NCBI RefSeq assembly: GCF_016858125.1
Contig: NZ_CP064781.1
Location: 1,302,001 to 1,366,000, forward strand
Direction: 5' to 3'
Origin: Azospira restricta
GTDB lineage: Bacteria; Pseudomonadota; Gammaproteobacteria; Burkholderiales; Rhodocyclaceae
DNA length: 64,000 bases
The notes under the pieces were generated by a model. That model was not told the origin of the DNA. It made no database searches and saw nothing but the letters and a program-made list of their open reading frames with translations. The first letter of the stretch is position 1, and each line of letters opens with the position of its first letter. A program made the translations under genes and the position numbers. This document shows, piece by piece, positions 1-64,000 of this stretch.

Positions 1-441
1 CGCACGACGCTGACGCTGGCGGTCGGCGAGACGGTCGGCTGCGAATTCCGCGTCTTCGAGTCGCCGCTGATCGACCTGCCGGCGGTGGTCGTCAGCCGCA
101 TCGGCGACGGCCTCTACGGCGCGCGCTTCCAGGCCGGGCCGATGAGCCAGCACCTGATCGAGGACGCGATCAACGGCGCCATCGGCAAGGGCAAGGCGAC
201 CATCCTGTCGATCCACAGCCTGCCCGGCGGCAAGGTCCTGCGCGTCGCCGGCGCGCTGACTGCGACCGCGCGCAACGACTTCATGCACGGCGTCGAGCGC
301 GTCGGCGTCGCCGAGATCGACCTCTCGGGCGTTACACTGATCGACAGCGACGGCGTGTCGATGTGTGCGGACGCGGTGGCGCGCTACGGCGTCCGCGCCG
401 AGCGCCGCTCGCCCTGCGTCGAGGCCGTCTGGCGGCCGTAG
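1..441 (+). CDS. PilZ-like plus STAS-like domain protein (5' truncated by window edge)
   Basis: The reading frame is open from base 1, so the N-terminus lies outside the window. The first ~45 visible residues (basic and hydrophobic beta-strand pattern ending GDGLYGARFQAG) look like the end of a PilZ domain, the c-di-GMP binding fold. Residues ~60-125 (VLRVAGALTATARNDF, then VAEIDLSGVTLIDSDGV) have the beta-alpha pattern of a STAS/anti-sigma antagonist domain. The IDSDG motif sits where a phosphorylatable Ser is normally found. I infer a cytoplasmic signalling protein joining both domains. The assignment rests on motif impression only. Confidence 0.45.
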   Translation, partial: RTTLTLAVGETVGCEFRVFESPLIDLPAVVVSRIGDGLYGARFQAGPMSQHLIEDAINGAIGKGKATILSIHSLPGGKVLRVAGALTATARNDFMHGVERVGVAEIDLSGVTLIDSDGVSMCADAVARYGVRAERRSPCVEAVWRP

Positions 442-496
442 GCGCCGTCGCGGGCGATCGCCGCCCGCCGTCTTCACCGTTCCCGGGATTCCCGCC

Positions 497-817
497 ATGA
501 CCGCTCCCCCCTTCTCCGCCGAACAGGTCCATGCTGCGCTGCGCGCCGTGGTCGATCCGGAGGCCGGCATGAACATCGTCGACCTCGGCCTCGTCTATGG
601 CGTCGACGTCGATCCGCCGGCGGTGCGCGTCTCGCTGACGCTGACCTCGCCGACCTGCCCGATGGGCGACCTGATCCTCGACGAGGCGCGGCAGGCGCTC
701 GCCGCCTGCCTGCCCGAGGGCTGGACGCAGGACATCCGGCTGGTCTGGGAGCCGCCGTGGGGGCCGCAGCGGATGAGCGCGAAGGCGCGCGCGCATTTCG
801 GCTGGGACGGCCAATGA
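497..817 (+). CDS. MIP18/DUF59-family metal-sulfur cluster assembly factor
   Basis: 106 aa. A compact DUF59 (PaaD/SufT/MIP18) domain fills the protein: VDPEAGMNIVDLGLVYGV near residues 19-36, then LTLTSPTCPMGDLILDEA, whose single Cys is the conserved reactive position of the family. Members help insert or transfer Fe-S clusters into client enzymes in the cytoplasm. I chose the ATG at 497 because upstream in-frame codons are low-complexity and non-conserved. Its stop overlaps the next gene's start (ATGA), so the two are probably translationally coupled. Confidence 0.8.
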   Translation: MTAPPFSAEQVHAALRAVVDPEAGMNIVDLGLVYGVDVDPPAVRVSLTLTSPTCPMGDLILDEARQALAACLPEGWTQDIRLVWEPPWGPQRMSAKARAHFGWDGQ

Positions 818-1920
818 GCGCGCTGCCGAGCAGCGGCGGCGGCCTCGCCGTCGGCTGGCGCGTGCCGCTGCTGGTGATCGGCATGCTGTCGCTGCTTGCC
901 GGCGTCGCCGCCGGCCTGCTGCGCGCCGGCTGGGGCGTGCCGCTGCCGGATGCGGCGCTGGCCGCGCAGCACGGTCCGCTGATGGCGGCCGCCTTCTTCG
1001 GCACGGTGATCGGGCTCGAGCGCGCGGTCGCGCTCGGCCGTCGCTGGGCCTTCCTGTCGCCGCTTGCCGCCGGCGCCGGCGGCCTGCTGCTGATCGCCGG
1101 CGCGCCGCCGTTCGTCGCGCTGCCGCTGCTCGCGGTCGGCGGCGGGCTGCTGACGGCGGCGACGCTGGTCGCCGCGGCGCGGCAGCCGGCCCTGCACACG
1201 CGCATCCTGGCGCTCGCCGCGGCCCTCGCCGCGCTGGCGCCGCTGGCCTGGCTGCTCGCCGCCCGCGATGCGGCGATCGCCGGCTGGGCCGCCTTCCTGG
1301 TGCTGACGATCGCCGGCGAGCGGCTCGAGCTGTCGCGCTTCCTGCCGCCGTCGCCGCGTGCGCGGGCGGTCTTCGTCGGCATCGTCGGCGCGTTGCTGCT
1401 GGCGCTGGCGGCGACGGCGGCGAACGCCGCCGGCCTGCGCCTGTTCGGCGGCGCGCTGGTCGCGCTGGCGGTCTGGCTGCTGCGTCAGGACATCGCGCGG
1501 CGCACCGTGCGCCAGCAGGGGCTGACCCGCTTCATCGCGGTCTGCCTGCTCTCCGGTTACTTCTGGCTGCTCGCCGGCGGCCTGCTGCTGGCGTTGCAGC
1601 CGCCCGGCCCCTTGCTGATGGACGCGGCGCTGCACGCCGTCTTCGTCGGCTTCGTGCTGGCGATGGTCTTCGGCCACGCGCCGATCATCTTCCCGGCGAT
1701 CGTCCGCGTCAGCCTGCCTTACCGGCCGCGCTTCTACCTGCCGCTCGCCGTGCTGCACGCCTCGCTGCTGCTGCGCGTCGCCGGCGACCTCGCCGGGCTG
1801 CCGGACTGGCGCGCCTGGGGCGCCGCCGGCAATGCGCTGTGCCTCATCCTCTTCATCGCGACGATGGTCGCCGCGGCGCTCGCCGGGCGGGCGGAGGCCC
1901 AAAGAAAAACGCCCGCCTGA
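814..1920 (+). CDS. polytopic membrane protein, NnrS-like
   Basis: 368 aa, almost wholly hydrophobic, with roughly ten or more predicted membrane segments. Two His-containing helices, AQHGPLMAAAFFGTVIGLE (~50-70) and LHAVFVGFVLAMVFGHAP (~270-290), recall the conserved His helices of NnrS, a haem/copper membrane protein tied to nitric oxide tolerance. Start at 814 overlaps the stop of the FeS assembly gene by 4 bp (ATGA). Function is unproven and the family link is tentative; it could be another conserved membrane family. Confidence 0.5.
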   Translation: MSALPSSGGGLAVGWRVPLLVIGMLSLLAGVAAGLLRAGWGVPLPDAALAAQHGPLMAAAFFGTVIGLERAVALGRRWAFLSPLAAGAGGLLLIAGAPPFVALPLLAVGGGLLTAATLVAAARQPALHTRILALAAALAALAPLAWLLAARDAAIAGWAAFLVLTIAGERLELSRFLPPSPRARAVFVGIVGALLLALAATAANAAGLRLFGGALVALAVWLLRQDIARRTVRQQGLTRFIAVCLLSGYFWLLAGGLLLALQPPGPLLMDAALHAVFVGFVLAMVFGHAPIIFPAIVRVSLPYRPRFYLPLAVLHASLLLRVAGDLAGLPDWRAWGAAGNALCLILFIATMVAAALAGRAEAQRKTPA

Positions 1921-1929
1921 GGGCGGGCG
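1901..1929 (-). terminator. Rho-independent terminator for the NhaD-type gene
   Basis: On the minus strand an 8-bp GC stem (1922-1929 pairing 1910-1917) with a TGAG-type loop is followed by TTTTT (1909-1905). It lies 20 bp past the antiporter stop and overlaps the end of the convergent membrane-protein gene. Confidence 0.8.
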
Positions 1930-1948
1930 CTTCCGGCGCGGCGGGCGC

Positions 1949-3232
1949 TCAGCTCGGATGCCAGCCGAGGACGAAGGTGATCGCCGCGTAGCCGGCGACG
2001 TAGCCGATCGGGATGAACCAGCCGTGGCGCAGCCACTGGCCGACCGAGCGCGCCTCCGGGAACAGGCTGGCGACGGCGACGCCGGCCGACGAGCCGAACC
2101 ACAGCATCGAGCCGCCGAAGCCGACCGCGTAGGCGAGGAAGCCCCAGTCGTAGCCCCCTTGCTTGATCGCCAGCGCGGTCAGCGGGATGTTGTCGAACAC
2201 CGCCGAGATGAAGCCGAGGCCGAGCGTGGTCAGCACCGACGCCGGCGGCAGCTTGTCGACCGGCATCATCGATGCGCAGGTGACCAGCGCGAGCAGGAAC
2301 ACCGAGCCCTTCATCGCGCCCGGCAGCAGGCTCCACTCGGGCTTCCGGAGCGGCGTCATGACCAGGATGGCGAGCACCACGGCGACGCCGAGGAAGGGGA
2401 AATGGTCGGCGGCCTCCGGGAACTTCAGGTTGATCGTGACGTTGGTGACGATCGCCGCGACCAGGATGAAGAGGACGATGCCGACGCGCGCCCAGTCCAC
2501 CGCGTGCGCCTTGTCCTCGCTGCGCACGATCTGCGCATAGCGGTGCTGCGCGAGCGCCGCCGGGATGCCGAAGACGACCAGCGCGACGCTGGCGGCGAGG
2601 TAGGCCTCGGCGACCGCCAGCGGGCTGACGCCGGAGATCCAGATCATCGTCGTCGTCGTGTCGCCGACGACGCTGCCGGCGCCGCCGGCGTTCGATGCGG
2701 TGACCAGCGCGGCGAGGTAGCCGATATGCACCTTGCGCTTGAAGACGGTGGCGGCGACGGTGGCGCCGATCAGCGCGGCGGCGATGTTGTCGAGGATGCC
2801 GGAGAGCAGGAAGATGATCACCAGCAGCGCGAAGGGGCCAAGCCAGCCGTCGGGCAGCAGCTTCGGCAGCAGCTCCGGCACGCCGCTGTCCTCGAAGTGG
2901 CGGGCGAGCAGCGCGAAGCCGACGAGCAGGCAGAACAGGTTGGCGATCAGCACCCACTCGTGCCCCATGTGCGCGGCGAGCCCGGCGATGCCGGGGCCGG
3001 CCTTGAAGCCGGTGAAGATCAGCTTGTACGCGGTGATCGTCGCCAGTCCGCCGAGCGCCACCTGCAGCACATTGTGGTGGAAGAGGGCGACGCCGAGCAG
3101 GGTCAGGCCGAAGAGGATGAAGTCGACCGGGATGCCGGCGATGGCGGGGCCGTCGGCGGCAATGGCCAGTGCCGGGAAGAGGGCCGTCGCCGCAAGCAGG
3201 CCGCCCGCGCGCGTCAGGTTGGAGAGATTCAT
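1949..3232 (-). CDS. nhaD: Na+/H+ antiporter, NhaD / ion-transporter (IT) superfamily
   Basis: 427 aa. Start taken at the ATG at 3232, which is followed by a cleavable-looking N-terminal segment (LLAATALFPALAIAA). About twelve membrane segments follow. Signature stretches are the paired re-entrant-type motifs GILDNIAAALIGATVAA and SAVFDNIPLTALAIKQG, plus NAGGAGSVVGDTTTTMIW, typical of NhaD and ArsB-like transporters. The family exchanges Na+ or Li+ for H+ across the inner membrane. It is a single-gene unit with its own terminator, divergent from the stress protein gene. Confidence 0.8.
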   Translation of the reverse strand: MNLSNLTRAGGLLAATALFPALAIAADGPAIAGIPVDFILFGLTLLGVALFHHNVLQVALGGLATITAYKLIFTGFKAGPGIAGLAAHMGHEWVLIANLFCLLVGFALLARHFEDSGVPELLPKLLPDGWLGPFALLVIIFLLSGILDNIAAALIGATVAATVFKRKVHIGYLAALVTASNAGGAGSVVGDTTTTMIWISGVSPLAVAEAYLAASVALVVFGIPAALAQHRYAQIVRSEDKAHAVDWARVGIVLFILVAAIVTNVTINLKFPEAADHFPFLGVAVVLAILVMTPLRKPEWSLLPGAMKGSVFLLALVTCASMMPVDKLPPASVLTTLGLGFISAVFDNIPLTALAIKQGGYDWGFLAYAVGFGGSMLWFGSSAGVAVASLFPEARSVGQWLRHGWFIPIGYVAGYAAITFVLGWHPS

Positions 3233-3381
3233 GTCAGTGATCCGTAAGTGGGTTGCGTAGGCGTTACCCGTAGCCCGGGCGCTGCTTGCGGCGGGTGTGA
3301 TAGTATTTTTTAATTCCGCAATGAGCAAGTTGCTTCCGTCTGCCGAAACCGGCGGGCCGTATTGACGACAAGGAGAATCGA

Positions 3382-3807
3382 ATGCTGAAAGCCCTCGTGC
3401 CCGTAGATGGATCCCGTACCTCGCTGCGCGCGGTCGAGCACGTGATCAAGTTGGCCCGGGCCTGCGAACCGATGGCGGTGGTGCTGGTGAACGTGCAGGT
3501 GCCGCCGGACTCCTGGGAGGTGCAGAGCTTCCTCAAGGCCTCGGAAGTGCAGGCCATCCAGGACGGCAAGGGCAACGATGCGATCGACGCCGCCGGCCAT
3601 CTGCTCGATGAAGCCGGCGTCGCCTACGAGCGCTGCGTGCTGCACGGGCCGGTTGCCGAGTCGATCGTCGCGCACGCGCACCAGGCCGGCTGCGACAAGA
3701 TCGTCATGGGCGCGCGCGGCGAGTCGCTGCTCGAGGAGATCCTGATCGGCTCGACGACGCAGGCGGTGATCCGCGTCACCGACATCCCGGTCACGGTCGT
3801 CAAGTAA
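3382..3807 (+). CDS. universal stress protein (UspA family)
   Basis: 141 aa, one Usp domain of the usual length. It begins MLKALVPVDGS (nucleotide-binding strand 1 with the conserved Asp). The C-terminal ATP-binding signature G-x2-G-x9-GS is visible as MGARGESLLEEILIGSTT (residues ~109-126). A ribosome site AAGGAGA lies 8 bp upstream of the ATG. Such cytoplasmic proteins are induced by growth arrest or stress. Monocistronic, closed by a strong terminator. Confidence 0.9.
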   Translation: MLKALVPVDGSRTSLRAVEHVIKLARACEPMAVVLVNVQVPPDSWEVQSFLKASEVQAIQDGKGNDAIDAAGHLLDEAGVAYERCVLHGPVAESIVAHAHQAGCDKIVMGARGESLLEEILIGSTTQAVIRVTDIPVTVVK

Positions 3808-3828
3808 CCGGTCCGCAGATTCACGACA

Positions 3829-3853
3829 GGGGCGCTTCGGCGCCCCTTTTTTT
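3829..3853 (+). terminator. Rho-independent terminator of the universal stress protein gene
   Basis: 7-bp perfect stem GGGGCGC/GCGCCCC (3829-3835 with 3840-3846) with a TTCG tetraloop, followed by seven T. Confidence 0.93.
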
Positions 3854-4016
3854 GTCCGCAATACAGCGGGAAAGCGTCAGGTTTTTGTCAGTATCCAACT
3901 CCGCCTGTCGTCAGCACGACGTCAGGTTCAGGTAAGACTTGGTCAGAATAATCGCCTCCGTGGTCATCCCGGATGTTGCGGGAGCCGCTAAATCCACCAC
4001 TAAAAGAGGAGGCATC

Positions 4017-4271
4017 ATGAATGACCAAGGCAAGGCGTACTGGTCAGCGACCCTACGGTTGCTGGGCGGCATCCTGGCGGTGTGGTTCGTCTGTTCGTTC
4101 GGCGCGGGCATCCTGTTCGCGGACGCACTGAACAGCATCAAGCTCGGCGGTTATCCGCTCGGCTTCTGGTTCGCGCACCAGGGATCGATCTACATCTTCA
4201 TCGCACTGATCTTCTTCTACGCGAAGAAGATGGGCGACATCGACCGTCAGTTCGACGTGCACGAAGACTAA
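4017..4271 (+). CDS. DUF4212 small subunit of a Na+/solute symporter
   Basis: 84 aa with two membrane segments (LLGGILAVWFVCSFGAGILF ~14-33 and YIFIALIFFYA ~59-69). This is the layout of the DUF4212 protein that precedes and partners VC_2705-type SSS symporters. RBS AGGAGG stands 7 bp before the ATG. It lies 13 bp upstream of the symporter gene. Probably an inner-membrane accessory subunit needed for stability or transport; exact role unknown. Confidence 0.85.
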   Translation: MNDQGKAYWSATLRLLGGILAVWFVCSFGAGILFADALNSIKLGGYPLGFWFAHQGSIYIFIALIFFYAKKMGDIDRQFDVHED

Positions 4272-4284
4272 GGGGGCCGTCTAC

Positions 4285-6090
4285 ATGGATCTGCAAACTA
4301 CAACCTATCTGGTGGTCGGCGCCTCGTTCGCGCTGTACATCGGCATCGCCATCTGGGCGCGCGCCGGTTCCACCAGCGAGTTCTACGCAGCCGGCGGCCA
4401 GGTGCACCCGGTCATGAACGGCATGGCGACGGCGGCCGACTGGATGTCGGCGGCCTCGTTCATCTCGATGGCCGGCCTGATCGCCAACATGGGCTACGGC
4501 GGCGGCCTGTTCCTGATGGGCTGGACCGGCGGCTACGTGTTGCTGGCGATGCTGCTCGCCCCGTACCTGCGCAAGTTCGGCAAGTTCACCGTGCCGCAGT
4601 TCATCGGCGACCGCTTCTACTCGAAGTCGGCATCGACGGTGGCGGTGGTCTGCCTGCTGACCGCGTCGCTGACCTACATCATCGGCCAGATGACCGGCGT
4701 CGGCGTGGCCTTCTCGCGCTTCCTGAACGTGTCGTCCGACACCGGCATCTACATCGGCCAGGCGATCGTCTTCCTGTACGCGGTGTTCGGCGGCATGAAG
4801 GGCATCACCTACACCCAGGTCGCCCAGTACATCGTGCTGATCGCCGCCTACATCATCCCGGCGGTGTTCATCTCGCTGCAGCTGACCGGCAACCCGCTGC
4901 CGCAGCTGGGCCTCGGCTCGACGATGTCGGGCTCCGACCTGGCGCTGCTCGCCCGCCTCGACCAGGTGGTGACCGAGCTCGGCTTCGGCAAGTACACGAC
5001 GACGACCGCCGGCAGCACGCTGAACATGTTCGTCTACACGATGTCGCTGATGATCGGTACCGCCGGCCTGCCGCACGTGATCATGCGCTTCTTCACCGTG
5101 CCGAAGGTCGCCGATGCGCGTTCCTCCGCCGGCTGGGCGCTGATCTTCATCGCGCTGCTGTACACCACCGCCCCGGCCGTCGCGGCGATGGCCAAGTACA
5201 ACCTGCACGCGACGGTGAACACCGCCGTCGCCAAGGGCGGCGACCTGTACGCCGCGGAAAACAGCATCAAGGCCGACGAGCGTCCGGACTGGATGAAGCG
5301 CTGGGAGAAGACCGGCCTCCTGAAGTTCACCGACAAGAACGGCGACGGCCGCATCCAGTACTACAACGACGCGACCAAGAACCCGGAGGTCAAGGCCAAG
5401 GCCGAAGCCGCCGGCTGGAAGGGCAACGAGCTGACGGTCAACGCCGACATCATCGTGCTCGCCAACCCGGAAATCGCGCTGCTGCCGAACTGGGTGATCG
5501 CGCTGGTCGCCGCCGGCGGTCTCGCCGCCGCGCTGTCGACCGCCGCCGGCCTGCTGATGGCGATCTCGTCGGCGGTGTCGCACGACCTGGTGAAGGGCGT
5601 CTTCAAGCCGGACATCAGCGAGAAGGGCGAGCTGCTCGCCGGCAAGATCTCGATGGCCGTGGCGATCGTCATCTCCGGCTACCTCGGCCTGAATCCGCCG
5701 GGATTTGCGGCGGGCACCGTGGCGCTGGCCTTCGGCATCGCCGCCTCGTCGCTGTTCCCGGCGATCATGATGGGCATCTTCTCGAAGAAGATGAACAAGG
5801 AAGGCGCCATGGCCGGCATGCTGGCGGGGCTCTTCGTGACGCTGTTCTACGTGTTCGCGCACAAGGGCATCTTCTTCATCAAGGGCACCGAGTTCCTCGG
5901 CCTGATCGGCGGTCCGAACCCGTTCTTCGGCATCACGCCGGAAGCCTTCGGGGCGATCGGTGCGCTGGTCAACTTCGGCGTCGCCTTCATCGTCGACAAG
6001 ATGACGAAGGAGCCGCCGGAGCACATCCAGCACATGGTCGAGAACGTCCGCATCCCGCGCGGCGCCAAGGCCGTGGATGGTGCGCACTAA
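4285..6090 (+). CDS. sodium/solute symporter, VC_2705/ActP-like (SSS family)
   Basis: 601 aa, ~13 membrane helices. Early motif FYAAGGQVHPVMNGMATAADWMSAASF and the SSS signature region around AAALSTAAGLLMAISSAVSHDL mark the Na+:solute symporter family, close to acetate/propionate permeases. A large loop near residue 350 carries an EF-hand-like calcium motif, DKNGDGRIQ (D350, N352, D354). Co-transcribed with the DUF4212 gene and followed by a terminator. Substrate (short-chain carboxylate) is inferred from the family. Confidence 0.85.
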   Translation: MDLQTTTYLVVGASFALYIGIAIWARAGSTSEFYAAGGQVHPVMNGMATAADWMSAASFISMAGLIANMGYGGGLFLMGWTGGYVLLAMLLAPYLRKFGKFTVPQFIGDRFYSKSASTVAVVCLLTASLTYIIGQMTGVGVAFSRFLNVSSDTGIYIGQAIVFLYAVFGGMKGITYTQVAQYIVLIAAYIIPAVFISLQLTGNPLPQLGLGSTMSGSDLALLARLDQVVTELGFGKYTTTTAGSTLNMFVYTMSLMIGTAGLPHVIMRFFTVPKVADARSSAGWALIFIALLYTTAPAVAAMAKYNLHATVNTAVAKGGDLYAAENSIKADERPDWMKRWEKTGLLKFTDKNGDGRIQYYNDATKNPEVKAKAEAAGWKGNELTVNADIIVLANPEIALLPNWVIALVAAGGLAAALSTAAGLLMAISSAVSHDLVKGVFKPDISEKGELLAGKISMAVAIVISGYLGLNPPGFAAGTVALAFGIAASSLFPAIMMGIFSKKMNKEGAMAGMLAGLFVTLFYVFAHKGIFFIKGTEFLGLIGGPNPFFGITPEAFGAIGALVNFGVAFIVDKMTKEPPEHIQHMVENVRIPRGAKAVDGAH

Positions 6091-6149
6091 GCCCTGAGCG
6101 AGGTGCGAATGCGCTGCCGTCGGCCCCGGCCGGCGGCAGCGGCAAAAAG

Positions 6150-6186
6150 AAAGCCCCGTCGCCGTCCGGGCGGGGCTTTGTTTTTG
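6150..6186 (+). terminator. Rho-independent terminator of the symporter operon
   Basis: 9-bp stem AAAGCCCCG (6150-6158) pairing CGGGGCTTT (6171-6179), followed by GTTTTT. Confidence 0.88.
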
Positions 6187-6235
6187 GACTAGGCTTATGA
6201 AACGAAACGCCCCGCCGGGGCGGCAGGAGGATTGA

Positions 6236-6607
6236 ATGGTTTTCGATGTCAGCGTGGCCATGACCTGGCTGTTGTTCCTCGCCCTGTTTCCGATGGCCTT
6301 CTACTGGCTGCGCCGCGTCTGGCGCATCGTCTTCCGCCGCGACTACTCGGAAGTCGCGCTGAAGCGCGGCGAGCCGCCGGCGGACGCGGCGAAATATGCG
6401 CCCTACACCGCGGCGATCAACTTCGTCGCCGGCCTGATCGCGGTCTCGGTGATCCTGATGGTCGTCGTCGGCGCCGTTCCCTACGAGACCTGGACCGCGA
6501 TCGCCGGCTCGACGATCTGGATGAAGTTCTTCGCCGACTTCATCGTCAGCCGCCACGCGCATCCGATCTGGGCGAAGAAGGGCAAGGAAGTCGCCGGCGC
6601 GAAGTAG
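6236..6607 (+). CDS. small inner-membrane protein, unknown function
   Basis: 123 aa with two hydrophobic segments (~8-27 MTWLLFLALFPMAFYWL and ~60-82 NFVAGLIAVSVILMVVVG) and a basic cytoplasmic stretch (RRVWRIVFRRDY) between them. RBS GGCAGGAGG precedes the ATG. It ends EVAGAK. I do not recognise a named family. Its position after the symporter terminator makes it an independent gene. Confidence 0.6.
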   Translation: MVFDVSVAMTWLLFLALFPMAFYWLRRVWRIVFRRDYSEVALKRGEPPADAAKYAPYTAAINFVAGLIAVSVILMVVVGAVPYETWTAIAGSTIWMKFFADFIVSRHAHPIWAKKGKEVAGAK

Positions 6608-6634
6608 CCTGCCGCTGCCGCGCCTCCGCCGGCC

Positions 6635-7201
6635 TCACTCCGAATAGCTCAGGTCCACGCGCCGCTTCTGCTGCCGGCAGGCGGCGGTGCGGCAGGTCGG
6701 GCCGCCCTTCTCGTCGCCGACCCCGTAGTGGCGAATCTGCCGGCGTGCTACCCCCATCGCCTGCAGCATGCGGGCGACGGCCGCCGCGCGCTGCTCGGCG
6801 ATGGCCAGGTTGTAGGCGCTGCTGCCGAGATTGTCGGTGTGGCCGACCAGCGTCACGTCGAGTTTCGCGTTTTCCTTGAGGCGCGCGGCATGGTTGCGGA
6901 GTCTGGCCTCGCCGGCGGCATCGACCCGGGTCGAGCCCGAGGCGAAGAAGACGGCGTTTTCCTCGACGACTTCCGCTGCCGGCGGTGGCGCTGCGATCGG
7001 TGTCGCCGCGGCGGGCGCCGGCGGCGCTGCGGGTGTCGCTGCCGGGCTGGCGCCCGTTGTCGGGGCGGTCGCGGTGCCCGCCGCGCTCGTCGCTGGCGGC
7101 GGCGGAGTGGCGCAGGCGGCCAGCAGCGTGCCGAAAAGGGCGGCGCTGCGCGTGCGCCTCGTCAGGGCGTGGCGGCAGAAAAGCTGCGGGAGTGCGCTCA
7201 T
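6635..7201 (-). CDS. OmpA-family lipoprotein (peptidoglycan-binding)
   Basis: 188 aa. The N-terminal signal ends in a lipobox, LLAAC (Cys30), followed by a ~45-residue Ala/Pro linker. The OmpA C-terminal domain (~80-188) has FASGSTRVD and the diaminopimelate-binding type motif GHTDNLGSSAYNLAIAEQRA. It probably anchors the outer membrane to peptidoglycan. Start overlaps the MarR stop (ATGA), so both genes form one operon. Confidence 0.85.
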   Translation of the reverse strand: MSALPQLFCRHALTRRTRSAALFGTLLAACATPPPPATSAAGTATAPTTGASPAATPAAPPAPAAATPIAAPPPAAEVVEENAVFFASGSTRVDAAGEARLRNHAARLKENAKLDVTLVGHTDNLGSSAYNLAIAEQRAAAVARMLQAMGVARRQIRHYGVGDEKGGPTCRTAACRQQKRRVDLSYSE

Positions 7202-7707
7202 GGCTTTGCGTCGCCGTCATGCAGCAGGTCGGCGAGCGGCATGCCGGCGAAGTCGGCTTCCCGCCCCGGCAAGCGCCGCGTCAGCTCGGATAGGTTGATA
7301 TTCAATGTTTTCAGCACAACCTCGGGCAGCTTCGCCAGCGCCTCCGGCAGCACGCCTTCGGCCGGGCCGGGCAGCGCCTGCAGCACGTCCCGGCCGCGCG
7401 CCGCGACATGCAGGCCGATGCGCCGATGGTCGGTGCTGTTGCGCCGTTTTTCCAGCAGCCCCCGGGCGGCCAGCTTGTCGACGAGCAGGCTGCACGTCGA
7501 CGGCCGGATTCCCATGCGCGCGGCGAGTGTGCCGATCGCGATGCCCGGACTGCGCTCGGCTTCCTGCAGCGCCCAGGCCTGCGAGCCGGTGATGCCGCAG
7601 CGCTCCTCGACTTCGCGAAAGTGCTGGCGCATCGAACCGTAGATGACGCGGAACTGCTGCAGGACTTCCAGCGTCAGCGGGGGTGGGGGCGAGGCGGTGG
7701 TGGGCAT
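7198..7707 (-). CDS. MarR-family transcriptional regulator
   Basis: 169 aa winged helix protein: LGTLAARMGIRPSTCSLLVDKLAARGLLEKRRNSTDHRRIGL-type region (~58-100) with the conserved D-x-R-R wing. It is first in a two-gene operon with the OmpA lipoprotein. A 15-bp palindrome 24 bp upstream of its start is a plausible autoregulatory operator. Ligand unknown. Confidence 0.88.
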   Translation of the reverse strand: MPTTASPPPPLTLEVLQQFRVIYGSMRQHFREVEERCGITGSQAWALQEAERSPGIAIGTLAARMGIRPSTCSLLVDKLAARGLLEKRRNSTDHRRIGLHVAARGRDVLQALPGPAEGVLPEALAKLPEVVLKTLNINLSELTRRLPGREADFAGMPLADLLHDGDAKP

Positions 7708-7730
7708 CGGGGTTTGCGTGTGACGATGCG

Positions 7731-7745
7731 ATCAATTATATTGAT
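7731..7745. promoter_or_regulatory. probable MarR operator (palindrome)
   Basis: ATCAAT-TAT-ATTGAT is a perfect AT-rich palindrome in otherwise very GC-rich DNA. It sits between the MarR gene (start 7707) and the divergent amidotransferase gene (start 7917). Location and symmetry fit a MarR dimer site; the binding is inferred. Confidence 0.55.
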
Positions 7746-7916
7746 GCACAAACCAAGTGCAACTCCCGAGACCGGAATCCGGTCGATACCAAGGGGGAGG
7801 CGACCAAGAATTTCCCTCCGCCACGCGCCGACACCCGACAGGAGGCGGGCCACGCCGGACGCCATCCCTTTCCGGCCGCCATGCGTTCCCCGGCGAACCA
7901 GCACAGGAGAAGCCAG

Positions 7917-8699
7917 ATGAGCAGACGTCCCCTGCGGATCGGTCTTTCCGCCCGCATCTACCATCCGCCGGCCGGCGCCACCGGCCTGCAGTCGAAATCG
8001 CTGCAGTACCTCGAACAGTCGGTCGCGCACTGGGTCATGTCGCGCGAGGTGATGGTGTTCATGATCCCGGCGGTATGCGGCGACGGCATCGTCCATCGCA
8101 GCAGCATCCGCCTCGTCGACTACCCGCAGTACCTCGACGGCCTGGTGCTGCAGGGCGGCGCCGACATTGCGCCGCAGTGCTACGGCGAGGAGCCGCTGCA
8201 CGAGGCCTGGTCCGGCGACCGCCTGCGCGATGCCTACGAGATGGAGCTGCTGCACGAGTTCATGGAGGCCGGCAAGCCGGTGCTCGGCATCTGCCGCGGC
8301 GCGCAGCTGATCAACGTCGCGCTCGGCGGCACGCTCTACCAGGACATCGCGACCCAGGTCGAGGGCGCGGCGGTGCATCTGCACGACGACTACGACCGGC
8401 ACGCGCACGACATCGTCTGGGACGACGCCTCCGGCTTCGCCAAGCTCTATCCCGAGCTGCGCCGCGGCGGCACGGTGTCGATCCACCACCAGGCGATCCG
8501 CACGCTGGGCAAGGGACTGAAGGTCGAGGCGCGCGGTGCCGACGACGGGCTGGTCGAGGCGATCCGCCTGGAAGGCCGGCCCTACGTGCTCGGCGTGCAA
8601 TGGCATCCGGAATTCCATCCGCCGGGGGCGCCGGCCCTGCTCGACTGCACGCCGATCCTCGACGAGTTCCTGAATGCCGCGCGGGGGCGCCGATGGTAG
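7917..8699 (+). CDS. gamma-glutamyl-GABA hydrolase family class I glutamine amidotransferase (PuuD-like)
   Basis: 260 aa. The catalytic triad is complete: nucleophile Cys126 in GICRGAQ, and His230/Glu232 in GVQWHPEF. The family hydrolyses gamma-glutamyl amides in the cytoplasm, for example gamma-glutamyl-GABA. ATG at 7917 chosen because AGGAG lies just upstream and the preceding in-frame codons are non-conserved. It is followed after 36 bp by an antiporter and a YbdK ligase, suggesting a gamma-glutamyl metabolite pathway. Confidence 0.85.
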   Translation: MSRRPLRIGLSARIYHPPAGATGLQSKSLQYLEQSVAHWVMSREVMVFMIPAVCGDGIVHRSSIRLVDYPQYLDGLVLQGGADIAPQCYGEEPLHEAWSGDRLRDAYEMELLHEFMEAGKPVLGICRGAQLINVALGGTLYQDIATQVEGAAVHLHDDYDRHAHDIVWDDASGFAKLYPELRRGGTVSIHHQAIRTLGKGLKVEARGADDGLVEAIRLEGRPYVLGVQWHPEFHPPGAPALLDCTPILDEFLNAARGRRW

Positions 8700-8735
8700 G
8701 CGCCGCGCGCCGGTCGTGCGCCGCCGGGAGGCGCC

Positions 8736-10016
8736 ATGGATAAGCTCCTCGCCTTCCTGCACCTGCCGCGCCGCCTGTGGGAGGAGGCCGGCGAGCGCCT
8801 GTCCTTCCTGCCGCCGTTCCCGACGCAGGTCGATTCGCTGGCGCTGTTCGCGCTGCTGCTGGTCGCCGGCCTGCTCGCCGGCGAATGGCTGCACGCGCGC
8901 CTGCGCTGGCCGCGGCTGATCGGCTACGTGCTCGCCGGCAGCCTGCTCGGCCCGTCGCTGCTCGGCTGGATCAGCGCCGACACGCTGGCGCAGGCGCGGC
9001 CGATCGCCGATGCCGCACTCGGCCTCTTGCTGCTCGAAGCCGGCCGCCGCCTCGATCTGCGCTGGCTGGCGAGCAACCCGGCGCTGTTGCGCGGCGCGCT
9101 CGCCGACGTCGTGCTCTCGTTCTTCTTCATCTACTTCTTCGCCACCGCGGTGGTCGGCATGGCGCCGGCCTGGGCCGCGGCGACGGCGGCGGTGACGATG
9201 GCCTCGGCGCCGGCGGTGGTGTTGCTCACCGTCGAGGAGTCGCGGGCGCAGGGGCAGGTCACCGAGCGCGTCGTGCTGTACACCGCGCTCGGTTCGGCCG
9301 CCGCCTTCATCCTCTTCGCGGCGGTGCTCGGCATCGTCCATGTCGAGCTGTCGAAGGGCTGGCTGAACGCAGTCGCGCATCCGCTGTGGGTCGTCGTCGG
9401 CGGCACGGCGATCGCCTGGCTGGCGTCGCGCATCGCGCTGGCGATCGCCGGCCGGCTGCCGAAGCGCTCGCTGGCGCAGGTCTTCGTGCTGATCGCCAGC
9501 GCGCTGTTCGCGGTCGGCGTCGCGCGCATGCTGGCGGTGCCGGTGTTCCTGACGCTGTTCCTGATGGGCGCACTGCTGGCGCTGCGCGACGAACGCCAGG
9601 TCCTGACCTACACCGCGCTGCCCGATGCCTACTGGCTGCTGGCGATCATCCTCTTCGTCGTCGTCGGCGCCGCGCTGCCCTGGCGCGAGTTCACCTGGAT
9701 CGCCGGGCTGCAGGCGCTCGGCCTGCTCGGCGTGCGCGCGCTGGCCAAGCTCGCTGCGCTCTACTGGGCGGGCGGCGAGCTGGCGCCGGCGAAGCGGCTG
9801 CTGGTCGGCATCGGCATCCAGCCCTTGTCGGCGACGGCGGTGTTCATGGCCTACGAGGTCGCCGCGCTGTACCCCGGGGTCGACCGCTCGGCGCTGCTGC
9901 TGCCGCTGTTCGCGGCGGCGATCATGGAGCTCGCCGGTCCGGCGCTGTGCCGGGCGGCGCTGGTGCGCGCCGGCGAGGCGGAAGGCCGGCGCCAGCAAAC
10001 GGGAGAGATCGGATGA
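8736..10016 (+). CDS. Kef-type cation:proton antiporter (CPA2 family)
   Basis: 426 aa, about twelve membrane helices with GYVLAGSLLGPSLLGWI (~65-81) and LLLLEAGRRLDLRWL (~92-106), typical of the Na+/H+ exchanger domain of KefB/KefC proteins. It ends soon after the last helix, so the TrkA-N/RCK domain that normally gates Kef channels through glutathione or NAD is absent. Stop overlaps the YbdK start by 4 bp, indicating coupling with a gamma-glutamyl ligase-like enzyme. Ion specificity is not determinable from sequence. Confidence 0.8.
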   Translation: MDKLLAFLHLPRRLWEEAGERLSFLPPFPTQVDSLALFALLLVAGLLAGEWLHARLRWPRLIGYVLAGSLLGPSLLGWISADTLAQARPIADAALGLLLLEAGRRLDLRWLASNPALLRGALADVVLSFFFIYFFATAVVGMAPAWAAATAAVTMASAPAVVLLTVEESRAQGQVTERVVLYTALGSAAAFILFAAVLGIVHVELSKGWLNAVAHPLWVVVGGTAIAWLASRIALAIAGRLPKRSLAQVFVLIASALFAVGVARMLAVPVFLTLFLMGALLALRDERQVLTYTALPDAYWLLAIILFVVVGAALPWREFTWIAGLQALGLLGVRALAKLAALYWAGGELAPAKRLLVGIGIQPLSATAVFMAYEVAALYPGVDRSALLLPLFAAAIMELAGPALCRAALVRAGEAEGRRQQTGEIG

Positions 10017-11143
10017 GCGGAGAACTCGGCACCTTCACCCATAGCGAGGCGCTGACGCTGGGCGTCGAGCTCGAACTGCAGCTCGTCTCGCGGCGCGACT
10101 ACGACCTGACGCGCGGCGCCACCGACCTGCTCGGGACGATGGACTACGACGGCCGCTTCGGCGAAATCAAGCTCGAGATCACCGAGAGCATGATCGAGGT
10201 CAGCACGCTGCCGCAGGCGCGCGTCGCCGGCATCGCGTCCGACCTGCGCGGGCTGCGCGACACGCTGGTGCGCCACTGCGCGCGCAACAACATCGCGGTC
10301 TGCGGCGGCGGCACGCATCCCTTCCACCGCTGGGCCGAGCGCCGCATCTGCCCGGGCGAGCGCTTCGACCAGATCTACCAGCGCTACGGCTACCTGGCCA
10401 AGCAGTTCACCGTCTTCGGCCAGCACATCCACGTCGGCTGCGCCTCGGCCGACGATGCGATCTGGCTGACGCAGGCGCTCGCCGAACACGTCCCCGCCTT
10501 CATCGCGCTGTCCGCGGCGTCGCCCTTCGTCGACGGCGTCGACACCTTCTTCCAGTCGGCGCGGCTGAACGCCGTCTCCGCCTTCCCGCTGAGCGGGCAG
10601 TGCCCGCCGCTCGGCAGCTGGCCGGAGTTCGTCGCCCACTTCGAATTCCTGCGCGACTGCGGCATCGTGCGCAGCATCAAGGACCTCTACTGGGACGTGC
10701 GGCCGAAGCCCGAGTACGGCACGGTCGAGATCCGCGTCTGCGACACGCCGCTCGACGTGAACACCGCGACCGCGCTCGCCGCGCTGGCGCAGGCGCTCTG
10801 CCGCCACCTGCTGCGCACGCGGCCGCTGCTGCACGCCGAGCGCTGGCAGCACGTCGCCCGCTACAACAAGTTCCAGGCCTGCCGCTACGGCATGGACGCG
10901 ATGCTGTCCGACCCGGTGCGGCGTTGCCAGGAACCGCTGCGCGAGCGCGTGCTGGCACTGTTCGATGCGCTCGCCGAGGATGCCGCTGCGCTCGACTGCA
11001 CCAGCTGGATCGATGCGCTGCGCGCCAGCGTCGTCGACAACGACGGCGGCGCCTCGTGGCTGCGCGGCTGGGCGGCGGCGCACGGCAACCTCAACGACGT
11101 CGTGCGCGAGGCGGCCGAGCGGCTGGCCGGCGCCGGCGGCTGA
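10013..11143 (+). CDS. YbdK-type carboxylate-amine ligase (glutamate-cysteine ligase family 2)
   Basis: 376 aa, the usual length for YbdK. Begins with LGVELELQLVSRRDYDL (Glu residues of the metal/ATP site), then FGEIKLEITESMIEVSTLP, FGQHIHVGCA and YGTVEIRVCDTPLDV, all GCS2 landmarks. Weak glutamate-cysteine ligase activity is known for the family; the true amine partner is unknown. The ATGA overlap with the antiporter gene implies one functional unit with the upstream gamma-glutamyl hydrolase. Confidence 0.87.
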   Translation: MSGELGTFTHSEALTLGVELELQLVSRRDYDLTRGATDLLGTMDYDGRFGEIKLEITESMIEVSTLPQARVAGIASDLRGLRDTLVRHCARNNIAVCGGGTHPFHRWAERRICPGERFDQIYQRYGYLAKQFTVFGQHIHVGCASADDAIWLTQALAEHVPAFIALSAASPFVDGVDTFFQSARLNAVSAFPLSGQCPPLGSWPEFVAHFEFLRDCGIVRSIKDLYWDVRPKPEYGTVEIRVCDTPLDVNTATALAALAQALCRHLLRTRPLLHAERWQHVARYNKFQACRYGMDAMLSDPVRRCQEPLRERVLALFDALAEDAAALDCTSWIDALRASVVDNDGGASWLRGWAAAHGNLNDVVREAAERLAGAGG

Positions 11144-11226
11144 CCCGGCGGTCGACGCTTGACCGTTGCCGCCAAGGCTGGAAGACTCGCGGCGCGCGCA
11201 ACCCCAACCGAAGCGGAACGTCTCCG

Positions 11227-12258
11227 ATGGACCCCCTGACCCATGCCCTGCTCGGCGCCTCCGCCGCGCACGTCGCCTTCGCTCCGCGGCTGGGCCGGCG
11301 CGCGTGGCTGGTCGGCGCCTGCGCCGGCCTGCTGCCGGACGCCGAGTTCTTCATCCGCAGCAGCGAGGACCCGCTGCTCAACGTCGAGGTGCATCGCCAG
11401 TTCACGCACGCCTTCGCCTTCGTCCCGGTCGGCGGCGCGCTTGCCGCGGCGCCGTGGCTGACGAAGCGCGCGCAGCGCGCCGACTGGCGGCCGCTGCTCG
11501 GCGCGGCGACCTTGGCCTATGCCACGCACGGCATGCTCGACGCCTGCACCAACTACGGCACCGAGCTGCTGTGGCCGTTCTCCGAGCTGCGTGTCGCCTG
11601 GCACTGGCTGACGACGATCGGGCCGCTGATCACGCTGATGCTGCTCGCCGGCCTGTTCTTCGCCGTGCGCGGCGGCCGGCGCTGGCCGGCGGCGCTCGGG
11701 CTGGCCGGCGTGCTGGCCTATACCGGCGCCGCCGCCTGGCAGCAGCAGCGCAGCCTGGAAGCGCAGGCCGCGATCGCCGCCGCGCGCGGGCACCCCGTCG
11801 AACGCGCGAAGATGTTCCCGACCGTCGGCAACGTCTTCCTCTGGCGCTCGGTCTACGAGTCGGGCGGCCTGCTACATACCGACCGCATCCGTGCCGGCGG
11901 CGAGCTCTCCTGGAAGGCGGGCAGCGCGGTCGCGCTGGCGCCGGAAGCTGCGCTGACGCCGGCCGAGCGCGCCAACGCACGCGTCGTCCGCGACTACCGG
12001 CGCTTCGCCCGCTTCTCCGACGGCTGGGTGGCGCGTGCGCCGGCCGCGCCGGAGGTCTATGGCGATGCGCGCTACTCGCTCAGCAGCGAGCGCTTCGAGC
12101 CGATCTGGGGCGTGCGCTTCCGTCCCGAGGCGCGCGTGCCGACCGAGTGGGTCGATTTCACCGCGCAGAACAAGGTGCCGCTGGCCGGCCTGTGGCGCGA
12201 GCTGTCCGGCCGCGACCCGGGCTACGGCCCGCTCCCCGGGCGGCCCGCAGCGCGCTGA
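11227..12258 (+). CDS. metal-dependent hydrolase-like membrane protein (DUF457/YbcI family)
   Basis: 343 aa. Opens MDPLTHALLGASAAH, followed by LPDAEFF and HRQFTHAF, the His/Asp pattern of the YbcI/DUF457 family. Three or four membrane helices occupy residues ~85-175. The C-terminal half is soluble, probably periplasmic. The family is annotated as putative hydrolase, but activity is not established. Stands alone between YbdK and gpmI. Confidence 0.75.
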   Translation: MDPLTHALLGASAAHVAFAPRLGRRAWLVGACAGLLPDAEFFIRSSEDPLLNVEVHRQFTHAFAFVPVGGALAAAPWLTKRAQRADWRPLLGAATLAYATHGMLDACTNYGTELLWPFSELRVAWHWLTTIGPLITLMLLAGLFFAVRGGRRWPAALGLAGVLAYTGAAAWQQQRSLEAQAAIAAARGHPVERAKMFPTVGNVFLWRSVYESGGLLHTDRIRAGGELSWKAGSAVALAPEAALTPAERANARVVRDYRRFARFSDGWVARAPAAPEVYGDARYSLSSERFEPIWGVRFRPEARVPTEWVDFTAQNKVPLAGLWRELSGRDPGYGPLPGRPAAR

Positions 12259-12313
12259 TATAATTCGCTCTTTTGCGCCGGCCGCGCCGGCGCCCAGCCC
12301 GCAGGAAACCGTC

Positions 12314-13948
<1,635 letters not shown>

Positions 13949-13997
13949 CGCGGCGCCGTCGTCGCGGATGCTTCGGGCGTGCAGGCGCCCGGCCGCT

Positions 13998-14408
13998 TCA
14001 TCCGGTGTCGCCGAGCCGCTGCTTGAGCAGCGGCACATAGTCGAGGTCGGCCACCATGATGTGGTTGTAGAACCAGCCGTTGATCAGGTAGCGGACGCGG
14101 TCGGCGATTTCGTCGAGACTCATTTTCCCCGCGTCCGCGAGCAGGTCCCGCAGCATGTCGCGGAATGTCCGGTGCAATTCCCGGTGCGCGTCGAGGTCGG
14201 GGTAGGCGCATAGTTCGAGCAGCTGCTCCTCGTCGCGAAAATGTTCCTTCACGTAATTGCCGAGCAGGGCGAGCGTCTTCATGACGCGAATCTGGTCGCC
14301 GTTGCCTTCGAACGAGGCGGCGAGCTCGAAGAGTTGCTTGTGCTGGGCGTCGATCACGTCGATCCCGAAGGCCAGCTTGTCCGACCAGTCCTCCAGCCGC
14401 ATGTCCAT
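13998..14408 (-). CDS. bacteriohemerythrin
   Basis: 136 aa single-domain protein. All di-iron ligands are visible: His23, His56, Glu60, His75, His79, His116, Asp121. Such cytoplasmic proteins bind O2 reversibly at a mu-oxo di-iron centre and may deliver or buffer O2. RBS GGGAGACG precedes the ATG. It lies downstream of nifM but 213 bp away and without a visible NifA site, so membership in the nif operon is uncertain. Confidence 0.92.
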   Translation of the reverse strand: MDMRLEDWSDKLAFGIDVIDAQHKQLFELAASFEGNGDQIRVMKTLALLGNYVKEHFRDEEQLLELCAYPDLDAHRELHRTFRDMLRDLLADAGKMSLDEIADRVRYLINGWFYNHIMVADLDYVPLLKQRLGDTG

Positions 14409-14621
14409 GCTCGTCTCCCGTGCGCTTGTTGGGTGTCTTGCGTTGAGGGCTTTCCGATCAAGGATTGACTGCGCCGCCCCGGTTTCGTTTCCGACGGCCG
14501 GCTTCCGTGTGGCAGCGCGCCTGCCGCCGCCGGTGATCCGGAATGCCTCGGGGGAGGAGGGGGCGTGGGATGGCGCTCGCGCCGCTCGCGACGATTCGCT
14601 TGCCGCACCGAGCGGCGGCGC

Positions 14622-15443
14622 TCAGCGTTCTGCCGGCGGCAGCGCCTTCAGCCACTGCCGCTGCCGCTCGCGGCGGCGGCGCTCGGCGAGGCGCTCGACG
14701 ATCAGCGGCGCGGCCTCGGCGAAAGGTACCTGCTGCGCCGGGAAGACCTCGTCGCAGCGCAGCAGGTGCAGGCCGACCGGCGATTCGAGCACCGCGCTGA
14801 GCTCGCCGGCGGCGAGCGCGAAGGCCGCCGGCTCCAGTTCGGCGTAGAGCTGGCCGCGGCGGACGACGCCCAGTTCGCCGCCGTTGAGCGCGGTCGGGCA
14901 CTGCGAGCGGCGCAGTGCCGCCGCGGCGAAGGCCTCGGCGTCGACCAGCTGCGGCCGCAGCGCCGCCAACTCGGCGGCCAGCCGTGCCCGTTCGTCGGCG
15001 CCGTCGTAGGTGAGCAGGAGGTGGCGCAGGCGGCGCGCCTCGGCGCGCCGGAACGCCTCGGGATGGCTGTGGTAGTACAGCTCGGCGTCGACCGGCGTCA
15101 CCGGCGGCACGTCGGCCGCCACCTTCTCCAGTACCGCCTCGATGCGCAACTCGTGCGCCAGCGCCCGGCGCAGGGCATCGGCGTCGAGCCCGACGCGCGC
15201 CAGGTCGCGGGCGAACTCCCCGGCGTCGGCGTAGCGCTGGCGGATCTCGGCGGCGCGCGTCGCCACCGCGTCGTCGCCGACGATCACCGCCGCCGCCTCG
15301 CGGCTCGCCAGGATGCGCCGCTCCAGCGCCTGCTGTTGCGCCGCGACCCGCTGCAGACGCTCGCGCTCGGCCGGCTGCAGCGTCTCCGGCCCCTTGCCGA
15401 ACAGCTCGCCGGCCAGCTTCAGTCGGCGGTAGGCGTCGTGCAT
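14622..15443 (-). CDS. nifM: NifM, peptidyl-prolyl isomerase for NifH maturation
   Basis: 273 aa. An N-terminal helical region (MHDAYRRLKLAGELFGKG...) is followed by a parvulin-type PPIase domain (~130-250) with RRLRHLLLTY, LGVVRRGQLYAELEPAAFAL and SPVGLHLLRCDEV. NifM is needed for folding of the Fe protein in Azotobacter and Klebsiella. Start overlaps the end of nifZ by 25 bp; last gene of the nifV-nifM operon. ATG at 15443 chosen because it matches the NifM N-terminus. Confidence 0.9.
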   Translation of the reverse strand: MHDAYRRLKLAGELFGKGPETLQPAERERLQRVAAQQQALERRILASREAAAVIVGDDAVATRAAEIRQRYADAGEFARDLARVGLDADALRRALAHELRIEAVLEKVAADVPPVTPVDAELYYHSHPEAFRRAEARRLRHLLLTYDGADERARLAAELAALRPQLVDAEAFAAAALRRSQCPTALNGGELGVVRRGQLYAELEPAAFALAAGELSAVLESPVGLHLLRCDEVFPAQQVPFAEAAPLIVERLAERRRRERQRQWLKALPPAER

Positions 15444-15904
15444 TGCGGGGCCTCCGCCGCCGGCGGCGCCAGCAGCATTTCCGGCAGCAGCAGCAGGCGT
15501 CCCGGCTGGCAGTCGAAATGGACGTGGTAGGCGACTCCCCCGGGGGCGTCGCGGATCACCTTGATCACCTCGCCGCCGCTGCCGGCCGGCACCAGCAGTT
15601 CGCCGTCGACCGCCAGCCCGCGCTGCGCCGTCACCCGCTCGCGGCTCTCGAAGCGCGACGGTTGCCACGCTTCGTCGGCACCGATCAGCTCCTCCTCGCG
15701 GCAGCCGACGATCTTCCCCGCGTCGAGGAAATTCACCGAGTAGATCACCTGGTCCTGCAGGAAGGTGCCGACGTCGACGACGTAGCCGATGCTGCCGCGG
15801 CGGACCAGCGGCGCGCCCGTCGGCAGCCCCGGGTAGGTGCCGTCGTTGCGCAGGTTGCGCACGACGCGCACCGCCGCGCCGTAATCCCAGCGCGCGTCGA
15901 TCAT
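15419..15904 (-). CDS. nifZ: NifZ, P-cluster maturation factor
   Basis: 161 aa. The NifZ domain fills residues ~1-110: the opening WDYGAAVRVVRNLRNDGTYPG and FLDAGKIVGCREEELI are family hallmarks. A second SH3-like segment (GGEVIKVIRDAPGGVAYHVHF) follows. NifZ assists formation of the second P-cluster in the MoFe protein. Start overlaps the nifW stop (ATGA) and its end overlaps nifM. Confidence 0.92.
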   Translation of the reverse strand: MIDARWDYGAAVRVVRNLRNDGTYPGLPTGAPLVRRGSIGYVVDVGTFLQDQVIYSVNFLDAGKIVGCREEELIGADEAWQPSRFESRERVTAQRGLAVDGELLVPAGSGGEVIKVIRDAPGGVAYHVHFDCQPGRLLLLPEMLLAPPAAEAPQCTTPTAD

Positions 15905-16242
15905 GGCAGGAAAGCCTTGTCGAGCGGCACGAAGGCGGTGCTGCCGCCCTCTGCACGCGCGCCGTTCCGGAACACTGCGAAGACCTTCTCGGTCTGCGCG
16001 TCGGAGGCGGCGAAGTCCTCGTAGGCGCGGCATAGCCACTGCCGGCAGGCGGCGTGCCGCGCCGCCGCGTCGGCCGGCGGCGCCGGCAGCTGCTTCGCCA
16101 GGTAGTCGTGGAAGCGCTGCAGGATGTGCAGCCGGTTCACGCGGACCACCGCCGGGTCGTAGGCGACGCCGAAGTGGTCCAGGAAATCCTCGGCGGAGTT
16201 GAGCTCGGCGAGTTCCTCGGCGAGCGGCGGCGTCTCGTTCAT
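15901..16242 (-). CDS. nifW: NifW, nitrogenase-stabilising protein
   Basis: 113 aa, typical NifW length, with LNSAEDFLDHFGVAYDPAVVRVNRLHILQRFHDYL-type N-terminal half and ending FVPLDKAFLP. NifW binds the MoFe protein during maturation or protects it from oxygen. Overlaps its neighbours on both sides by 4 bp, so it is tightly coupled in the operon. Confidence 0.92.
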   Translation of the reverse strand: MNETPPLAEELAELNSAEDFLDHFGVAYDPAVVRVNRLHILQRFHDYLAKQLPAPPADAAARHAACRQWLCRAYEDFAASDAQTEKVFAVFRNGARAEGGSTAFVPLDKAFLP

Positions 16243-16775
16243 GCCAGTCTCCTTGCGGCAGCAGTCGGGGCCGCCGCCGGCGGCGGCAGCGGCAGGTGGA
16301 ATTCGTCGATCGCGGCGAGCAGGCGGGCGGCGCCGAGGCGGTCGTGGTCGTCGAGTTCGGCGAGCTTGCGCAGGCGCAGGCGGGCGGCGTCGACCTCGCC
16401 CAGGCGCAGGTGGAGCACGCCGGTCGCCTTCAGCGCCAGCAGGTGGAAGCGCAGCAGGCCGAAGGCGCTCGCCGCGGCGAAGTCGACGCAGCTGCGGTCG
16501 AGCGCGCGCCAGTCGGCCGGCAGGCCGAGCCGACGGCCGGAAACCGCCAGCGCGCGCTCGGCGGTGCGCAGCGCGTCGTCGAGGCGGCGGCGGGCGAAGT
16601 CGTGGCGGTAGCGGGCAAGCAGCACCGCCGGGTGCTCCGGCGCCAGCCGCTGCGCGCGCAGCAGCGCCGTGTCGGCGCCGGCGCCGCCGGCGGCGGCCTG
16701 CGCCAGCAGCGCGGCGGCCGCGGCCGGCAGGGCGTCGCCGGGCAGCTGGCAGAGGTCGAAATCGAGCAGGTCCAT
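16239..16775 (-). CDS. alpha-helical repeat (TPR-like) protein encoded between cysE and nifW
   Basis: 178 aa, Ala/Leu/Arg-rich and predicted all helical. Helix pairs such as EHPAVLLARYRHDFARRRLDDALRTAERAL and LKATGVLHLRLGEVDAARLRLRKLAEL have TPR-like spacing of small and large residues. No catalytic motif and no cysteines suited to a metal site (single Cys near C9 and C104). Sits inside the nifV operon, overlapping nifW by 4 bp, so it is presumably a nitrogenase assembly scaffold. The function is not known to me. Confidence 0.7.
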   Translation of the reverse strand: MDLLDFDLCQLPGDALPAAAAALLAQAAAGGAGADTALLRAQRLAPEHPAVLLARYRHDFARRRLDDALRTAERALAVSGRRLGLPADWRALDRSCVDFAAASAFGLLRFHLLALKATGVLHLRLGEVDAARLRLRKLAELDDHDRLGAARLLAAIDEFHLPLPPPAAAPTAAARRLA

Positions 16776-16792
16776 GGCACTCTCCGGTCGGG

Positions 16793-17557
16793 TCAATGCG
16801 GCACGGCGTGTTCGCCGCACAGGTCGCCGCCGGTGCAGGCGACGCACGGCGCGGCCGGCGTTTCGCCGCGGGCGGCGGCAAGTTCGCGCTCGAGCGCGTC
16901 GATGCGCTCGACCAGGCAGGCGATCGATCTCGCCACCGGGTCCGGCAGCAGGTGGTGATCGAGCGTGCCGACGGCCCCCGCGCGGCGGCCGCCGGTGCGT
17001 GTGTCGACGACGCGCCCGGGAACGCCGACCACCGTGCGCTCGGCGGGGACGTCCTTGACTACCACCGAGTTGGCGCCGACGCGCGCCCGCGCGCCGATGC
17101 GGATCGGGCCGAGGACCTTGGCGCCGGCGCCGACCACCACGCCGTCGGCCAGCGTCGGGTGGCGCTTGCCCTGGCGCCACGCGGTGCCGCCGAGGGTGAC
17201 GCCGTGGTACAGCGTGACGTCGTCGCCGATCTCGGCGGTCTCGCCGATCACCACGCCGGCGCCGTGGTCGATGAAGCAGCGCCGCCCGATGCGCGCGCCG
17301 GGGTGGATGTCGACGTTGCTCAGCGTGCGTCCGGCGAAGGCCAGCAGCCGCGCCGCGAAGCGCCAGCCGGCGCACCACAGGCGGTGGGCGAGGCGGTGGC
17401 AGGCCAGCGCATGCACGCCGGGGTAGGTGCACAGCACTTCCAGCGTCGAGCGCGCCGCCGGGTCGCGCGCGAAGACGCAGGCGACGTCCTCCTTCAGCGT
17501 GGCCAGCAGGCCGGCCGGTGCCGCGGCCGGCAGCGTCGCGCGCAGGGCCTCAGACAT
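16793..17557 (-). CDS. cysE: serine O-acetyltransferase, nif-linked (CysE/NifP)
   Basis: 254 aa. Left-handed beta-helix hexapeptide repeats from ~85 to 190 ([53 protein letters not shown]). Makes O-acetylserine, boosting cysteine supply for NifS-driven Fe-S synthesis. The C-terminal extension has a Cys-rich tail ([10 protein letters not shown]) not usual in housekeeping CysE. Overlaps nifV by 8 bp, the same neighbour as in Azotobacter. Confidence 0.9.
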
Positions 17558-18689
17558 GCTGCGGCCTCCGCAGTGCGGCCAGGAAATGGCGCAGGTCGGG
17601 CGGCGCCGGCGGCCGCTTGTGGCGGCCGACGAAGGCGCGGATCAGCGGCAGCAGCCGTGCCGCCTCGCCGTCGGCGAGCGCCAGCCCGGCGTCGCGGCAG
17701 ACCGCGGCGACGGCGCCGGCGCCGGAATGCTTGCCGAGCACGATGCGGTGCGCCTGGCCGACCTCGCGCGGGTCGAAGCCCTGGTAGGTGTCGGGGTGCT
17801 TGAGCAGGCCGTCGACGTGGATGCCGGCCTCGTGCGCGAAGGCGCCCTCGCCGACCAGCGCCTTCTGCCAGGGCACGGCGCGCCCCGAGGCGTAAGCGAC
17901 GGTGTGCGACAGCGCCGGGAAGTCGCGCAGGTCGACGCCGGTGTCGATGCCGTGCAGCTTCTTCAGGCCGAGCACCACCTCCTCCAGCGGCGCGTTGCCG
18001 GCGCGCTCGCCGAGGCCGTTGACCGTGGTGTTGGCGTGCGTCGCGCCGGCGCAGCAGGCGGCGAGCGTGTTCGCCGTCGCCAGGCCGAGGTCGTCGTGCG
18101 CGTGCATCTCGATTTCGAGGTCGCTGGCGCGGCGCAGCGCGGCGATGCGCTGGTAGGTGGCGAAGGGTTCGAGGACGCCCAGCGTGTCGGCGAAGCGCAG
18201 CCGGCGCGCGCCGGCGGCCGCGGCTACGTCGGCGATGCAGCAGAGGAAGTCGGGGTCGGCGCGCGAGGCGTCCTCGCAGCCGATGCCGACCTCCAGCCCG
18301 AGGTCGCGCGCGGCATGGACGTGGCGCGGCAGCTCGGCGAGCAGCCAGGCGCGGTCGCGGCGCAGCTTGTGCGCGAGGTGCAGGTCGGAGGCCGGCAGCG
18401 AGATGTCGATCAGCTGCACGCCAAGGCCGCCGCAGGCGGCGATGTCCGCCGCGTGCAGGCGGCTCCACACCATCAGCCGGCAGGGCAGGCCGAGCGCGGC
18501 GACGGCGCGGATCGAGTCGCGCTCCTCGTCGCCCATCGCCGGAATGCCGACCTCCAGCTCGGGCACGCCGGCGGCGGCGAGCTGGCGGGCGATCGCCAGC
18601 TTCTCGTCGCCGCTGAAGGCGACGCCCGCCGACTGCTCTCCGTCGCGCAGGGTGGTGTCGTTGATGGTGATGAAGCCGGGACTGGTCAT
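17550..18689 (-). CDS. nifV: homocitrate synthase NifV
   Basis: 379 aa DRE-TIM enzyme: [18 protein letters not shown] (~8-25) gives the metal-binding Asp and catalytic Arg; the [12 protein letters not shown] region (~190-203) and [17 protein letters not shown] [12 protein letters not shown] give the other metal ligands. Condenses acetyl-CoA and 2-oxoglutarate to homocitrate, the organic ligand of FeMo-co. First gene of the operon nifV-cysE-orf-nifW-nifZ-nifM, driven by a sigma-54 promoter and NifA site upstream. Length is normal. Confidence 0.95.
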
Positions 18690-18712
18690 CGCACTCTCCT
18701 TGCCATTCCTTC

Positions 18713-18728
18713 AGCAAGTCGGGTGCCA
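18713..18728 (-). promoter_or_regulatory. sigma-54 promoter of nifV operon
   Basis: Minus-strand TGGCACCCGACTTGCT has GG and GC separated by exactly 10 bases, an excellent -24/-12 match. It lies 24 bp upstream of the nifV ATG. Confidence 0.88.
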
Positions 18729-18779
18729 GCGGGCAAGTCCTTGAATCTGCGCGGCTTGGCGAAACGCGTGTCGGAGGCT

Positions 18780-18795
18780 TGTCGGGTTTCCGACA
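18780..18795. promoter_or_regulatory. NifA upstream activator site for nifV
   Basis: TGTCGGGTTTCCGACA, a TGT-N10-ACA NifA site, ~55 bp upstream of the nifV -24 element and 14 bp past the end of the preceding nif gene. It is part of a longer palindrome CTTGTCGG...CCGACAAG. Confidence 0.85.
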
Positions 18796-18808
18796 AGGCG
18801 GCGTCACG

Positions 18809-19783
18809 TCACGCGCTGTACGGCGCGTGCAGCCAGTCGCGCACCGTGTCCACGTCGCGCTGCGGCAGGTAGGCGAAGCCGGCCAGCGCGTCCTCGACCA
18901 CCGCCTGCGCCGCCCACTGCGGCACCGCTTTCGTGGTCAGCAGGTGGAAGAACCAGGCCATCGGGTAGCCGGCGGCGCGGTCGAAGCGGGTCAGCGCGTC
19001 CTGCAGGCGCAGGCCGCTGCTGCCGGCGGGGGCGGCGAACGGCGGCGCGGCATCGGCGGCGGTGGCGATCGCCTGCGCCGACAGGCGCGGCTGCTGGTAG
19101 CGGTCGAGGTGCTCGCGGGTGGCGACCACCCAGTGGTTGCAGAAGGCGCTGGCGGCGCCGGCGCTGCTCCGCGCCCAGTCGTCGAGCATGCGCTGGATGC
19201 CGGCGCGCTCGGGCTTCTGCGCGCGCAGCCGCGCGAGGAAGGCACCGACGTGCTGCACTCGGCGGAAGACGTAGCAGGGCAGGCCGAGCGGCTGCGCTGT
19301 CACGCTGCCGGCGCCGGTGCGCGGGTCGACCAGCTCCTCGAGGCTGGCCGGTTCGCCGGCGAACAGGCGGTGGCCGCGCACCTCCTGCAGCTCCTCGATC
19401 TCCAGCTGCAGGAAATCGTCGTTGCCGTCGCCGACTGGCGCCACCAGGTAGTGCGTGCGGCCGACCAGGCGCGTCGCGAAGCGCGCCGGCTCGGCCAGCT
19501 CGTCGGCGAGGCGGCCGAGGTCGCCATCGCGCGCGGCGAGCTCGGCGGCGGCCCAGGCTTCGAGGTCGTCGGCGAGCCGCCGGCCGTCGCCGTCGACGAC
19601 GCCGCCCAGGCGGTACCAGCCGCCGCGGCTGAGCACCGGGCGGAAGCGCCACTCCGGCAGCGCCGCGGCGAGTGCCCGGGCCAGCCCGGCGCTGCCGGCG
19701 GCGGCCGGCGTCGCGGTGCAGGTCTCGACCAGTTGCGGCGTCATCAGCTTGCAGTATTCCGACCAGGCGTGCGGGGACTTCAT
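18809..19783 (-). CDS. conserved nif-associated protein of unknown function
   Basis: 324 aa, soluble, last gene of the long nifH transcript, 17 bp after the LRV gene. Starts MKSPHAWSEYCKLMTPQLVETC and contains YLVAPVGDGNDDFLQLEIEELQEVRGHRLF (~115-145) and FCNHWVVATREHLDRY (~215-230). No Fe-S or nucleotide motif is evident. RBS AAGGAAGAAACG precedes the ATG. I recall similar proteins beside LRV genes in other nif islands but cannot name a function. Unusually large for an unassigned gene within nif. Confidence 0.7.
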   Translation of the reverse strand: MKSPHAWSEYCKLMTPQLVETCTATPAAAGSAGLARALAAALPEWRFRPVLSRGGWYRLGGVVDGDGRRLADDLEAWAAAELAARDGDLGRLADELAEPARFATRLVGRTHYLVAPVGDGNDDFLQLEIEELQEVRGHRLFAGEPASLEELVDPRTGAGSVTAQPLGLPCYVFRRVQHVGAFLARLRAQKPERAGIQRMLDDWARSSAGAASAFCNHWVVATREHLDRYQQPRLSAQAIATAADAAPPFAAPAGSSGLRLQDALTRFDRAAGYPMAWFFHLLTTKAVPQWAAQAVVEDALAGFAYLPQRDVDTVRDWLHAPYSA

Positions 19784-19800
19784 CGTTTCTTCCTTTGCTG

Positions 19801-20547
19801 TCAGTTCTTGTCCGTGGCCGCGAGGCGGGCGCGCACGGCGGCGCGGACCTCGGCCTCGGGATCGTCGAGGAGGGCGGCGACGGCGGCCGGCGGCGCGTTG
19901 GCGACCGCCGCGAGACGCACCCACCACTCGGGGTCGGCGAGCAGCTGCGCCGCCAGCTCGGGCAGCGCGCGTGCGGCGACGACGGCGCGCACTTCCGGCG
20001 CCGCGTCGTCGGCCAGCCGCGCCAGCGCGAACGGCGGCAGCCGCGTGGCGACGACCTTGCGCACCTCGCGCTCGGGGTCGCCGGCGAGCCGCGCCAGCCG
20101 GCCGTGCGGCAGGCGGCCGGCGACGGTCGCGCGCACCAGATAGTCGGGGTCGCGCGCGAGTGCACCCAGCTTCGCCGGCGGCAGGCGTGCGGCGACCGCC
20201 AGCCGCACCTCGCGGTCGGGATCGTCGCGCATCGCCACCAGCGCCTCGGGCGGCAGGCGCTGCGCGACGACGCGGCGCACGCCCTCGTCGGCATCGCTGC
20301 GCAGCGCGGCGATGTCGGCCAGCGGCGCGTAGCGCGCGGCGATCGCGCGCCGCTGCCAGGAGAGGTCGGCGAGGTGCCGCACCGCCTGCGCCGGGTTGGC
20401 GCGCAGGAAGCGCTCGATCAGCCGGCCGTCGGCGGCGCGGATGCAGGCTGCATCCGGCGCGCAGCGTCCGCGGTCGAGGAAATCCGGGTAGTGGGCGCAG
20501 CCGGCGCAGCGCGCGTCGGCGGCGGGCGGCGTCGCCTCATTCCGCAT
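19801..20547 (-). CDS. LRV (leucine-rich repeat variant) 4Fe-4S protein
   Basis: 248 aa. The N-terminus has a four-cysteine cluster-binding motif (Cys14, Cys17, Cys29, Cys35), followed by eight or so ~24-residue helical repeats of the form VR--VA-RLPP--L--LA-DPD-EVR (residues ~70-245), the LRV fold first described from Azotobacter vinelandii. Probably a scaffold or protein-interaction module in nitrogenase maturation. Overlaps the preceding small gene by 11 bp. The strong repeat regularity makes the call safe; the role is unproven. Confidence 0.9.
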   Translation of the reverse strand: MRNEATPPAADARCAGCAHYPDFLDRGRCAPDAACIRAADGRLIERFLRANPAQAVRHLADLSWQRRAIAARYAPLADIAALRSDADEGVRRVVAQRLPPEALVAMRDDPDREVRLAVAARLPPAKLGALARDPDYLVRATVAGRLPHGRLARLAGDPEREVRKVVATRLPPFALARLADDAAPEVRAVVAARALPELAAQLLADPEWWVRLAAVANAPPAAVAALLDDPEAEVRAAVRARLAATDKN

Positions 20548-20803
20548 CGGCCTTGGCGGCGACGACGATGCCGGTCGCCGCGGCGAAGTCGTCGGTGATC
20601 GCCGGGCAGCCCCCGCCGCCGCCGGCGACCAGGTACAGCGCATGGCCGTCGGCGTCGAAGGCCGGCCGGTGCCGCGGCGCGATCTCGTCGTCGCTGCAGG
20701 CGGTGAAGTGCAGCGCCGGGAAGCGCGCGCGCAGCGCGGCCACCGAGGGCGTCAGCCGCAGCGTCTCGGCGACGGCGACGAGCAGGCGCGGCGTGACCCT
20801 CAT
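20537..20803 (-). CDS. small nif-operon protein, unknown function
   Basis: 88 aa. Core TLRLTPSVAALRARFPALHFTACSDDEI is followed by HALYLVAGGGGGCPAITDDF. Single Cys in the first part and Gly-rich Cys loop in the second. Start overlaps the nifY-like stop (ATGA) and its end overlaps the LRV gene, so it is certainly translated with them. I do not recognise a characterised family. Confidence 0.7.
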   Translation of the reverse strand: MRVTPRLLVAVAETLRLTPSVAALRARFPALHFTACSDDEIAPRHRPAFDADGHALYLVAGGGGGCPAITDDFAAATGIVVAAKADAE

Positions 20804-21516
20804 GCCGCGTCCCCGTCGCCGGCGAAGCGCGCCAGCGACGCCGCCGGCACGCCCATGATCTGCGCCAGCCACGGCGGCGGCGCCGCCAGCCGCTGCTGCA
20901 GCTCGCCGAGCGCGGCGCGTGCCGGTCCGCCGGCGGGAAACTTGACCGGGTGCACCCCGGCGCGGATCACCTTGGCGGCGGCCGGGCCGCCGATCGACTG
21001 CACGCAGACGATCTGGCAGTCGCCGATCAGCGCCGCGCGCGCGGTGTTGCGGTCGTCGGCGGCGTCCGCCGCGGCGGTGCTGCGCACCTCGATCAGGCGG
21101 AGCGCAGCGGGGCCGACGCGGTAGATGAGGAAGCGGTCGCAGGAACCGAAGTGGCCGTCGAGGTTCTCGCCGCGGTTGGCGGCGACGGCGACGCGGATCG
21201 TTCCCGGCGCCGCGTCGTCGGGCTCGACCGTCGGGAAGTCGTCGTGGGCGATGCCTTCGCCCCACAGCAGGCGCACCGCCGCCTTCAGCTGCTCCCGGTC
21301 GACGCCGACATGGCAGCCCTGCTCGGCGAAATCGCCGGCCAGCAGCTGGCACAGGTCCTCGACGGTGAGCGTGGCGAGCTTGGCTTCGGTGAGCGGCGCC
21401 TGCAGTTTGTCGACCAGCGCGCCGACCAGCGCGCGCAGGTCGAGGCCGTTCAGCGCGCGCGCGGCGAGCGCGATGCGGAAGGCTGCCTCGCGGGAGGCGA
21501 CCGGTGTCTCGGACAT
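20800..21516 (-). CDS. nifY: NifY/NifX-type dinitrogenase cofactor-binding protein
   Basis: 238 aa. N-terminal helical domain (~1-100, LNGLDLRALVGALVDKLQ...) typical of NifY/NafY/VnfX relatives. The C-terminal NifX/NifB-like domain (~108-225) has IRVAVAANRGENLDGHFGSCDRFLIYRV, with the conserved His of the FeMo-co binding site. The family holds apo-MoFe protein or FeMo-co during insertion. Position after nifT and a ferredoxin matches nifY in other diazotrophs. Confidence 0.85.
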   Translation of the reverse strand: MSETPVASREAAFRIALAARALNGLDLRALVGALVDKLQAPLTEAKLATLTVEDLCQLLAGDFAEQGCHVGVDREQLKAAVRLLWGEGIAHDDFPTVEPDDAAPGTIRVAVAANRGENLDGHFGSCDRFLIYRVGPAALRLIEVRSTAAADAADDRNTARAALIGDCQIVCVQSIGGPAAAKVIRAGVHPVKFPAGGPARAALGELQQRLAAPPPWLAQIMGVPAASLARFAGDGDAA

Positions 21517-21538
21517 GATCTTCTCCTCGGCGCCGGGC

Positions 21539-21730
21539 TCAGGCCGGCGCGATGCAGCCGGACGGGCAGACGTCGACGCACAGCGGCGAATCGGCGTGGC
21601 CGTCGCACTCGGTGCAGGTGCCGGCGTCGATCTTGAAGAAGATCTTGCCGCTGGCGATCGACTTGGTCGGACACACCGGCTTGCAGTCGCCGCAGGCGGT
21701 GCACATGTCGGAATCGATGCTCATTGCCAT
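21539..21730 (-). CDS. 2[4Fe-4S] ferredoxin in the nifH operon (FdxN-type)
   Basis: 63 aa. Two cluster motifs: C-x2-C-x2-C-x3-C (Cys10-Cys20, CTACGDCKPVC) and CTEC-x8-C-x3-C, the longer spacing typical of nif-linked bacterial ferredoxins. Probably a low-potential electron carrier for nitrogenase or NifB. Two possible ATGs (21730 and 21724); the first has the better ribosome site. Confidence 0.9.
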   Translation of the reverse strand: MAMSIDSDMCTACGDCKPVCPTKSIASGKIFFKIDAGTCTECDGHADSPLCVDVCPSGCIAPA

Positions 21731-21752
21731 GATGGCTTCCTCCAGTGAATGG

Positions 21753-21980
21753 CTAGTCCTCGGCGGCGCCGAGGCGCTTGGCGCGCAGCGACACCGGCAG
21801 GCGCGGCGGTTTCGCCATCGGGTCGATGTAGTAGCTGCCGCCGTTGTCGAGCTTGAGTTCGCCGCCCCACTTCTCCGGCGCGTCGAACTCGATCGACGAG
21901 ACCGAGGCTTCCAGGTCGCGCTTCGGCAGGTAGAACACCAGCCCGCCGTCGGCGGCCTGTCGGATCATGATGTTGGCCAT
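21753..21980 (-). CDS. nifT: NifT/FixU protein
   Basis: 75 aa, the usual NifT length, with MIRQAADGGLVFYLPKRDLE and SYYIDPMAKPPRLPVSLRAKRL. Always found just after nifK. Deletion has little effect in known hosts, so its role is minor or conditional. RBS AGGAGCAACC precedes the ATG. Confidence 0.93.
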   Translation of the reverse strand: MANIMIRQAADGGLVFYLPKRDLEASVSSIEFDAPEKWGGELKLDNGGSYYIDPMAKPPRLPVSLRAKRLGAAED

Positions 21981-21989
21981 GGTTGCTCC

Positions 21990-22071
21990 TAGGGGCTTGG
22001 GATTAGGGGCTGGTGGCTAGGGGCTAGGGGGCGGGGCTGCTTTTACCAGCCCCAGGTCCCTGACCCCTAGC
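21990..22071 (-). repeat. TAGGGGCT repeat cluster and nested hairpin between nifK and nifT
   Basis: Three exact TAGGGGCT copies (21990-21997, 22004-22011, 22018-22025) and a degenerate fourth. GCTAGGGG (22016-22023) pairs CCCCTAGC (22064-22071), and GGGGCTG (22033-22039) pairs CAGCCCC (22047-22053) inside it. In nif mRNA this folds just after the nifK stop. No T-tract, so not a standard terminator. Confidence 0.75.
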
Positions 22072-22079
22072 TCCTCGCG

Positions 22080-23648
22080 TCAGCGGACCAGGTCGAAGTT
22101 GTAGTCCGTGACCCCCATCTCCACCGTCTCGCGGTCGAGCTGCTCGAGCACGGCGTTGGTCAGCGTGGTGACGATCTGGATCATCCCCTCGTAGCCCAGC
22201 GTCGTCTGCCGGTGCAGGTGGTGGCGGTCGAACAGCGGGAAGCCGAGGCGGATCAGCGGCACCTCGAACTCCGGCCCCTTGTGGCGGGTGTCGCGCTGGA
22301 TGTACTTGCCGTACGAGTTGCCGATCAGGAAGTCGGGCTTGTCGGTGAAGCACAGGCTGCGCAGGTGCCACAGGTCGTTGCCGGCGTAGATCTTGCCGTT
22401 GACGCCGAACGGGCTGGAATCGAGCAGCTTCTGCACCGCCTTGCTCCAGCGCTTGTTGCCGTTGTGGCAGAGGATGTGCGTCGGCTCGGCGCCGCATTCG
22501 AGCAGAACCTTGACCAGGCCATGGACGAAGTCCGGGTCGCCGTAGAGCGCGAACTTCTTGCCGTGCAGCCAGGCGTGGCTGTCGGCGAGCACGTCCATCG
22601 CGCGGCCGCGTTCCTTGGCGAGCGACTCGGGGATCGGCTGGCCGGTGATCTCGGCGACCTTCATCAGGAACTCGTCGGTCCAGTCGATGCCCATCGGGAT
22701 GTTGAGCTTGGGCACCTCGTGGTTCCAGGTGCCCTCGACGAACTTCTTCGTCTTGTCGAGCTGGAACGGCTGCAGCAGGATCGTCGTATGCGCGTTCGGC
22801 GCATCCTTGACCTCGTCCTGCGTGGTGCCGCCGGAATACATGCGGAATTCGCCGTCGGCCGGCGTGTCGAAGACCTCGCTCGGATCGGACAGCATCGTGT
22901 GGCCGACGCCCATCTCGGACAGCATGCGCTTGATCACGCGGTAGTTGCCGAGGTAGGTCTCGAAGCCGGGGACGATGTTCACCTTGCCGTTGCTGCCCGG
23001 CTTCTTGCCTTCCATCGCGTTCAGCGTGAAGGCGCGCAGGATGCCTTCCTGCATGCCGTCCCAGCCGGTCACGTGCGAGCCGACGAAGGACGGCGTGTGC
23101 GCGAACGGCACCGGGAACTCCTGCGGGATGTGCCCTTCCTTCTTGGTGTTGTTGATGAAGGCGTTGAGGTCGTCGCCGATCACCTCGGCCATGCAGGTGG
23201 TCGACACCGCGATCATCTCCGGCTGGTACAGCGCCTTGGCGTTGGCCAGGCCGTCGAACATGTTCTTCTGCCCGCCGAACACCGCCGCGTCCTCGGTCAT
23301 CGAGTCGGAGACGCAGGAGCAGGGCTCCTTGAAGTGGCGGTTGAAGTAGCTGCGGAAGTAGGCGACGCAGCCCTGCGAGCCATGCACGTAGGGCAGCGTC
23401 TTGTGGTAGCCGGTGGCGCACAGCACGGCGCCGAGCGGCTGGCAGGCCTTGGCCGGGTCGACGGTGAGCGCCTCGCGCTTGAAGTTGAGGTCCTGGTATT
23501 CCTGGGTCGTGGTCCACAGGAAGGTGTCGCGCACCTTGTCGGCGCCGTGGCCTTCCTCGAAGCCGGCGCGCTTCGCCGCCAGCGACTCCTGGTAGTCGGC
23601 GTCGCCGAACAGCGGGTAGCAGGGCTTGATGTTGTCAGCGGTTTGCAT
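22080..23648 (-). CDS. nifK: nitrogenase MoFe protein beta subunit
   Basis: 522 aa. P-cluster ligands Cys69, Cys94 and Cys152 are in place (KACQPLG, GSQGCVAYFR, STTCMAEVIGDD). Forms the alpha2beta2 MoFe protein that reduces N2 with NifD. ATG at 23648 has RBS AAGGAGA and gives the family N-terminus; an upstream in-frame start adds non-conserved residues. 60 bp downstream of nifD. Confidence 0.98.
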   Translation of the reverse strand: MQTADNIKPCYPLFGDADYQESLAAKRAGFEEGHGADKVRDTFLWTTTQEYQDLNFKREALTVDPAKACQPLGAVLCATGYHKTLPYVHGSQGCVAYFRSYFNRHFKEPCSCVSDSMTEDAAVFGGQKNMFDGLANAKALYQPEMIAVSTTCMAEVIGDDLNAFINNTKKEGHIPQEFPVPFAHTPSFVGSHVTGWDGMQEGILRAFTLNAMEGKKPGSNGKVNIVPGFETYLGNYRVIKRMLSEMGVGHTMLSDPSEVFDTPADGEFRMYSGGTTQDEVKDAPNAHTTILLQPFQLDKTKKFVEGTWNHEVPKLNIPMGIDWTDEFLMKVAEITGQPIPESLAKERGRAMDVLADSHAWLHGKKFALYGDPDFVHGLVKVLLECGAEPTHILCHNGNKRWSKAVQKLLDSSPFGVNGKIYAGNDLWHLRSLCFTDKPDFLIGNSYGKYIQRDTRHKGPEFEVPLIRLGFPLFDRHHLHRQTTLGYEGMIQIVTTLTNAVLEQLDRETVEMGVTDYNFDLVR

Positions 23649-23708
23649 TGCGATCTCCTTGCTCCCGCCGCCCATCCGCGGCGGGAGCGCAAGATTGAAG
23701 AGGGGTCG

Positions 23709-25181
23709 TCAGGCGGCCTTCTGCGCGTCGGCGGCGACGCTCTGCTGCCACGGCGGGACCAGCTTGCCCCACACCGGGTTGCTGAGCGCGATGTCCATGT
23801 CGCGCGCGAAGATCGCGAAGCCGTCGTAGCCGTGGTACGGGCCGGAGTAGTCCCACGAGTGCATCTGGCGCAGCGGGATGCCCATCTTCTGGAAGATGTA
23901 CTTCTCCTTGATGCCGGAACCGACCAGGTCGGGCTTCAGGCGCTTGACGAACTCCTCCAGCTCGAAGCCGGTGACGTCGTCGTAGAGCAGCGTCGCGTCG
24001 CCCATCTCCTTCATCGTCCGGTCGTAGTCGTCGTTGTGCGCGAACTCGTAGCCGGTGCCGATCACCTCCATGCCGAGGTCCTCGTAGGCGCCGATCACGT
24101 GGCGCGGGCGCAGGCCGCCGACGTAGAGCATCACCTTCTTGCCCGCGAGGCGCGGCTTGTACTTGGCGGTGATCTCGTCGACCATCGGCTGGTAACGGGC
24201 GATCACGCGCTCGGCGCCTTCCTTGATCTTGTCGTCGAAGAAGCTGGCGATGTTGCGCAGCGACTCGATGATCTTGGTCGGGCCGAAGAAGTTGTATTCC
24301 ATGTAGGGGATGCCGTACTTCTCCTCCATGTGCCGGCTGATGTAGTTCATCGAGCGGTAGCAGTGCAGCAGGTTGAGCTTCACCTTCGGCGTGTTCATCA
24401 TCTCGGCCAGCGTGCCGTCGCCGGACCACTGCGCGACGACGCGCAGCCCCATCTCCTCGAGCAGGATGCGCGAGGCCCAGGCGTCGCCGCCGATGTTGTA
24501 GTCGCCGATGATTGCCACGTCGTACGGGGTCGAGGCGAATTCCTGGCCGTCGCGCTTATCGAGCACCCAGTCGCGGACCGCGTCGTTGGCGATGTGGTGG
24601 CCAAGCGACTGCGAGACGCCGCGGAAACCCTCGCAGCGCACCGGGATCACCGGCTTGTCGATCGCCGCCGCGGCCTTCTTCGAGACCGCCTCGATGTCGT
24701 CGCCGATCAGGCCGATCGGGCATTCCGACTGCACCGAGAGGCCCCTGGCGAGCGGGAACAGCGTCTCGACTTCCTCGATCAGCTTGGCCAGCTTCTTGTC
24801 GCCGCCGAAGACGATGTCCTTCTCTTGGAAGTCCGAGGTGAAGTTCATCGTGCCGAAGCTGTCCACGCCGGTGGTGCCGACGTAGTAGTTGCGGCGGCCG
24901 GCGCGCGAGTACTGGCCGCAGCCGACCGGGCCGTGCGAGATGTGCACCATGTCCTTGATCGGGCCCCAGACCACGCCCTTGGAACCGGCGTAGGCGCAGC
25001 CGCGGATGGTCATCACGCCGGGCAGCGACTTGCGGTTCGAGGTGATGCACTTCTTCGACTGCTCGACCGAGGGGTCGTTGACCGTCAGGTGCTTGGCACG
25101 GTCCTTCTTGGCTTTTTCCGGATAGACCTCGAGCACCTCGGCAATGAGGGCTTCGGTTTCCGCGCGAGACAGAGTCGTCAT
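23709..25181 (-). CDS. nifD: nitrogenase MoFe protein alpha subunit
   Basis: 490 aa. P-cluster ligands Cys62, Cys88, Cys154; FeMo-co ligands Cys274 ([10 protein letters not shown]) and His441 (QMHSWDYSG); His195 near the active face (QSLGHHIAN). All match the molybdenum enzyme. Start at 25181 has a strong GGAGGAAAAC ribosome site. The 189-bp gap from nifH contains a hairpin-rich element. Confidence 0.99.
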
Positions 25182-25243
25182 GTTTTCCTCCTGACGCCGC
25201 CACTCATCCGTGGCCGGCGTGCTGGTTGAAGATTTCTTCCACA

Positions 25244-25362
25244 CCCTCCCCTTTATGTCCCGCAGGGACGGTATCCCTTGGGACCAGGGGAGGGCCGGGG
25301 TGGGGATGGGGCGCGGTCGCTGCACCCCATCCCCCTCCCAGCCTCCCCCTTGAAGGGGGAGG
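25244..25362 (-). repeat. C/G-rich triple-hairpin element between nifH and nifD
   Basis: Three stems: CCCTCCCCT (25244-25252) with AGGGGAGGG (25286-25294); GGGGATGGGG (25302-25311) with CCCCATCCCC (25325-25334); CCTCCCCCT (25342-25350) with AGGGGGAGG (25354-25362). The last stands 8 bp past the nifH stop. Composition resembles dispersed intergenic repeats of proteobacteria; likely stabilises nifH mRNA or partly terminates transcription. Confidence 0.8.
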
Positions 25363-25370
25363 AGATTCCG

Positions 25371-26347
<977 letters not shown>

Positions 26348-26367
26348 TTCAAGTGATTGATCCGACG

Positions 26368-27249
26368 ATGGAAAACGACAATCCCGCGGCGCCCGGCGGG
26401 GCGCCGGCGTCCGACAATGCCGCGGGCCTTTGTCGGGGTGACGACAAAACCACGCTGCCGCGCGGCGCGCGCCTGCCGATCAACCGCTGCAACCTGCCGG
26501 CGGTGATTCTCGGCAGCCTCACCTACCAGCGCCACCCGACGCCGCTCGTCCTCGACGGCGTCGCCGAACTGCACCGCGACCTCTTCCGCCGCCTCGACGC
26601 GGCGCCGGCGGCGGCCCGGCCGCAGGTCTTCCGCGACTACCTGACCGTGCATTTCCGGCTGGAGGCGCCCGAGGACGCCGGCCTCGGCCGCCGCCGCGGC
26701 CGCGCCAAGGCCAACTACGCGCGCGCGATCCGCGGCTGGAGCTTCGACGCCGACAGCCGCGAGGGGGCGGTGCTGAAGGGCTGGGTCGAGTCGCGCTTCG
26801 GCCTCTTGCCGCGCCACCACGGCGAGTCGCTGGCCGACCCCGCCGGCGACGCCTACCGCCGCTACCTGGAGATGCGCGCCGAGGGGCTCTACGGCACCAA
26901 CGCGCTGGAAGCGCAGCTCGACCTGGTCTACACCTATTGCCAGTACGAGCTGGCGCGCCGGCAGCCGGCGGCGCAGCACCTGCGCCTCTACCGCGGCGTC
27001 AACCGCATCGGCGAGCACGAGGTGCTGGCGCAGCTCGCCGGCCGGCGGCAGGTGATCCTGCTCAACAACCTCAACTCCTTCACCGCCAGCCGCGAGCGCG
27101 CCGGCGAGTTCGGCGACTACGTGCTCGCCGCCGACCTCCCGGTGCCCAAGGTCTTCTTCCACTGCGGGCTGCTGCCCGGCGTGCTGCAGGGCGAGGACGA
27201 GTACCTGGTGATCGGCGGCGTCGTCGAGGTTGCGCTGTCGACCGTGTAG
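26368..27249 (+). CDS. draT: NAD+-dinitrogen-reductase ADP-ribosyltransferase DraT
   Basis: 293 aa. Family landmarks: INRCNLPAVILGSLTYQRHPTPLVLDGV (~35-65), LYGTNALEAQLDLVYTYCQYELA, LYRGVNRIGEHEVL and LLNNLNSFTASRERAGEFGDYVL. Transfers ADP-ribose from NAD+ to Arg102 of NifH when ammonium or darkness/energy loss signals shut-off. ATG at 26368 chosen; the first ~30 residues are non-conserved and contain the nifH NifA site in DNA. Its partner draG is 11 kb away, separated by the efflux block. Confidence 0.93.
   Translation: MENDNPAAPGGAPASDNAAGLCRGDDKTTLPRGARLPINRCNLPAVILGSLTYQRHPTPLVLDGVAELHRDLFRRLDAAPAAARPQVFRDYLTVHFRLEAPEDAGLGRRRGRAKANYARAIRGWSFDADSREGAVLKGWVESRFGLLPRHHGESLADPAGDAYRRYLEMRAEGLYGTNALEAQLDLVYTYCQYELARRQPAAQHLRLYRGVNRIGEHEVLAQLAGRRQVILLNNLNSFTASRERAGEFGDYVLAADLPVPKVFFHCGLLPGVLQGEDEYLVIGGVVEVALSTV
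26431..26446. promoter_or_regulatory. NifA upstream activator site for nifH, inside draT
   Basis: TGTCGGGGTGACGACA (TGT-N10-ACA), ~100 bp upstream of the nifH -24 box. It overlaps draT codons 22-27, so coding and regulatory constraints coincide. Confidence 0.85.
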
Positions 27250-27260
27250 CAAACCCGACA
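27245..27260. promoter_or_regulatory. NifA-type site between draT and the SIR2 gene
   Basis: TGTAGCAAACCCGACA (TGT-N10-ACA). It spans the draT stop codon and stands 51 bp before a GG-N10-GC element. The reverse strand, TGTCGGGTTTGCTACA, differs by one base from the nifIscA site. Confidence 0.7.
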
Positions 27261-27310
27261 GCGGCGCCGGGCGCCGCCCGGAAAGCCGCGCCGTTGCGCG
27301 GGTCGGCAAT

Positions 27311-27326
27311 GGGCCTGCTTCTTGCT
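27311..27326 (+). promoter_or_regulatory. possible sigma-54 promoter for the SIR2-hemerythrin pair
   Basis: GGGCCTGCTTCTTGCT has GG (27312-27313) and GC (27324-27325) 10 apart and a TTGCT -12 box, but the -24 box (GGCCT) is weak. 41 bp upstream of the SIR2 ATG. Confidence 0.55.
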
Positions 27327-27366
27327 GAAGACAGGACAGCCCTTTCCCCGTCTTCCGGATGACGCC

Positions 27367-28215
27367 ATGAACCCTGCGCTGCTCGCCACGCTGACCGCCG
27401 GCCTCGCCGACGGCAGCATCGTTCCCTACCTCGGCCCCGGCGTCCTCGCCGACGTGCGCAGCGTCGCCGGCGGCGCGCCGATGCCTGCCGACAGCGATTC
27501 GCTGATCCTGGCGCTGAACGACGGCCGCCCGATGGCGCCGAAGCTGATGTACGAATTCCCGCGCGCGGCGATGAACGTCGAGCTGAAGCGCGGCCGCGCC
27601 GCCGTCACCCGCTTCCTCGACCGCACCTACGGCGCCACCGCGTGGACCCGCGCTGCGGTGCACGACTGGCTGGCGGCGCTGCGTCCGCGCTACGTCGTCG
27701 ACATCAACCGCGACACGCAGCTGCAGGACTCCTACGCCGGCGTGCCGCACCAGCTCGTCGTCGGCGTCGCCCGCATGGGCGGCAGCGCGTTCCGCTACCG
27801 GCTGTACGGCTGGGACGGCGCCGCCTACGCCGAGCGCGCCGCGCTCGACCCGGCGCTGCCGATCCTGTTCAAGCCGATGGGTACGCCGCGGCCGGCAGCG
27901 AACTACATCGCCTCCGACGCCGACTACGTCGACTACATCACCGAGCTGATGGGCGGCTTCGCGATCCCGCCCGAGCTGAAGGCGCTGCGCCGCGGCAAGC
28001 GCTACCTGCTGCTCGGCATGCGCCTGAACCGCGACACCGAGCGCATGGTGCTCGCCGACATCATCCACGGCGCCGCCTCGCCGGCCGGCTGGATCGTGCT
28101 CGCCGCGCCGAGCGACAAGGAGCGCCGCTTCTGCCGCAAGCTCGGGCTGGAGATCGTCGAGGGCGAACTCGCGGCGCTGACCGGCGTCCGCCGCGCCGCG
28201 CCGGAGGCCGCCTGA
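27367..28215 (+). CDS. SIR2-like domain protein, nif-associated
   Basis: 282 aa. Opens with a Rossmann-type glycine loop GSIVPYLGPGVLAD (~15-28) seen in SIR2-like domains. Later elements are YVVDINRDTQLQD (~115), RYRLYGWDGAAY and PILFKPMGTPRPAANYIASDADYVDYITELMGG, the latter typical of the SIR2_2 group. May bind NAD+ or an ADP-ribose derivative; no zinc-cysteine tetrad of classic deacetylases is visible. Overlaps the hemerythrin gene (ATGA) and carries its own NifA-type control site. Confidence 0.8.
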   Translation: MNPALLATLTAGLADGSIVPYLGPGVLADVRSVAGGAPMPADSDSLILALNDGRPMAPKLMYEFPRAAMNVELKRGRAAVTRFLDRTYGATAWTRAAVHDWLAALRPRYVVDINRDTQLQDSYAGVPHQLVVGVARMGGSAFRYRLYGWDGAAYAERAALDPALPILFKPMGTPRPAANYIASDADYVDYITELMGGFAIPPELKALRRGKRYLLLGMRLNRDTERMVLADIIHGAASPAGWIVLAAPSDKERRFCRKLGLEIVEGELAALTGVRRAAPEAA

Positions 28216-28607
28216 TGCACTGGGATGACCACCGGCACGCGCTCGGCGTCGAGGCGATGGATGCGACCCACCGCGAATTCGTCGCCCTCGTCGTGGCGGC
28301 GATGCAGGCGCCCGCCGCCGACTTCGCCGCCGCCTTCGCCGCGCTGCACGCGCACGCCATCCGCCACTTCGAAGACGAGTCGCGGCTGATGGCCGAGTGC
28401 CGCTTCGCCGCGCGCGCCGAGCACGAGGATGAGCACCAGCGCATCCTCGGCCAGCTCGACTTCCTCGCGCAGCGCGTCGCCTTGGGCCGCCCGGGGATGG
28501 CGCGTGCCTACGTCGAGGGCCTGCCTGCGTGGTTCGCCGGCCACCTGGCGACGATGGACTCGGCGCTGGCGGCGACGCTGAGGACGCGCGGCGCGCTCAC
28601 CGCCTAG
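28215..28607 (+). CDS. bacteriohemerythrin coupled to the SIR2-like gene
   Basis: 130 aa. All seven di-iron ligands present: His19, His51, Glu55, His70, His74, His110, Asp115. Only ~30% alike by eye to the other hemerythrin at 13998, so not a recent duplicate. TGA of the SIR2 gene overlaps its ATG by 1 bp within TGATG, which implies co-translation. O2 binding near the nitrogenase genes suggests oxygen buffering or sensing. Confidence 0.9.
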   Translation: MHWDDHRHALGVEAMDATHREFVALVVAAMQAPAADFAAAFAALHAHAIRHFEDESRLMAECRFAARAEHEDEHQRILGQLDFLAQRVALGRPGMARAYVEGLPAWFAGHLATMDSALAATLRTRGALTA

Positions 28608-28650
28608 CGGATTCTCCTGATGCGCAATTCGGTTTGAGATGACGATACGT

Positions 28651-30069
28651 TCACGCGCTGTTGACGACGACTTTCGACAAGGTGTTGACGGGCAGGCACA
28701 AAACAGCGGTGATCAATGCCAATGCCATGTGGCACAGGTAGACCGAATTGAAATCCGCACGCTGCAAACTGGCGCTGCCAAGCAGCAGCACGGTCAGGGC
28801 AACCCCCATCACCGAGCCGATTTGCCGTATCGCCTGGTTGATGGCACCGCCTACGGCGTAACGGTCCGCGGGCAAGTGGCTGACGGCTGCGCCCGACAGC
28901 GAGGGCAGCACCATGCCCACGCCAGTGCCGCTGAGCAGCATGCCCGGCAGCCAGTGCGTCAGGTACGCGGGTTCGGTGCCGGGCACCAGCAAGAACCACA
29001 GCGCGCTGGCCGCGTAGATCAGGCAGCCCAGCACCAGCAGCGGGCGGTGACCATGCCGACTCGCCAATCGACCTGACCAAGCCGCCACCGGAACCACCAG
29101 CAGCGGTCCGGGCGCCATCGCCAGGCCGGCCAGCGGCAGCGGGTAATGCCAGATCGAATTCATGTAGAAGAAGAAGGCGAAGAACATCATCGAGAACGCG
29201 GTGCCGAAGCTCAACATGGCAAGATTGGCGTAGCGGTAGGTGGCGTTGCGAAATAAACCCAAGTCCACCAATGGCGCGGTGGCAACCCGGGCCCAGGCGA
29301 CAAATCCGAAGACGCTCGCCAACCCGATGCCGGCGGTAGTCAGCAGCTCGCGGCGTGACCAGTCGGGTGACTCCGCGTGCACGATGGACAGCGCCAAGGC
29401 GCCGATGCCGACGATCAGCAAGCCCATCCCCGCCAGGTCCAGCGGGCGCCCCCGGGTTGGCTGCCTGGCCTCCGTCAGCAGTATTGCGCCGCGCCCGATG
29501 GCCAGCATGCCCAAGGGCACGTTCAGGTAGAACGCCCATCGCCACCCGAGCGACGCGATCACGAAGGCGCCCAGGCTGGGGCCCACCGCCGCAGCCAGAC
29601 CGCCGACCGCGCCCCATAGGCTGACCGCCACCGCCCGCTTGTTTGTCGGGAAGGCCGCCAGCACGAGCGAGAGCGATGCCGGCGTCAGCAAGGCCGCGCC
29701 CAGGGCCTGCAGCGCTCTTGCCGCGACCAGCCACTCCACGCTGACCGCCAGGCCGCAGGCAACGGAAGCCGCCAGAAACAAGGCAACGCCAACGAGAAAC
29801 ACCTTCTTGCGCCCATGTCTGTCGGCCAACCCGCCGGACGGGATCAGCATCGCCGCATAGACCACGGTGTAGGCGTTGAGCACCCACGAAAGGTCTGCCG
29901 CAGTGGCCTGCGGAAAACCGGCCCGCAGGGCGCTGAAGGCGGCGAACAACATGGTGCCGTCCATCGAGACCAGAAACACCGCCACGCTGGCCACCCAGAA
30001 CACCGGCCACGGTGACCCGGTGCCGGGGGGGATGTCTGGCAGCGCCTGCGGGGTGGTCATGGGATTCAT
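28651..30069 (-). CDS. MFS efflux transporter, DHA2 (14-TM) family
   Basis: 472 aa with about 14 membrane helices. Motif A region GGLADRHGRKKVFLVGV and motif C-like GPSLGAFVIASLGWRWAFYLNVPLG identify DHA2 (EmrB/QacA-type) drug:H+ antiporters. Start taken at 30069 (MNPMTT); the ATG at 30060 is equally possible. Visibly lower GC and different codon use than the flanking nif genes. Probably last gene of the efflux operon. Confidence 0.85.
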   Translation of the reverse strand: MNPMTTPQALPDIPPGTGSPWPVFWVASVAVFLVSMDGTMLFAAFSALRAGFPQATAADLSWVLNAYTVVYAAMLIPSGGLADRHGRKKVFLVGVALFLAASVACGLAVSVEWLVAARALQALGAALLTPASLSLVLAAFPTNKRAVAVSLWGAVGGLAAAVGPSLGAFVIASLGWRWAFYLNVPLGMLAIGRGAILLTEARQPTRGRPLDLAGMGLLIVGIGALALSIVHAESPDWSRRELLTTAGIGLASVFGFVAWARVATAPLVDLGLFRNATYRYANLAMLSFGTAFSMMFFAFFFYMNSIWHYPLPLAGLAMAPGPLLVVPVAAWSGRLASRHGHRPLLVLGCLIYAASALWFLLVPGTEPAYLTHWLPGMLLSGTGVGMVLPSLSGAAVSHLPADRYAVGGAINQAIRQIGSVMGVALTVLLLGSASLQRADFNSVYLCHMALALITAVLCLPVNTLSKVVVNSA

Positions 30070-30103
30070 CGAGTGCCGGCGACAGTTCAAGCGGCGGACC
30101 GAT

Positions 30104-30910
30104 TCAGGCGAGCCCAAAGGTTTTTCTCAGGCCTTTCTCGACCGGGCCGGCCGGCAGGAAACGGCGCAACCTGGCCAGAAGCGAGGCCTCGCCCTTGGGC
30201 GTATGCCGCATCTTCCACGCGCCCAACGCGGCATCGACGATCGTGCCGGCGACCCCGTCGGGCACCGGCGCTTTTTGGACGTTTCCCTGAATTGCCCGGG
30301 AGACGGCCCCGCGCTCGGCGTCGTAGGCGGATATCCTGGCGGCCGCCCGGGGCGCATTGGCGTCCAGCCTGGTCCTGGTGAAGGCAGGCTCGACCAGCGC
30401 CACGCGGATTCCGAACGTGCGCACCTCGTGATCCAGGGTCTCGGACAGCCCCTCGACGGCATGCTTGGACGCCGAATAGAGCCCCATGTACGGCGCCGGA
30501 AGAAAGCCGAGCACCGAGCTGACATTGACGATTCTTCCCGAGCGTTGCGCACGCATGTGCGGCAGCACCGCTTGCGTCGTGCGCAGCATGCCAAAGACGT
30601 TGGTATCGAACAGCGACTGCGCCTCGGCAATCGAGGTTTCCTCCGTCGCGCCGAGCAGCGTCACGCCGGCGCTATTGACCAGCACGTCGATGCGCTCGGC
30701 CTGGTCGATGACGGTCCGGATTCCCTGTTGCACCGACGCTTCGTCGCGGACATCCATCTCGACCAGCACCACACCGGGCACGTCGGTCGTCCTGGCTATG
30801 CTGCGTACGGTGCCGAACACGCGGCAGCCCTGCTTGGCGAACTTCTCTGCGGCGGCACGGCCGATGCCCGACGACACACCGGTAACGACGACGACTTTGG
30901 AATTTGACAT
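30104..30910 (-). CDS. short-chain dehydrogenase/reductase
   Basis: 268 aa classical SDR: cofactor loop [10 protein letters not shown] (~11-20), NSAGVTLLG (~85), catalytic Ser in VNVSSVLGF and YSASK with Tyr/Lys (~155-159). NAD(P)-dependent oxidoreductase; substrate unknown. RBS AGGAATTCCC. Lies 40 bp after the RND permease and shares its lower GC, so probably co-transcribed and possibly involved in modifying the exported compound. Confidence 0.87.
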
Positions 30911-30950
30911 GGGAATTCCTTTCATAGGAGTGGATTGAGGCGACATCGGA

Positions 30951-33900
30951 TCAGTGTTGCGAGGTGACGGGTCTGATCCTGAACCAGATGGCATACATCG
31001 CCGGCAGGAACGCCAGCGTCAGGATCGTCCCGGCGAAGGTGCCGCCGATCAGCGTGTAGGCCAGCGTTCCCCAGAACACCGAATGGGTCAGCGGGATGAA
31101 GGCCAGGATCGCCGCCAGGGCGGTCAGGATCACCGGGCGCGCGCGCTGCACGGTGGCTTCGACCACGGCGCGGAACGGATCCAGCCCGGCCTGTTCGTTT
31201 TCACGAATCTGTCCGATCAGGATCAGCGTGTTGCGCATCAGGATGCCCGACAGCGCGATCAGGCCGACCAGTGCATTGATGCCGAAGGGCTGCTGGAACA
31301 GGATCAGCGTCGGCACGACGCCGATCAGCCCGAGCGGACTGGTCAGGAAGACCATCACCATGGCCGCCATCGAGCGCACCTGCAGGATGATGATGAGCAG
31401 GGTGATTGCCAGCATGATCGGGAACAGCGGCAGCATCGCTTTCTGCGCCTTGCCGGATTCTTCGATGGAGCCCGCCTCCGCGATGCGGTAAGCGCTCGGC
31501 AGCTTTGCCATGATGGGCTGGAGCTGCTGGGTAATGGCCGTGGACACGTCCGGCGGTTGCAAGCCTTCGGCGATGTCGCCGCGAACGGTGATCGTCGGCA
31601 TGCGGTCGCGTCGGCGCATGATCGGCTCTTCCATGTGCACCTCGACCTTGCCCACCTGTGACAGCGGGATGCGCTGCCCGTTGGCGCCAGCCAGCGTGAA
31701 GTCGCCGATCCTGGCCGGATCGAGCCGGTTGCTGCCCGCCGAGCGCGCGACGACCTGCACCGTGCGAATGTCCTCACGCACCGCGGTGACCGGAATGCCG
31801 CTGAGCAGGAATTGCAGTTGTTGCGCCACGGAACTGGAAGTCAGCCCGACGACTTGCAAGCGGTCCTGCTGCAAGGTGAAGTGCAGCGTGGGCACGCGTA
31901 CTCCCCAATCCGTGTTGACCGTGCGCATCAGCGGGCTGGCGTCCATGACCTGCTGCACCTCCGCCGCCACTTTGCGCAACACCTCCGGATCGGGGCCGCT
32001 GACCCGGTAGGCCACCGGGAAGGGCGAATAGGGGCCGAACACCAGTTGCGTGACGCGCAAGCGCGCCTCGGGGGCCAGGCCGTCGGCGATGGCCTGCCGC
32101 AGCCTGAGTTTCAACGCTTCGCGCTCGTCCTGGCTGTCCGTGCGCACCACGATCTTGGCGAACGACGGATCGGGCAGTTCCGGTCCCATCGAGAAGAAGA
32201 AGCGTGGCGCGCCCTGGCCGACGTAGGCGGTGACGATCCTGGCTTCCTCCTGCTGGGCCAGCCAGGCTTCCACCTTCTCCGCGGCGGCGCTGGTCTGGGT
32301 GATCGACGTGCCATAGGGCATCTGCACCTCGACCAGCACTTCCGGGCGGTCGGAAATCGGGAAGAACTGTTTTTTGACCACGGCCATGCCGAGCACCGAC
32401 ACCACGAAGAGACCGACCACCGAGCCGGCGACGATCCACTTGCGGGCAATGATGCGCCCCAGCAGTTGACGGAAGCGGTTGTAGCGCGGCGTGTCGTAGA
32501 TCGCATCGTGACCGCCTGCGAACTTCTTGAAGTCGGGCAACAGCTTGACGCCGAGATACGGCGTGAACACCACGGCCACCACCCACGACGCGATGAGCGC
32601 GATGCCCACGATCCAGAACATGTTGCTGGTGTATTCACCGGCCGTGGAGCGGGCAAAGCCGTTGGGCATGAAGCCGACCGCCGTGACCAGCGTGCCCGAC
32701 AGCATCGGCGCCGCGGTATGGCTCCAGGCATAGGCCGAAGCCGCGAGGCGGCTGTAGCCTTCTTCCATCTTCACCACCATCATCTCGATGGCGATGATGG
32801 CGTCGTCCACCAGCAGACCCAGCGCCAGGATCAGCGACCCCAGCGTGATGCGGTCGAAATTCTTGCCGGTCGCGAGCATCACCGCAAAGACGACGGCCAG
32901 CGTCAACGGCACGGCTGCGGCGACCACGAGGCCCACGCGCCAGCCCATGCTCAGGAAGCTCACCAGCATGACCACCAGCACCGCGGCGAAGAACTTGACC
33001 ATGAACTCATCGACCGCTGCGCTGATGTTGACCGCCTGGTCGGTGACCTTGGTCAGGCTCATGCCCAGCGCTTGCTCGGCGTTGATCGCGCTCACCTCGC
33101 TCTCCAAGGCCTTGCCCAGGTCGAGCCCGTTCCAGCCGTCGCGCATGACGACGCCGAGCAACAGCGCCGGTTCGCCGCCGTTGCGGATCAAGAACGTCGC
33201 CGGATCTTCATAACCCCGCTTCACCGTGGCGATGTCCGCCAGCTTCAGCGTGCGCCCCTGCGCCACGACGGGGGTGCTGCGGATCTTCTGCAACTCGTCG
33301 AAGGCGCCGTCCAGGCGAATGAACACTTCCGGCCCCTTGGTCTCGACCGAGCCGGCCGGCGTCAAGGCGTTCTGGCTGTTGAGCGCGGCGAACACGTCCT
33401 GCGGGCTGATGCCCAAGGTTGCCAGGCGCTCGTGCGAAAACTCGACGTAGATGCGTTCCGACTGCTCGCCGACGATGTTGACCTTCTTCACGCCCGGCAC
33501 GTGCAGCAGGCGCTGGCGCAGCGTTTCCGCGTCGCGAACGAGCTCGCGCTGCGGCACGTCCGTGGCCTTGAGCGCGAACAGGGCGAAAGTCACGTCGGCA
33601 TATTCGTCGTTGAGGAATGGCCCGATCACGCCGGGCGGCAGGTTGCGCACTTCGTCGCCGACCTTCTTGCGGGCCTGGTAGAACTCTTCCTGCACTGCCG
33701 ACGGAGGCGTTTTGTCCAGCAGGGTCAGCGTGGTGAAAGCCAGTCCAGGACGGGTGTAGGTCTCGCTGCGGTCGTACCAGCGCAACTCCTGCAAGCGCTT
33801 TTCGATCTTCTCGGCGACCTGATCCTGCATCTCCTGCGCGGTCGCACCGGGCCAGGCGGTGATGATCGTCATCACCTTGATCGTGAATGAGGGGTCCTCC

Positions 33901-34019
33901 GCCCGCCCCAGCTTGAAGAAGGAGATGACCCCGCCCAGCGAGATCAGGAGGATCAGGAACAGGGTGATGGCGCGTTCGCGTACCGCCAGCGCCGACAGGT
34001 TGAAACGGCTTCCGCTCAC
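30951..34019 (-). CDS. RND efflux permease (HAE1 family, TriC/MexK-like)
   Basis: 1022 aa. Twelve membrane helices with two large periplasmic loops. N-terminal [24 protein letters not shown], proton-relay pair in [15 protein letters not shown] (TM4). The subfamily impression (TriC/MexK) comes from [13 protein letters not shown] and [13 protein letters not shown]. Inner-membrane pump that with the adaptor and NodT channel expels hydrophobic or amphiphilic compounds. Start overlaps the adaptor stop (ATGA). GC is visibly lower than in the adaptor. Confidence 0.93.
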
Positions 34020-35143
34020 GGACGCACTCCCTCGCTGGCCGCGCCGGCGGCCTGGCCGGCCACCCGGACCTGCTCGCCGTCGCGCAGCAGATGGGCGCCG
34101 AGCGTGACGATCCGGTCGCCTGGCTTGATCTGACCGCTGACGCGGGCGCCGTCATCCGCGATGCGCTGCACCGCGACCGGGCGCCAGGAAACCTGGGCCG
34201 GCTCGCCGCTCACGACCCATACCCCCGGCCCCTTGCCGGCATCGAACAGCGCACCTATCGGCACCTGCCAGTCCTCCTGGGCGGAAGGCTGGCCCTCCGC
34301 AATCCGGACCGTCACCGTGGAGCCCAAAGGGGCGTTGGCCAGTTCGCCCGCCAGCACGTAGCGCGCCTCGAAGGTGCGCGTCTGCGGGTTGGCGGCATCC
34401 GACAACTGGCGCAGTTTCGCGGCGCCGGTGAGCCCGCTGCCGTAGAGGGCCGCCTGCGCCGCGGAGCCGATCGCCGGGCGCAGGGTTTCGGGGAGGTGGA
34501 TGAGCGCCTCGCGGCGCCCGGCATGCGCCACGCGGACGACCACCTGCCCGGCCGCGACCACCTGGCCCGGCTCCGCCAGCGTCTCCACGACGACGCCGTC
34601 GGCGTCGGCGAGCAGGACCGCGTAGCCAGCTTCGTTGCGGGCCACGTCGGCCTGCGCCTGCGCCGCCTTGAGCTCGGCCCGCGCCGAGTCGGCGGCGGCC
34701 TTGATCTTGTCGTAGGCCGAGGCCGACACCGCCCCGGCCGCGACGAGGTCGCGGTAGCGCGCCTCGTCCTCGGCGGTCTGCCGGGCGCGCGCCGTGGCGG
34801 CGGCGACGGCCTCGTCGTGGGCGCGCGTGGCCAGCCGCAGGTCGGTGGGGTCGATGCGCATCAGCGGCTGGCCACGCCTGACGGTTTGCCCGCTATCGAC
34901 CAGGCGCTCGAGGAGCTTGCCGGGAACGCGGAAACCGAGGTCGCTCTGCACCCGCGCCGCGACGACGCCGGTGAACGAACGCTCGGCGTGGACGGCGGCC
35001 GCCACCGTCCCCACCCGCACGAGGGGCGTCCGGGTCCGCGGATCGTTGGCAGAGGTGGCGTCGCCGCATGCGGCCAGAACCAAGGGCAGCAGGCCGGCGA
35101 CGAGGACGGGCAGGGGGAAGGGAATATTGCGGCGCTGAAGCAT
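34016..35143 (-). CDS. RND efflux periplasmic adaptor (membrane fusion lipoprotein)
   Basis: 375 aa. Lipobox VLAAC (Cys ~24) after the signal segment. Barrel-sandwich hybrid domain starts RSFTGVVAARVQSDLGFRVPGKL and closes with YAVLLADADGVVVETLAEPGQVV; the helical hairpin (~90-155) lies between. ATG at 35143 with RBS GGAGGT. Expressed from a promoter region containing a 30-bp palindromic operator, first in the operon adaptor-permease-SDR-MFS. Confidence 0.92.
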   Translation of the reverse strand: MLQRRNIPFPLPVLVAGLLPLVLAACGDATSANDPRTRTPLVRVGTVAAAVHAERSFTGVVAARVQSDLGFRVPGKLLERLVDSGQTVRRGQPLMRIDPTDLRLATRAHDEAVAAATARARQTAEDEARYRDLVAAGAVSASAYDKIKAAADSARAELKAAQAQADVARNEAGYAVLLADADGVVVETLAEPGQVVAAGQVVVRVAHAGRREALIHLPETLRPAIGSAAQAALYGSGLTGAAKLRQLSDAANPQTRTFEARYVLAGELANAPLGSTVTVRIAEGQPSAQEDWQVPIGALFDAGKGPGVWVVSGEPAQVSWRPVAVQRIADDGARVSGQIKPGDRIVTLGAHLLRDGEQVRVAGQAAGAASEGVRP

Positions 35144-35180
35144 GGCGACCTCCGGGAACACGAAGGCCTCCATCCTCCAA

Positions 35181-35210
35181 CTAGTGACTATTATTGTCAA
35201 TAGTCACTAG
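35181..35210. promoter_or_regulatory. palindromic operator upstream of the adaptor gene (TetR-type site 1)
   Basis: 12-bp arms CTAGTGACTATT and AATAGTCACTAG around a 6-bp spacer (30 bp in all). The core AGTGACTAT-N8-ATAGTCACT is repeated in front of the NodT gene with the same spacing. The minus strand contains a TTGACA inside it, so it overlaps a probable -35. Confidence 0.85.
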
Positions 35211-35227
35211 CACATTCTTTGATCGCG

Positions 35228-35845
35228 CTATGGGGCTAGGCTGCGCAGCACCAGGTTCGACAGCCGGGTCGGCGCGTCCTCGACGAGGTCGAGGTTGTGC
35301 TGGAGCAGCAGCGGATTCACATAGGGCTGCATGACCAGGTAGATCGCCTGCACCGTCTCGTCGAGCGGCGTCTTGCGTTCGAACTCGCCGCTTTCCCGCC
35401 CCTCGCGGACGATCTCCGCCAGGATCTGCCGGATGCGCTCGCTGTAGGCGCGGGCGGACGGCCAGCCCTCGCCGGCGGAATGCGCGGCGATGTCGTACAG
35501 CTTGCGGTCGTTGAAGAACAGGCTGACGCCGGTCGTCACCAAGGCCTTGAACATCCGGCGGAATTTCTCTGTCGGCGTGCTCGCGCCGGCCACCGCCTCA
35601 TCGACCGCGGCGACGATGGCGCTCAAGGTCTTGGCGCAGATGGCCTCGCCGATGGCCTGCTTGGAATCGAAGAACTTGTAGATGTAGGCCTTGGAAAAGC
35701 CGATCGCCTTGGCCAGGTCGGAGACCGTGGTCTTGTCGTAGCCGTAGTGGCTGAAGTGCTCGCCGGCCGCCTCGACGATCTGCTCGCGGACGCTGTGGTC
35801 GGCGGGGCCGCGGGCCTGCGGGGCGGAAGACTCGATTTCGCTCAT
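35228..35845 (-). CDS. TetR-family repressor of the efflux genes
   Basis: 205 aa. N-terminal helix-turn-helix TTVSDLAKAIGFSKAYIYKFFDSKQAI (~40-66) with the usual TetR pattern; ligand-binding C-terminal half. Flanked on both sides by identical-geometry operators, one before the adaptor gene and one overlapping its own and the NodT promoters. Most likely represses adaptor-permease, NodT and itself until an inducer binds. ATG at 35845 preferred over the TTG-like upstream codon. Confidence 0.9.
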   Translation of the reverse strand: MSEIESSAPQARGPADHSVREQIVEAAGEHFSHYGYDKTTVSDLAKAIGFSKAYIYKFFDSKQAIGEAICAKTLSAIVAAVDEAVAGASTPTEKFRRMFKALVTTGVSLFFNDRKLYDIAAHSAGEGWPSARAYSERIRQILAEIVREGRESGEFERKTPLDETVQAIYLVMQPYVNPLLLQHNLDLVEDAPTRLSNLVLRSLAP

Positions 35846-35852
35846 GGGGAAA

Positions 35853-35881
35853 ACAATACCTCGTATGCAATAGCTTGACAA
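35853..35881 (-). promoter_or_regulatory. sigma-70 promoter of tetR
   Basis: Minus-strand TTGTCA (35881-35876), 17-bp spacer, TATTGT (35858-35853), 8 bp before the tetR ATG. The -35 box abuts operator 2, consistent with autorepression. Confidence 0.7.
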
Positions 35882-35903
35882 CTAGTGACTATTTTGGATT
35901 ATA
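35875..35903 (+). promoter_or_regulatory. sigma-70 promoter of the NodT channel gene
   Basis: TTGACA (35875-35880), 17-bp spacer, ATTATA (35898-35903). The operator palindrome covers the spacer and -10, a classic repression layout. Confidence 0.75.
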
Positions 35904-35909
35904 GTCACT
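35884..35909. promoter_or_regulatory. palindromic operator upstream of NodT gene (TetR-type site 2)
   Basis: AGTGACTAT (35884-35892) and ATAGTCACT (35901-35909) with an 8-bp spacer, the same arms and spacing as site 1. Confidence 0.85.
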
Positions 35910-35938
35910 GCAGCAGTTCAACTCCGCGAAGGACTTCC

Positions 35939-37420
35939 ATGTTCGCCCATCCCCGCACCCTCGCCCTGCTTCTCGGTCTCGGCGTCCTCACGGGCTGCGC
36001 CGTCGGCCCCGACTACCGGGCGCCCGAAATCGCCCTGTCGTCCGCCTTCCTCGGGCAGCCGGGGGTCGATCAGCGGCCGGCTCGGCCCCCGGCAGACCTG
36101 AGCGTCTGGTGGGCCGCCTTCGACGATCCGCTGCTGACGCGCTTCGTCTCGCTGGCCCTCGAACAGAACCTGGACATCGCGCAAGCGGCGGCGCGCGTCG
36201 CCCAGTCGCGGGCGGCCTTGCGCTACGCCGATGCGGCGCTGCTGCCGGCGGCCAACGCGAGTATAAGCGCTGCGCGAGCCTACCAGTCGGTCGAGACGCC
36301 GCTTGGGCAGGTGCTCGACGCCGCGCCCGGCTTCGACCGCAGCGGCCGCGCCTACGAGGCCAAGCTCGCGGCGAGCTGGGAGATCGACGTGTTCGGCGGT
36401 CTGCGCCGGGGGCAGGAGGCCGCCCGCGCGGCGTACGAGGCCAGCGAAGCCGGCGCGGTGGCGACGCGGCTGGCCGTGGCCGCGCAGGCGGCGGACGTGT
36501 ACGTGACGATCCGGGGGCTGCAGACGCGCATCGCGATCGCCCGGCAGCAGGCGGAGACCCGCCGCCAGTTGCTGGCGATGGTCCGGCTCCAGTACGAGAA
36601 GGGGATCGCCGCCGAACTGCAGATGAACCAGGCCGCCGGCTCGCTGACCCAGGCCGAGGCGCAGATCCCCGTGCTGGAGGCCGGCCTCGATGCGGCGATG
36701 AGCGCGCTCGACGTGCTGCTCGCGGTGCCGCCGGGAACCCACCGCGCCGAACTGGCCGCGGCGGCGCCGATCCCGGTCGCGCCGGGGTTGGCCGGGAGCG
36801 GCACCCCGGCCGAGATGATCCGGCGCCGGCCGGACCTCATCGCCGCCGAGCGGCGCCTGGCGGCGGCCAATGCACGCATCGGCGTGGCGGTCGCCGAGTA
36901 CTACCCGAAGTTCTCGCTCGCCGCCCTGCTCGGCAGCGCCACCGCGATCGCCAGCGGCAACCTGTTCACCGCCGGCGCCGGCCAGGCCCAGGGCGTCCTC
37001 GGGCTGCGCTGGCGCCTGTTCGACTTCGGTCGCGTCGACGCGCAGATCGAGGCCGCGCGCGGCCAGGAGGCCGAAGCGCTGGCGGCCTGGCGGCTGGCCG
37101 TGCTGCGGGCGGCCGAGGACGTCGAGAACGCCTTCTCCGCCCTGGTCAAACGCGAGGCCCAGGTCGGCGTCCTGACGCGGGGCGAAGCGTCGTTCGCCCG
37201 CGCCCGCGAGAACTCGCTGGCCGCCTACCAGGGCGGCATCGTCAGCCTGATCGAGGTGCTCGACGCCGACGGCAATCTTTTGCAGGCGCGCGACGCCAAG
37301 GCGCAGGCGCAAACCGAGGCGGCGCGTGCCGCGATCGCCTCCTTCCGGGCCTTGGGCGGCGGCTGGGACGCGAGCAGCAAGCGTCTCGCCGGCGAGCTTT
37401 CCGCTGCCAGTCACCGGTAA
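35939..37420 (+). CDS. outer-membrane efflux channel, NodT family
   Basis: 493 aa. Lipoprotein signal ending LGVLTGC followed by AVGPDYRAPE, the NodT-family hallmark. Two OEP repeats with long helices (LALEQNLDIAQAAARVAQSRAAL and LAVAAQAADVYVTIRGLQTRI; second copy from ~290). Completes a tripartite RND pump with the divergent adaptor and permease. RBS GAAGGA before the ATG at 35939. Confidence 0.93.
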   Translation: MFAHPRTLALLLGLGVLTGCAVGPDYRAPEIALSSAFLGQPGVDQRPARPPADLSVWWAAFDDPLLTRFVSLALEQNLDIAQAAARVAQSRAALRYADAALLPAANASISAARAYQSVETPLGQVLDAAPGFDRSGRAYEAKLAASWEIDVFGGLRRGQEAARAAYEASEAGAVATRLAVAAQAADVYVTIRGLQTRIAIARQQAETRRQLLAMVRLQYEKGIAAELQMNQAAGSLTQAEAQIPVLEAGLDAAMSALDVLLAVPPGTHRAELAAAAPIPVAPGLAGSGTPAEMIRRRPDLIAAERRLAAANARIGVAVAEYYPKFSLAALLGSATAIASGNLFTAGAGQAQGVLGLRWRLFDFGRVDAQIEAARGQEAEALAAWRLAVLRAAEDVENAFSALVKREAQVGVLTRGEASFARARENSLAAYQGGIVSLIEVLDADGNLLQARDAKAQAQTEAARAAIASFRALGGGWDASSKRLAGELSAASHR

Positions 37421-37588
37421 GCGAAATGACCGCTACAGGCCCTTCATGCGGGCTCGTCACGGGCGCATCGAGCGCCTTCGGCGAGGAGTCCGCCCGCCAT
37501 GAACGGACGACATGGAATTACCCACCGGGCGGTGCCGAGCACCCACGTGACCGTCCGCCGACTGCTTCATCCGAACAGGAGACTCATC

Positions 37589-37939
37589 ATGAATACGATC
37601 CTGGCAATGTCCGGCATTGCCCTCGTCCTTTCCGCCCACGCCGCGCTGGCCGATTCCGCTCGCCGGCTGGATCCTCACGAGCAGGCGCGGCAGTTGGTGC
37701 TGGGTGCGACCCTGGATGCGGCCGCCATCCGCAGCACGACGACCTCCGTGGCGCTGGCGCCAACGGATCCGCATGAGCTCGCGCGTCAGCGAATCGTCGT
37801 GCCGCCCGCGACCGGTGCCGCGATGCGGCCTACGGAAGGGCGCCTGACGATCGATCCGCACGAGCGTGCGCGCCGCATGATTCTGGGAAGTCCGGACGAG
37901 TCGGGGAGCAGTTCCTCCGCATCCAGCCGCTGGCGATGA
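37589..37939 (+). CDS. small secreted protein with three DPHE repeats
   Basis: 116 aa. A Sec signal peptide (MNTILAMSGIALVLSAHAALA) is followed by three imperfect repeats: DPHEQARQLVLG (~30), DPHELARQRIV (~61) and DPHERARRMILG (~91). His and acidic pairs in each repeat could bind a metal. RBS CAGGAGA precedes the ATG. 168 bp after the NodT gene; no family recognised. Likely periplasmic. Confidence 0.65.
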   Translation: MNTILAMSGIALVLSAHAALADSARRLDPHEQARQLVLGATLDAAAIRSTTTSVALAPTDPHELARQRIVVPPATGAAMRPTEGRLTIDPHERARRMILGSPDESGSSSSASSRWR

Positions 37940-38003
37940 AACAAAACAGGCGACGGCGCCCCGGACGCCGCACGCCACTGCCGCACTGCAGCGGGCAAGG
38001 GCG

Positions 38004-38906
38004 CTAGGCGACGGGCTGACGCGCGCAGGCGCCGAGCAGCGCCTCGGCCTGCGCCGCGCACTGCGCGCGCACCGCCGGGTCGAGCGCGCGCAGCCAGCGC
38101 GCCGGAATTGCCGCCAGCCCGTAGCAGGCGCCGGCGAGCATGCCGGCGATGGCGCCGGTGGTGTCGGCGTCGCCGCCGCGGTTGACCACGTCGACCAGGC
38201 AGTCCTCGAAGCCGTCGCTGGCGAACAGCGCCTGCAGCACCGCCTGCAGCGTGTCGACGACGTAGCCGCTGGGGTTCTCGCGCGGCCGGCGGGTGCCGGC
38301 GAAGGCCGGCACCCGCTCGTTCAGCGCGGCGACGCGGCGCGCGCGCACTTCGTGCAGCGCACGGCCGGCGAGCAGGTCCTGCACCATCAGCGCCAGCGTC
38401 TCGCAGGCGGCATCCGATACCTCGTTGTGGTGCGTGACGTGCGCCTGCGCCCGGCAGGCGGCGATGGTCTGCCGCTCGGGCAGGCCGAAGCAGGCCAGCG
38501 CCACCGGCAGCACGCGCATCGCCGCGCCGTTGCCGGCATCGTGCTCCGATGGCCGGCTTTCGGGGACGCCGCTGCGGCGGAAGGCGACCAGGTTGCGGCG
38601 CACGGTGTTGCCGATGTCCACCGGCTTTCCCCGCATCCAGCGGTCGAAGGCCTCGGCCACCCGCTGTGCGTCGACGCCGCCGGCGGCGAGGATGGCCTCG
38701 CCGAGCGCCAGCGACATCGTCGTGTCGTCGGTGACCTGGCCGGGACGCAGGTGCAGCCAGCCGCCGCCGACGATCTCGCGATGCACGCCGAACTGGTGGC
38801 GGATCTCCTTGGGGGTCATGAACTCGACGCTGGCGCCGAGCGCGTCGCCGATCGCCAGCCCGAGGTAGGCCGCCTGCGCCCGCTCGACCGGCGCCGGTGC
38901 CGGCAC
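38004..38906 (-). CDS. draG: ADP-ribosyl-[dinitrogen reductase] hydrolase DraG
   Basis: 300 aa. Removes ADP-ribose from NifH, reactivating it. Di-metal ligands visible in GQVTDDTTMSLALG (~50), VNRGGDADTTGAIAGMLAG (~250) and AYLGLAIGDALGASVEFMT (~14-32); DAGNGAAMRVLPVAL is also conserved. No ATG exists near the family N-terminus. I chose GTG at 38906, which leaves 13 residues before the YLGLAIGDALGA block, as in Rhodospirillum. Follows nifQ in the nifB operon rather than draT. Confidence 0.88.
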   Translation of the reverse strand: MPAPAPVERAQAAYLGLAIGDALGASVEFMTPKEIRHQFGVHREIVGGGWLHLRPGQVTDDTTMSLALGEAILAAGGVDAQRVAEAFDRWMRGKPVDIGNTVRRNLVAFRRSGVPESRPSEHDAGNGAAMRVLPVALACFGLPERQTIAACRAQAHVTHHNEVSDAACETLALMVQDLLAGRALHEVRARRVAALNERVPAFAGTRRPRENPSGYVVDTLQAVLQALFASDGFEDCLVDVVNRGGDADTTGAIAGMLAGACYGLAAIPARWLRALDPAVRAQCAAQAEALLGACARQPVA

Positions 38907-38947
38907 CGGTGAAATGCGCCGCTGCTGCCGCAGCGTACCGCGGGCGA

Positions 38948-39520
38948 TCAGCTCTCCGAACCAAAACACCGCGCGTAGTCCAGGCAGTCGCCGCACGACG
39001 GCGCCGGGCAGACGTAGATGCCTTCGCCGCGGCAGTACTGGCGGTAGAGGAACTTCTTCCACTTCATGTCGGCGCCGTTGGCGCGCGCCAGCGCCGGGAA
39101 GTTGATCCACAGCAGCCGCGTCAGCTCGTCGCGGGAGGCCAGCCCGAGGTCTTGCCAGAGGTGATCGCGGCCGGCGCAGGCGGTGGCGACGACGCGCGCC
39201 ATCCACTCCTCCGACTCGTGCGCGCCGGCACGGTGCGCGAGCAGCAGCGTGCGCAGGTCGTCCCATTCCGGGATGCGCTCGGCACGGCGCTGCGGCGCCG
39301 GCGGCAGCGGTCCGGGGAACAGTTGCTCGGCGACGCGCGCGAAGCCGGTGCCGCCCAGCCCGAGGTGCGGCGGCAGCATGCCGTCGCCGGCGCGCTGGCC
39401 GGCGATCAGGCTGGCCAGCAGCTCGCGGTTGGGGTCGCCGAGCGGCGCGCTGCCGGCGCGCCGCGCCAGCAGGTCGGCCTGCAGCAGGCAGCGGTACTGG
39501 GCGCGGCCGTTCGACGACAT
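38948..39520 (-). CDS. nifQ: NifQ, molybdenum-sulfur donor for FeMo-co
   Basis: 190 aa. The C-terminal Cys motif C-x4-C-x2-C-x5-C (CPAPSCGDCLDYARC) is the cluster-binding signature of NifQ, preceded by MKWKKFLYRQYCRGEG. Supplies a Mo-Fe-S precursor to NifEN/NifH. Lies 20 bp after a [2Fe-2S] ferredoxin gene within the nifB operon. Confidence 0.93.
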   Translation of the reverse strand: MSSNGRAQYRCLLQADLLARRAGSAPLGDPNRELLASLIAGQRAGDGMLPPHLGLGGTGFARVAEQLFPGPLPPAPQRRAERIPEWDDLRTLLLAHRAGAHESEEWMARVVATACAGRDHLWQDLGLASRDELTRLLWINFPALARANGADMKWKKFLYRQYCRGEGIYVCPAPSCGDCLDYARCFGSES

Positions 39521-39539
39521 GGCGTTCGGCTGTCGCCGC

Positions 39540-39827
39540 TCAGGCCGGGCGGACGACGATCTCGCCGCCGAGGAGCTGTGCCTGGCAGGCGAGGCGCTGC
39601 CCGCGCGGTACCAGGTTGTCCTTGAGCACCTGGTCCTCGAGCAGCGACGGCGGCGCCAGTGCCTCGCCGCCGGCCAGCACCTGCGTCAGGCAGGTGCAGC
39701 ATTCGCCCTCGCGGCAGCCGTAGGGAATGCCGGCGCCGACGTGCTCGGAGACGTCGATCAGCCGCGAGCCGGCGGGCACGGTGACGGTGACGCCGATGTC
39801 GGCGAAGGTGACTCTGGCTTTCGGCAT
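39540..39827 (-). CDS. [2Fe-2S] plant-type ferredoxin in nifB operon
   Basis: 95 aa. Cluster ligands C-x5-C-x2-C in YGCREGECCTCLTQV with a distal Cys in LACQAQLLGG. Short form without the insertion of the Shethna protein II. Probably an electron carrier to nitrogenase or a partner of NifB/NifQ chemistry. RBS AGGAAAAAG. Confidence 0.88.
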   Translation of the reverse strand: MPKARVTFADIGVTVTVPAGSRLIDVSEHVGAGIPYGCREGECCTCLTQVLAGGEALAPPSLLEDQVLKDNLVPRGQRLACQAQLLGGEIVVRPA

Positions 39828-39863
39828 GCGCTTTTTCCTCCCTTTTCTCCCGCTGGGCCGGCG

Positions 39864-40295
39864 TCAGTCTGCCGGCGTTGCGCAGCGGTCGCCGTCGTCG
39901 CCGGCCGCGCAGCCTTCGCCGAGGTCGGCGGGGACGGCGGCGCCGTTCAGCCCGATCCAGGCGTCGAGGGCGGCCGGGTCGAAGCCGACGCGGCGTTCTC
40001 CGCCCGCTTCCAGCAACGGCCGCCGGATCAGCAGCGGGTCGGCGAGCAGCAGGCGCAGCGCGGCCTCGAAGCCGAGGTTCTCGGGCACGACCTCGCCCGA
40101 CTTCAGCGCCGGCGCGCTGCGGTTGAACCACTCGGCGACCGGCAGCGGGCCGAGGAAGGCGAGCAGGCGCTCGGCGCTCCATGGCGTCGCGAGTAGGTCG
40201 CGAAACTCGACGGCGTGGCCGGCGGCGACGAGCAGCGCGCGCTGCCGCGCGTTGCCCCGGCAGCCGGGCTTGCCGTAGAAGACGACGCGGGCCAT
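39864..40295 (-). CDS. nifO: ArsC-fold nitrogenase-associated protein (NifO)
   Basis: 143 aa. MARVVFYGKPGCRGNARQRALL has a thioredoxin-like start with one Cys; ArsC/Spx-type regions VAEWFNRSAPALKSG and PLLIRRPLLE follow. NifO in Azotobacter lies next to nifB-fdxN and affects nitrate or molybdenum partitioning. ATG overlaps the ferredoxin stop (TGATG). Confidence 0.85.
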   Translation of the reverse strand: MARVVFYGKPGCRGNARQRALLVAAGHAVEFRDLLATPWSAERLLAFLGPLPVAEWFNRSAPALKSGEVVPENLGFEAALRLLLADPLLIRRPLLEAGGERRVGFDPAALDAWIGLNGAAVPADLGEGCAAGDDGDRCATPAD

Positions 40296-40573
40296 CAGCG
40301 GCGCTCCGCGCGCAGCCCGAGCTCGGCCAGCGCCGCCGGCGGCAGGCCGCTCAGCGAGCCGGGCGGGTTGAGCGGGTCGCCGAGCTCGCCGACGATCGCG
40401 CATTCGATCGGGCAGATCGCCGCGCACTGCGGCTCGGCGTGGTCGCCGAGGCATTCGCTGCACTTCGCGTCGTCGATCAGGAAATGCGGGCGGTCAGCGT
40501 AGATCGCCTCGTTCGGGCAGACGTCGATGCAGGCCCAGCAGTTGACGCAGACTTCGGTGATCTGGAGTGCCAT
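40295..40573 (-). CDS. 2[4Fe-4S] ferredoxin downstream of nifB (FdxN-type)
   Basis: 92 aa. Cluster motifs CVNCWACIDVC and CSECLGDHAEPQCAAIC-P, the latter with the 8-residue insert typical of nif ferredoxins. Located 45 bp after nifB, as fdxN in Azotobacter, where it supports NifB-co synthesis. Confidence 0.9.
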   Translation of the reverse strand: MALQITEVCVNCWACIDVCPNEAIYADRPHFLIDDAKCSECLGDHAEPQCAAICPIECAIVGELGDPLNPPGSLSGLPPAALAELGLRAERR

Positions 40574-40618
40574 GGTGCTTTCTTCCTCGTGCTTCGCGGG
40601 TCTCGGTCCCGGGGTCGT

Positions 40619-42088
40619 TCAGGCTGCCTGTCGCGCCGGCGCCGGTTGCGCCAGCCGGCCGGCCGCCGCCATTTCGCGATAGACCGCGCGCACCGCGTCC
40701 TCGATCGGCTCCAGCGCGTGCTCGCCGTTCGGCGCGATGCCGGCGGCCTCCAGCCGCCCCCACGGCTCGAAGCCGATCTTCGCGCACAGCACCGCCTCGC
40801 AGCCGGCGAGGGCGGCGATCGTGCGCTCGAGGATCGCCTCCGGCGCCACCTCGCCGCAGCCGTCGGCGCCGCCGCAGTAGAGCTCGGCCAGGCGGTGGCC
40901 GATGAAGCGGACGCCCTGCGGCGAGGCCTCGTAGACCAGGAACTCGCGGGCGTGGCCGAAGTGCTCGCCGACGACGCCGTTCTTCGCCGCCACCGCCATC
41001 AGCACCGGCCGTCCCGCGGCCGGCAGCGCGGGCGCCGGTGCGCGTGCCGCCTCCATCTGCCCGATCAGCGCCGCGTGCACCTCCTGGCGGCGCGCCATCG
41101 CCGCCGCGTAGTCGATCTCCAGCGCGGCGACCTTGTCCAGCGTGAACTCGGCGCCGCGGTCCTCGCCGAGCAGGCCGACGGCGTCGGCGCGGCACTGCCG
41201 GCAATGGCGCATCATCGCCATGTCGCCGGCGCATTCGTCCTGCAGCGCCTGCAGCTCGGCGGCGCTCGGGCCGCGCTGGCCGGTCAGGCCGTACCAGGTG
41301 CCGTGCTCCGCCTCGGCGATCAGCGGCATGACGTTGTGCAGGAAGGCGCCCTTCGCCTTCACCGCGCGCGACACCGCCGGCAGGTGGGTGTCGTTCACTC
41401 CGGGGATCAGCACCGAGTTCACCTTGACCAGGATGCCGCGCGCGACCAGCATCTCCAGCCCCCGCTGCTGCTGTTCGATGAGCACGCGCGCCGCCTCGAC
41501 GCCGCGCAGGCGGCGGTTCCGCCAGTAAATCCACGGGTAGATGCGGGCGCCCACCTCGGGGTCGAGGCAGTTGATGGTGATCGTCACGTGGTCGATGTTG
41601 TGGCGGGCGATCTCGTCGACGTACTGCGGCAGCATCAGGCCGTTGGTCGACAGGCACAGCTTGAGGTCCGGCGCCTTCTCGGCGAGCTCGCCGAAGGTGG
41701 CGAAGGTGCGCTGCGGGTTGGCCAGCGCGTCGCCCGGTCCGGCGATGCCGAGCACGCTCATCTGCGGGATCGCGGCGGCGACGGCGAGCACCTTGCGCAC
41801 CGCCTGTTCCGGGTCGAGCAGCTCGGAGACGACCCCCGGGCGCGACTCGTTGGTGCAGTCGTACTTGCGGTTGCAGTAGTTGCACTGGATGTTGCAGGCC
41901 GGGGCGACGGCGACGTGCATGCGCGCGAAGTGGTGGTGCGCCTCTTCCGAGTAGCAGGGATGGTCCTGCACCTTGCGGCGGACCTCCGCAGGCAGGTGGG
42001 CGAGCGCGTCGGGCGCGCTGCCGCAGCCGCTCGCCTTGCAGCCCCCGCTCGTCGCGGCGGGGGCGTTGCTGATCACGGGCAATTCCAC
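40619..42088 (-). CDS. nifB: NifB, radical SAM FeMo-cofactor core synthase
   Basis: 489 aa. Radical SAM motif C-x3-C-x2-C at Cys65, Cys69, Cys72 (CNIQCNYC), followed by [10 protein letters not shown]. The C-terminal NifX-like domain (~355-475) with [24 protein letters not shown] is the fused arrangement of most Proteobacteria. Makes NifB-co with a central carbide. First gene of nifB-fdx-nifO-fdx-nifQ-draG, under a sigma-54 promoter. Confidence 0.97.
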
Positions 42089-42123
42089 GATGCGGGCTCC
42101 TGGTCAGGGTTCGCGAGGAGTTC

Positions 42124-42139
42124 AGCAAGCCCTGTGCCA
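42124..42139 (-). promoter_or_regulatory. sigma-54 promoter of nifB operon
   Basis: Minus-strand TGGCACAGGGCTTGCT, excellent match with GG-N10-GC spacing, 36 bp upstream of the nifB ATG. Confidence 0.92.
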
Positions 42140-42201
42140 ATCGGCAAAGGGCCGTTGCATCAAGGGATTGGCGGCGGGCGGCGGGCCGCCTGTCGCGGCT
42201 T

Positions 42202-42217
42202 TGTCGCAAAGCCGACA
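42202..42217. promoter_or_regulatory. NifA upstream activator site for nifB
   Basis: TGTCGCAAAGCCGACA. Reverse complement TGTCGGCTTTGCGACA is identical to the nifL/rnfA site at 45564. ~65 bp upstream of the -24 box. Confidence 0.88.
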
Positions 42218-42282
42218 AGGCGGCCCGGGGGCGGTTCAGTGGCGGGAGAAGAGGTCGCGCAGCGGGCGGTCGGCGGCGCGCG

Positions 42283-43902
<1,620 letters not shown>

Positions 43903-43924
43903 GATGGCTTCGCCTCGCCTCGGT

Positions 43925-45448
43925 TCAGATCGGGTCGCCGTCGACGCGGAACTCGACGACCACCGCGCAGCCGCCGCTCGGGCTGTGCTCGAGGTCGATG
44001 ATGCCGCCGTGGTCGGAGACCACCTGCTGTGCGCGCGACAGGCCGGTGCCGATGTGCTGGCCGCCGTTCTTCATCGTGAAGAAGGGCTCGAAGGCCTTGC
44101 TGCGCCATTCCTCGGGGATGCCCGGGCCGCTGTCGGCGATGCACACCGCGATGCGCTCCCGGCCGGCGCTGCTCTGCACCAGCAGCTCGCGCTGCCGCCA
44201 GCCCTTGACGTTCATCGCCTCGATCGCGTTGTCGATCAGCGCCTTGAACAGCATCGACAGCTGCACCGGCCGCCCGGGCAGCGCCGGCAGTGTCGGCGCC
44301 GGCCGCCAGTCGACGACGATGCCGGCGGCGAGCAGGCGCGGCGTGCTGATCTCGAGCACGTCGCGCAGGATCTCGTTGAGGTTGACGCCGACCGGCAGCG
44401 CCTGCGGGCTCTGCGGGATGACCAGGCGCAGGCTCTCCAGGTGTTCGCCGGCGGCGCGCAGCGCGTCGTCGAGTACGCGCGCGCTGACCGGGTCGCGCCG
44501 CTGCAGCACGGCCACCGCCGAGCTCATCATGTTCATCGGCTGGCCGAGGCGGAACAGCGCCGCCGACAGGCCCTCGCGGATCGCCGCGGTGCGTTCTTCC
44601 TCGGCCAGCACCGCCTTGCGCGCCTCGGTGCGTGCCCGCTCCTGCTCGCTGCGCAGGTCGGTGACGTCGCTCACCGTCAGCAGCAGGCCGGGCTGCCCGC
44701 CGGCGCAGAAGTAGCTATCGGCGCAGTCGCTCTGCATGTCCACCACCGAGACGGTGGCTGACAGCCAGCGGGCGCGGCCGGCGGGCCGCTCGATGCGCGT
44801 CTCGCGGTGCGGAAAGGCGCACTGCGCCGGCGCTTCGGCGAGCAGGCGGCGCCAGTCGGGGTGCAGCGCGTCGAGCAGATGGTGCGCCGGCTCGCGGCAG
44901 CCGAGGTCGGACACCAGCTTCTTGTATTCGAGGTTGTCGAGGATCACGCGCCCGCTCTGGTCGAGCAGCGCGAAGGCCGCCGGCGCCGCATCGACGACCG
45001 ACTCGATCAGCTTCTTCTGGTTGCGGATGACGCGTTCCAGCCGGTGCAGTTCGGTCACGTCGCGGTGCATGCCGAGGTAGTGCGTGGTGACGCCGCGGGC
45101 GTCGAGCAGCGGCGTGATGGTCAGGTCGGCGAGGTACAGCGCGCCGTCCTTGCGCCGGTTGAGCAGGCGCCCGGACCACGGCCGCTGCGCGCTGAGGGCC
45201 GTCCACATCGACTGGTAGAGCGCCTGCGGCGTCGTGTGGTTGGAGAGCACCGACTCGTTCCGGCCGATGATCTCGGCCGGCGCGTAGCCGGTGATGCGCA
45301 TGAAGGCGTCGTTGGCGAAGAGGATGTTGGCCTGCGGATCGGTGATCGAGATCGCCAGGTCGGCCTGGTCGACCGCCGCGCGGAAGGCCTCCGCCGGCAG
45401 CGCGGCGGGCGGCGCGGACGGGCGGCGGGCGGGGCTGGCGGTCGGCAT
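43925..45448 (-). CDS. nifL: NifL, redox- and nitrogen-sensing anti-activator
   Basis: 507 aa. PAS1 (~22-135; [21 protein letters not shown], the FAD-binding fold), PAS2 (~140-260), helical dimer region, and a GHKL ATP-binding domain with N-box DNAIEAM and G-boxes [18 protein letters not shown]. No phosphorylatable His lies in the H-box region ([17 protein letters not shown]), as expected for a NifL that works by protein contact. 22 bp upstream of nifA. Confidence 0.92.
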
Positions 45449-45483
45449 GGCGGTGTCCTCGGCAAACGGTGTCGCTTTCGTCT

Positions 45484-45499
45484 AGCAGGTTCCGTGCCG
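45484..45499 (-). promoter_or_regulatory. sigma-54-type promoter of nifLA
   Basis: Minus-strand CGGCACGGAACCTGCT has GG-N10-GC spacing and good flanks, 35 bp upstream of the nifL ATG. Suggests nifLA is at least partly NifA-autoregulated. Confidence 0.7.
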
Positions 45500-45563
45500 C
45501 GGCCGCAGCGGCGCCCGCCGGCGCCGGCCGGCAGGCGCTTGCGCGGGTTTGCGACGAAATGGC

Positions 45564-45579
45564 TGTCGGCTTTGCGACA
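45564..45579. promoter_or_regulatory. shared NifA activator site of nifL and rnfA
   Basis: TGTCGGCTTTGCGACA stands between the divergent nifL and rnfA promoters, 66 bp from the nifL and 76 bp from the rnfA -24 element. Confidence 0.85.
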
Positions 45580-45654
45580 TTGGCGCCGCACCAAATTCGT
45601 GCGTCATCGCCGGAAGGCGCGCCACGACGGCGCCGGCGGCGATCGGCGCGGCCT

Positions 45655-45670
45655 TGGCACGGCTCGTGCA
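45655..45670 (+). promoter_or_regulatory. sigma-54 promoter of rnf operon
   Basis: TGGCACGGCTCGTGCA with exact GG-N10-GC spacing, 31 bp upstream of the rnfA ATG. Confidence 0.9.
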
Positions 45671-45701
45671 ACGACCCGGCCAGGGAAAGGAGGGCGAGGT
45701 G

Positions 45702-46280
45702 ATGAGCGAATTCCTGTTGCTGCTGCTGTCGACGGCGCTGGTGAACAACGTCGTGCTGATCAAGTTCCTCGGCCTGTGCCCGGTGATGGGCGTGTCGAAG
45801 AGCATGGACGGGGCCTTCGGCATGGGGCTCGCCACCACCTTCGTCGTCACGCTCGCCGCCGGTGCCTCGTGGCTGCTCGAGAACTGGCTGCTGGCGCCGC
45901 TCGGGCTGGGCTACCTGCGCATCCTCACCTTCATCCTGGTGATCGCCGCCGTCGTGCAGTTCACCGAGATGTTCATCAGGAAGAGCAGCCCCGCGTTGTA
46001 CCAGTCGCTGGGCATCTACCTGCCGCTGATCACCACCAACTGCGCGGTGCTCGGCGTCGCGCTGCTCAACGCCGACCAGAAATTCGGCCTCGCGAAGAGC
46101 CTGCTCTACGGCTTCGGCTCGGCGCTCGGCTTCACGCTGGTGCTGCTCGTCTTCGCCGGGCTGCGCGAGCGCGTCGCGCTGGCGCGCGTGCCGGCCGCCT
46201 TTGCCGGTGCGCCGATCGCCTTCGTCACGATCAGCCTGCTGGCGCTCGCCTTCATGGGCTTCTCGGGTCTCAACGTCTAG
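45702..46280 (+). CDS. rnfA: RnfA, electron transport complex subunit A
   Basis: 192 aa, six membrane helices. Begins [25 protein letters not shown], with the Cys that helps ligate the membrane [2Fe-2S] centre shared with Rnf[16 protein letters not shown] holds the second Cys. The Rnf complex uses ion-motive force to push electrons from NADH to low-potential ferredoxin for nitrogenase. RBS AAGGAGGGCGAGG. ATG at 45702 fits the family. Confidence 0.95.
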
Positions 46281-46305
46281 GTCTCAACGCCAGGAGGGAA
46301 GAACG

Positions 46306-46833
46306 ATGATCGCCGCCATCCTCAGCCTCACCGCGCTCGGCGCGCTGCTCGGCGTCGCGCTCGGCTGCGCCGCCCGCTTCCTGCGCGTCGAGGGCAACCC
46401 GCTGGAAGACGAGATCGGCGCCCTGATGCCCGGCTCGAACTGCGGCCAGTGCGGCTTTCCCGGCTGCGCCGGCGCCGCCGCGGCGATCGTCGCCGGCAGT
46501 GCCGCACCGACCTGCTGTCCGCCCGGCGGCAAGGCGCTGGCCGTCGCCGTCGCCGCCCGCCTCGGCTTGAGCGTCGACCTGTCGGCGCTCGCCGACGACG
46601 GGCCGCGCATCGCCGGCATCGCCGAGGAGCTGTGCATCGGCTGCTGCCGCTGCAGCAAGGTGTGCCCGACCGATGCCGTCGTCGGCGCCGCCAAGCAGAT
46701 CCACACCGTGCTGCGCGAGGCCTGCACCGGCTGCGGCAGCTGCGTCGACAAGTGCCCGACCGAGGCGCTGCTGCTGCAGCCGGTGCCGCCGACGCTGCAG
46801 CACTGGGTGATGCCGAAGCCGCTCGCCGCGTGA
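46306..46833 (+). CDS. rnfB: RnfB, Fe-S electron entry/exit subunit
   Basis: 175 aa. N-terminal membrane helix (MIAAILSLTALGALLGVALG), then a 4Fe-4S domain with CGQCGFPGC and distal CC, and a 2[4Fe-4S] ferredoxin domain CIGCCRCSKVCP / CTGCGSCVDKCP (~110-155). Likely hands electrons to the nif ferredoxins. Ribosome site GGAGGG. Confidence 0.94.
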   Translation: MIAAILSLTALGALLGVALGCAARFLRVEGNPLEDEIGALMPGSNCGQCGFPGCAGAAAAIVAGSAAPTCCPPGGKALAVAVAARLGLSVDLSALADDGPRIAGIAEELCIGCCRCSKVCPTDAVVGAAKQIHTVLREACTGCGSCVDKCPTEALLLQPVPPTLQHWVMPKPLAA

Positions 46834-46840
46834 GGACGAC

Positions 46841-48346
46841 ATGGGCATCCTGACTTCGTTGAAGGACTGGTTCGGCAACGACTGGGGCGTGCACCCGGAC
46901 GACCGCAAGCGCCCTGCCGCCGACGCGCCGGTGCGCGTGATGCCGGTGCCGGCGCGCCTCTACCTGCCGCTGCAGCAGCACCTCGGCGCGCCGGCGCGGC
47001 CGGTGGTGCGGGTCGGGCAGCGGGTGAAGAAAGGGGAACTGCTGGCCGCGGCGCAGGGCGCGGTGTCGGCGCCGCTGCATGCGCCGACCTCGGGCACCGT
47101 CGCCGCGGTCGGCGAGGTCACCGCGCCGCACCCGTCCGGGCTGGCGCTGCCGGCGATCATCGTCGACGCCGACGGCGCCGACGAATGGGGCGCGCTCGCC
47201 GGCAGCACCGATCCGTTCGCGCTGGCGCCCGACGAGATCGGCCGCCGCGTCGCCGCCGCCGGCGTCGTCGGCCTCGGCGGCGCCGCCTTCCCGTCGGCGG
47301 TGAAGCTCGCCGGCGCGGCGCGCGCCGGGGTGGCGACGCTGCTCATCAACGGCAGCGAATGCGAGCCCTACCTGTCCTGCGACGACCGGCTGATGCGCGA
47401 CGCCGCCGCCGGCATCGTCGACGGCATCCGCATCATGCGCCACGCCAGCGGCGCCCGCCGCGTGCTGGTCGGCATCGAGGACAACAAGCCGGAGGCGCTG
47501 GCGGCGATGGCCGCGGCCGCCGCGCCCTTCCCGGAGATCGCGGTGCGGCGCGTGCCGGCGCGCTATCCGATGGGCTCCGAGAAACAGCTGATCCAGACGC
47601 TGACCGGCATCGAGGTCCCGGCCGACGGCCGTCCGGCCGACGCCGGCGTGATCGTGCACAACGTCGGTACCGCGCTCGCGGTGCGCGCCGCGATCCGCGA
47701 CGGGAAGCCGCTGATCTCGCGGCTGATCACGGTCAACGGCGGCTGCGTGGCCGCGCCCGGCAACGTCGAGGTCCGCCTTGGCACGCTGGCCGCCGAGGTG
47801 CTCGCTTTCGCCGGCGGACTGAAGGGCGACGGCCTCGGTCTCGCCCGCCGCCTGGTCGGCGGGCCGATGATGGGCAGCGAGATTCCGCACTGGCGGGTGC
47901 CGGTGGTGAAGGGCACCAGCGGCATCCTCGCGCTCGCCGCCGACGAGGTCGCTGCCGCCGGCGAAGGGCCGTGCATCCGCTGCGCTGCCTGCGTGCGCGC
48001 CTGCCCAGTCGGGCTGTTGCCGCTGGAGATGGCGGCGCGCATCCGCAACGACGCGCTCGACGCGGCGGCGGCGATCGGCCTCGCCGACTGCATTTCCTGC
48101 GGCTGCTGCGCCTACGTCTGCCCGTCGCATATCCCGCTGGTGCAGTACTTCCAGCACGCCAAGGGCGAGCTCGCCGCGCGCGAACGGGCGCGCTTGCGCG
48201 GCGAGGCCACGCGCAAGCTCGCCACGCAGCGCCAGCAGCGCCTTGAACGCGAGGCGCGCGAGAAGGCCGCGGCGGCGGCCCGGCGCAAGGCCGAGCGCGC
48301 CGCGCAGCAGGCCGCGGCGCGCGCCGATGCAGGAGAACCGGCATGA
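46841..48346 (+). CDS. rnfC: RnfC, NADH-oxidising subunit
   Basis: 501 aa. Nuo51/SLBB-type fold with FMN/NADH region VVGLGGAAFPSAVKL (~140-155) and INGSECEPYLSCDDRL. Two [4Fe-4S] motifs CIRCAACVRACPVG and CISCGCCAYVCPSH (~380-430). The last ~55 residues are a charged Ala/Arg/Glu helix. Entry point of electrons from NADH. Its stop overlaps rnfD. Confidence 0.95.
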   Translation: MGILTSLKDWFGNDWGVHPDDRKRPAADAPVRVMPVPARLYLPLQQHLGAPARPVVRVGQRVKKGELLAAAQGAVSAPLHAPTSGTVAAVGEVTAPHPSGLALPAIIVDADGADEWGALAGSTDPFALAPDEIGRRVAAAGVVGLGGAAFPSAVKLAGAARAGVATLLINGSECEPYLSCDDRLMRDAAAGIVDGIRIMRHASGARRVLVGIEDNKPEALAAMAAAAAPFPEIAVRRVPARYPMGSEKQLIQTLTGIEVPADGRPADAGVIVHNVGTALAVRAAIRDGKPLISRLITVNGGCVAAPGNVEVRLGTLAAEVLAFAGGLKGDGLGLARRLVGGPMMGSEIPHWRVPVVKGTSGILALAADEVAAAGEGPCIRCAACVRACPVGLLPLEMAARIRNDALDAAAAIGLADCISCGCCAYVCPSHIPLVQYFQHAKGELAARERARLRGEATRKLATQRQQRLEREAREKAAAAARRKAERAAQQAAARADAGEPA

Positions 48347-49428
48347 ACCCGCAACTATCGTCCGCCACCGCCGCGCCGCACGCGCACGGCGGCGGCAGCG
48401 TCGCCCGCGCGATGCTGCACGTCCAGCTCGCGCTGCTGCCGGCGACGCTGCACGGCTTCTGGCTGTACGGCTGGCCGTCGTTCTTCCTGTGGCTGCTGAC
48501 CATCCTCGCCTGCGTCGGCTGGGAGGCGCTGGCGCTGCGCCTGGCCGGCGCGCCGCGGCCGGCCGCCGTGCTGCGCGACGGCTCGGCGGTGCTGACCGGC
48601 TGGCTGCTGGCGCTGACGCTGCCGCCATGGGCGCCGTGGTGGGTGGCGGTGATCGGTGGCTTCATCGCCATCGTCGTCGCCAAGCAGGTCTTCGGCGGCC
48701 TCGGCCAGAACGTCTTCAACCCGGCGATGGTCGCCCGCGTCGCGCTGCTGGTTTCCTTCCCGCTGCCGCTGACGCAATGGGTGGCGCCGCTGGCGGCGCC
48801 GGCACCCGGTTTCGTCGACAGCCTGCAGCGCTTTCTCGGCGGCGCGCCGGTCCCCGACGCGCTGACCAGCGCGACGCTGCTCGGCCACGCCAAGACCGAG
48901 CTGTCGCGCGGCGCCGACCTCGCCCAGGCGCTGGCCGGGCCGGCGGCGCCGACCCTCTCGTGGCTCGGCGAGCGCGCCGGCAGCTTCGGCGAGGCCGGCG
49001 CGCTGCTGCTCTTCGCCGGCGGCCTCTACCTGCTCGCCGTCGGCGTCATCCGCTGGCACGCGCCGCTCGGCGTGCTCGCCGGCCTCGCGCTGCCGGCGGC
49101 GATCGCGCATGCGGTCGACCCGGCGCGCTACCTCGATGCCGCCAGCCACCTGCTGTCCGGCGCGGCGATCCTCGGTGCCTTCTTCATCGCCACCGACTAC
49201 GTCACCTCGCCGGCGACGCCGGCCGGCCGCCTCGTCTTCGGCGTCGGCGTCGGCCTGCTCAGCTGGATCATCCGCAGCTGGGGCGGCTACCCGGAGGGGA
49301 TGGCCTTCGCGGTGCTGCTGATGAACGGCCTGACGCCGGTGATCGACCGCCTGCTGCGGCCGCGCATCCTCGGCCGTGACCGCCGCGGCCGGCCGCGCGA
49401 CGTGCCGGCCGGGGAGCTGCGGCGATGA
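48343..49428 (+). CDS. rnfD: RnfD, membrane flavoprotein subunit
   Basis: 361 aa, nine or ten helices. The covalent FMN threonine motif is seen as DALTSATLLG (~180), matching the S/T-x-A-T signature. Works with RnfG and RnfE in coupling electron flow to ion transport. Overlaps rnfC and rnfG by 4 bp at both ends. Confidence 0.94.
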   Translation: MNPQLSSATAAPHAHGGGSVARAMLHVQLALLPATLHGFWLYGWPSFFLWLLTILACVGWEALALRLAGAPRPAAVLRDGSAVLTGWLLALTLPPWAPWWVAVIGGFIAIVVAKQVFGGLGQNVFNPAMVARVALLVSFPLPLTQWVAPLAAPAPGFVDSLQRFLGGAPVPDALTSATLLGHAKTELSRGADLAQALAGPAAPTLSWLGERAGSFGEAGALLLFAGGLYLLAVGVIRWHAPLGVLAGLALPAAIAHAVDPARYLDAASHLLSGAAILGAFFIATDYVTSPATPAGRLVFGVGVGLLSWIIRSWGGYPEGMAFAVLLMNGLTPVIDRLLRPRILGRDRRGRPRDVPAGELRR

Positions 49429-50039
49429 GGCTCGAACAGTTGCGCGAGCGGCTCGCCTACCAGCCGCTGCTGCTCGGCGCGATCGCGCTGGTCGCCAGTG
49501 CCGCGCTGGCCTTCGCCGCCGCCGCCACGCGTGCGCCGATCGCCGCCGCCGAGGCGAAGGACCTGCGCGACTCGCTCGCCGAGGTGCTGCCGCCCGGCTT
49601 CGCCGACAACGACTTCCTGCGCGACACGCTGGTGCTGCCGCGCGACGGCGGGACGGTGACGGTCTACCGCGTGCGCCGCAGCGGCCGGGTCGAGGGTGCG
49701 GTGTTCAAGCTCGCCGGCCGCGGCTACGCCGCCGACATCCAGCTCTTGATCGGCGTCGACCGCGACGGCCGCGCGCTCGGCGTGCGCGTCGTCAAGCACG
49801 CCGAAACGCCGGGCCTCGGCGACAAGATCGAGGTCGCCAAGTCGGCCTGGATCCGCGCCTTCGACGGCCGTGCGCTGGGCGATCCGGTGCCCGAGCGCTG
49901 GGCGGTGAAGAAGGACGGCGGCGATTTCGACCAGTTCGCCGGCGCCACCGTCACGCCGCGCGCGGTGGTGCGCACGGTCAGGGGCGGGCTGGAGTTCTTC
50001 GCGGCGCACCGCGCCGAAATCCTCGGGGAGGCCTCATGA
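49425..50039 (+). CDS. rnfG: RnfG, FMN-carrying periplasmic subunit
   Basis: 204 aa. One N-terminal helix ([21 protein letters not shown]) then a periplasmic FMN-binding domain; flavin-attaching Thr lies in [12 protein letters not shown] (~172-183), and [12 protein letters not shown] is the other family block. Overlaps rnfD and rnfE (ATGA). Confidence 0.94.
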
Positions 50040-50707
50040 ACATGTCGCTCGGCACCATCGTCAGGAACGGTCTTTGGGAGCAGAACGTGGTCTTCGCGCA
50101 GCTGCTGGCGATGTGTCCGTCGATGGCGGTCACCAGCAGCGGCACCAACGGCCTCGGCATGGGGCTGGCGACCACCGCCGTGCTGGTCGTCGCCAACGTG
50201 CTGGTGTCGGCGATCCGGCACACGGTCAGCGCACAGGTGCGCATCCCGGTCTTCGTCGTCCTCATCGCCGGGCTGGTCACCGTCGTCGACATGGCGATGA
50301 ACGCCTGGCTGCACGAGCTGTACAAGGTGCTCGGCCTGTTCATCGCGCTGATCGTCGTCAATTGCGCGATCCTCGGCCGCGCCGAGGCCTTCGCGGTGAA
50401 GGCCGGGCCGCTGGCGGCGGCGGTCGACGGGTTGGCGATGGGGCTCGGCTTCACCGGCGCGCTGACCGCGATCGGGCTGGTGCGCGAGTTCCTCGGCGCC
50501 GGCACGCTGTTCGCGCAGGCTTCCAGCCTGCTCGGCCCGGGCTTCGCCTTCCTCGAACTGCAGCTGCCCGGCTACGGCGGCATGCTGCTGATGATCCTGC
50601 CGCCCGGCGGCTTCGCGGTGCTCGGCTTCATGCTCGCCGGCAAGCGCCTGCTCGAACGGCGCGGCGCGCGGCCGGCGGCGGCCGCGGCACCGGCCGGCTG
50701 CTGCTGA
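50036..50707 (+). CDS. rnfE: RnfE, membrane subunit
   Basis: 223 aa, six helices, paralogous to Rnf[24 protein letters not shown] and [18 protein letters not shown] each carry the conserved cysteine for the membrane cluster. Ends with a short Ala-rich tail and CC. Start overlaps rnfG. Confidence 0.95.
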
Positions 50708-50719
50708 GGAGGCGGGGCC

Positions 50720-50992
50720 ATGCAGATCGGCGTCGTCTATTCCGAACCCGGCCAGCAGTTCTGGCTGAACCTCGAGGTGCCGGACGGCAGCACCGTCGCC
50801 GAGGCGATCGAGCGCTCCGGCGTCTGCACGGCCTGCCCGCAGATCGACCTGGCCGCGCAGAAGGTCGGCGTCTTCGGCCGCCTGGTGCGCCTCGATACGC
50901 CGCTGCAGGCGGGCGACCGCGTCGAGATCTACCGGCCGATCGTCGCCGACCCGGCGACCGTGCCGCGGCGCGACCTGGCCGACGACGCGTAG
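50720..50992 (+). CDS. rnfH: RnfH family protein (UPF0125)
   Basis: 90 aa ubiquitin-like fold protein: [26 protein letters not shown] and [26 protein letters not shown]. Common last gene of nif-linked rnf operons. Function unknown, perhaps complex assembly. 12 bp after rnfE. Confidence 0.92.
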
Positions 50993-51000
50993 GCGCCGAT

Positions 51001-51016
51001 TGTCGGTTTTGCGACA
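51001..51016. promoter_or_regulatory. NifA upstream activator site for nifE
   Basis: TGTCGGTTTTGCGACA, 44 bp upstream of the nifE -24 box and just after rnfH. Confidence 0.88.
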
Positions 51017-51059
51017 CGCCCGGCGCTCGGAAAATCCTTGCGAATCAGCGTGCTGGCGA

Positions 51060-51075
51060 TGGCATCCATCTTGCT
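51060..51075 (+). promoter_or_regulatory. sigma-54 promoter of nifENX operon
   Basis: TGGCATCCATCTTGCT with exact GG-N10-GC spacing, 30 bp before the nifE ATG. Confidence 0.9.
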
Positions 51076-51105
51076 GAACGGTGCACGAGTCCAGCGGAGA
51101 AGCGC

Positions 51106-52506
51106 ATGAAGACCAGCGAAATCCAGGCCCTGCTCGACGAGCCGGCCTGCAGCCACAACCACAAGGAGAAGTCCGGCTGCGCGCGGCCGAAGCCCGGCGC
51201 CGCGGCTGGCGGCTGCTCCTTCGACGGCGCGCAGATCGCGCTCTTGCCGATCGCCGACGTCGCCCACATCGTGCACGGGCCGATCGCCTGCGCCGGCTCG
51301 TCGTGGGACAACCGCGGCACGCGCTCGTCGGGGCCGACGCTGTACCGCCTCGGCCTGACCACCGACCTCTCCGAGACCGACGTGGTCATGGGCCGCGGCG
51401 AGAAACGGCTGTTCCATGCGATCCGGCAGGCCATCGAGACCTATTCGCCGGCCGCGGTCTTCGTCTACAACACCTGCGTCACCGCGCTCATCGGCGACGA
51501 CGTCGAGGCCGTCTGCCAGGCCGCCGCGGCGCGCTGGGGAACGCCGGTGGTGCCGGTCGACGCGGCCGGCTTCTACGGCACCAAGAACCTCGGCAACCGC
51601 CTCGCCGGCGAGGCGATGGTGAAGCACGTGATCGGCACGCGCGAGCCGCCGCCGGCGGCGCCGCGCGCCGACGGGCGGCCGACCCGCGACATCAACCTGA
51701 TCGGCGAATACAACATCGCCGGCGAGTTCTGGCACGTCGCGCCGCTGTTCGACGAGCTCGGCTACCGCATCCTCGCCACGCTCTCCGGCGACGCCCGCTT
51801 CGCCGAGGTGCAGACGATGCATCGCGCCGAGGCGACGATGGTGGTCTGCGCCAAGGCGCTGCTCAACGTCGCGCGCAAGCTGCAGGAAGGCTACGGCATC
51901 CCCTGGTTCGAGGGCAGCTTCTACGGCGTCGCCGACATGTCGGCGGCGCTGCGCGGCTTTGCCGCGCTGATCGGCGATCCCGACCTGGCGGCGCGCACCG
52001 AGCTGGTCGTCGCCCGCGAGGAGGCGCTGGCCGACGCCGCGCTCGCACCGTGGCGGCAGCGGCTGGCCGGCAAGCGGGTGCTGCTGTACACCGGCGGCGT
52101 CAAGTCGTGGTCGATCGTCTCCGCGCTGCAGGACCTCGGCATGACGGTGGTCGCCACCGGCACCAAGAAGTCGACCGAGGAGGACAAGGCGCGCATCCGC
52201 GAGCTGATGGGGGCGGACGCGAAGATGATCGACGACGGCAGCCCGCAGGCGCTGCTGTCGGCCTACCGCGACTACCGCGCCGACATCCTGATCGCCGGCG
52301 GCCGCAACCTGTACACGGCGCTGAAGGCACGCATCCCCTTCCTCGACATCAACCAGGAGCGCGAATTCGGCTACGCCGGCTACCGCGGCATGGTCGAGCT
52401 GGCGCGCCAGCTGGCGCTGTCGATCGAGAGCCCGGTGTGGGCGGCGGTGCGGCAGCCGGCGCCGTGGGCGGCGGCGCGCGGGCCCGGCGCCGTGCTCAGC
52501 GCGTAG
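51106..52506 (+). CDS. nifE: NifE, FeMo-co assembly scaffold alpha-like subunit
   Basis: 466 aa, homologous to NifD. N-terminal cysteines ([18 protein letters not shown]) and [18 protein letters not shown] plus [17 protein letters not shown] give the cluster ligands. No FeMo-co Cys in the place of NifD Cys274. With NifN it forms the tetramer on which NifB-co is matured with Mo and homocitrate. RBS GGAGAAG. Confidence 0.96.
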
Positions 52507-52515
52507 GAGACGGAG

Positions 52516-53913
52516 ATGGCGGAAATCATCCAGTCGCGCAAGGCGCTCGCGGTCAACCCGCTCAAGGTCAGCCAGCCGGTCGGCGCCGCGCTCGCCTTCC
52601 TCGGCATCGACCGCGGCCTGCCGCTGATGCACGGTTCGCAGGGCTGCACCGCGTTCGCCAAGGTCTTCTTCGTGCGCCACTTCCGCGAGCCGATCCCGCT
52701 GCAGACGACGGCGATGGACCAGGTGGCGACGATCATGGGCGCCGACGACAACGTCGTCGCGGCGCTCGCCACGCTCTGCGCGAAGCACCGCCCGGACCTC
52801 GTCGGTCTGCTCAGCACCGGCCTCTCCGAGACGCAGGGGAGCGACCTGCGGCGCGCGGTGCGCGAATTCCGCGCGGCGCATCCGGAACATGACGGCGTTG
52901 CCGTGGTGCCGGTGAATACGCCCGACTACCTCGGCTGCTTCGAGAGCGGCTACGCGGCGGCGGTGACGGCGATCGTCGATGCGCTGGTGCCGGCCGGGCG
53001 CCACGCCGGCCGCCGGCCGAAGCAGGTGAACGTGCTCGCCTCGTCGATGCTGACGCCGGGCGACGTCGAGGCGATCAAGGAATGGATCGAGGCCTTCGGC
53101 CTCTACCCGGTGGTGCTGCCCGACCTCGGCGACGCCCTCGACGGCCATCTGGTCGAGGCCGAGTTCTCGTCGCTGACGATCGGCGGTACGAAGCGCGCCG
53201 AGATCGCGGCGATGGGCGAATCGGCGGCGACGCTGGTGATTGGCGACTCGCTCGCCGCCGCCGCCGACCTGCTGCACGCGCGCAGCGGCGTCCCCGACCA
53301 CCGCTTCGCCGGGCTGATGGGGCAGGCCGCCTGCGACGCATTCACGCAGGCGCTCGCCGCCATCTCCGGCCGCCCGGTGCCGCCGCAAATCGAGCGCCGG
53401 CGCGCGCAGCTGCAGGACGCGATGGTCGATTGCCATTTCATGCTCGGCTTCGCGCGCATCGCGCTCGCCGCCGACCCCGACCTGCTGGCGCAGCTCGCCG
53501 CCTGCCTCGCCGGCATGGGCGCCGAGCTCGTCGCCGCGGTCAGCCCGGCCCGAGGGCCGGCGCTGGAGGCGTTGCCGCTCAAGCAGGTGACGGTCGGCGA
53601 CCTCGAAGACCTCGAACGGCTGGCGCGTGCCGGCGACGCGCAGCTGCTGATCGCCAATTCGCATGCGCTCGGCAGCGCGCAGCGCCTCGGCGTGCCCCTG
53701 TTGCGCGCCGGCTTCCCGCAATACGACCTGGTCGGCGGCTACGCCCGCACCTGGGTGGGTTACCGCGGCACCCGCCAGGCGCTGTTCGACCTCGCCAACC
53801 TGCTGCAGGCCCAACACCATGAGCTCGAACCCTACCGATCCGCCTACCGGCGCGACGCCCGCCCGCACGAGTCCGCCGCCGGCGCGGCGCCTGCAGTTGG
53901 TGCGGTGCACTGA
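52516..53913 (+). CDS. nifN: NifN, FeMo-co assembly scaffold beta-like subunit
   Basis: 465 aa, NifK homologue. [42 protein letters not shown] and [14 protein letters not shown] are typical; the equivalent of one NifK cluster Cys is missing as in other NifN. Its last 95 bp are shared in another frame with nifX, so the C-terminal ~30 residues (Ala/Arg-rich) are poorly constrained. Confidence 0.96.
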
Positions 53914-54349
53914 CGCCGCGGCCGCGACGATGATCCGCGTCGCCTTCGCCTCCGTCGGCCGCGTCCGCGTCGACCAGCATTTCGGTGCTGCCGAGGGCTT
54001 CGTCGTCTACGACGTGGCGCCGGACAAGGCGACGCTGGTCGGCGTCGGCGCCTTCGCCGCCGAGGCGATGGACGGCAACGAGGGCAAGCTCGCCGCCAAG
54101 GTCGATTTCCTCGCCGGTTGCGCCGCGGTCTACGTGCTGGCGATCGGCGCCTCGGCGATCCAGCAGCTGGTCGCGCGCGGCATCCAGCCGATCCGCGTCA
54201 CCGAGGTCGATGCGATCGACGCGCTGCTCGCCGACCTCGGTCGCGCGCTGCGCGAGGGCGGCGTCGCCTGGATCGAGCGCGCGCTGGCGCGCGCCGGGCG
54301 CAGCGACGCCCGCTTCGCGGCGATGGCCGACGAGGGGTGGACGGGATGA
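53819..54349 (+). CDS. nifX: NifX, FeMo-co precursor carrier
   Basis: 176 aa. The NifX domain starts [28 protein letters not shown] (~38) and includes [15 protein letters not shown]; ends MADEGWTG as in Azotobacter NifX. The ATG at 53819 gives an N-terminal MSSNPT segment similar to Azotobacter's MSS start, at the cost of a 95-bp overlap with nifN. The ATG at 53930 is the alternative and would avoid it. Confidence 0.92.
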
Positions 54350-54825
54350 GCGGCGCCGCCGAGGTGCGCGGCGTCGTCCGCCGCATCGCCGGCGGCCGCG
54401 CGCTGGTCGCGGTCGCGGAGACCGCCTGCGGCGGCTGCACGCACGCCGGCGGCTGCGCCGCCGGCCGCCTGGCGGCGGCGCGCGGCCCGCGCCTGCTGAC
54501 GCTGCCGGCCGATGCCGCGCTCGCGGTCGGCGACGCAGTGTGCATCCGCCAGTGCGAGCGCGGCCTGGCGTTGTCGGCGGTGCTCGGCTACCTGGTGCCG
54601 GCGCTGGCGATGCCGCTCGGCGCGTGGGGCGGTGCGGCCTTTGCCGGCAGCGATGCCGGGGCCGCCGCCGGCGCCGCCGGTGGCTTCGTCGCCGCGCTCG
54701 CCGCCGCCCGCCTGCTGCTCTCCGCCTTCCCGGCGCTGTCGCCGCCGCCGCGCGCGCTTCCCCTTCGCCTTCCCCTTTCCCAACCGGCAACGCCTTCCGC
54801 AGAGGAGTATCCCGATGAGCCCTGA
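54346..54825 (+). CDS. RseC/MucC-family protein within nifENX operon
   Basis: 159 aa. N-terminal Cys cluster TACGGCTHAGGCAAG (~25-40), then two membrane helices (~80-105 and ~108-128), the layout of RseC proteins of SoxR-reducing/Rnf-like systems. Overlaps nifX (ATGA) and the DUF269 gene by 11 bp. Suggests a link between the Rnf complex and cofactor assembly; role inferred. Confidence 0.8.
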   Translation: MSGAAEVRGVVRRIAGGRALVAVAETACGGCTHAGGCAAGRLAAARGPRLLTLPADAALAVGDAVCIRQCERGLALSAVLGYLVPALAMPLGAWGGAAFAGSDAGAAAGAAGGFVAALAAARLLLSAFPALSPPPRALPLRLPLSQPATPSAEEYPDEP

Positions 54826-55264
54826 TCCGATTCTCGACACCGACTTCATCAAGGAAATGTCACGCCAGATGCGCGCGCTCGACACCTACGGTACCTACGC
54901 CGGCAAGTCGACGACCGAGGTCCTCGCCCCCTTCGTGCTGACCAAGGAGCGCAAGGCCGACATCCCGCTCGTCGGCGACCCCGACGAGGAGACGGTCGCC
55001 CGCGTCAAGGCCTTCTACAACGCGATCGCGGTGCTGATCGAGAAGGAGTGCAAGCTGCTCGCGGTACCGCTGGTGCACCTCACGCACGAAGGCTTCGGCC
55101 GCGCGCTGATCACTGTCGGCAAGCTGGTCACGGTGGACAAGACCCTGCGCGACGTGCACCGCTTCGGCTTCGCCAGCCTGTCGAAGATGAAGGACGAGGC
55201 GGACAAGCTGCTGGCGGTGGCGATCGAGCGCATCGGCCAGCATTCCGCGGTCGCCGGGATGTAG
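54815..55264 (+). CDS. NifX-associated protein (DUF269)
   Basis: 149 aa, with FIKEMSRQMRALDTYGTYAGK, PLVGDPDEETVARVKAFYNAIAVLIEKE and LVTVDKTLRDVHRFGFASL, all invariant features of DUF269, a family always next to nifX. Function undefined. Ribosome site AGAGGAG lies inside the preceding gene. Confidence 0.93.
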   Translation: MSPDPILDTDFIKEMSRQMRALDTYGTYAGKSTTEVLAPFVLTKERKADIPLVGDPDEETVARVKAFYNAIAVLIEKECKLLAVPLVHLTHEGFGRALITVGKLVTVDKTLRDVHRFGFASLSKMKDEADKLLAVAIERIGQHSAVAGM

Positions 55265-55274
55265 GGCGCGGACG

Positions 55275-55484
55275 ATGGACGACGCTGACCTGCAGGCGCT
55301 CGACAAGGAAGTGCGGCGGCTGAAGCGGATCGCTGCCGAGCACGCGGCGGCGCTGCATGACCTGGCCGAGGAGCGCCTGCCCGCCGCCTGGGCCGAACTG
55401 CCGGCGCTCTCGGCGGCCGCCTACGAGGCCTGCCAGGCGTGGGCCGCAGCCAACGCGCGGCTGCTCGCCGCGCAGAAAGGATGA
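55275..55484 (+). CDS. CCE_0567-family metalloprotein (DUF683)
   Basis: 69 aa, two-helix hairpin: LDKEVRRLKRIAAEHAAALHDLAEERLPAAW then LSAAAYEACQAWAAANARL. The family follows DUF269 in nif clusters; a cyanobacterial member binds nickel through a His/Glu site. 10 bp after the DUF269 gene. Confidence 0.9.
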   Translation: MDDADLQALDKEVRRLKRIAAEHAAALHDLAEERLPAAWAELPALSAAAYEACQAWAAANARLLAAQKG

Positions 55485-55488
55485 CGCG

Positions 55489-55758
55489 ATGATTACCGGA
55501 TTGACGCGCGGCGGTGCCGAATGGGTGCCGCAGTTCGTGACTGCCCTCGACCAGAAGAAGTGCATCGGCTGCGGCCGCTGCTACAAGGTCTGCCCGCGCC
55601 AGGTGCTGGACCTGGTCGAGCGCGAACTCGACGACGACAGCGACGACGAGGACGACAACATGATGGTGATGGCTATCGCCGACGCCGCCGACTGCATCGG
55701 CTGCAGCTCCTGCGGTCGCGTCTGCCCGAAGGGGTGCTACAGCTACGCGCCGGCCTGA
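55489..55758 (+). CDS. fdxB: ferredoxin III, nif-specific (FdxB)
   Basis: 89 aa. Two [4Fe-4S] motifs: CIGCGRCYKVCP (~25-36) and CIGCSSCGRVCP (~71-82), separated by a long acidic loop (ELDDDSDDEDDN) that defines the nif-specific ferredoxin III family. Last gene of the nifENX operon. Confidence 0.94.
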   Translation: MITGLTRGGAEWVPQFVTALDQKKCIGCGRCYKVCPRQVLDLVERELDDDSDDEDDNMMVMAIADAADCIGCSSCGRVCPKGCYSYAPA

Positions 55759-55766
55759 GGGGCGAT

Positions 55767-55782
55767 TGTCGCAAACCCGACA
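55767..55782. promoter_or_regulatory. NifA upstream activator site for nifIscA-nifUS
   Basis: TGTCGCAAACCCGACA, reverse complement TGTCGGGTTTGCGACA, 58 bp upstream of the -24 box. Confidence 0.88.
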
Positions 55783-55839
55783 ATCCCTCCTTCGGACGAA
55801 AGCGACGGCAATTCAAGGGTTTGGCGCACGGCGGCGGGA

Positions 55840-55855
55840 TGGCATGCGGCTTGCA
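55840..55855 (+). promoter_or_regulatory. sigma-54 promoter of nifIscA-nifU-nifS
   Basis: TGGCATGCGGCTTGCA with exact GG-N10-GC spacing, 33 bp upstream of the IscA ATG. Confidence 0.93.
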
Positions 55856-55887
55856 GGACGAAGGGTGTCAACGTGAGGAGAACCGCC

Positions 55888-56211
55888 ATGATCAGCCTGA
55901 CCCCCGCCGCCGTGAAAGCCGTGCAACGCTTCATCCGTGGTTCCGAAACGCCGGTCGCCGGCCTGCGCCTGGTGGTCGCCGGCGGCGGCTGCTCCGGCCT
56001 GCAGTACGGCATGAAGCTGGAGTCGGCGAAGGCCGACGACGACTGGGAACTCGAGGTCGACGGCATCACGCTGCTGGTCGACCCGCTGACGATGCCGATG
56101 GTCGACAGCGTCAGCATCGACTTCGTCGACTCGCTGACGCACACCGGTTTCAGGTTCGACAACCCGAACGCCGCCGCGCAGTGCTCCTGCGGCAAGTCGT
56201 TCTCGGTCTAG
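55888..56211 (+). CDS. nif-specific A-type Fe-S scaffold (NifIscA)
   Basis: 107 aa. The three conserved cysteines are in [14 protein letters not shown] and QCSCGKSF. Stores or transfers Fe-S clusters to nitrogenase components. ATG at 55888 follows GAGGAG; the upstream GTG at 55873 would add five residues. First gene of the nifUS operon. Confidence 0.93.
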
Positions 56212-56224
56212 GGAGGGCAGCGCC

Positions 56225-57121
56225 ATGTGGGAATACTCCGACAAGGTCCGCGAGCACTTCTTCAACCCGCGCAACTCGGGGCCGCTCGAAGGCGCCAACG
56301 CCGTCGGCGACGTCGGCTCGATCCAGTGCGGCGACGCGCTGCGGCTGATGCTCAAGGTCGACCCGGCGAGCGGGGTGATCGAGGACGCGCACTTCCAGAC
56401 CTTCGGCTGCGGCTCGGCGATCGCCTCGTCGTCGGCGCTGACCGAGATCATCAAGGGGATGAGCGTCGATCAGGCGCTCACCGTCTCCAACCAGGACATC
56501 GCCGACTACCTCGACGGCCTGCCGCCGGAGAAGATGCACTGCTCGGTGATGGGGCGCGAGGCGCTGCAGGCCGCGGTCGCCAACTACCGCGGCGAGGAGT
56601 GGCGCGACGAGCACGAGGAAGGCGCGCTGGTGTGCAAGTGCTTCGCCGTCGACGCGGTGCTGATCGAGGACGTGATCAAGGCCAACAAGCTGAACACGGT
56701 CGAGGAGGTGACCTTCTACACCAAGGCCGGCGGCGGCTGCGCGGCGTGCCACGAGGGGGTCGAGGAGATTCTCGCCAGGGTCAAGGCGGAGCGCGCCGGC
56801 CCCGGCGAGGTGTCGCCGCCGCCGGCCTGCCCGGCGACGCCGGAAGCGCCGCGGCCGCCGGCGGGGAAGCTGTCGCTGGTGCAGAAGATCCGCCGCATCG
56901 AGGAGGTGCTGGAGGCGGTGCGGCCGATGCTGCAGCGCGACCACGGCGACGTCGAGCTGGCCGACGTGCAGGGCAAGAAAATCTACGTGCACCTGCGCGG
57001 TGCCTGCGCCGGCTGCATGATGGAAGCGGCGACGCTGGGTGGCATCCAGCAGAAGCTGGTCGAGGCGCTCGGCGAGCTGGTGCAGGTGCTGCCGGCGGCG
57101 CTGATGCCGGCGGAAACCTAG
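56225..57121 (+). CDS. nifU: NifU, Fe-S cluster scaffold
   Basis: 298 aa, full three-domain NifU. IscU-like N-domain with Cys35, Cys62, Cys106; central permanent [2Fe-2S] with Cys137, Cys139, Cys172, Cys175, the same numbering as Azotobacter; C-terminal Nfu domain with [10 protein letters not shown]. An 11-residue Pro-rich linker joins the last two domains. Confidence 0.97.
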
Positions 57122-57130
57122 GAGCCTGCC

Positions 57131-58345
57131 ATGGACCCGAAACCGATCTACCTCGACAACAACGCGACGACGCGCGTCGACCCGGCGGTGGTGGCGGCGA
57201 TGCTGCCCTTCTTCACCGAGCACTTCGGCAACGCCTCGTCGATGCACGCCTTCGGCGCCAGCGTCGGCCGGGCGCTGAAGCAGGCGCGCGGCCAGGTGCA
57301 GGCGCTGCTCGGCGCCGAGCACGATTCCGAGATCATCTTCACCTCCTGCGGCACCGAGGCCGACTCGACCGCGATCCTGTCGGCGCTGAAGGCGCAGCCG
57401 GAGCGCAACACGGTGATCACCACCGCCGTCGAGCACCCGGCGATCCTCAGCCTGTGCGAGTGGCTGGAGAAGGAGGGCTACGTCGTGCACAAGCTGCGCG
57501 TGGACAAGAAGGGCCGCCTCGACCTCGACGAGTACCGCGCGCTGCTGCACGACCGCGTCGCGATCGTCTCGGCGATGTGGGCGAACAACGAGACCGGGAC
57601 GATCTTCCCGGTCGCGGAGATGGCCGAGATCGCCGCCGCCCGCGGCATCATGTTCCACACCGACGCGGTGCAGGCGGTGGGCAAGATCCCGCTCGACCTG
57701 AAGAAGACGAAGATCGACATGCTCTCGCTGTCCGGCCACAAGCTGCATGCGCCGAAGGGGATCGGCGTGCTCTACCTGCGCCGAGGCTGCCGCTTCCGGC
57801 CGCTCTTGCGCGGCGGCCACCAGGAGCGCGGGCGGCGCGCCGGTACCGAGAACTCGGCGGCGATCGTCGGCCTCGGCCAGGCCTGCGCGCTGGCACAGGC
57901 GCATCTGGTGACCGAGGACACCGTCGTGCGGCGGCTGCGCGACCGGCTGGAAGCCGGCATCCTGGCCCGCGTCAGCCATGCCTTTCCGACCGGCGACCCC
58001 GACAACCGTCTGCCCAACACCAGCAACATCGCCTTCGAATACATCGAGGGCGAGGCCATCCTGCTGCTGCTCAACAAGCTCGGCATCGCCGCCAGCTCGG
58101 GCTCGGCCTGCACCTCGGGCTCGCTCGAGCCGTCGCACGTGATGCGCGCGATGGGCATTCCCTACACCGCGGCGCACGGCACGGTCCGCTTCTCGCTGTC
58201 GCGCGATACCAGCGAAGCCGAGATCGACCGCGTCATCGCCGCGGTGCCGCCGATCATCGAGCGCCTGCGCAAGCTCTCGCCGTACTGGAACGGCGAGGGG
58301 CCGGCGGCGGCGCCGGAGCAGGCCTTCGCCCCGAGCTACGCCTGA
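57131..58345 (+). CDS. nifS: NifS, cysteine desulfurase
   Basis: 404 aa class I (NifS/IscS) desulfurase. PLP Lys204 in SGHKLHAPKG, His102 in EHPAIL, and active-site Cys327 in SSGSACTSGSLEPSHV. Supplies sulfur to NifU. 9 bp after nifU. Its TGA stop is the first triplet of the downstream hairpin array. Confidence 0.97.
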   Translation: MDPKPIYLDNNATTRVDPAVVAAMLPFFTEHFGNASSMHAFGASVGRALKQARGQVQALLGAEHDSEIIFTSCGTEADSTAILSALKAQPERNTVITTAVEHPAILSLCEWLEKEGYVVHKLRVDKKGRLDLDEYRALLHDRVAIVSAMWANNETGTIFPVAEMAEIAAARGIMFHTDAVQAVGKIPLDLKKTKIDMLSLSGHKLHAPKGIGVLYLRRGCRFRPLLRGGHQERGRRAGTENSAAIVGLGQACALAQAHLVTEDTVVRRLRDRLEAGILARVSHAFPTGDPDNRLPNTSNIAFEYIEGEAILLLLNKLGIAASSGSACTSGSLEPSHVMRAMGIPYTAAHGTVRFSLSRDTSEAEIDRVIAAVPPIIERLRKLSPYWNGEGPAAAPEQAFAPSYA

Positions 58346-58509
58346 GCGATACGCTTTGCGTATCGCGAAGAAGTACTCCTGGGGTACGCTTGAGCAAGTG
58401 CGAAAGCACTTGCGAAGAAGCCCCCTCGGGGGGCGCCTGAGCGCGATGTGCACCGCACGTCGCGAAGATGTCCCCGCGGGGGCGCGTAAGGCGCGCGGCG
58501 TTACGCGCC
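58343..58509 (+). repeat. tandem array of ~48-bp two-hairpin units after nifS
   Basis: TGAGC starts units at 58343, 58391 and 58438. Each has stem 1 (GATACGC/GCGTATC; AAGTGC/GCACTT; GCGATGTGC/GCACGTCGC), then GCGAAGAAG or GCGAAGATG, then stem 2 (GTACTCC/GGGGTAC; GCCCCC/GGGGGC; GTCCCC/GGGGGC). Stem sequences differ but stay complementary. A last 9-bp stem GGCGCGTAA/TTACGCGCC closes the array. Confidence 0.85.
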
Positions 58510-58545
58510 AGGTTTCCCGTTACCTCTCCAGCAGTACCTTCGGAA

Positions 58546-58573
58546 CCCCCGGCCTTCGCGCCGGGGTCTTTTT
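58546..58573 (+). terminator. Rho-independent terminator of nifUS operon
   Basis: CCCCGGC (58547-58553) pairs GCCGGGG (58560-58566), loop CTTCGC, followed by TCTTTTT. The hairpin array lies between nifS and this terminator, so it is transcribed. Confidence 0.88.
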
Positions 58574-58581
58574 CCCGCGCC

Positions 58582-59028
58582 TCAGCCGGTGGTCGGCGCC
58601 GCCTTCTCCAGCGCCGCGATGCGCGCCCGCAGCGCGGCGAGCTCGTCGCGCCGCGCCGTCGCGTCGCGGGCGACCGCCATCGAGCCGAGCACCGCGCCCT
58701 GCTCGTCGGTGAGCAGCGAGAAGCTCATGTCGACATAGACCGTGCCGCCGTCGCGCGTTTGCGCGCGCGTCAGCGTCGCCTTCCCGCCGAGCTTGGTCGC
58801 GCCGCACGCGAGCGCCGCGTCGAAGGCCTGCCAGTGCGCCGCGCGCAGGCGCTCGGGGATGATCAGGTCGAGGCTCCGGCCGATCGCTTCGGCCGCGCTG
58901 AAGCCGAACAGGCGCTCGGCGGCGGCGTTCCAGATGCGGATCGCGCCGCCGGTGTCGGCGTAGATGACGGCGTCGGCGACCTGCTCGATCAGCCGGCGGT
59001 AGGTCGTGTCGTCGCAAGTTCCGCTCAT
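58582..59028 (-). CDS. single-PAS-domain protein
   Basis: 148 aa. One PAS domain (~8-122): DAVIYADTGGAIRIWNAAAERLFGFSAAEAIGRSLDLIIPE, with the PAC end SMAVARDATARR; a short coiled coil (DELAALRARIAALEKA) ends the protein. No output domain, so it probably acts through a partner. RBS AAGGAGG before ATG at 59028. Convergent with nifS, divergent from groES. Confidence 0.88.
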   Translation of the reverse strand: MSGTCDDTTYRRLIEQVADAVIYADTGGAIRIWNAAAERLFGFSAAEAIGRSLDLIIPERLRAAHWQAFDAALACGATKLGGKATLTRAQTRDGGTVYVDMSFSLLTDEQGAVLGSMAVARDATARRDELAALRARIAALEKAAPTTG

Positions 59029-59089
59029 CGCCAATCCTCCTTCGTGCCCGTCGGGTCTTCCAGCTTAGCGGATCGGCCGCCGGGTCGAC

Positions 59090-59118
59090 TTGAAATCCGG
59101 AAAGTCCGCCCCTATTAT
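59090..59118 (+). promoter_or_regulatory. sigma-70 promoter of groESL
   Basis: TTGAAA (59090-59095), 17-bp spacer, TATTAT (59113-59118). The -10 box overlaps the CIRCE element by one base. Confidence 0.88.
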
Positions 59119-59144
59119 TAGCACTCGTTGGCAATGAGTGCTAA
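59118..59144. promoter_or_regulatory. CIRCE element (HrcA operator)
   Basis: Perfect TTAGCACTC-N9-GAGTGCTAA, the HrcA binding site controlling heat-shock chaperonins. Confidence 0.97.
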
Positions 59145-59243
59145 CACCTTCTGTTTTGAATTCCTGAGCCGATACGTTTGGGCCGCAGTGCCAAAACGGC
59201 CATTTGTTAGCAATCACTATCGCTTTAAACCAAGGAGAACTCC

Positions 59244-59534
59244 ATGAAAATCCGTCCGTTGCACGACCGTGTGATCGTCAAGCGCGTTGAGGCCGAGCGC
59301 ACCACCGCCTCCGGCATCGTGATCCCCGACACCGCCGGCGAGAAGCCGGATCAGGGCGAAGTCCTGGCCGTCGGCCCGGGCAAGCGCGACGACAACGGCA
59401 AGCACATCGCCGTCGACCTGAAGGTCGGCGACCGCGTGCTGTTCGGCAAGTACGCCGGCCAGACGGTCAAGGTCGATGGCCAGGAAGTCCTGGTCATGCG
59501 TGAAGAAGACATCATGGGCGTGCTCGAGTCGTAA
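59244..59534 (+). CDS. groES: co-chaperonin GroES
   Basis: 96 aa. [14 protein letters not shown] start, mobile loop [20 protein letters not shown] (~17-36) and roof region; full length. Caps GroEL. Leader of ~100 nt follows the CIRCE; RBS AAGGAGA. Operon groES-groEL under HrcA. Confidence 0.98.
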
Positions 59535-59563
59535 TCGACCGCCGCCGCGACAGATCCCCCTAA

Positions 59564-61237
<1,674 letters not shown>

Positions 61238-61291
61238 TTGCCGGTCCGCCCGGTGCCGGGGAAGACCTTCCGGCACCGGCGCTCAGCATCG

Positions 61292-61335
61292 GAAAGCCCC
61301 GTTCCGGCAGCCGCCGGGCGGGGCTTTCGCTTTTT
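61292..61335 (+). terminator. Rho-independent terminator of groESL
   Basis: GAAAGCCCC (61292-61300) pairs GGGGCTTTC (61320-61328), followed by GCTTTTT. Confidence 0.85.
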
Positions 61336-61408
61336 GCGCAGCGGCGCGGGGCTTTGCGGCCGCCGGGCGAACGGGTAACCTTGCCGCCGGACGAAGGGAG
61401 TGGCGCCG

Positions 61409-62089
61409 ATGCGTGTATTGCTGATCGAAGACGATGAACTGCTCGCCGACGGCGTCACGCGCGCCTTGCGCTACGCCGGCTACGTCGTCGAATGGGCGGC
61501 CGACGGCCGCCGCGCCGACGCCTGGCTGAGCGAGCGCGAGTACGACGTGGTGATCCTCGACCTCGGCCTGCCCGGGCTCGACGGCTCCGAGGTGCTGAAG
61601 CGCCTGCGCGGCCGCAAGCAGGAGATGCCGGTGCTGGTCGTCTCCGCGCGCGAGATGCTCGACGAGCGCATCCGCCTGCTCGACCTCGGCGCCGACGACT
61701 ATCTGGTCAAGCCGGTGGCCATCGCCGAACTGGAAGCGCGCATCCGGGCGCTGACCCGGCGCGGCTACGGCAAGGCCGATCCGGTGCTGCGCCTCGGCAA
61801 CCTCGACCTCGACACCGCGGCGCGCCGCGCCTGGATCGGCGATCAGGCGCTCGATCTCACCGCCCGCGAATGGTCGGCGCTGGAGTTCCTGGCGCTGCGC
61901 GCCAACCGCATCGTCAGCAAGGATCTCGTCATGCAGTCGCTGTACAACTGGGACGAGGAAATCACGCCGAATGCGGTGGAGAAGATCATCTCCCGCCTTC
62001 GCACCAAGCTCGAGCCCGCCGGCGTCAACATCCGCACCGTGCGCGGCATGGGCTACTACCTTGAAAAACCGAAGTCTCCAGCCTCATAG
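61409..62089 (+). CDS. OmpR-family response regulator (TctD/QseB-like)
   Basis: 226 aa. Receiver domain with acidic pocket Glu7-Asp8-Asp9, phospho-Asp51 (VILDLGLPG) and the distal Lys in LVKPVA. Winged helix (~125-222) with the wing VRGMGYYL. RBS GAAGGGAG; ATG at 61409 preferred to GTG at 61400. Overlaps its kinase gene by 29 bp. Confidence 0.93.
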   Translation: MRVLLIEDDELLADGVTRALRYAGYVVEWAADGRRADAWLSEREYDVVILDLGLPGLDGSEVLKRLRGRKQEMPVLVVSAREMLDERIRLLDLGADDYLVKPVAIAELEARIRALTRRGYGKADPVLRLGNLDLDTAARRAWIGDQALDLTAREWSALEFLALRANRIVSKDLVMQSLYNWDEEITPNAVEKIISRLRTKLEPAGVNIRTVRGMGYYLEKPKSPAS

Positions 62090-63482
62090 CCTGCGTCAGC
62101 TGCTGCTCGCCTGGCTGCTGCCGGGCGTCGTGCTGCTCCTCGTCGCCAGCGGCACCAGCGCCTACTTCGTCGCGTCCGAGAACGCCGGCCAGGCCTACGA
62201 CCGCTCGCTGCTGAACCTCGCGCTGGCGCTTTCCAACCAGGTGCATTCACAGAACGGGCGGCCGGTGATCGACCTGCAGCCGCAGGGGCGGCAGATTCTC
62301 GTCACCGACAAGTTCGACCGCATCCATTTCGCCGTCTACGGGCCGCACGGCGAGCTGCTTGCCGGCGAGGAGGGCATCTTCCCGGAGGATGCGCCGAGTT
62401 TCTTCCAGGGCAGTTCGCCGGGCCTCTTCCCGAAGGACATCTCCGGCCCCGATGCCTTCGCCGACGGGACCTTGTTCTTCGACAGCCGGATCAAGGGGCG
62501 CGAGGTGCGCGGCGTGATCCTGCTCACGCAGAAGGACAACCACGAGCTGACCGTGGTCGTCGCCGAGACGCTGACCAAGCGCGAGACCCAGGTCGGCGAG
62601 ATCCTGCTCAGCATCATCGTCCCCGAGTTCCTGCTGTCGGCAGCGACGATCGCGCTGATCATGTTCGGCGTCAGCAGCGGCCTGCGCCCACTCGACGCGC
62701 TGCGCAGCCAGCTCGCCCGGCGCTCGCCGACCGACCTGCGCCCGGTCGGCGCCGACAACCTGCCGAGCGAGCTGCAGCCGCTGGCCATCGAGATCGACCG
62801 TCTGCTGCAGCGCCTCGACGTCGCCCTCGGCGCGCAGCGCCATTTCGTCTCCGACGCTGCGCACCAGCTGCGCACGCCGATCGCCGCCTTGCAGGCGCAG
62901 GTCGAGTCGGCGCTGCAGGAGCGCGACGATCCGCGCCTGTCGGCGATCCTTTCCGCCGTGCGCCGGCTGGCCCGGCTGGTCAACCAGCTGCTGGCGCTGG
63001 CCCGCGCCGAGCCGGGCGGCATGCCGGTGCTGCGACCGGTCGAGCTGCAGGCGCTGATCCACGACCATGCCGATACCTGGATGCAGCTCGCGGTCGAGCA
63101 CGACATCGACCTCGGTTTCGAACTCGAGGCGGTGACCGTGACCGGTACCGCGATCCTGCTGCGCGAGCTGGTCGGCAACCTGGTCGACAACGCCATCCGC
63201 TACACGCCGGCCGGCGGCCAGGTCACCGTGCGCTGCGCGCCGCGCGCCGGCGGCGGTGCGCTGCTGGCGGTCGAGGACAGCGGTCCGGGCATCCCGCCCG
63301 AGTTGCGCGAGCGCGTCTTCGAGCGCTTCTTCCGCGCCAGCGGCGACACCAGCGACGGCTGCGGGCTGGGGCTGGCGATCGTCCGCCAGATCGCCGAGCA
63401 GCACGGCGCCCGCATCCACATCGCCGATGCGGCCGCTGGCGGCACCCTGTTCGAAGTGATCTTCCCGCCGCCGGCGGCCTGA
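62061..63482 (+). CDS. sensor histidine kinase (TctE/QseC-like)
   Basis: 473 aa. Two membrane helices (~13-37 and ~180-205) bracket a periplasmic 2CSK_N-type sensor domain. H-box SDAAHQLRTPIAALQAQ (His268), N-box NLVDNAIRYTP, G-boxes DSGPGIPP and GCGLGLAIVRQI. Start is TTG at 62061 inside the regulator gene; no ATG is suitably placed. Likely senses a carboxylate and controls transport genes such as the DUF485/ActP unit next door. Confidence 0.9.
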   Translation: MKNRSLQPHSLRQLLLAWLLPGVVLLLVASGTSAYFVASENAGQAYDRSLLNLALALSNQVHSQNGRPVIDLQPQGRQILVTDKFDRIHFAVYGPHGELLAGEEGIFPEDAPSFFQGSSPGLFPKDISGPDAFADGTLFFDSRIKGREVRGVILLTQKDNHELTVVVAETLTKRETQVGEILLSIIVPEFLLSAATIALIMFGVSSGLRPLDALRSQLARRSPTDLRPVGADNLPSELQPLAIEIDRLLQRLDVALGAQRHFVSDAAHQLRTPIAALQAQVESALQERDDPRLSAILSAVRRLARLVNQLLALARAEPGGMPVLRPVELQALIHDHADTWMQLAVEHDIDLGFELEAVTVTGTAILLRELVGNLVDNAIRYTPAGGQVTVRCAPRAGGGALLAVEDSGPGIPPELRERVFERFFRASGDTSDGCGLGLAIVRQIAEQHGARIHIADAAAGGTLFEVIFPPPAA

Positions 63483-63620
63483 ATCCGCCGCGCCGGCGGC
63501 GCGGCGCCGGGGAAGGCGGTTTCCGTCAGTCAGCGGTCAGCATTTGCGTTCGCCGCTTTTCCCCCTCCGGATTTCCCCGGCTTCCCCTCCGGCCTTGAAA
63601 CGCCACGGTTTCGGCAGTCG

Positions 63621-63654
63621 TTACGCGCAGAAAAAACGATTTCCCATTGCGTAA
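63621..63654. promoter_or_regulatory. inverted repeat upstream of the DUF485 gene
   Basis: TTACGC (63621-63626) and GCGTAA (63649-63654), 22 bp apart, ~80 bp before the DUF485 ATG. A TATAGT (-10-like) lies downstream near 63678. Possible activator site; weak evidence. Confidence 0.35.
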
Positions 63655-63734
63655 GAGCAGCGTCAGTGAAGCTCCGTATAGTGGCATCCGAACTCTGCAA
63701 AGAGTCGATAACGTCACAAAGAGAGGAGCACTCG

Positions 63735-64000
63735 ATGTCACAAGAAATAAGCAACAAGATCGCCGCCAACCCGGCGTTCCAGCGCTTCGTTTCGAAGCGC
63801 AACAGCTATTCGGTCCTGATGACCGTGCTGGGCGCGCTGGCCTACTACGGCTTCATCCTGCTGGTCGCCTACAACCCCGCCTTCCTGGCGCAGAAGCTCG
63901 GCGCCGGCATGACCGCCAGCGTCGGCGTGCCGCTCGGCATCGGCGTGATCGTGTTCACGATCATCATCACCTGGATCTTTGTCCGTCGCTCCAACACCGA
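63735..64000 (+). CDS. DUF485 membrane protein (YjcH-like), 3' truncated by window edge
   Basis: 88 residues visible: MSQEISNKIAANPAFQRFVSK, two helices (~27-47 and ~63-83) and ending VRRSNTE at the window edge. DUF485 proteins precede acetate permease actP, so an ActP-type symporter is expected just outside the window. RBS GAGAGGAG. Lies 252 bp after the sensor kinase. Confidence 0.88.
   Translation, partial: MSQEISNKIAANPAFQRFVSKRNSYSVLMTVLGALAYYGFILLVAYNPAFLAQKLGAGMTASVGVPLGIGVIVFTIIITWIFVRRSNT

Follow-up and report, generated by a model that had tools for sequence, protein, structure and literature searches.

A two-hairpin repeat seated on the stop codons of nifS and other genes of Azospira restricta, probably spread by insertion

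The tandem array that follows nifS in Azospira restricta begins on the stop codon of the gene and repeats that stop codon from unit to unit. We think it probable that the array represents three copies of a dispersed two-hairpin repeat with a core of about 41 bp, which is likely to have spread by insertion at C-TGA stop codons, most likely duplicating four coding bases together with the TGA, and one of whose hairpins is predicted to lie directly against the terminating ribosome. Units sit on the TGA stops of dozens of genes and usually end with the last bases of the gene and its stop, so that the element likely jumps into stop codons and leaves the genes intact. This position on the nifS stop codon, and the repetition of the stop, are the main finding here and were absent from the first-pass annotation of this DNA, which had described tandem two-hairpin units of about 48 bp behind nifS.

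The DNA analysed (the window) is a stretch of 64,000 nucleotides, and nifS, the array and the hairpins behind it lie on its forward strand. The nifS open reading frame occupies 57131..58345 and is identified as NifS by TIGR03402 (635 bits against a cut-off of 531). Its stop codon, the TGA at 58343-58345, is the first triplet of the array and, together with the last four coding bases (CGCC), forms the left copy of a direct repeat at 58339..58345, as read from the sequence and from the direct-repeat test given below. Units start with the TGA at 58343, 58391 and 58438 (spacing 48 and 47 bp), and each is predicted to fold into two hairpins. The core of unit 1 covers 41 bp (58346..58386; 78.6 bits with R1, a covariance model built from 26 copies), and the predicted fold places its stem 1 at 58346-58354/58358-58366 and its stem 2 at 58373-58378/58382-58387. 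The second copy of the direct repeat, CGCTTGA (58387..58393), leads into the 40-bp core of unit 2 (58394..58433; 61.9 bits), and the third, CGCCTGA (58434..58440), into the core of unit 3 (58441..58482; 28.7 bits), these cores too being delimited by the fold. The units share the layout TGAGC - stem 1 - GCGAAGA(A/T)G - stem 2, so that a unit runs from TGA into a stem-loop that starts at about the next base, then GCGAAGA(A/T)G, a second stem-loop, CGCC or a variant, and the next TGA. This agrees with the earlier account of three units in one frame, save that unit 3 is degenerate (GCGAAGATG): its stem 1 is displaced by two bases, and the terminal copy of the direct repeat has decayed to CGCGTAA (58483..58489), with TAA in place of TGA (58487-58489). 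Beyond it, an inverted-repeat scan finds an extra inverted repeat at 58481..58509 that is not a unit; the array had been drawn as 58343..58509, an extent that holds for the three units and not for this last hairpin. A terminator-like hairpin followed by TCTTTTT (58547..58566) stands 3' of the array, so the array itself is not the terminator. Its former placing between nifS and the terminator is accordingly right on the downstream side and has to be amended upstream, where the first TGA is the nifS stop itself. A repeat protein is ruled out, as had been argued before, because unit spacings of 45-50 bp occur and units end in TGA.

The repeat forms a family dispersed over the whole genome. With a simple sequence pattern, 37 matches were obtained in the A. 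restricta genome (G000, 3.98 Mb) and one with the reversed control; some few of these 37 are clearly chance matches in coding DNA. R1 gave 118 matches at E<=1, from which we kept the 106 of at least 23.3 bits (nine of the 12 dropped were 21-base matches to one palindrome). These 106 matches fall into 69 clusters, 42 with a single hit, 18 double, eight triple and one quadruple, and R1 misses some diverged units within arrays. Recurrence at 69 places takes the nifS array beyond chance and answers the earlier concern that the array might exist only here, with stems due to chance pairing. The idea of an element specific to the 3' UTR of nif genes falls, since the units occur throughout the genome and the host genes are varied. 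Among 48 unit pairs within arrays three are identical, and local tandem duplication adds to array growth. Under stricter filters, the copy numbers of the seven genomes of the genus are 101 in G000, 63 in G002, 49 in G003, 6 in G004, 5 in G005, 1 in G006 and 0 in G001. Outside the genus, three of 34 genomes had one weak R1 match each. A draw of 121 genomes from the family gave, at E<=1e-6, 42 matches in G000, 41 in G003, one in each of two other-genus genomes and none in the rest. No Rfam family reached its gathering score; the four matches returned had E values of up to 5, none of them near that score. The own-genome clusters are unevenly spread in 250-kb bins, with 6 and 6 in the first two bins, 7 in the last, and three bins of one cluster each between 0.75 and 1.5 Mb. 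Some units (L283 and L287 in G003; L103 and L139 in the own genome) are of a longer variant, with an extra CGAAGGGGCCTATGGCTC between GCGAAG and stem 2.

Contact with stop codons is the rule across the family. Judged against genes called by a simple finder that had been trained on the window, 57 of the 69 clusters begin with a TGA that terminates a predicted gene on the same strand. The other 12 comprise six clusters that have no TGA at their start, three that end open frames of 234, 501 and 701 codons which the gene finder had not called, and three misfits: a strong copy at 126352 (78.2 bits) away from any predicted stop, a cluster at 2392486 where the predicted gene ends four bases further on in another frame, and one at 2629601 where the array seems to begin further upstream. 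Stops that overlap elements read C-TGA in 63 of 66 cases, compared with 141 of the 319 other stops in the same loci. The host genes that could be named are nifS, trhP, flgA, a relA/spoT homologue, actP, a hydrogenase large-subunit homologue and dnaJ; we saw no functional theme among nifS and the nine further host genes queried, three of which had no family. At one locus (L088, own genome 192433) the first TGA reads CGA, and the gene prediction extends across the unit to the repeated TGA that closes it, as though this second stop were a backup.

The alternative that survives best is that insertion is not aimed at stops, any C-TGA being struck and selection sparing only the copies at gene ends. 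We hold this to be a serious possibility, though one we lean against. In the own-genome loci fetched, the motif SSNCTGA occurs outside elements at 90 predicted stops, at 61 intergenic sites and at 736 coding sites; the coding sites are thus common, insertions into them would mostly be lost, as is to be expected, and sites near promoters may be selected against. Yet the intergenic sites are nearly as common as the stops, and 57 of the 63 clusters that bear a TGA lie at predicted stops (p 5e-8 against the 90:61 available, if intergenic insertions are neutral). This intergenic shortage suggests a preference for stops, to which selection against sites near promoters may also contribute.

The units are flanked by direct repeats of about 7 bp (NNNNTGA) that are specific to the gene, the usual end of a unit being a second copy of the gene end and its stop. 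In the test for this, the bases before the gene's TGA were compared with those before the next TGA wherever exactly one TGA lay 38-54 bases downstream, which admitted 47 of the 69 own loci (22 could not enter). Matches at positions -1 to -4 numbered 45, 44, 47 and 41, against 43.1, 33.7, 33.4 and 27.5 in shuffled pairings, and position -5 gave 19 against 13.0. Arrays of the related genomes behave similarly, with 34, 34, 34 and 33 matches at -1 to -4 against 32.1, 25.3, 25.5 and 25.3, and 22 against 15.5 at -5, in the 34 kept from 55 arrays (55 loci) after dropping five without a TGA, three with an open frame below 100 codons, nine duplicates and four without exactly one TGA. The two sets are not independent, because some of the related loci are orthologous to own loci. 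Because the majority of genes end in GCC-TGA, chance would account for a large share of these matches, and it is the unusual gene ends (GCAC, GCCC, CGAC, GACC and CGTC) that provide the signal. We infer that a staggered cut at the target gave rise to the direct repeats as target-site duplications.

What insertion adds can be read from filled and empty sites in related genomes. Orthologues of 21 filled own genes were sought in G001, G002, G003 and G006 with the C-terminal segments as queries, and their ends were fetched and read. Units were present at 15 of 70 orthologue ends and absent from 55; the filled ends were 8 of 19 in G003, 7 of 18 in G002, 0 of 16 in G006 and 0 of 17 in G001. Filled status was read by eye, and R1 finds units at the gene end in the same 15 loci; its other matches in this set lie elsewhere (L280 with 44.3 bits, and L261 and L275, both weak) or are opposite-strand self-matches. 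All five genomes share the gene end CGTC-TGA at 375207, and only the own genome and G003 have the unit and a second (C/T)GTCTGA. At 765175 the empty G003 orthologue reads GCCGAC-TGA-AGGAGAACCGGAATG, and the filled own site GCCGAC-TGA, the unit, CGACTGA and then CGGAGAATGCGATG. At 3230570 the G003 gene, 100% identical over the protein segment compared, has no unit, and the flank follows without a break. Only four loci had downstream DNA that could be aligned; this DNA resumes at the second TGA in three of them (765175, 3230570 and 1205629, to within a one-base indel in the flank), and at 2140410 the flank of the empty orthologue resumes eleven bases off. An insertion that duplicated about NNNNTGA would explain these junctions, as tandem duplication alone would not: the latter is rejected as the sole origin because single-unit loci have gene-end bases on both sides and empty orthologues are without the unit. 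Among the three natures proposed by the first-pass annotation, a mobile REP-like element is therefore the one favoured, by the dispersed copies, the filled and empty orthologues and the gene-specific direct repeats. Filled sites shared with G003 and G002 (15 of 37 ends) indicate that many insertions are old. The stem 1 sequences of the filled orthologues at 2445158 in G000, G002 and G003 are entirely different, so that either sites are struck again or stems turn over fast.

The same orthologues bear on a second reading, in which the unit is a functional 3' UTR structure, an mRNA element similar to REPs or to the RTSs placed just after stop codons (PMC7518266), selected at gene ends and inherited vertically, contact with the stop being required and mobility incidental or ancient. 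We judge this unlikely. It would accommodate the stem covariation described below, the 15 of 37 ends filled in both the own genome and G003 or G002, and a stem 1 that starts directly past the UGA. However, none of the 33 ends in G001 and G006 is filled, the named host genes have no functional theme, and the gene-specific repeats imply insertion.

The unit fold itself appears to be under constraint. Units 1, 2 and 3 of the nifS array have predicted energies of -19.9, -26.9 and -25.5 kcal/mol (z-scores -3.5, -4.3 and -2.1), and none of 200 shuffles folds as well as 58337-58520 taken whole (z -6.1). The covariance-model check proposed in the first-pass annotation, which had taken compensatory stem changes as a sign of selection on a fold, found strong stem covariation as well as units elsewhere in the genome. 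Of the pair cells in the 26 model-building sequences, 95.6% are standard, with both-side changes in 6 of 15 pairs; in 78 copies aligned to the model, an alignment fitted to the structure and hence biased towards it, 93.4% pair and both-side changes occur in 11 of 15 pairs (8 of the 9 in stem 1). The covariation score over the 78 copies was reached by none of 500 shuffles, and slid partners were only 24-55% paired. These data support constraint on the fold, through selection or through correction of one arm from the other. In quasi-palindrome correction one hairpin arm serves as the template for the other, and because such correction in DNA could yield a similar pattern, covariation alone is no proof of a role as RNA. 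That the compensatory changes arose in this way, in place of selection on folded RNA or single-stranded DNA, seems to us doubtful: the wholly different stem 1 sequences at 2445158 are as correction would allow, but stem 2 also covaries, with many G-U states which correction would erase, the loops stay short and GCGAAGAAG is conserved.

None of the four mobility-enzyme families searched could be matched to the repeat. No Y1 (RAYT) transposase was found in G000, G001, G002 or G003, so the RAYT-like gene that the first-pass annotation suggested looking for is not present in the own genome. Y1 genes occur in 15 of the 24 genome records searched, including G004-G006 and several distant genomes that bear the core. 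From the 46 Y1 matches listed, a few of which are duplicates, 18 distinct loci were examined; none of these has a unit next to it, and they gave two weak R1 matches only (E 0.04 and 0.25). Reverse transcriptase genes number two in G001 and three in G003, and DDE_Tnp_1 genes one in G001, two in G003, one in G005 and three in G006, with none of either in the others, the own genome included; the sole IS110-type match (PF02371) in the seven same-genus genomes lies at 1712953-1713201 of the own genome. All three are rejected as the mobiliser, since their counts do not follow the number of units per genome. In G002, where 63 units occur, Y1, reverse transcriptase, DDE_Tnp_1 and IS110 are all missing from an assembly that is 90% complete in 260 contigs. 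No core match was found in phage records and viral contigs, and among plasmids one record matched, from Ilyobacter polytropus, at four places; in the stretch read, these copies are intergenic and away from gene stops.

The least probable of the alternatives, in our estimation, is RAYT-type (HUH, Y1) single-strand peel-and-paste insertion 3' of CTGA, as in IS200/IS605 elements and REPs, in which CTGA at both ends would be the target plus the right cleavage site of the element and the transposase would have been lost from the high-copy genomes. Stem 1 and its feet (GAGC-stem-GCGAAG) do resemble Pseudomonas REPs in the account of PMC2817692, TnpAREP is described as cleaving single-stranded DNA at CT (PMC8266576), and distant genomes with 40 and 23 core copies carry Y1 genes. 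This reading leaves the three gene-copied bases before C-TGA unexplained; IS200/IS605 elements, as treated in PMC2817692, make no larger target-site duplications; and it faces the want of Y1 genes in the three high-copy members of the genus and of units at the Y1 loci.

Likenesses to known systems are several and partial. REPs and REPINs are short dispersed palindromes of high copy number with tandem arrays, and the present family, with its 106 matches at 69 places and two covarying stems, is likewise a short palindromic repeat in many copies. Its GAGC-stem-GCGAA core resembles that of Pseudomonas REPs (as given in PMC2817692), compensatory stem changes are also reported for REPINs (in the portion of PMC3116915 consulted), and contact with gene ends recalls the GTAG REPs, which often supply a TAG stop according to the text we drew on in PMC3733652. 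Unlike REPs, the unit consensus has CTGA before stem 1 and no GTAG; there are two hairpins per unit and a repeat of about 7 bp that includes the stop codon; Y1 genes are missing from G000, G002 and G003, the genomes rich in copies, and the 18 Y1 loci examined in other genomes have no copy beside them. Unlike BIMEs and REPINs it forms no inverted doublets: the strong matches of one cluster lie on one strand, and opposite-strand matches at the same place are weak palindrome self-matches (18-22 bits). The gene-specific direct repeats also depart from the logic of IS200/IS605. As in MITEs, the units are small, gene-free, dispersed and flanked by direct repeats that read as target-site duplications; they differ in being far shorter, in having one orientation relative to genes, and in the lack of terminal inverted repeats (start GCGATGCGC against the reverse complement of the end, CACCCCG, in the consensus by eye). 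With RTSs the unit shares a stable structure directly 3' of the stop, in its case a predicted one; the excerpt of PMC7518266 that we used does not describe them as one repeat family, and here there are dispersion, a conserved sequence and a repeated stop. The TAACTGA repeats of Beggiatoaceae are dispersed in tandem, contain TGA and can overlap stops, but in the portion of PMC4679880 available to us they are simple 7-bp units that mostly face downstream start codons, with no two-hairpin unit. Searches of the open-licence literature gave no match to the core sequence and no published description of this family. We call the family a new variant of the REP-like kind, outside any named family. Tentatively, and with rather less than even confidence, it may be a new class of miniature mobile DNA: a two-hairpin element of about 41 bp without terminal inverted repeats that seeks the C-TGA stops of genes and duplicates the stop so that the host gene survives, with a mover outside Y1, reverse transcriptase, DDE_Tnp_1 and IS110 and with relatives across several phyla.

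In the scheme that we prefer, the repeat would insert at the C-TGA stop codon of a host gene, moved by a putative trans-acting enzyme, and a staggered cut would duplicate the last four coding bases and the TGA. Arrays would then have grown by re-insertion into the repeated site as well as by local tandem duplication. The hairpin may alter how translation of the host gene terminates or re-initiates, or how its mRNA is turned over. Ribosomes in E. coli are reported to stall at REPs that lie within 15 nt of a stop codon (cited in PMC12306157), and in the synthetic operon of PMC7518266 re-initiation is governed by structures placed immediately 3' of the stops. Stem 1 of nifS units 1 and 2 begins, in the predicted fold, 0 nt past the UGA, and a similar effect on the terminating ribosome is predicted by analogy with this REP and RTS literature. 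Over the 40 nt past the stop, predicted energies average -15.6 kcal/mol at filled stops and -12.5 at the others, so that the fold at filled stops is only moderately stronger; 30% of the unfilled stops reach the filled median, and in energy the filled ones do not stand out. The family bears on the way in which small bacterial repeats select targets and on the reasons for the presence of REP-like elements at gene ends, and the repeated stop codon suggests how an element may occupy a gene end harmlessly. Natural pairs of orthologues with and without a hairpin that abuts the stop would also make effects on termination, re-initiation and mRNA decay measurable. The core is seen in several phyla and the high-copy genomes lack a known mobiliser, which points towards an enzyme that awaits discovery.

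A search of 84,980 species genomes with a 25-base pattern for the core turned up 90 stretches, of which 80 were listed by name. Among the matches listed, records outside the genus that hold units with TGAGC or a close variant upstream, often in tandem, come from Clostridia, Sulfurimonas, Helicobacteraceae, Deltaproteobacteria/Thermodesulfobacteriota, Ca. Tharpella, Gammaproteobacteria and Bacteroidetes, phylum assignments that rest on record names, in which MAG names and binning can be wrong; others of the 90 stretches are chance or unrelated. Thirteen such genomes, chosen for having a match, contain 1-40 copies at up to three mismatches (reversed control 0). In these records the TGA mostly ends open frames of 2-63 codons and so marks no clear gene stop; longer frames precede it in CTSoil_124 (656, 117 and 101 codons), in a Bacteroidetes MAG (272) and at one further locus (126). 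The core GCGAGGAAGTACTCTTGGGGTGCGC occurs in records from Fusobacteria (the plasmid, L254), Clostridia, Campylobacterota, Gammaproteobacteria, Bacteroidetes and of Desulfobacterota type (L152, L157, L159, L162, L166, L172, L195, L212, L147 and others; genomes G041-G053), and in these relatives stem 1 is much shorter, the units are 35-36 bp long and most lie off gene stops. In CTSoil_124 (L145/L341) five tandem units with a spacing of 35 bp and a minimal stem 1 stand behind a long open frame, of 656 codons in L145, whose end reads CCC-TGA. Finally, downstream of the nifS array, the window contains at 59118-59144, upstream of a groES-like open reading frame at 59244, the motif TTAGCACTC-N9-GAGTGCTAA, which we take to be a CIRCE-type HrcA operator.
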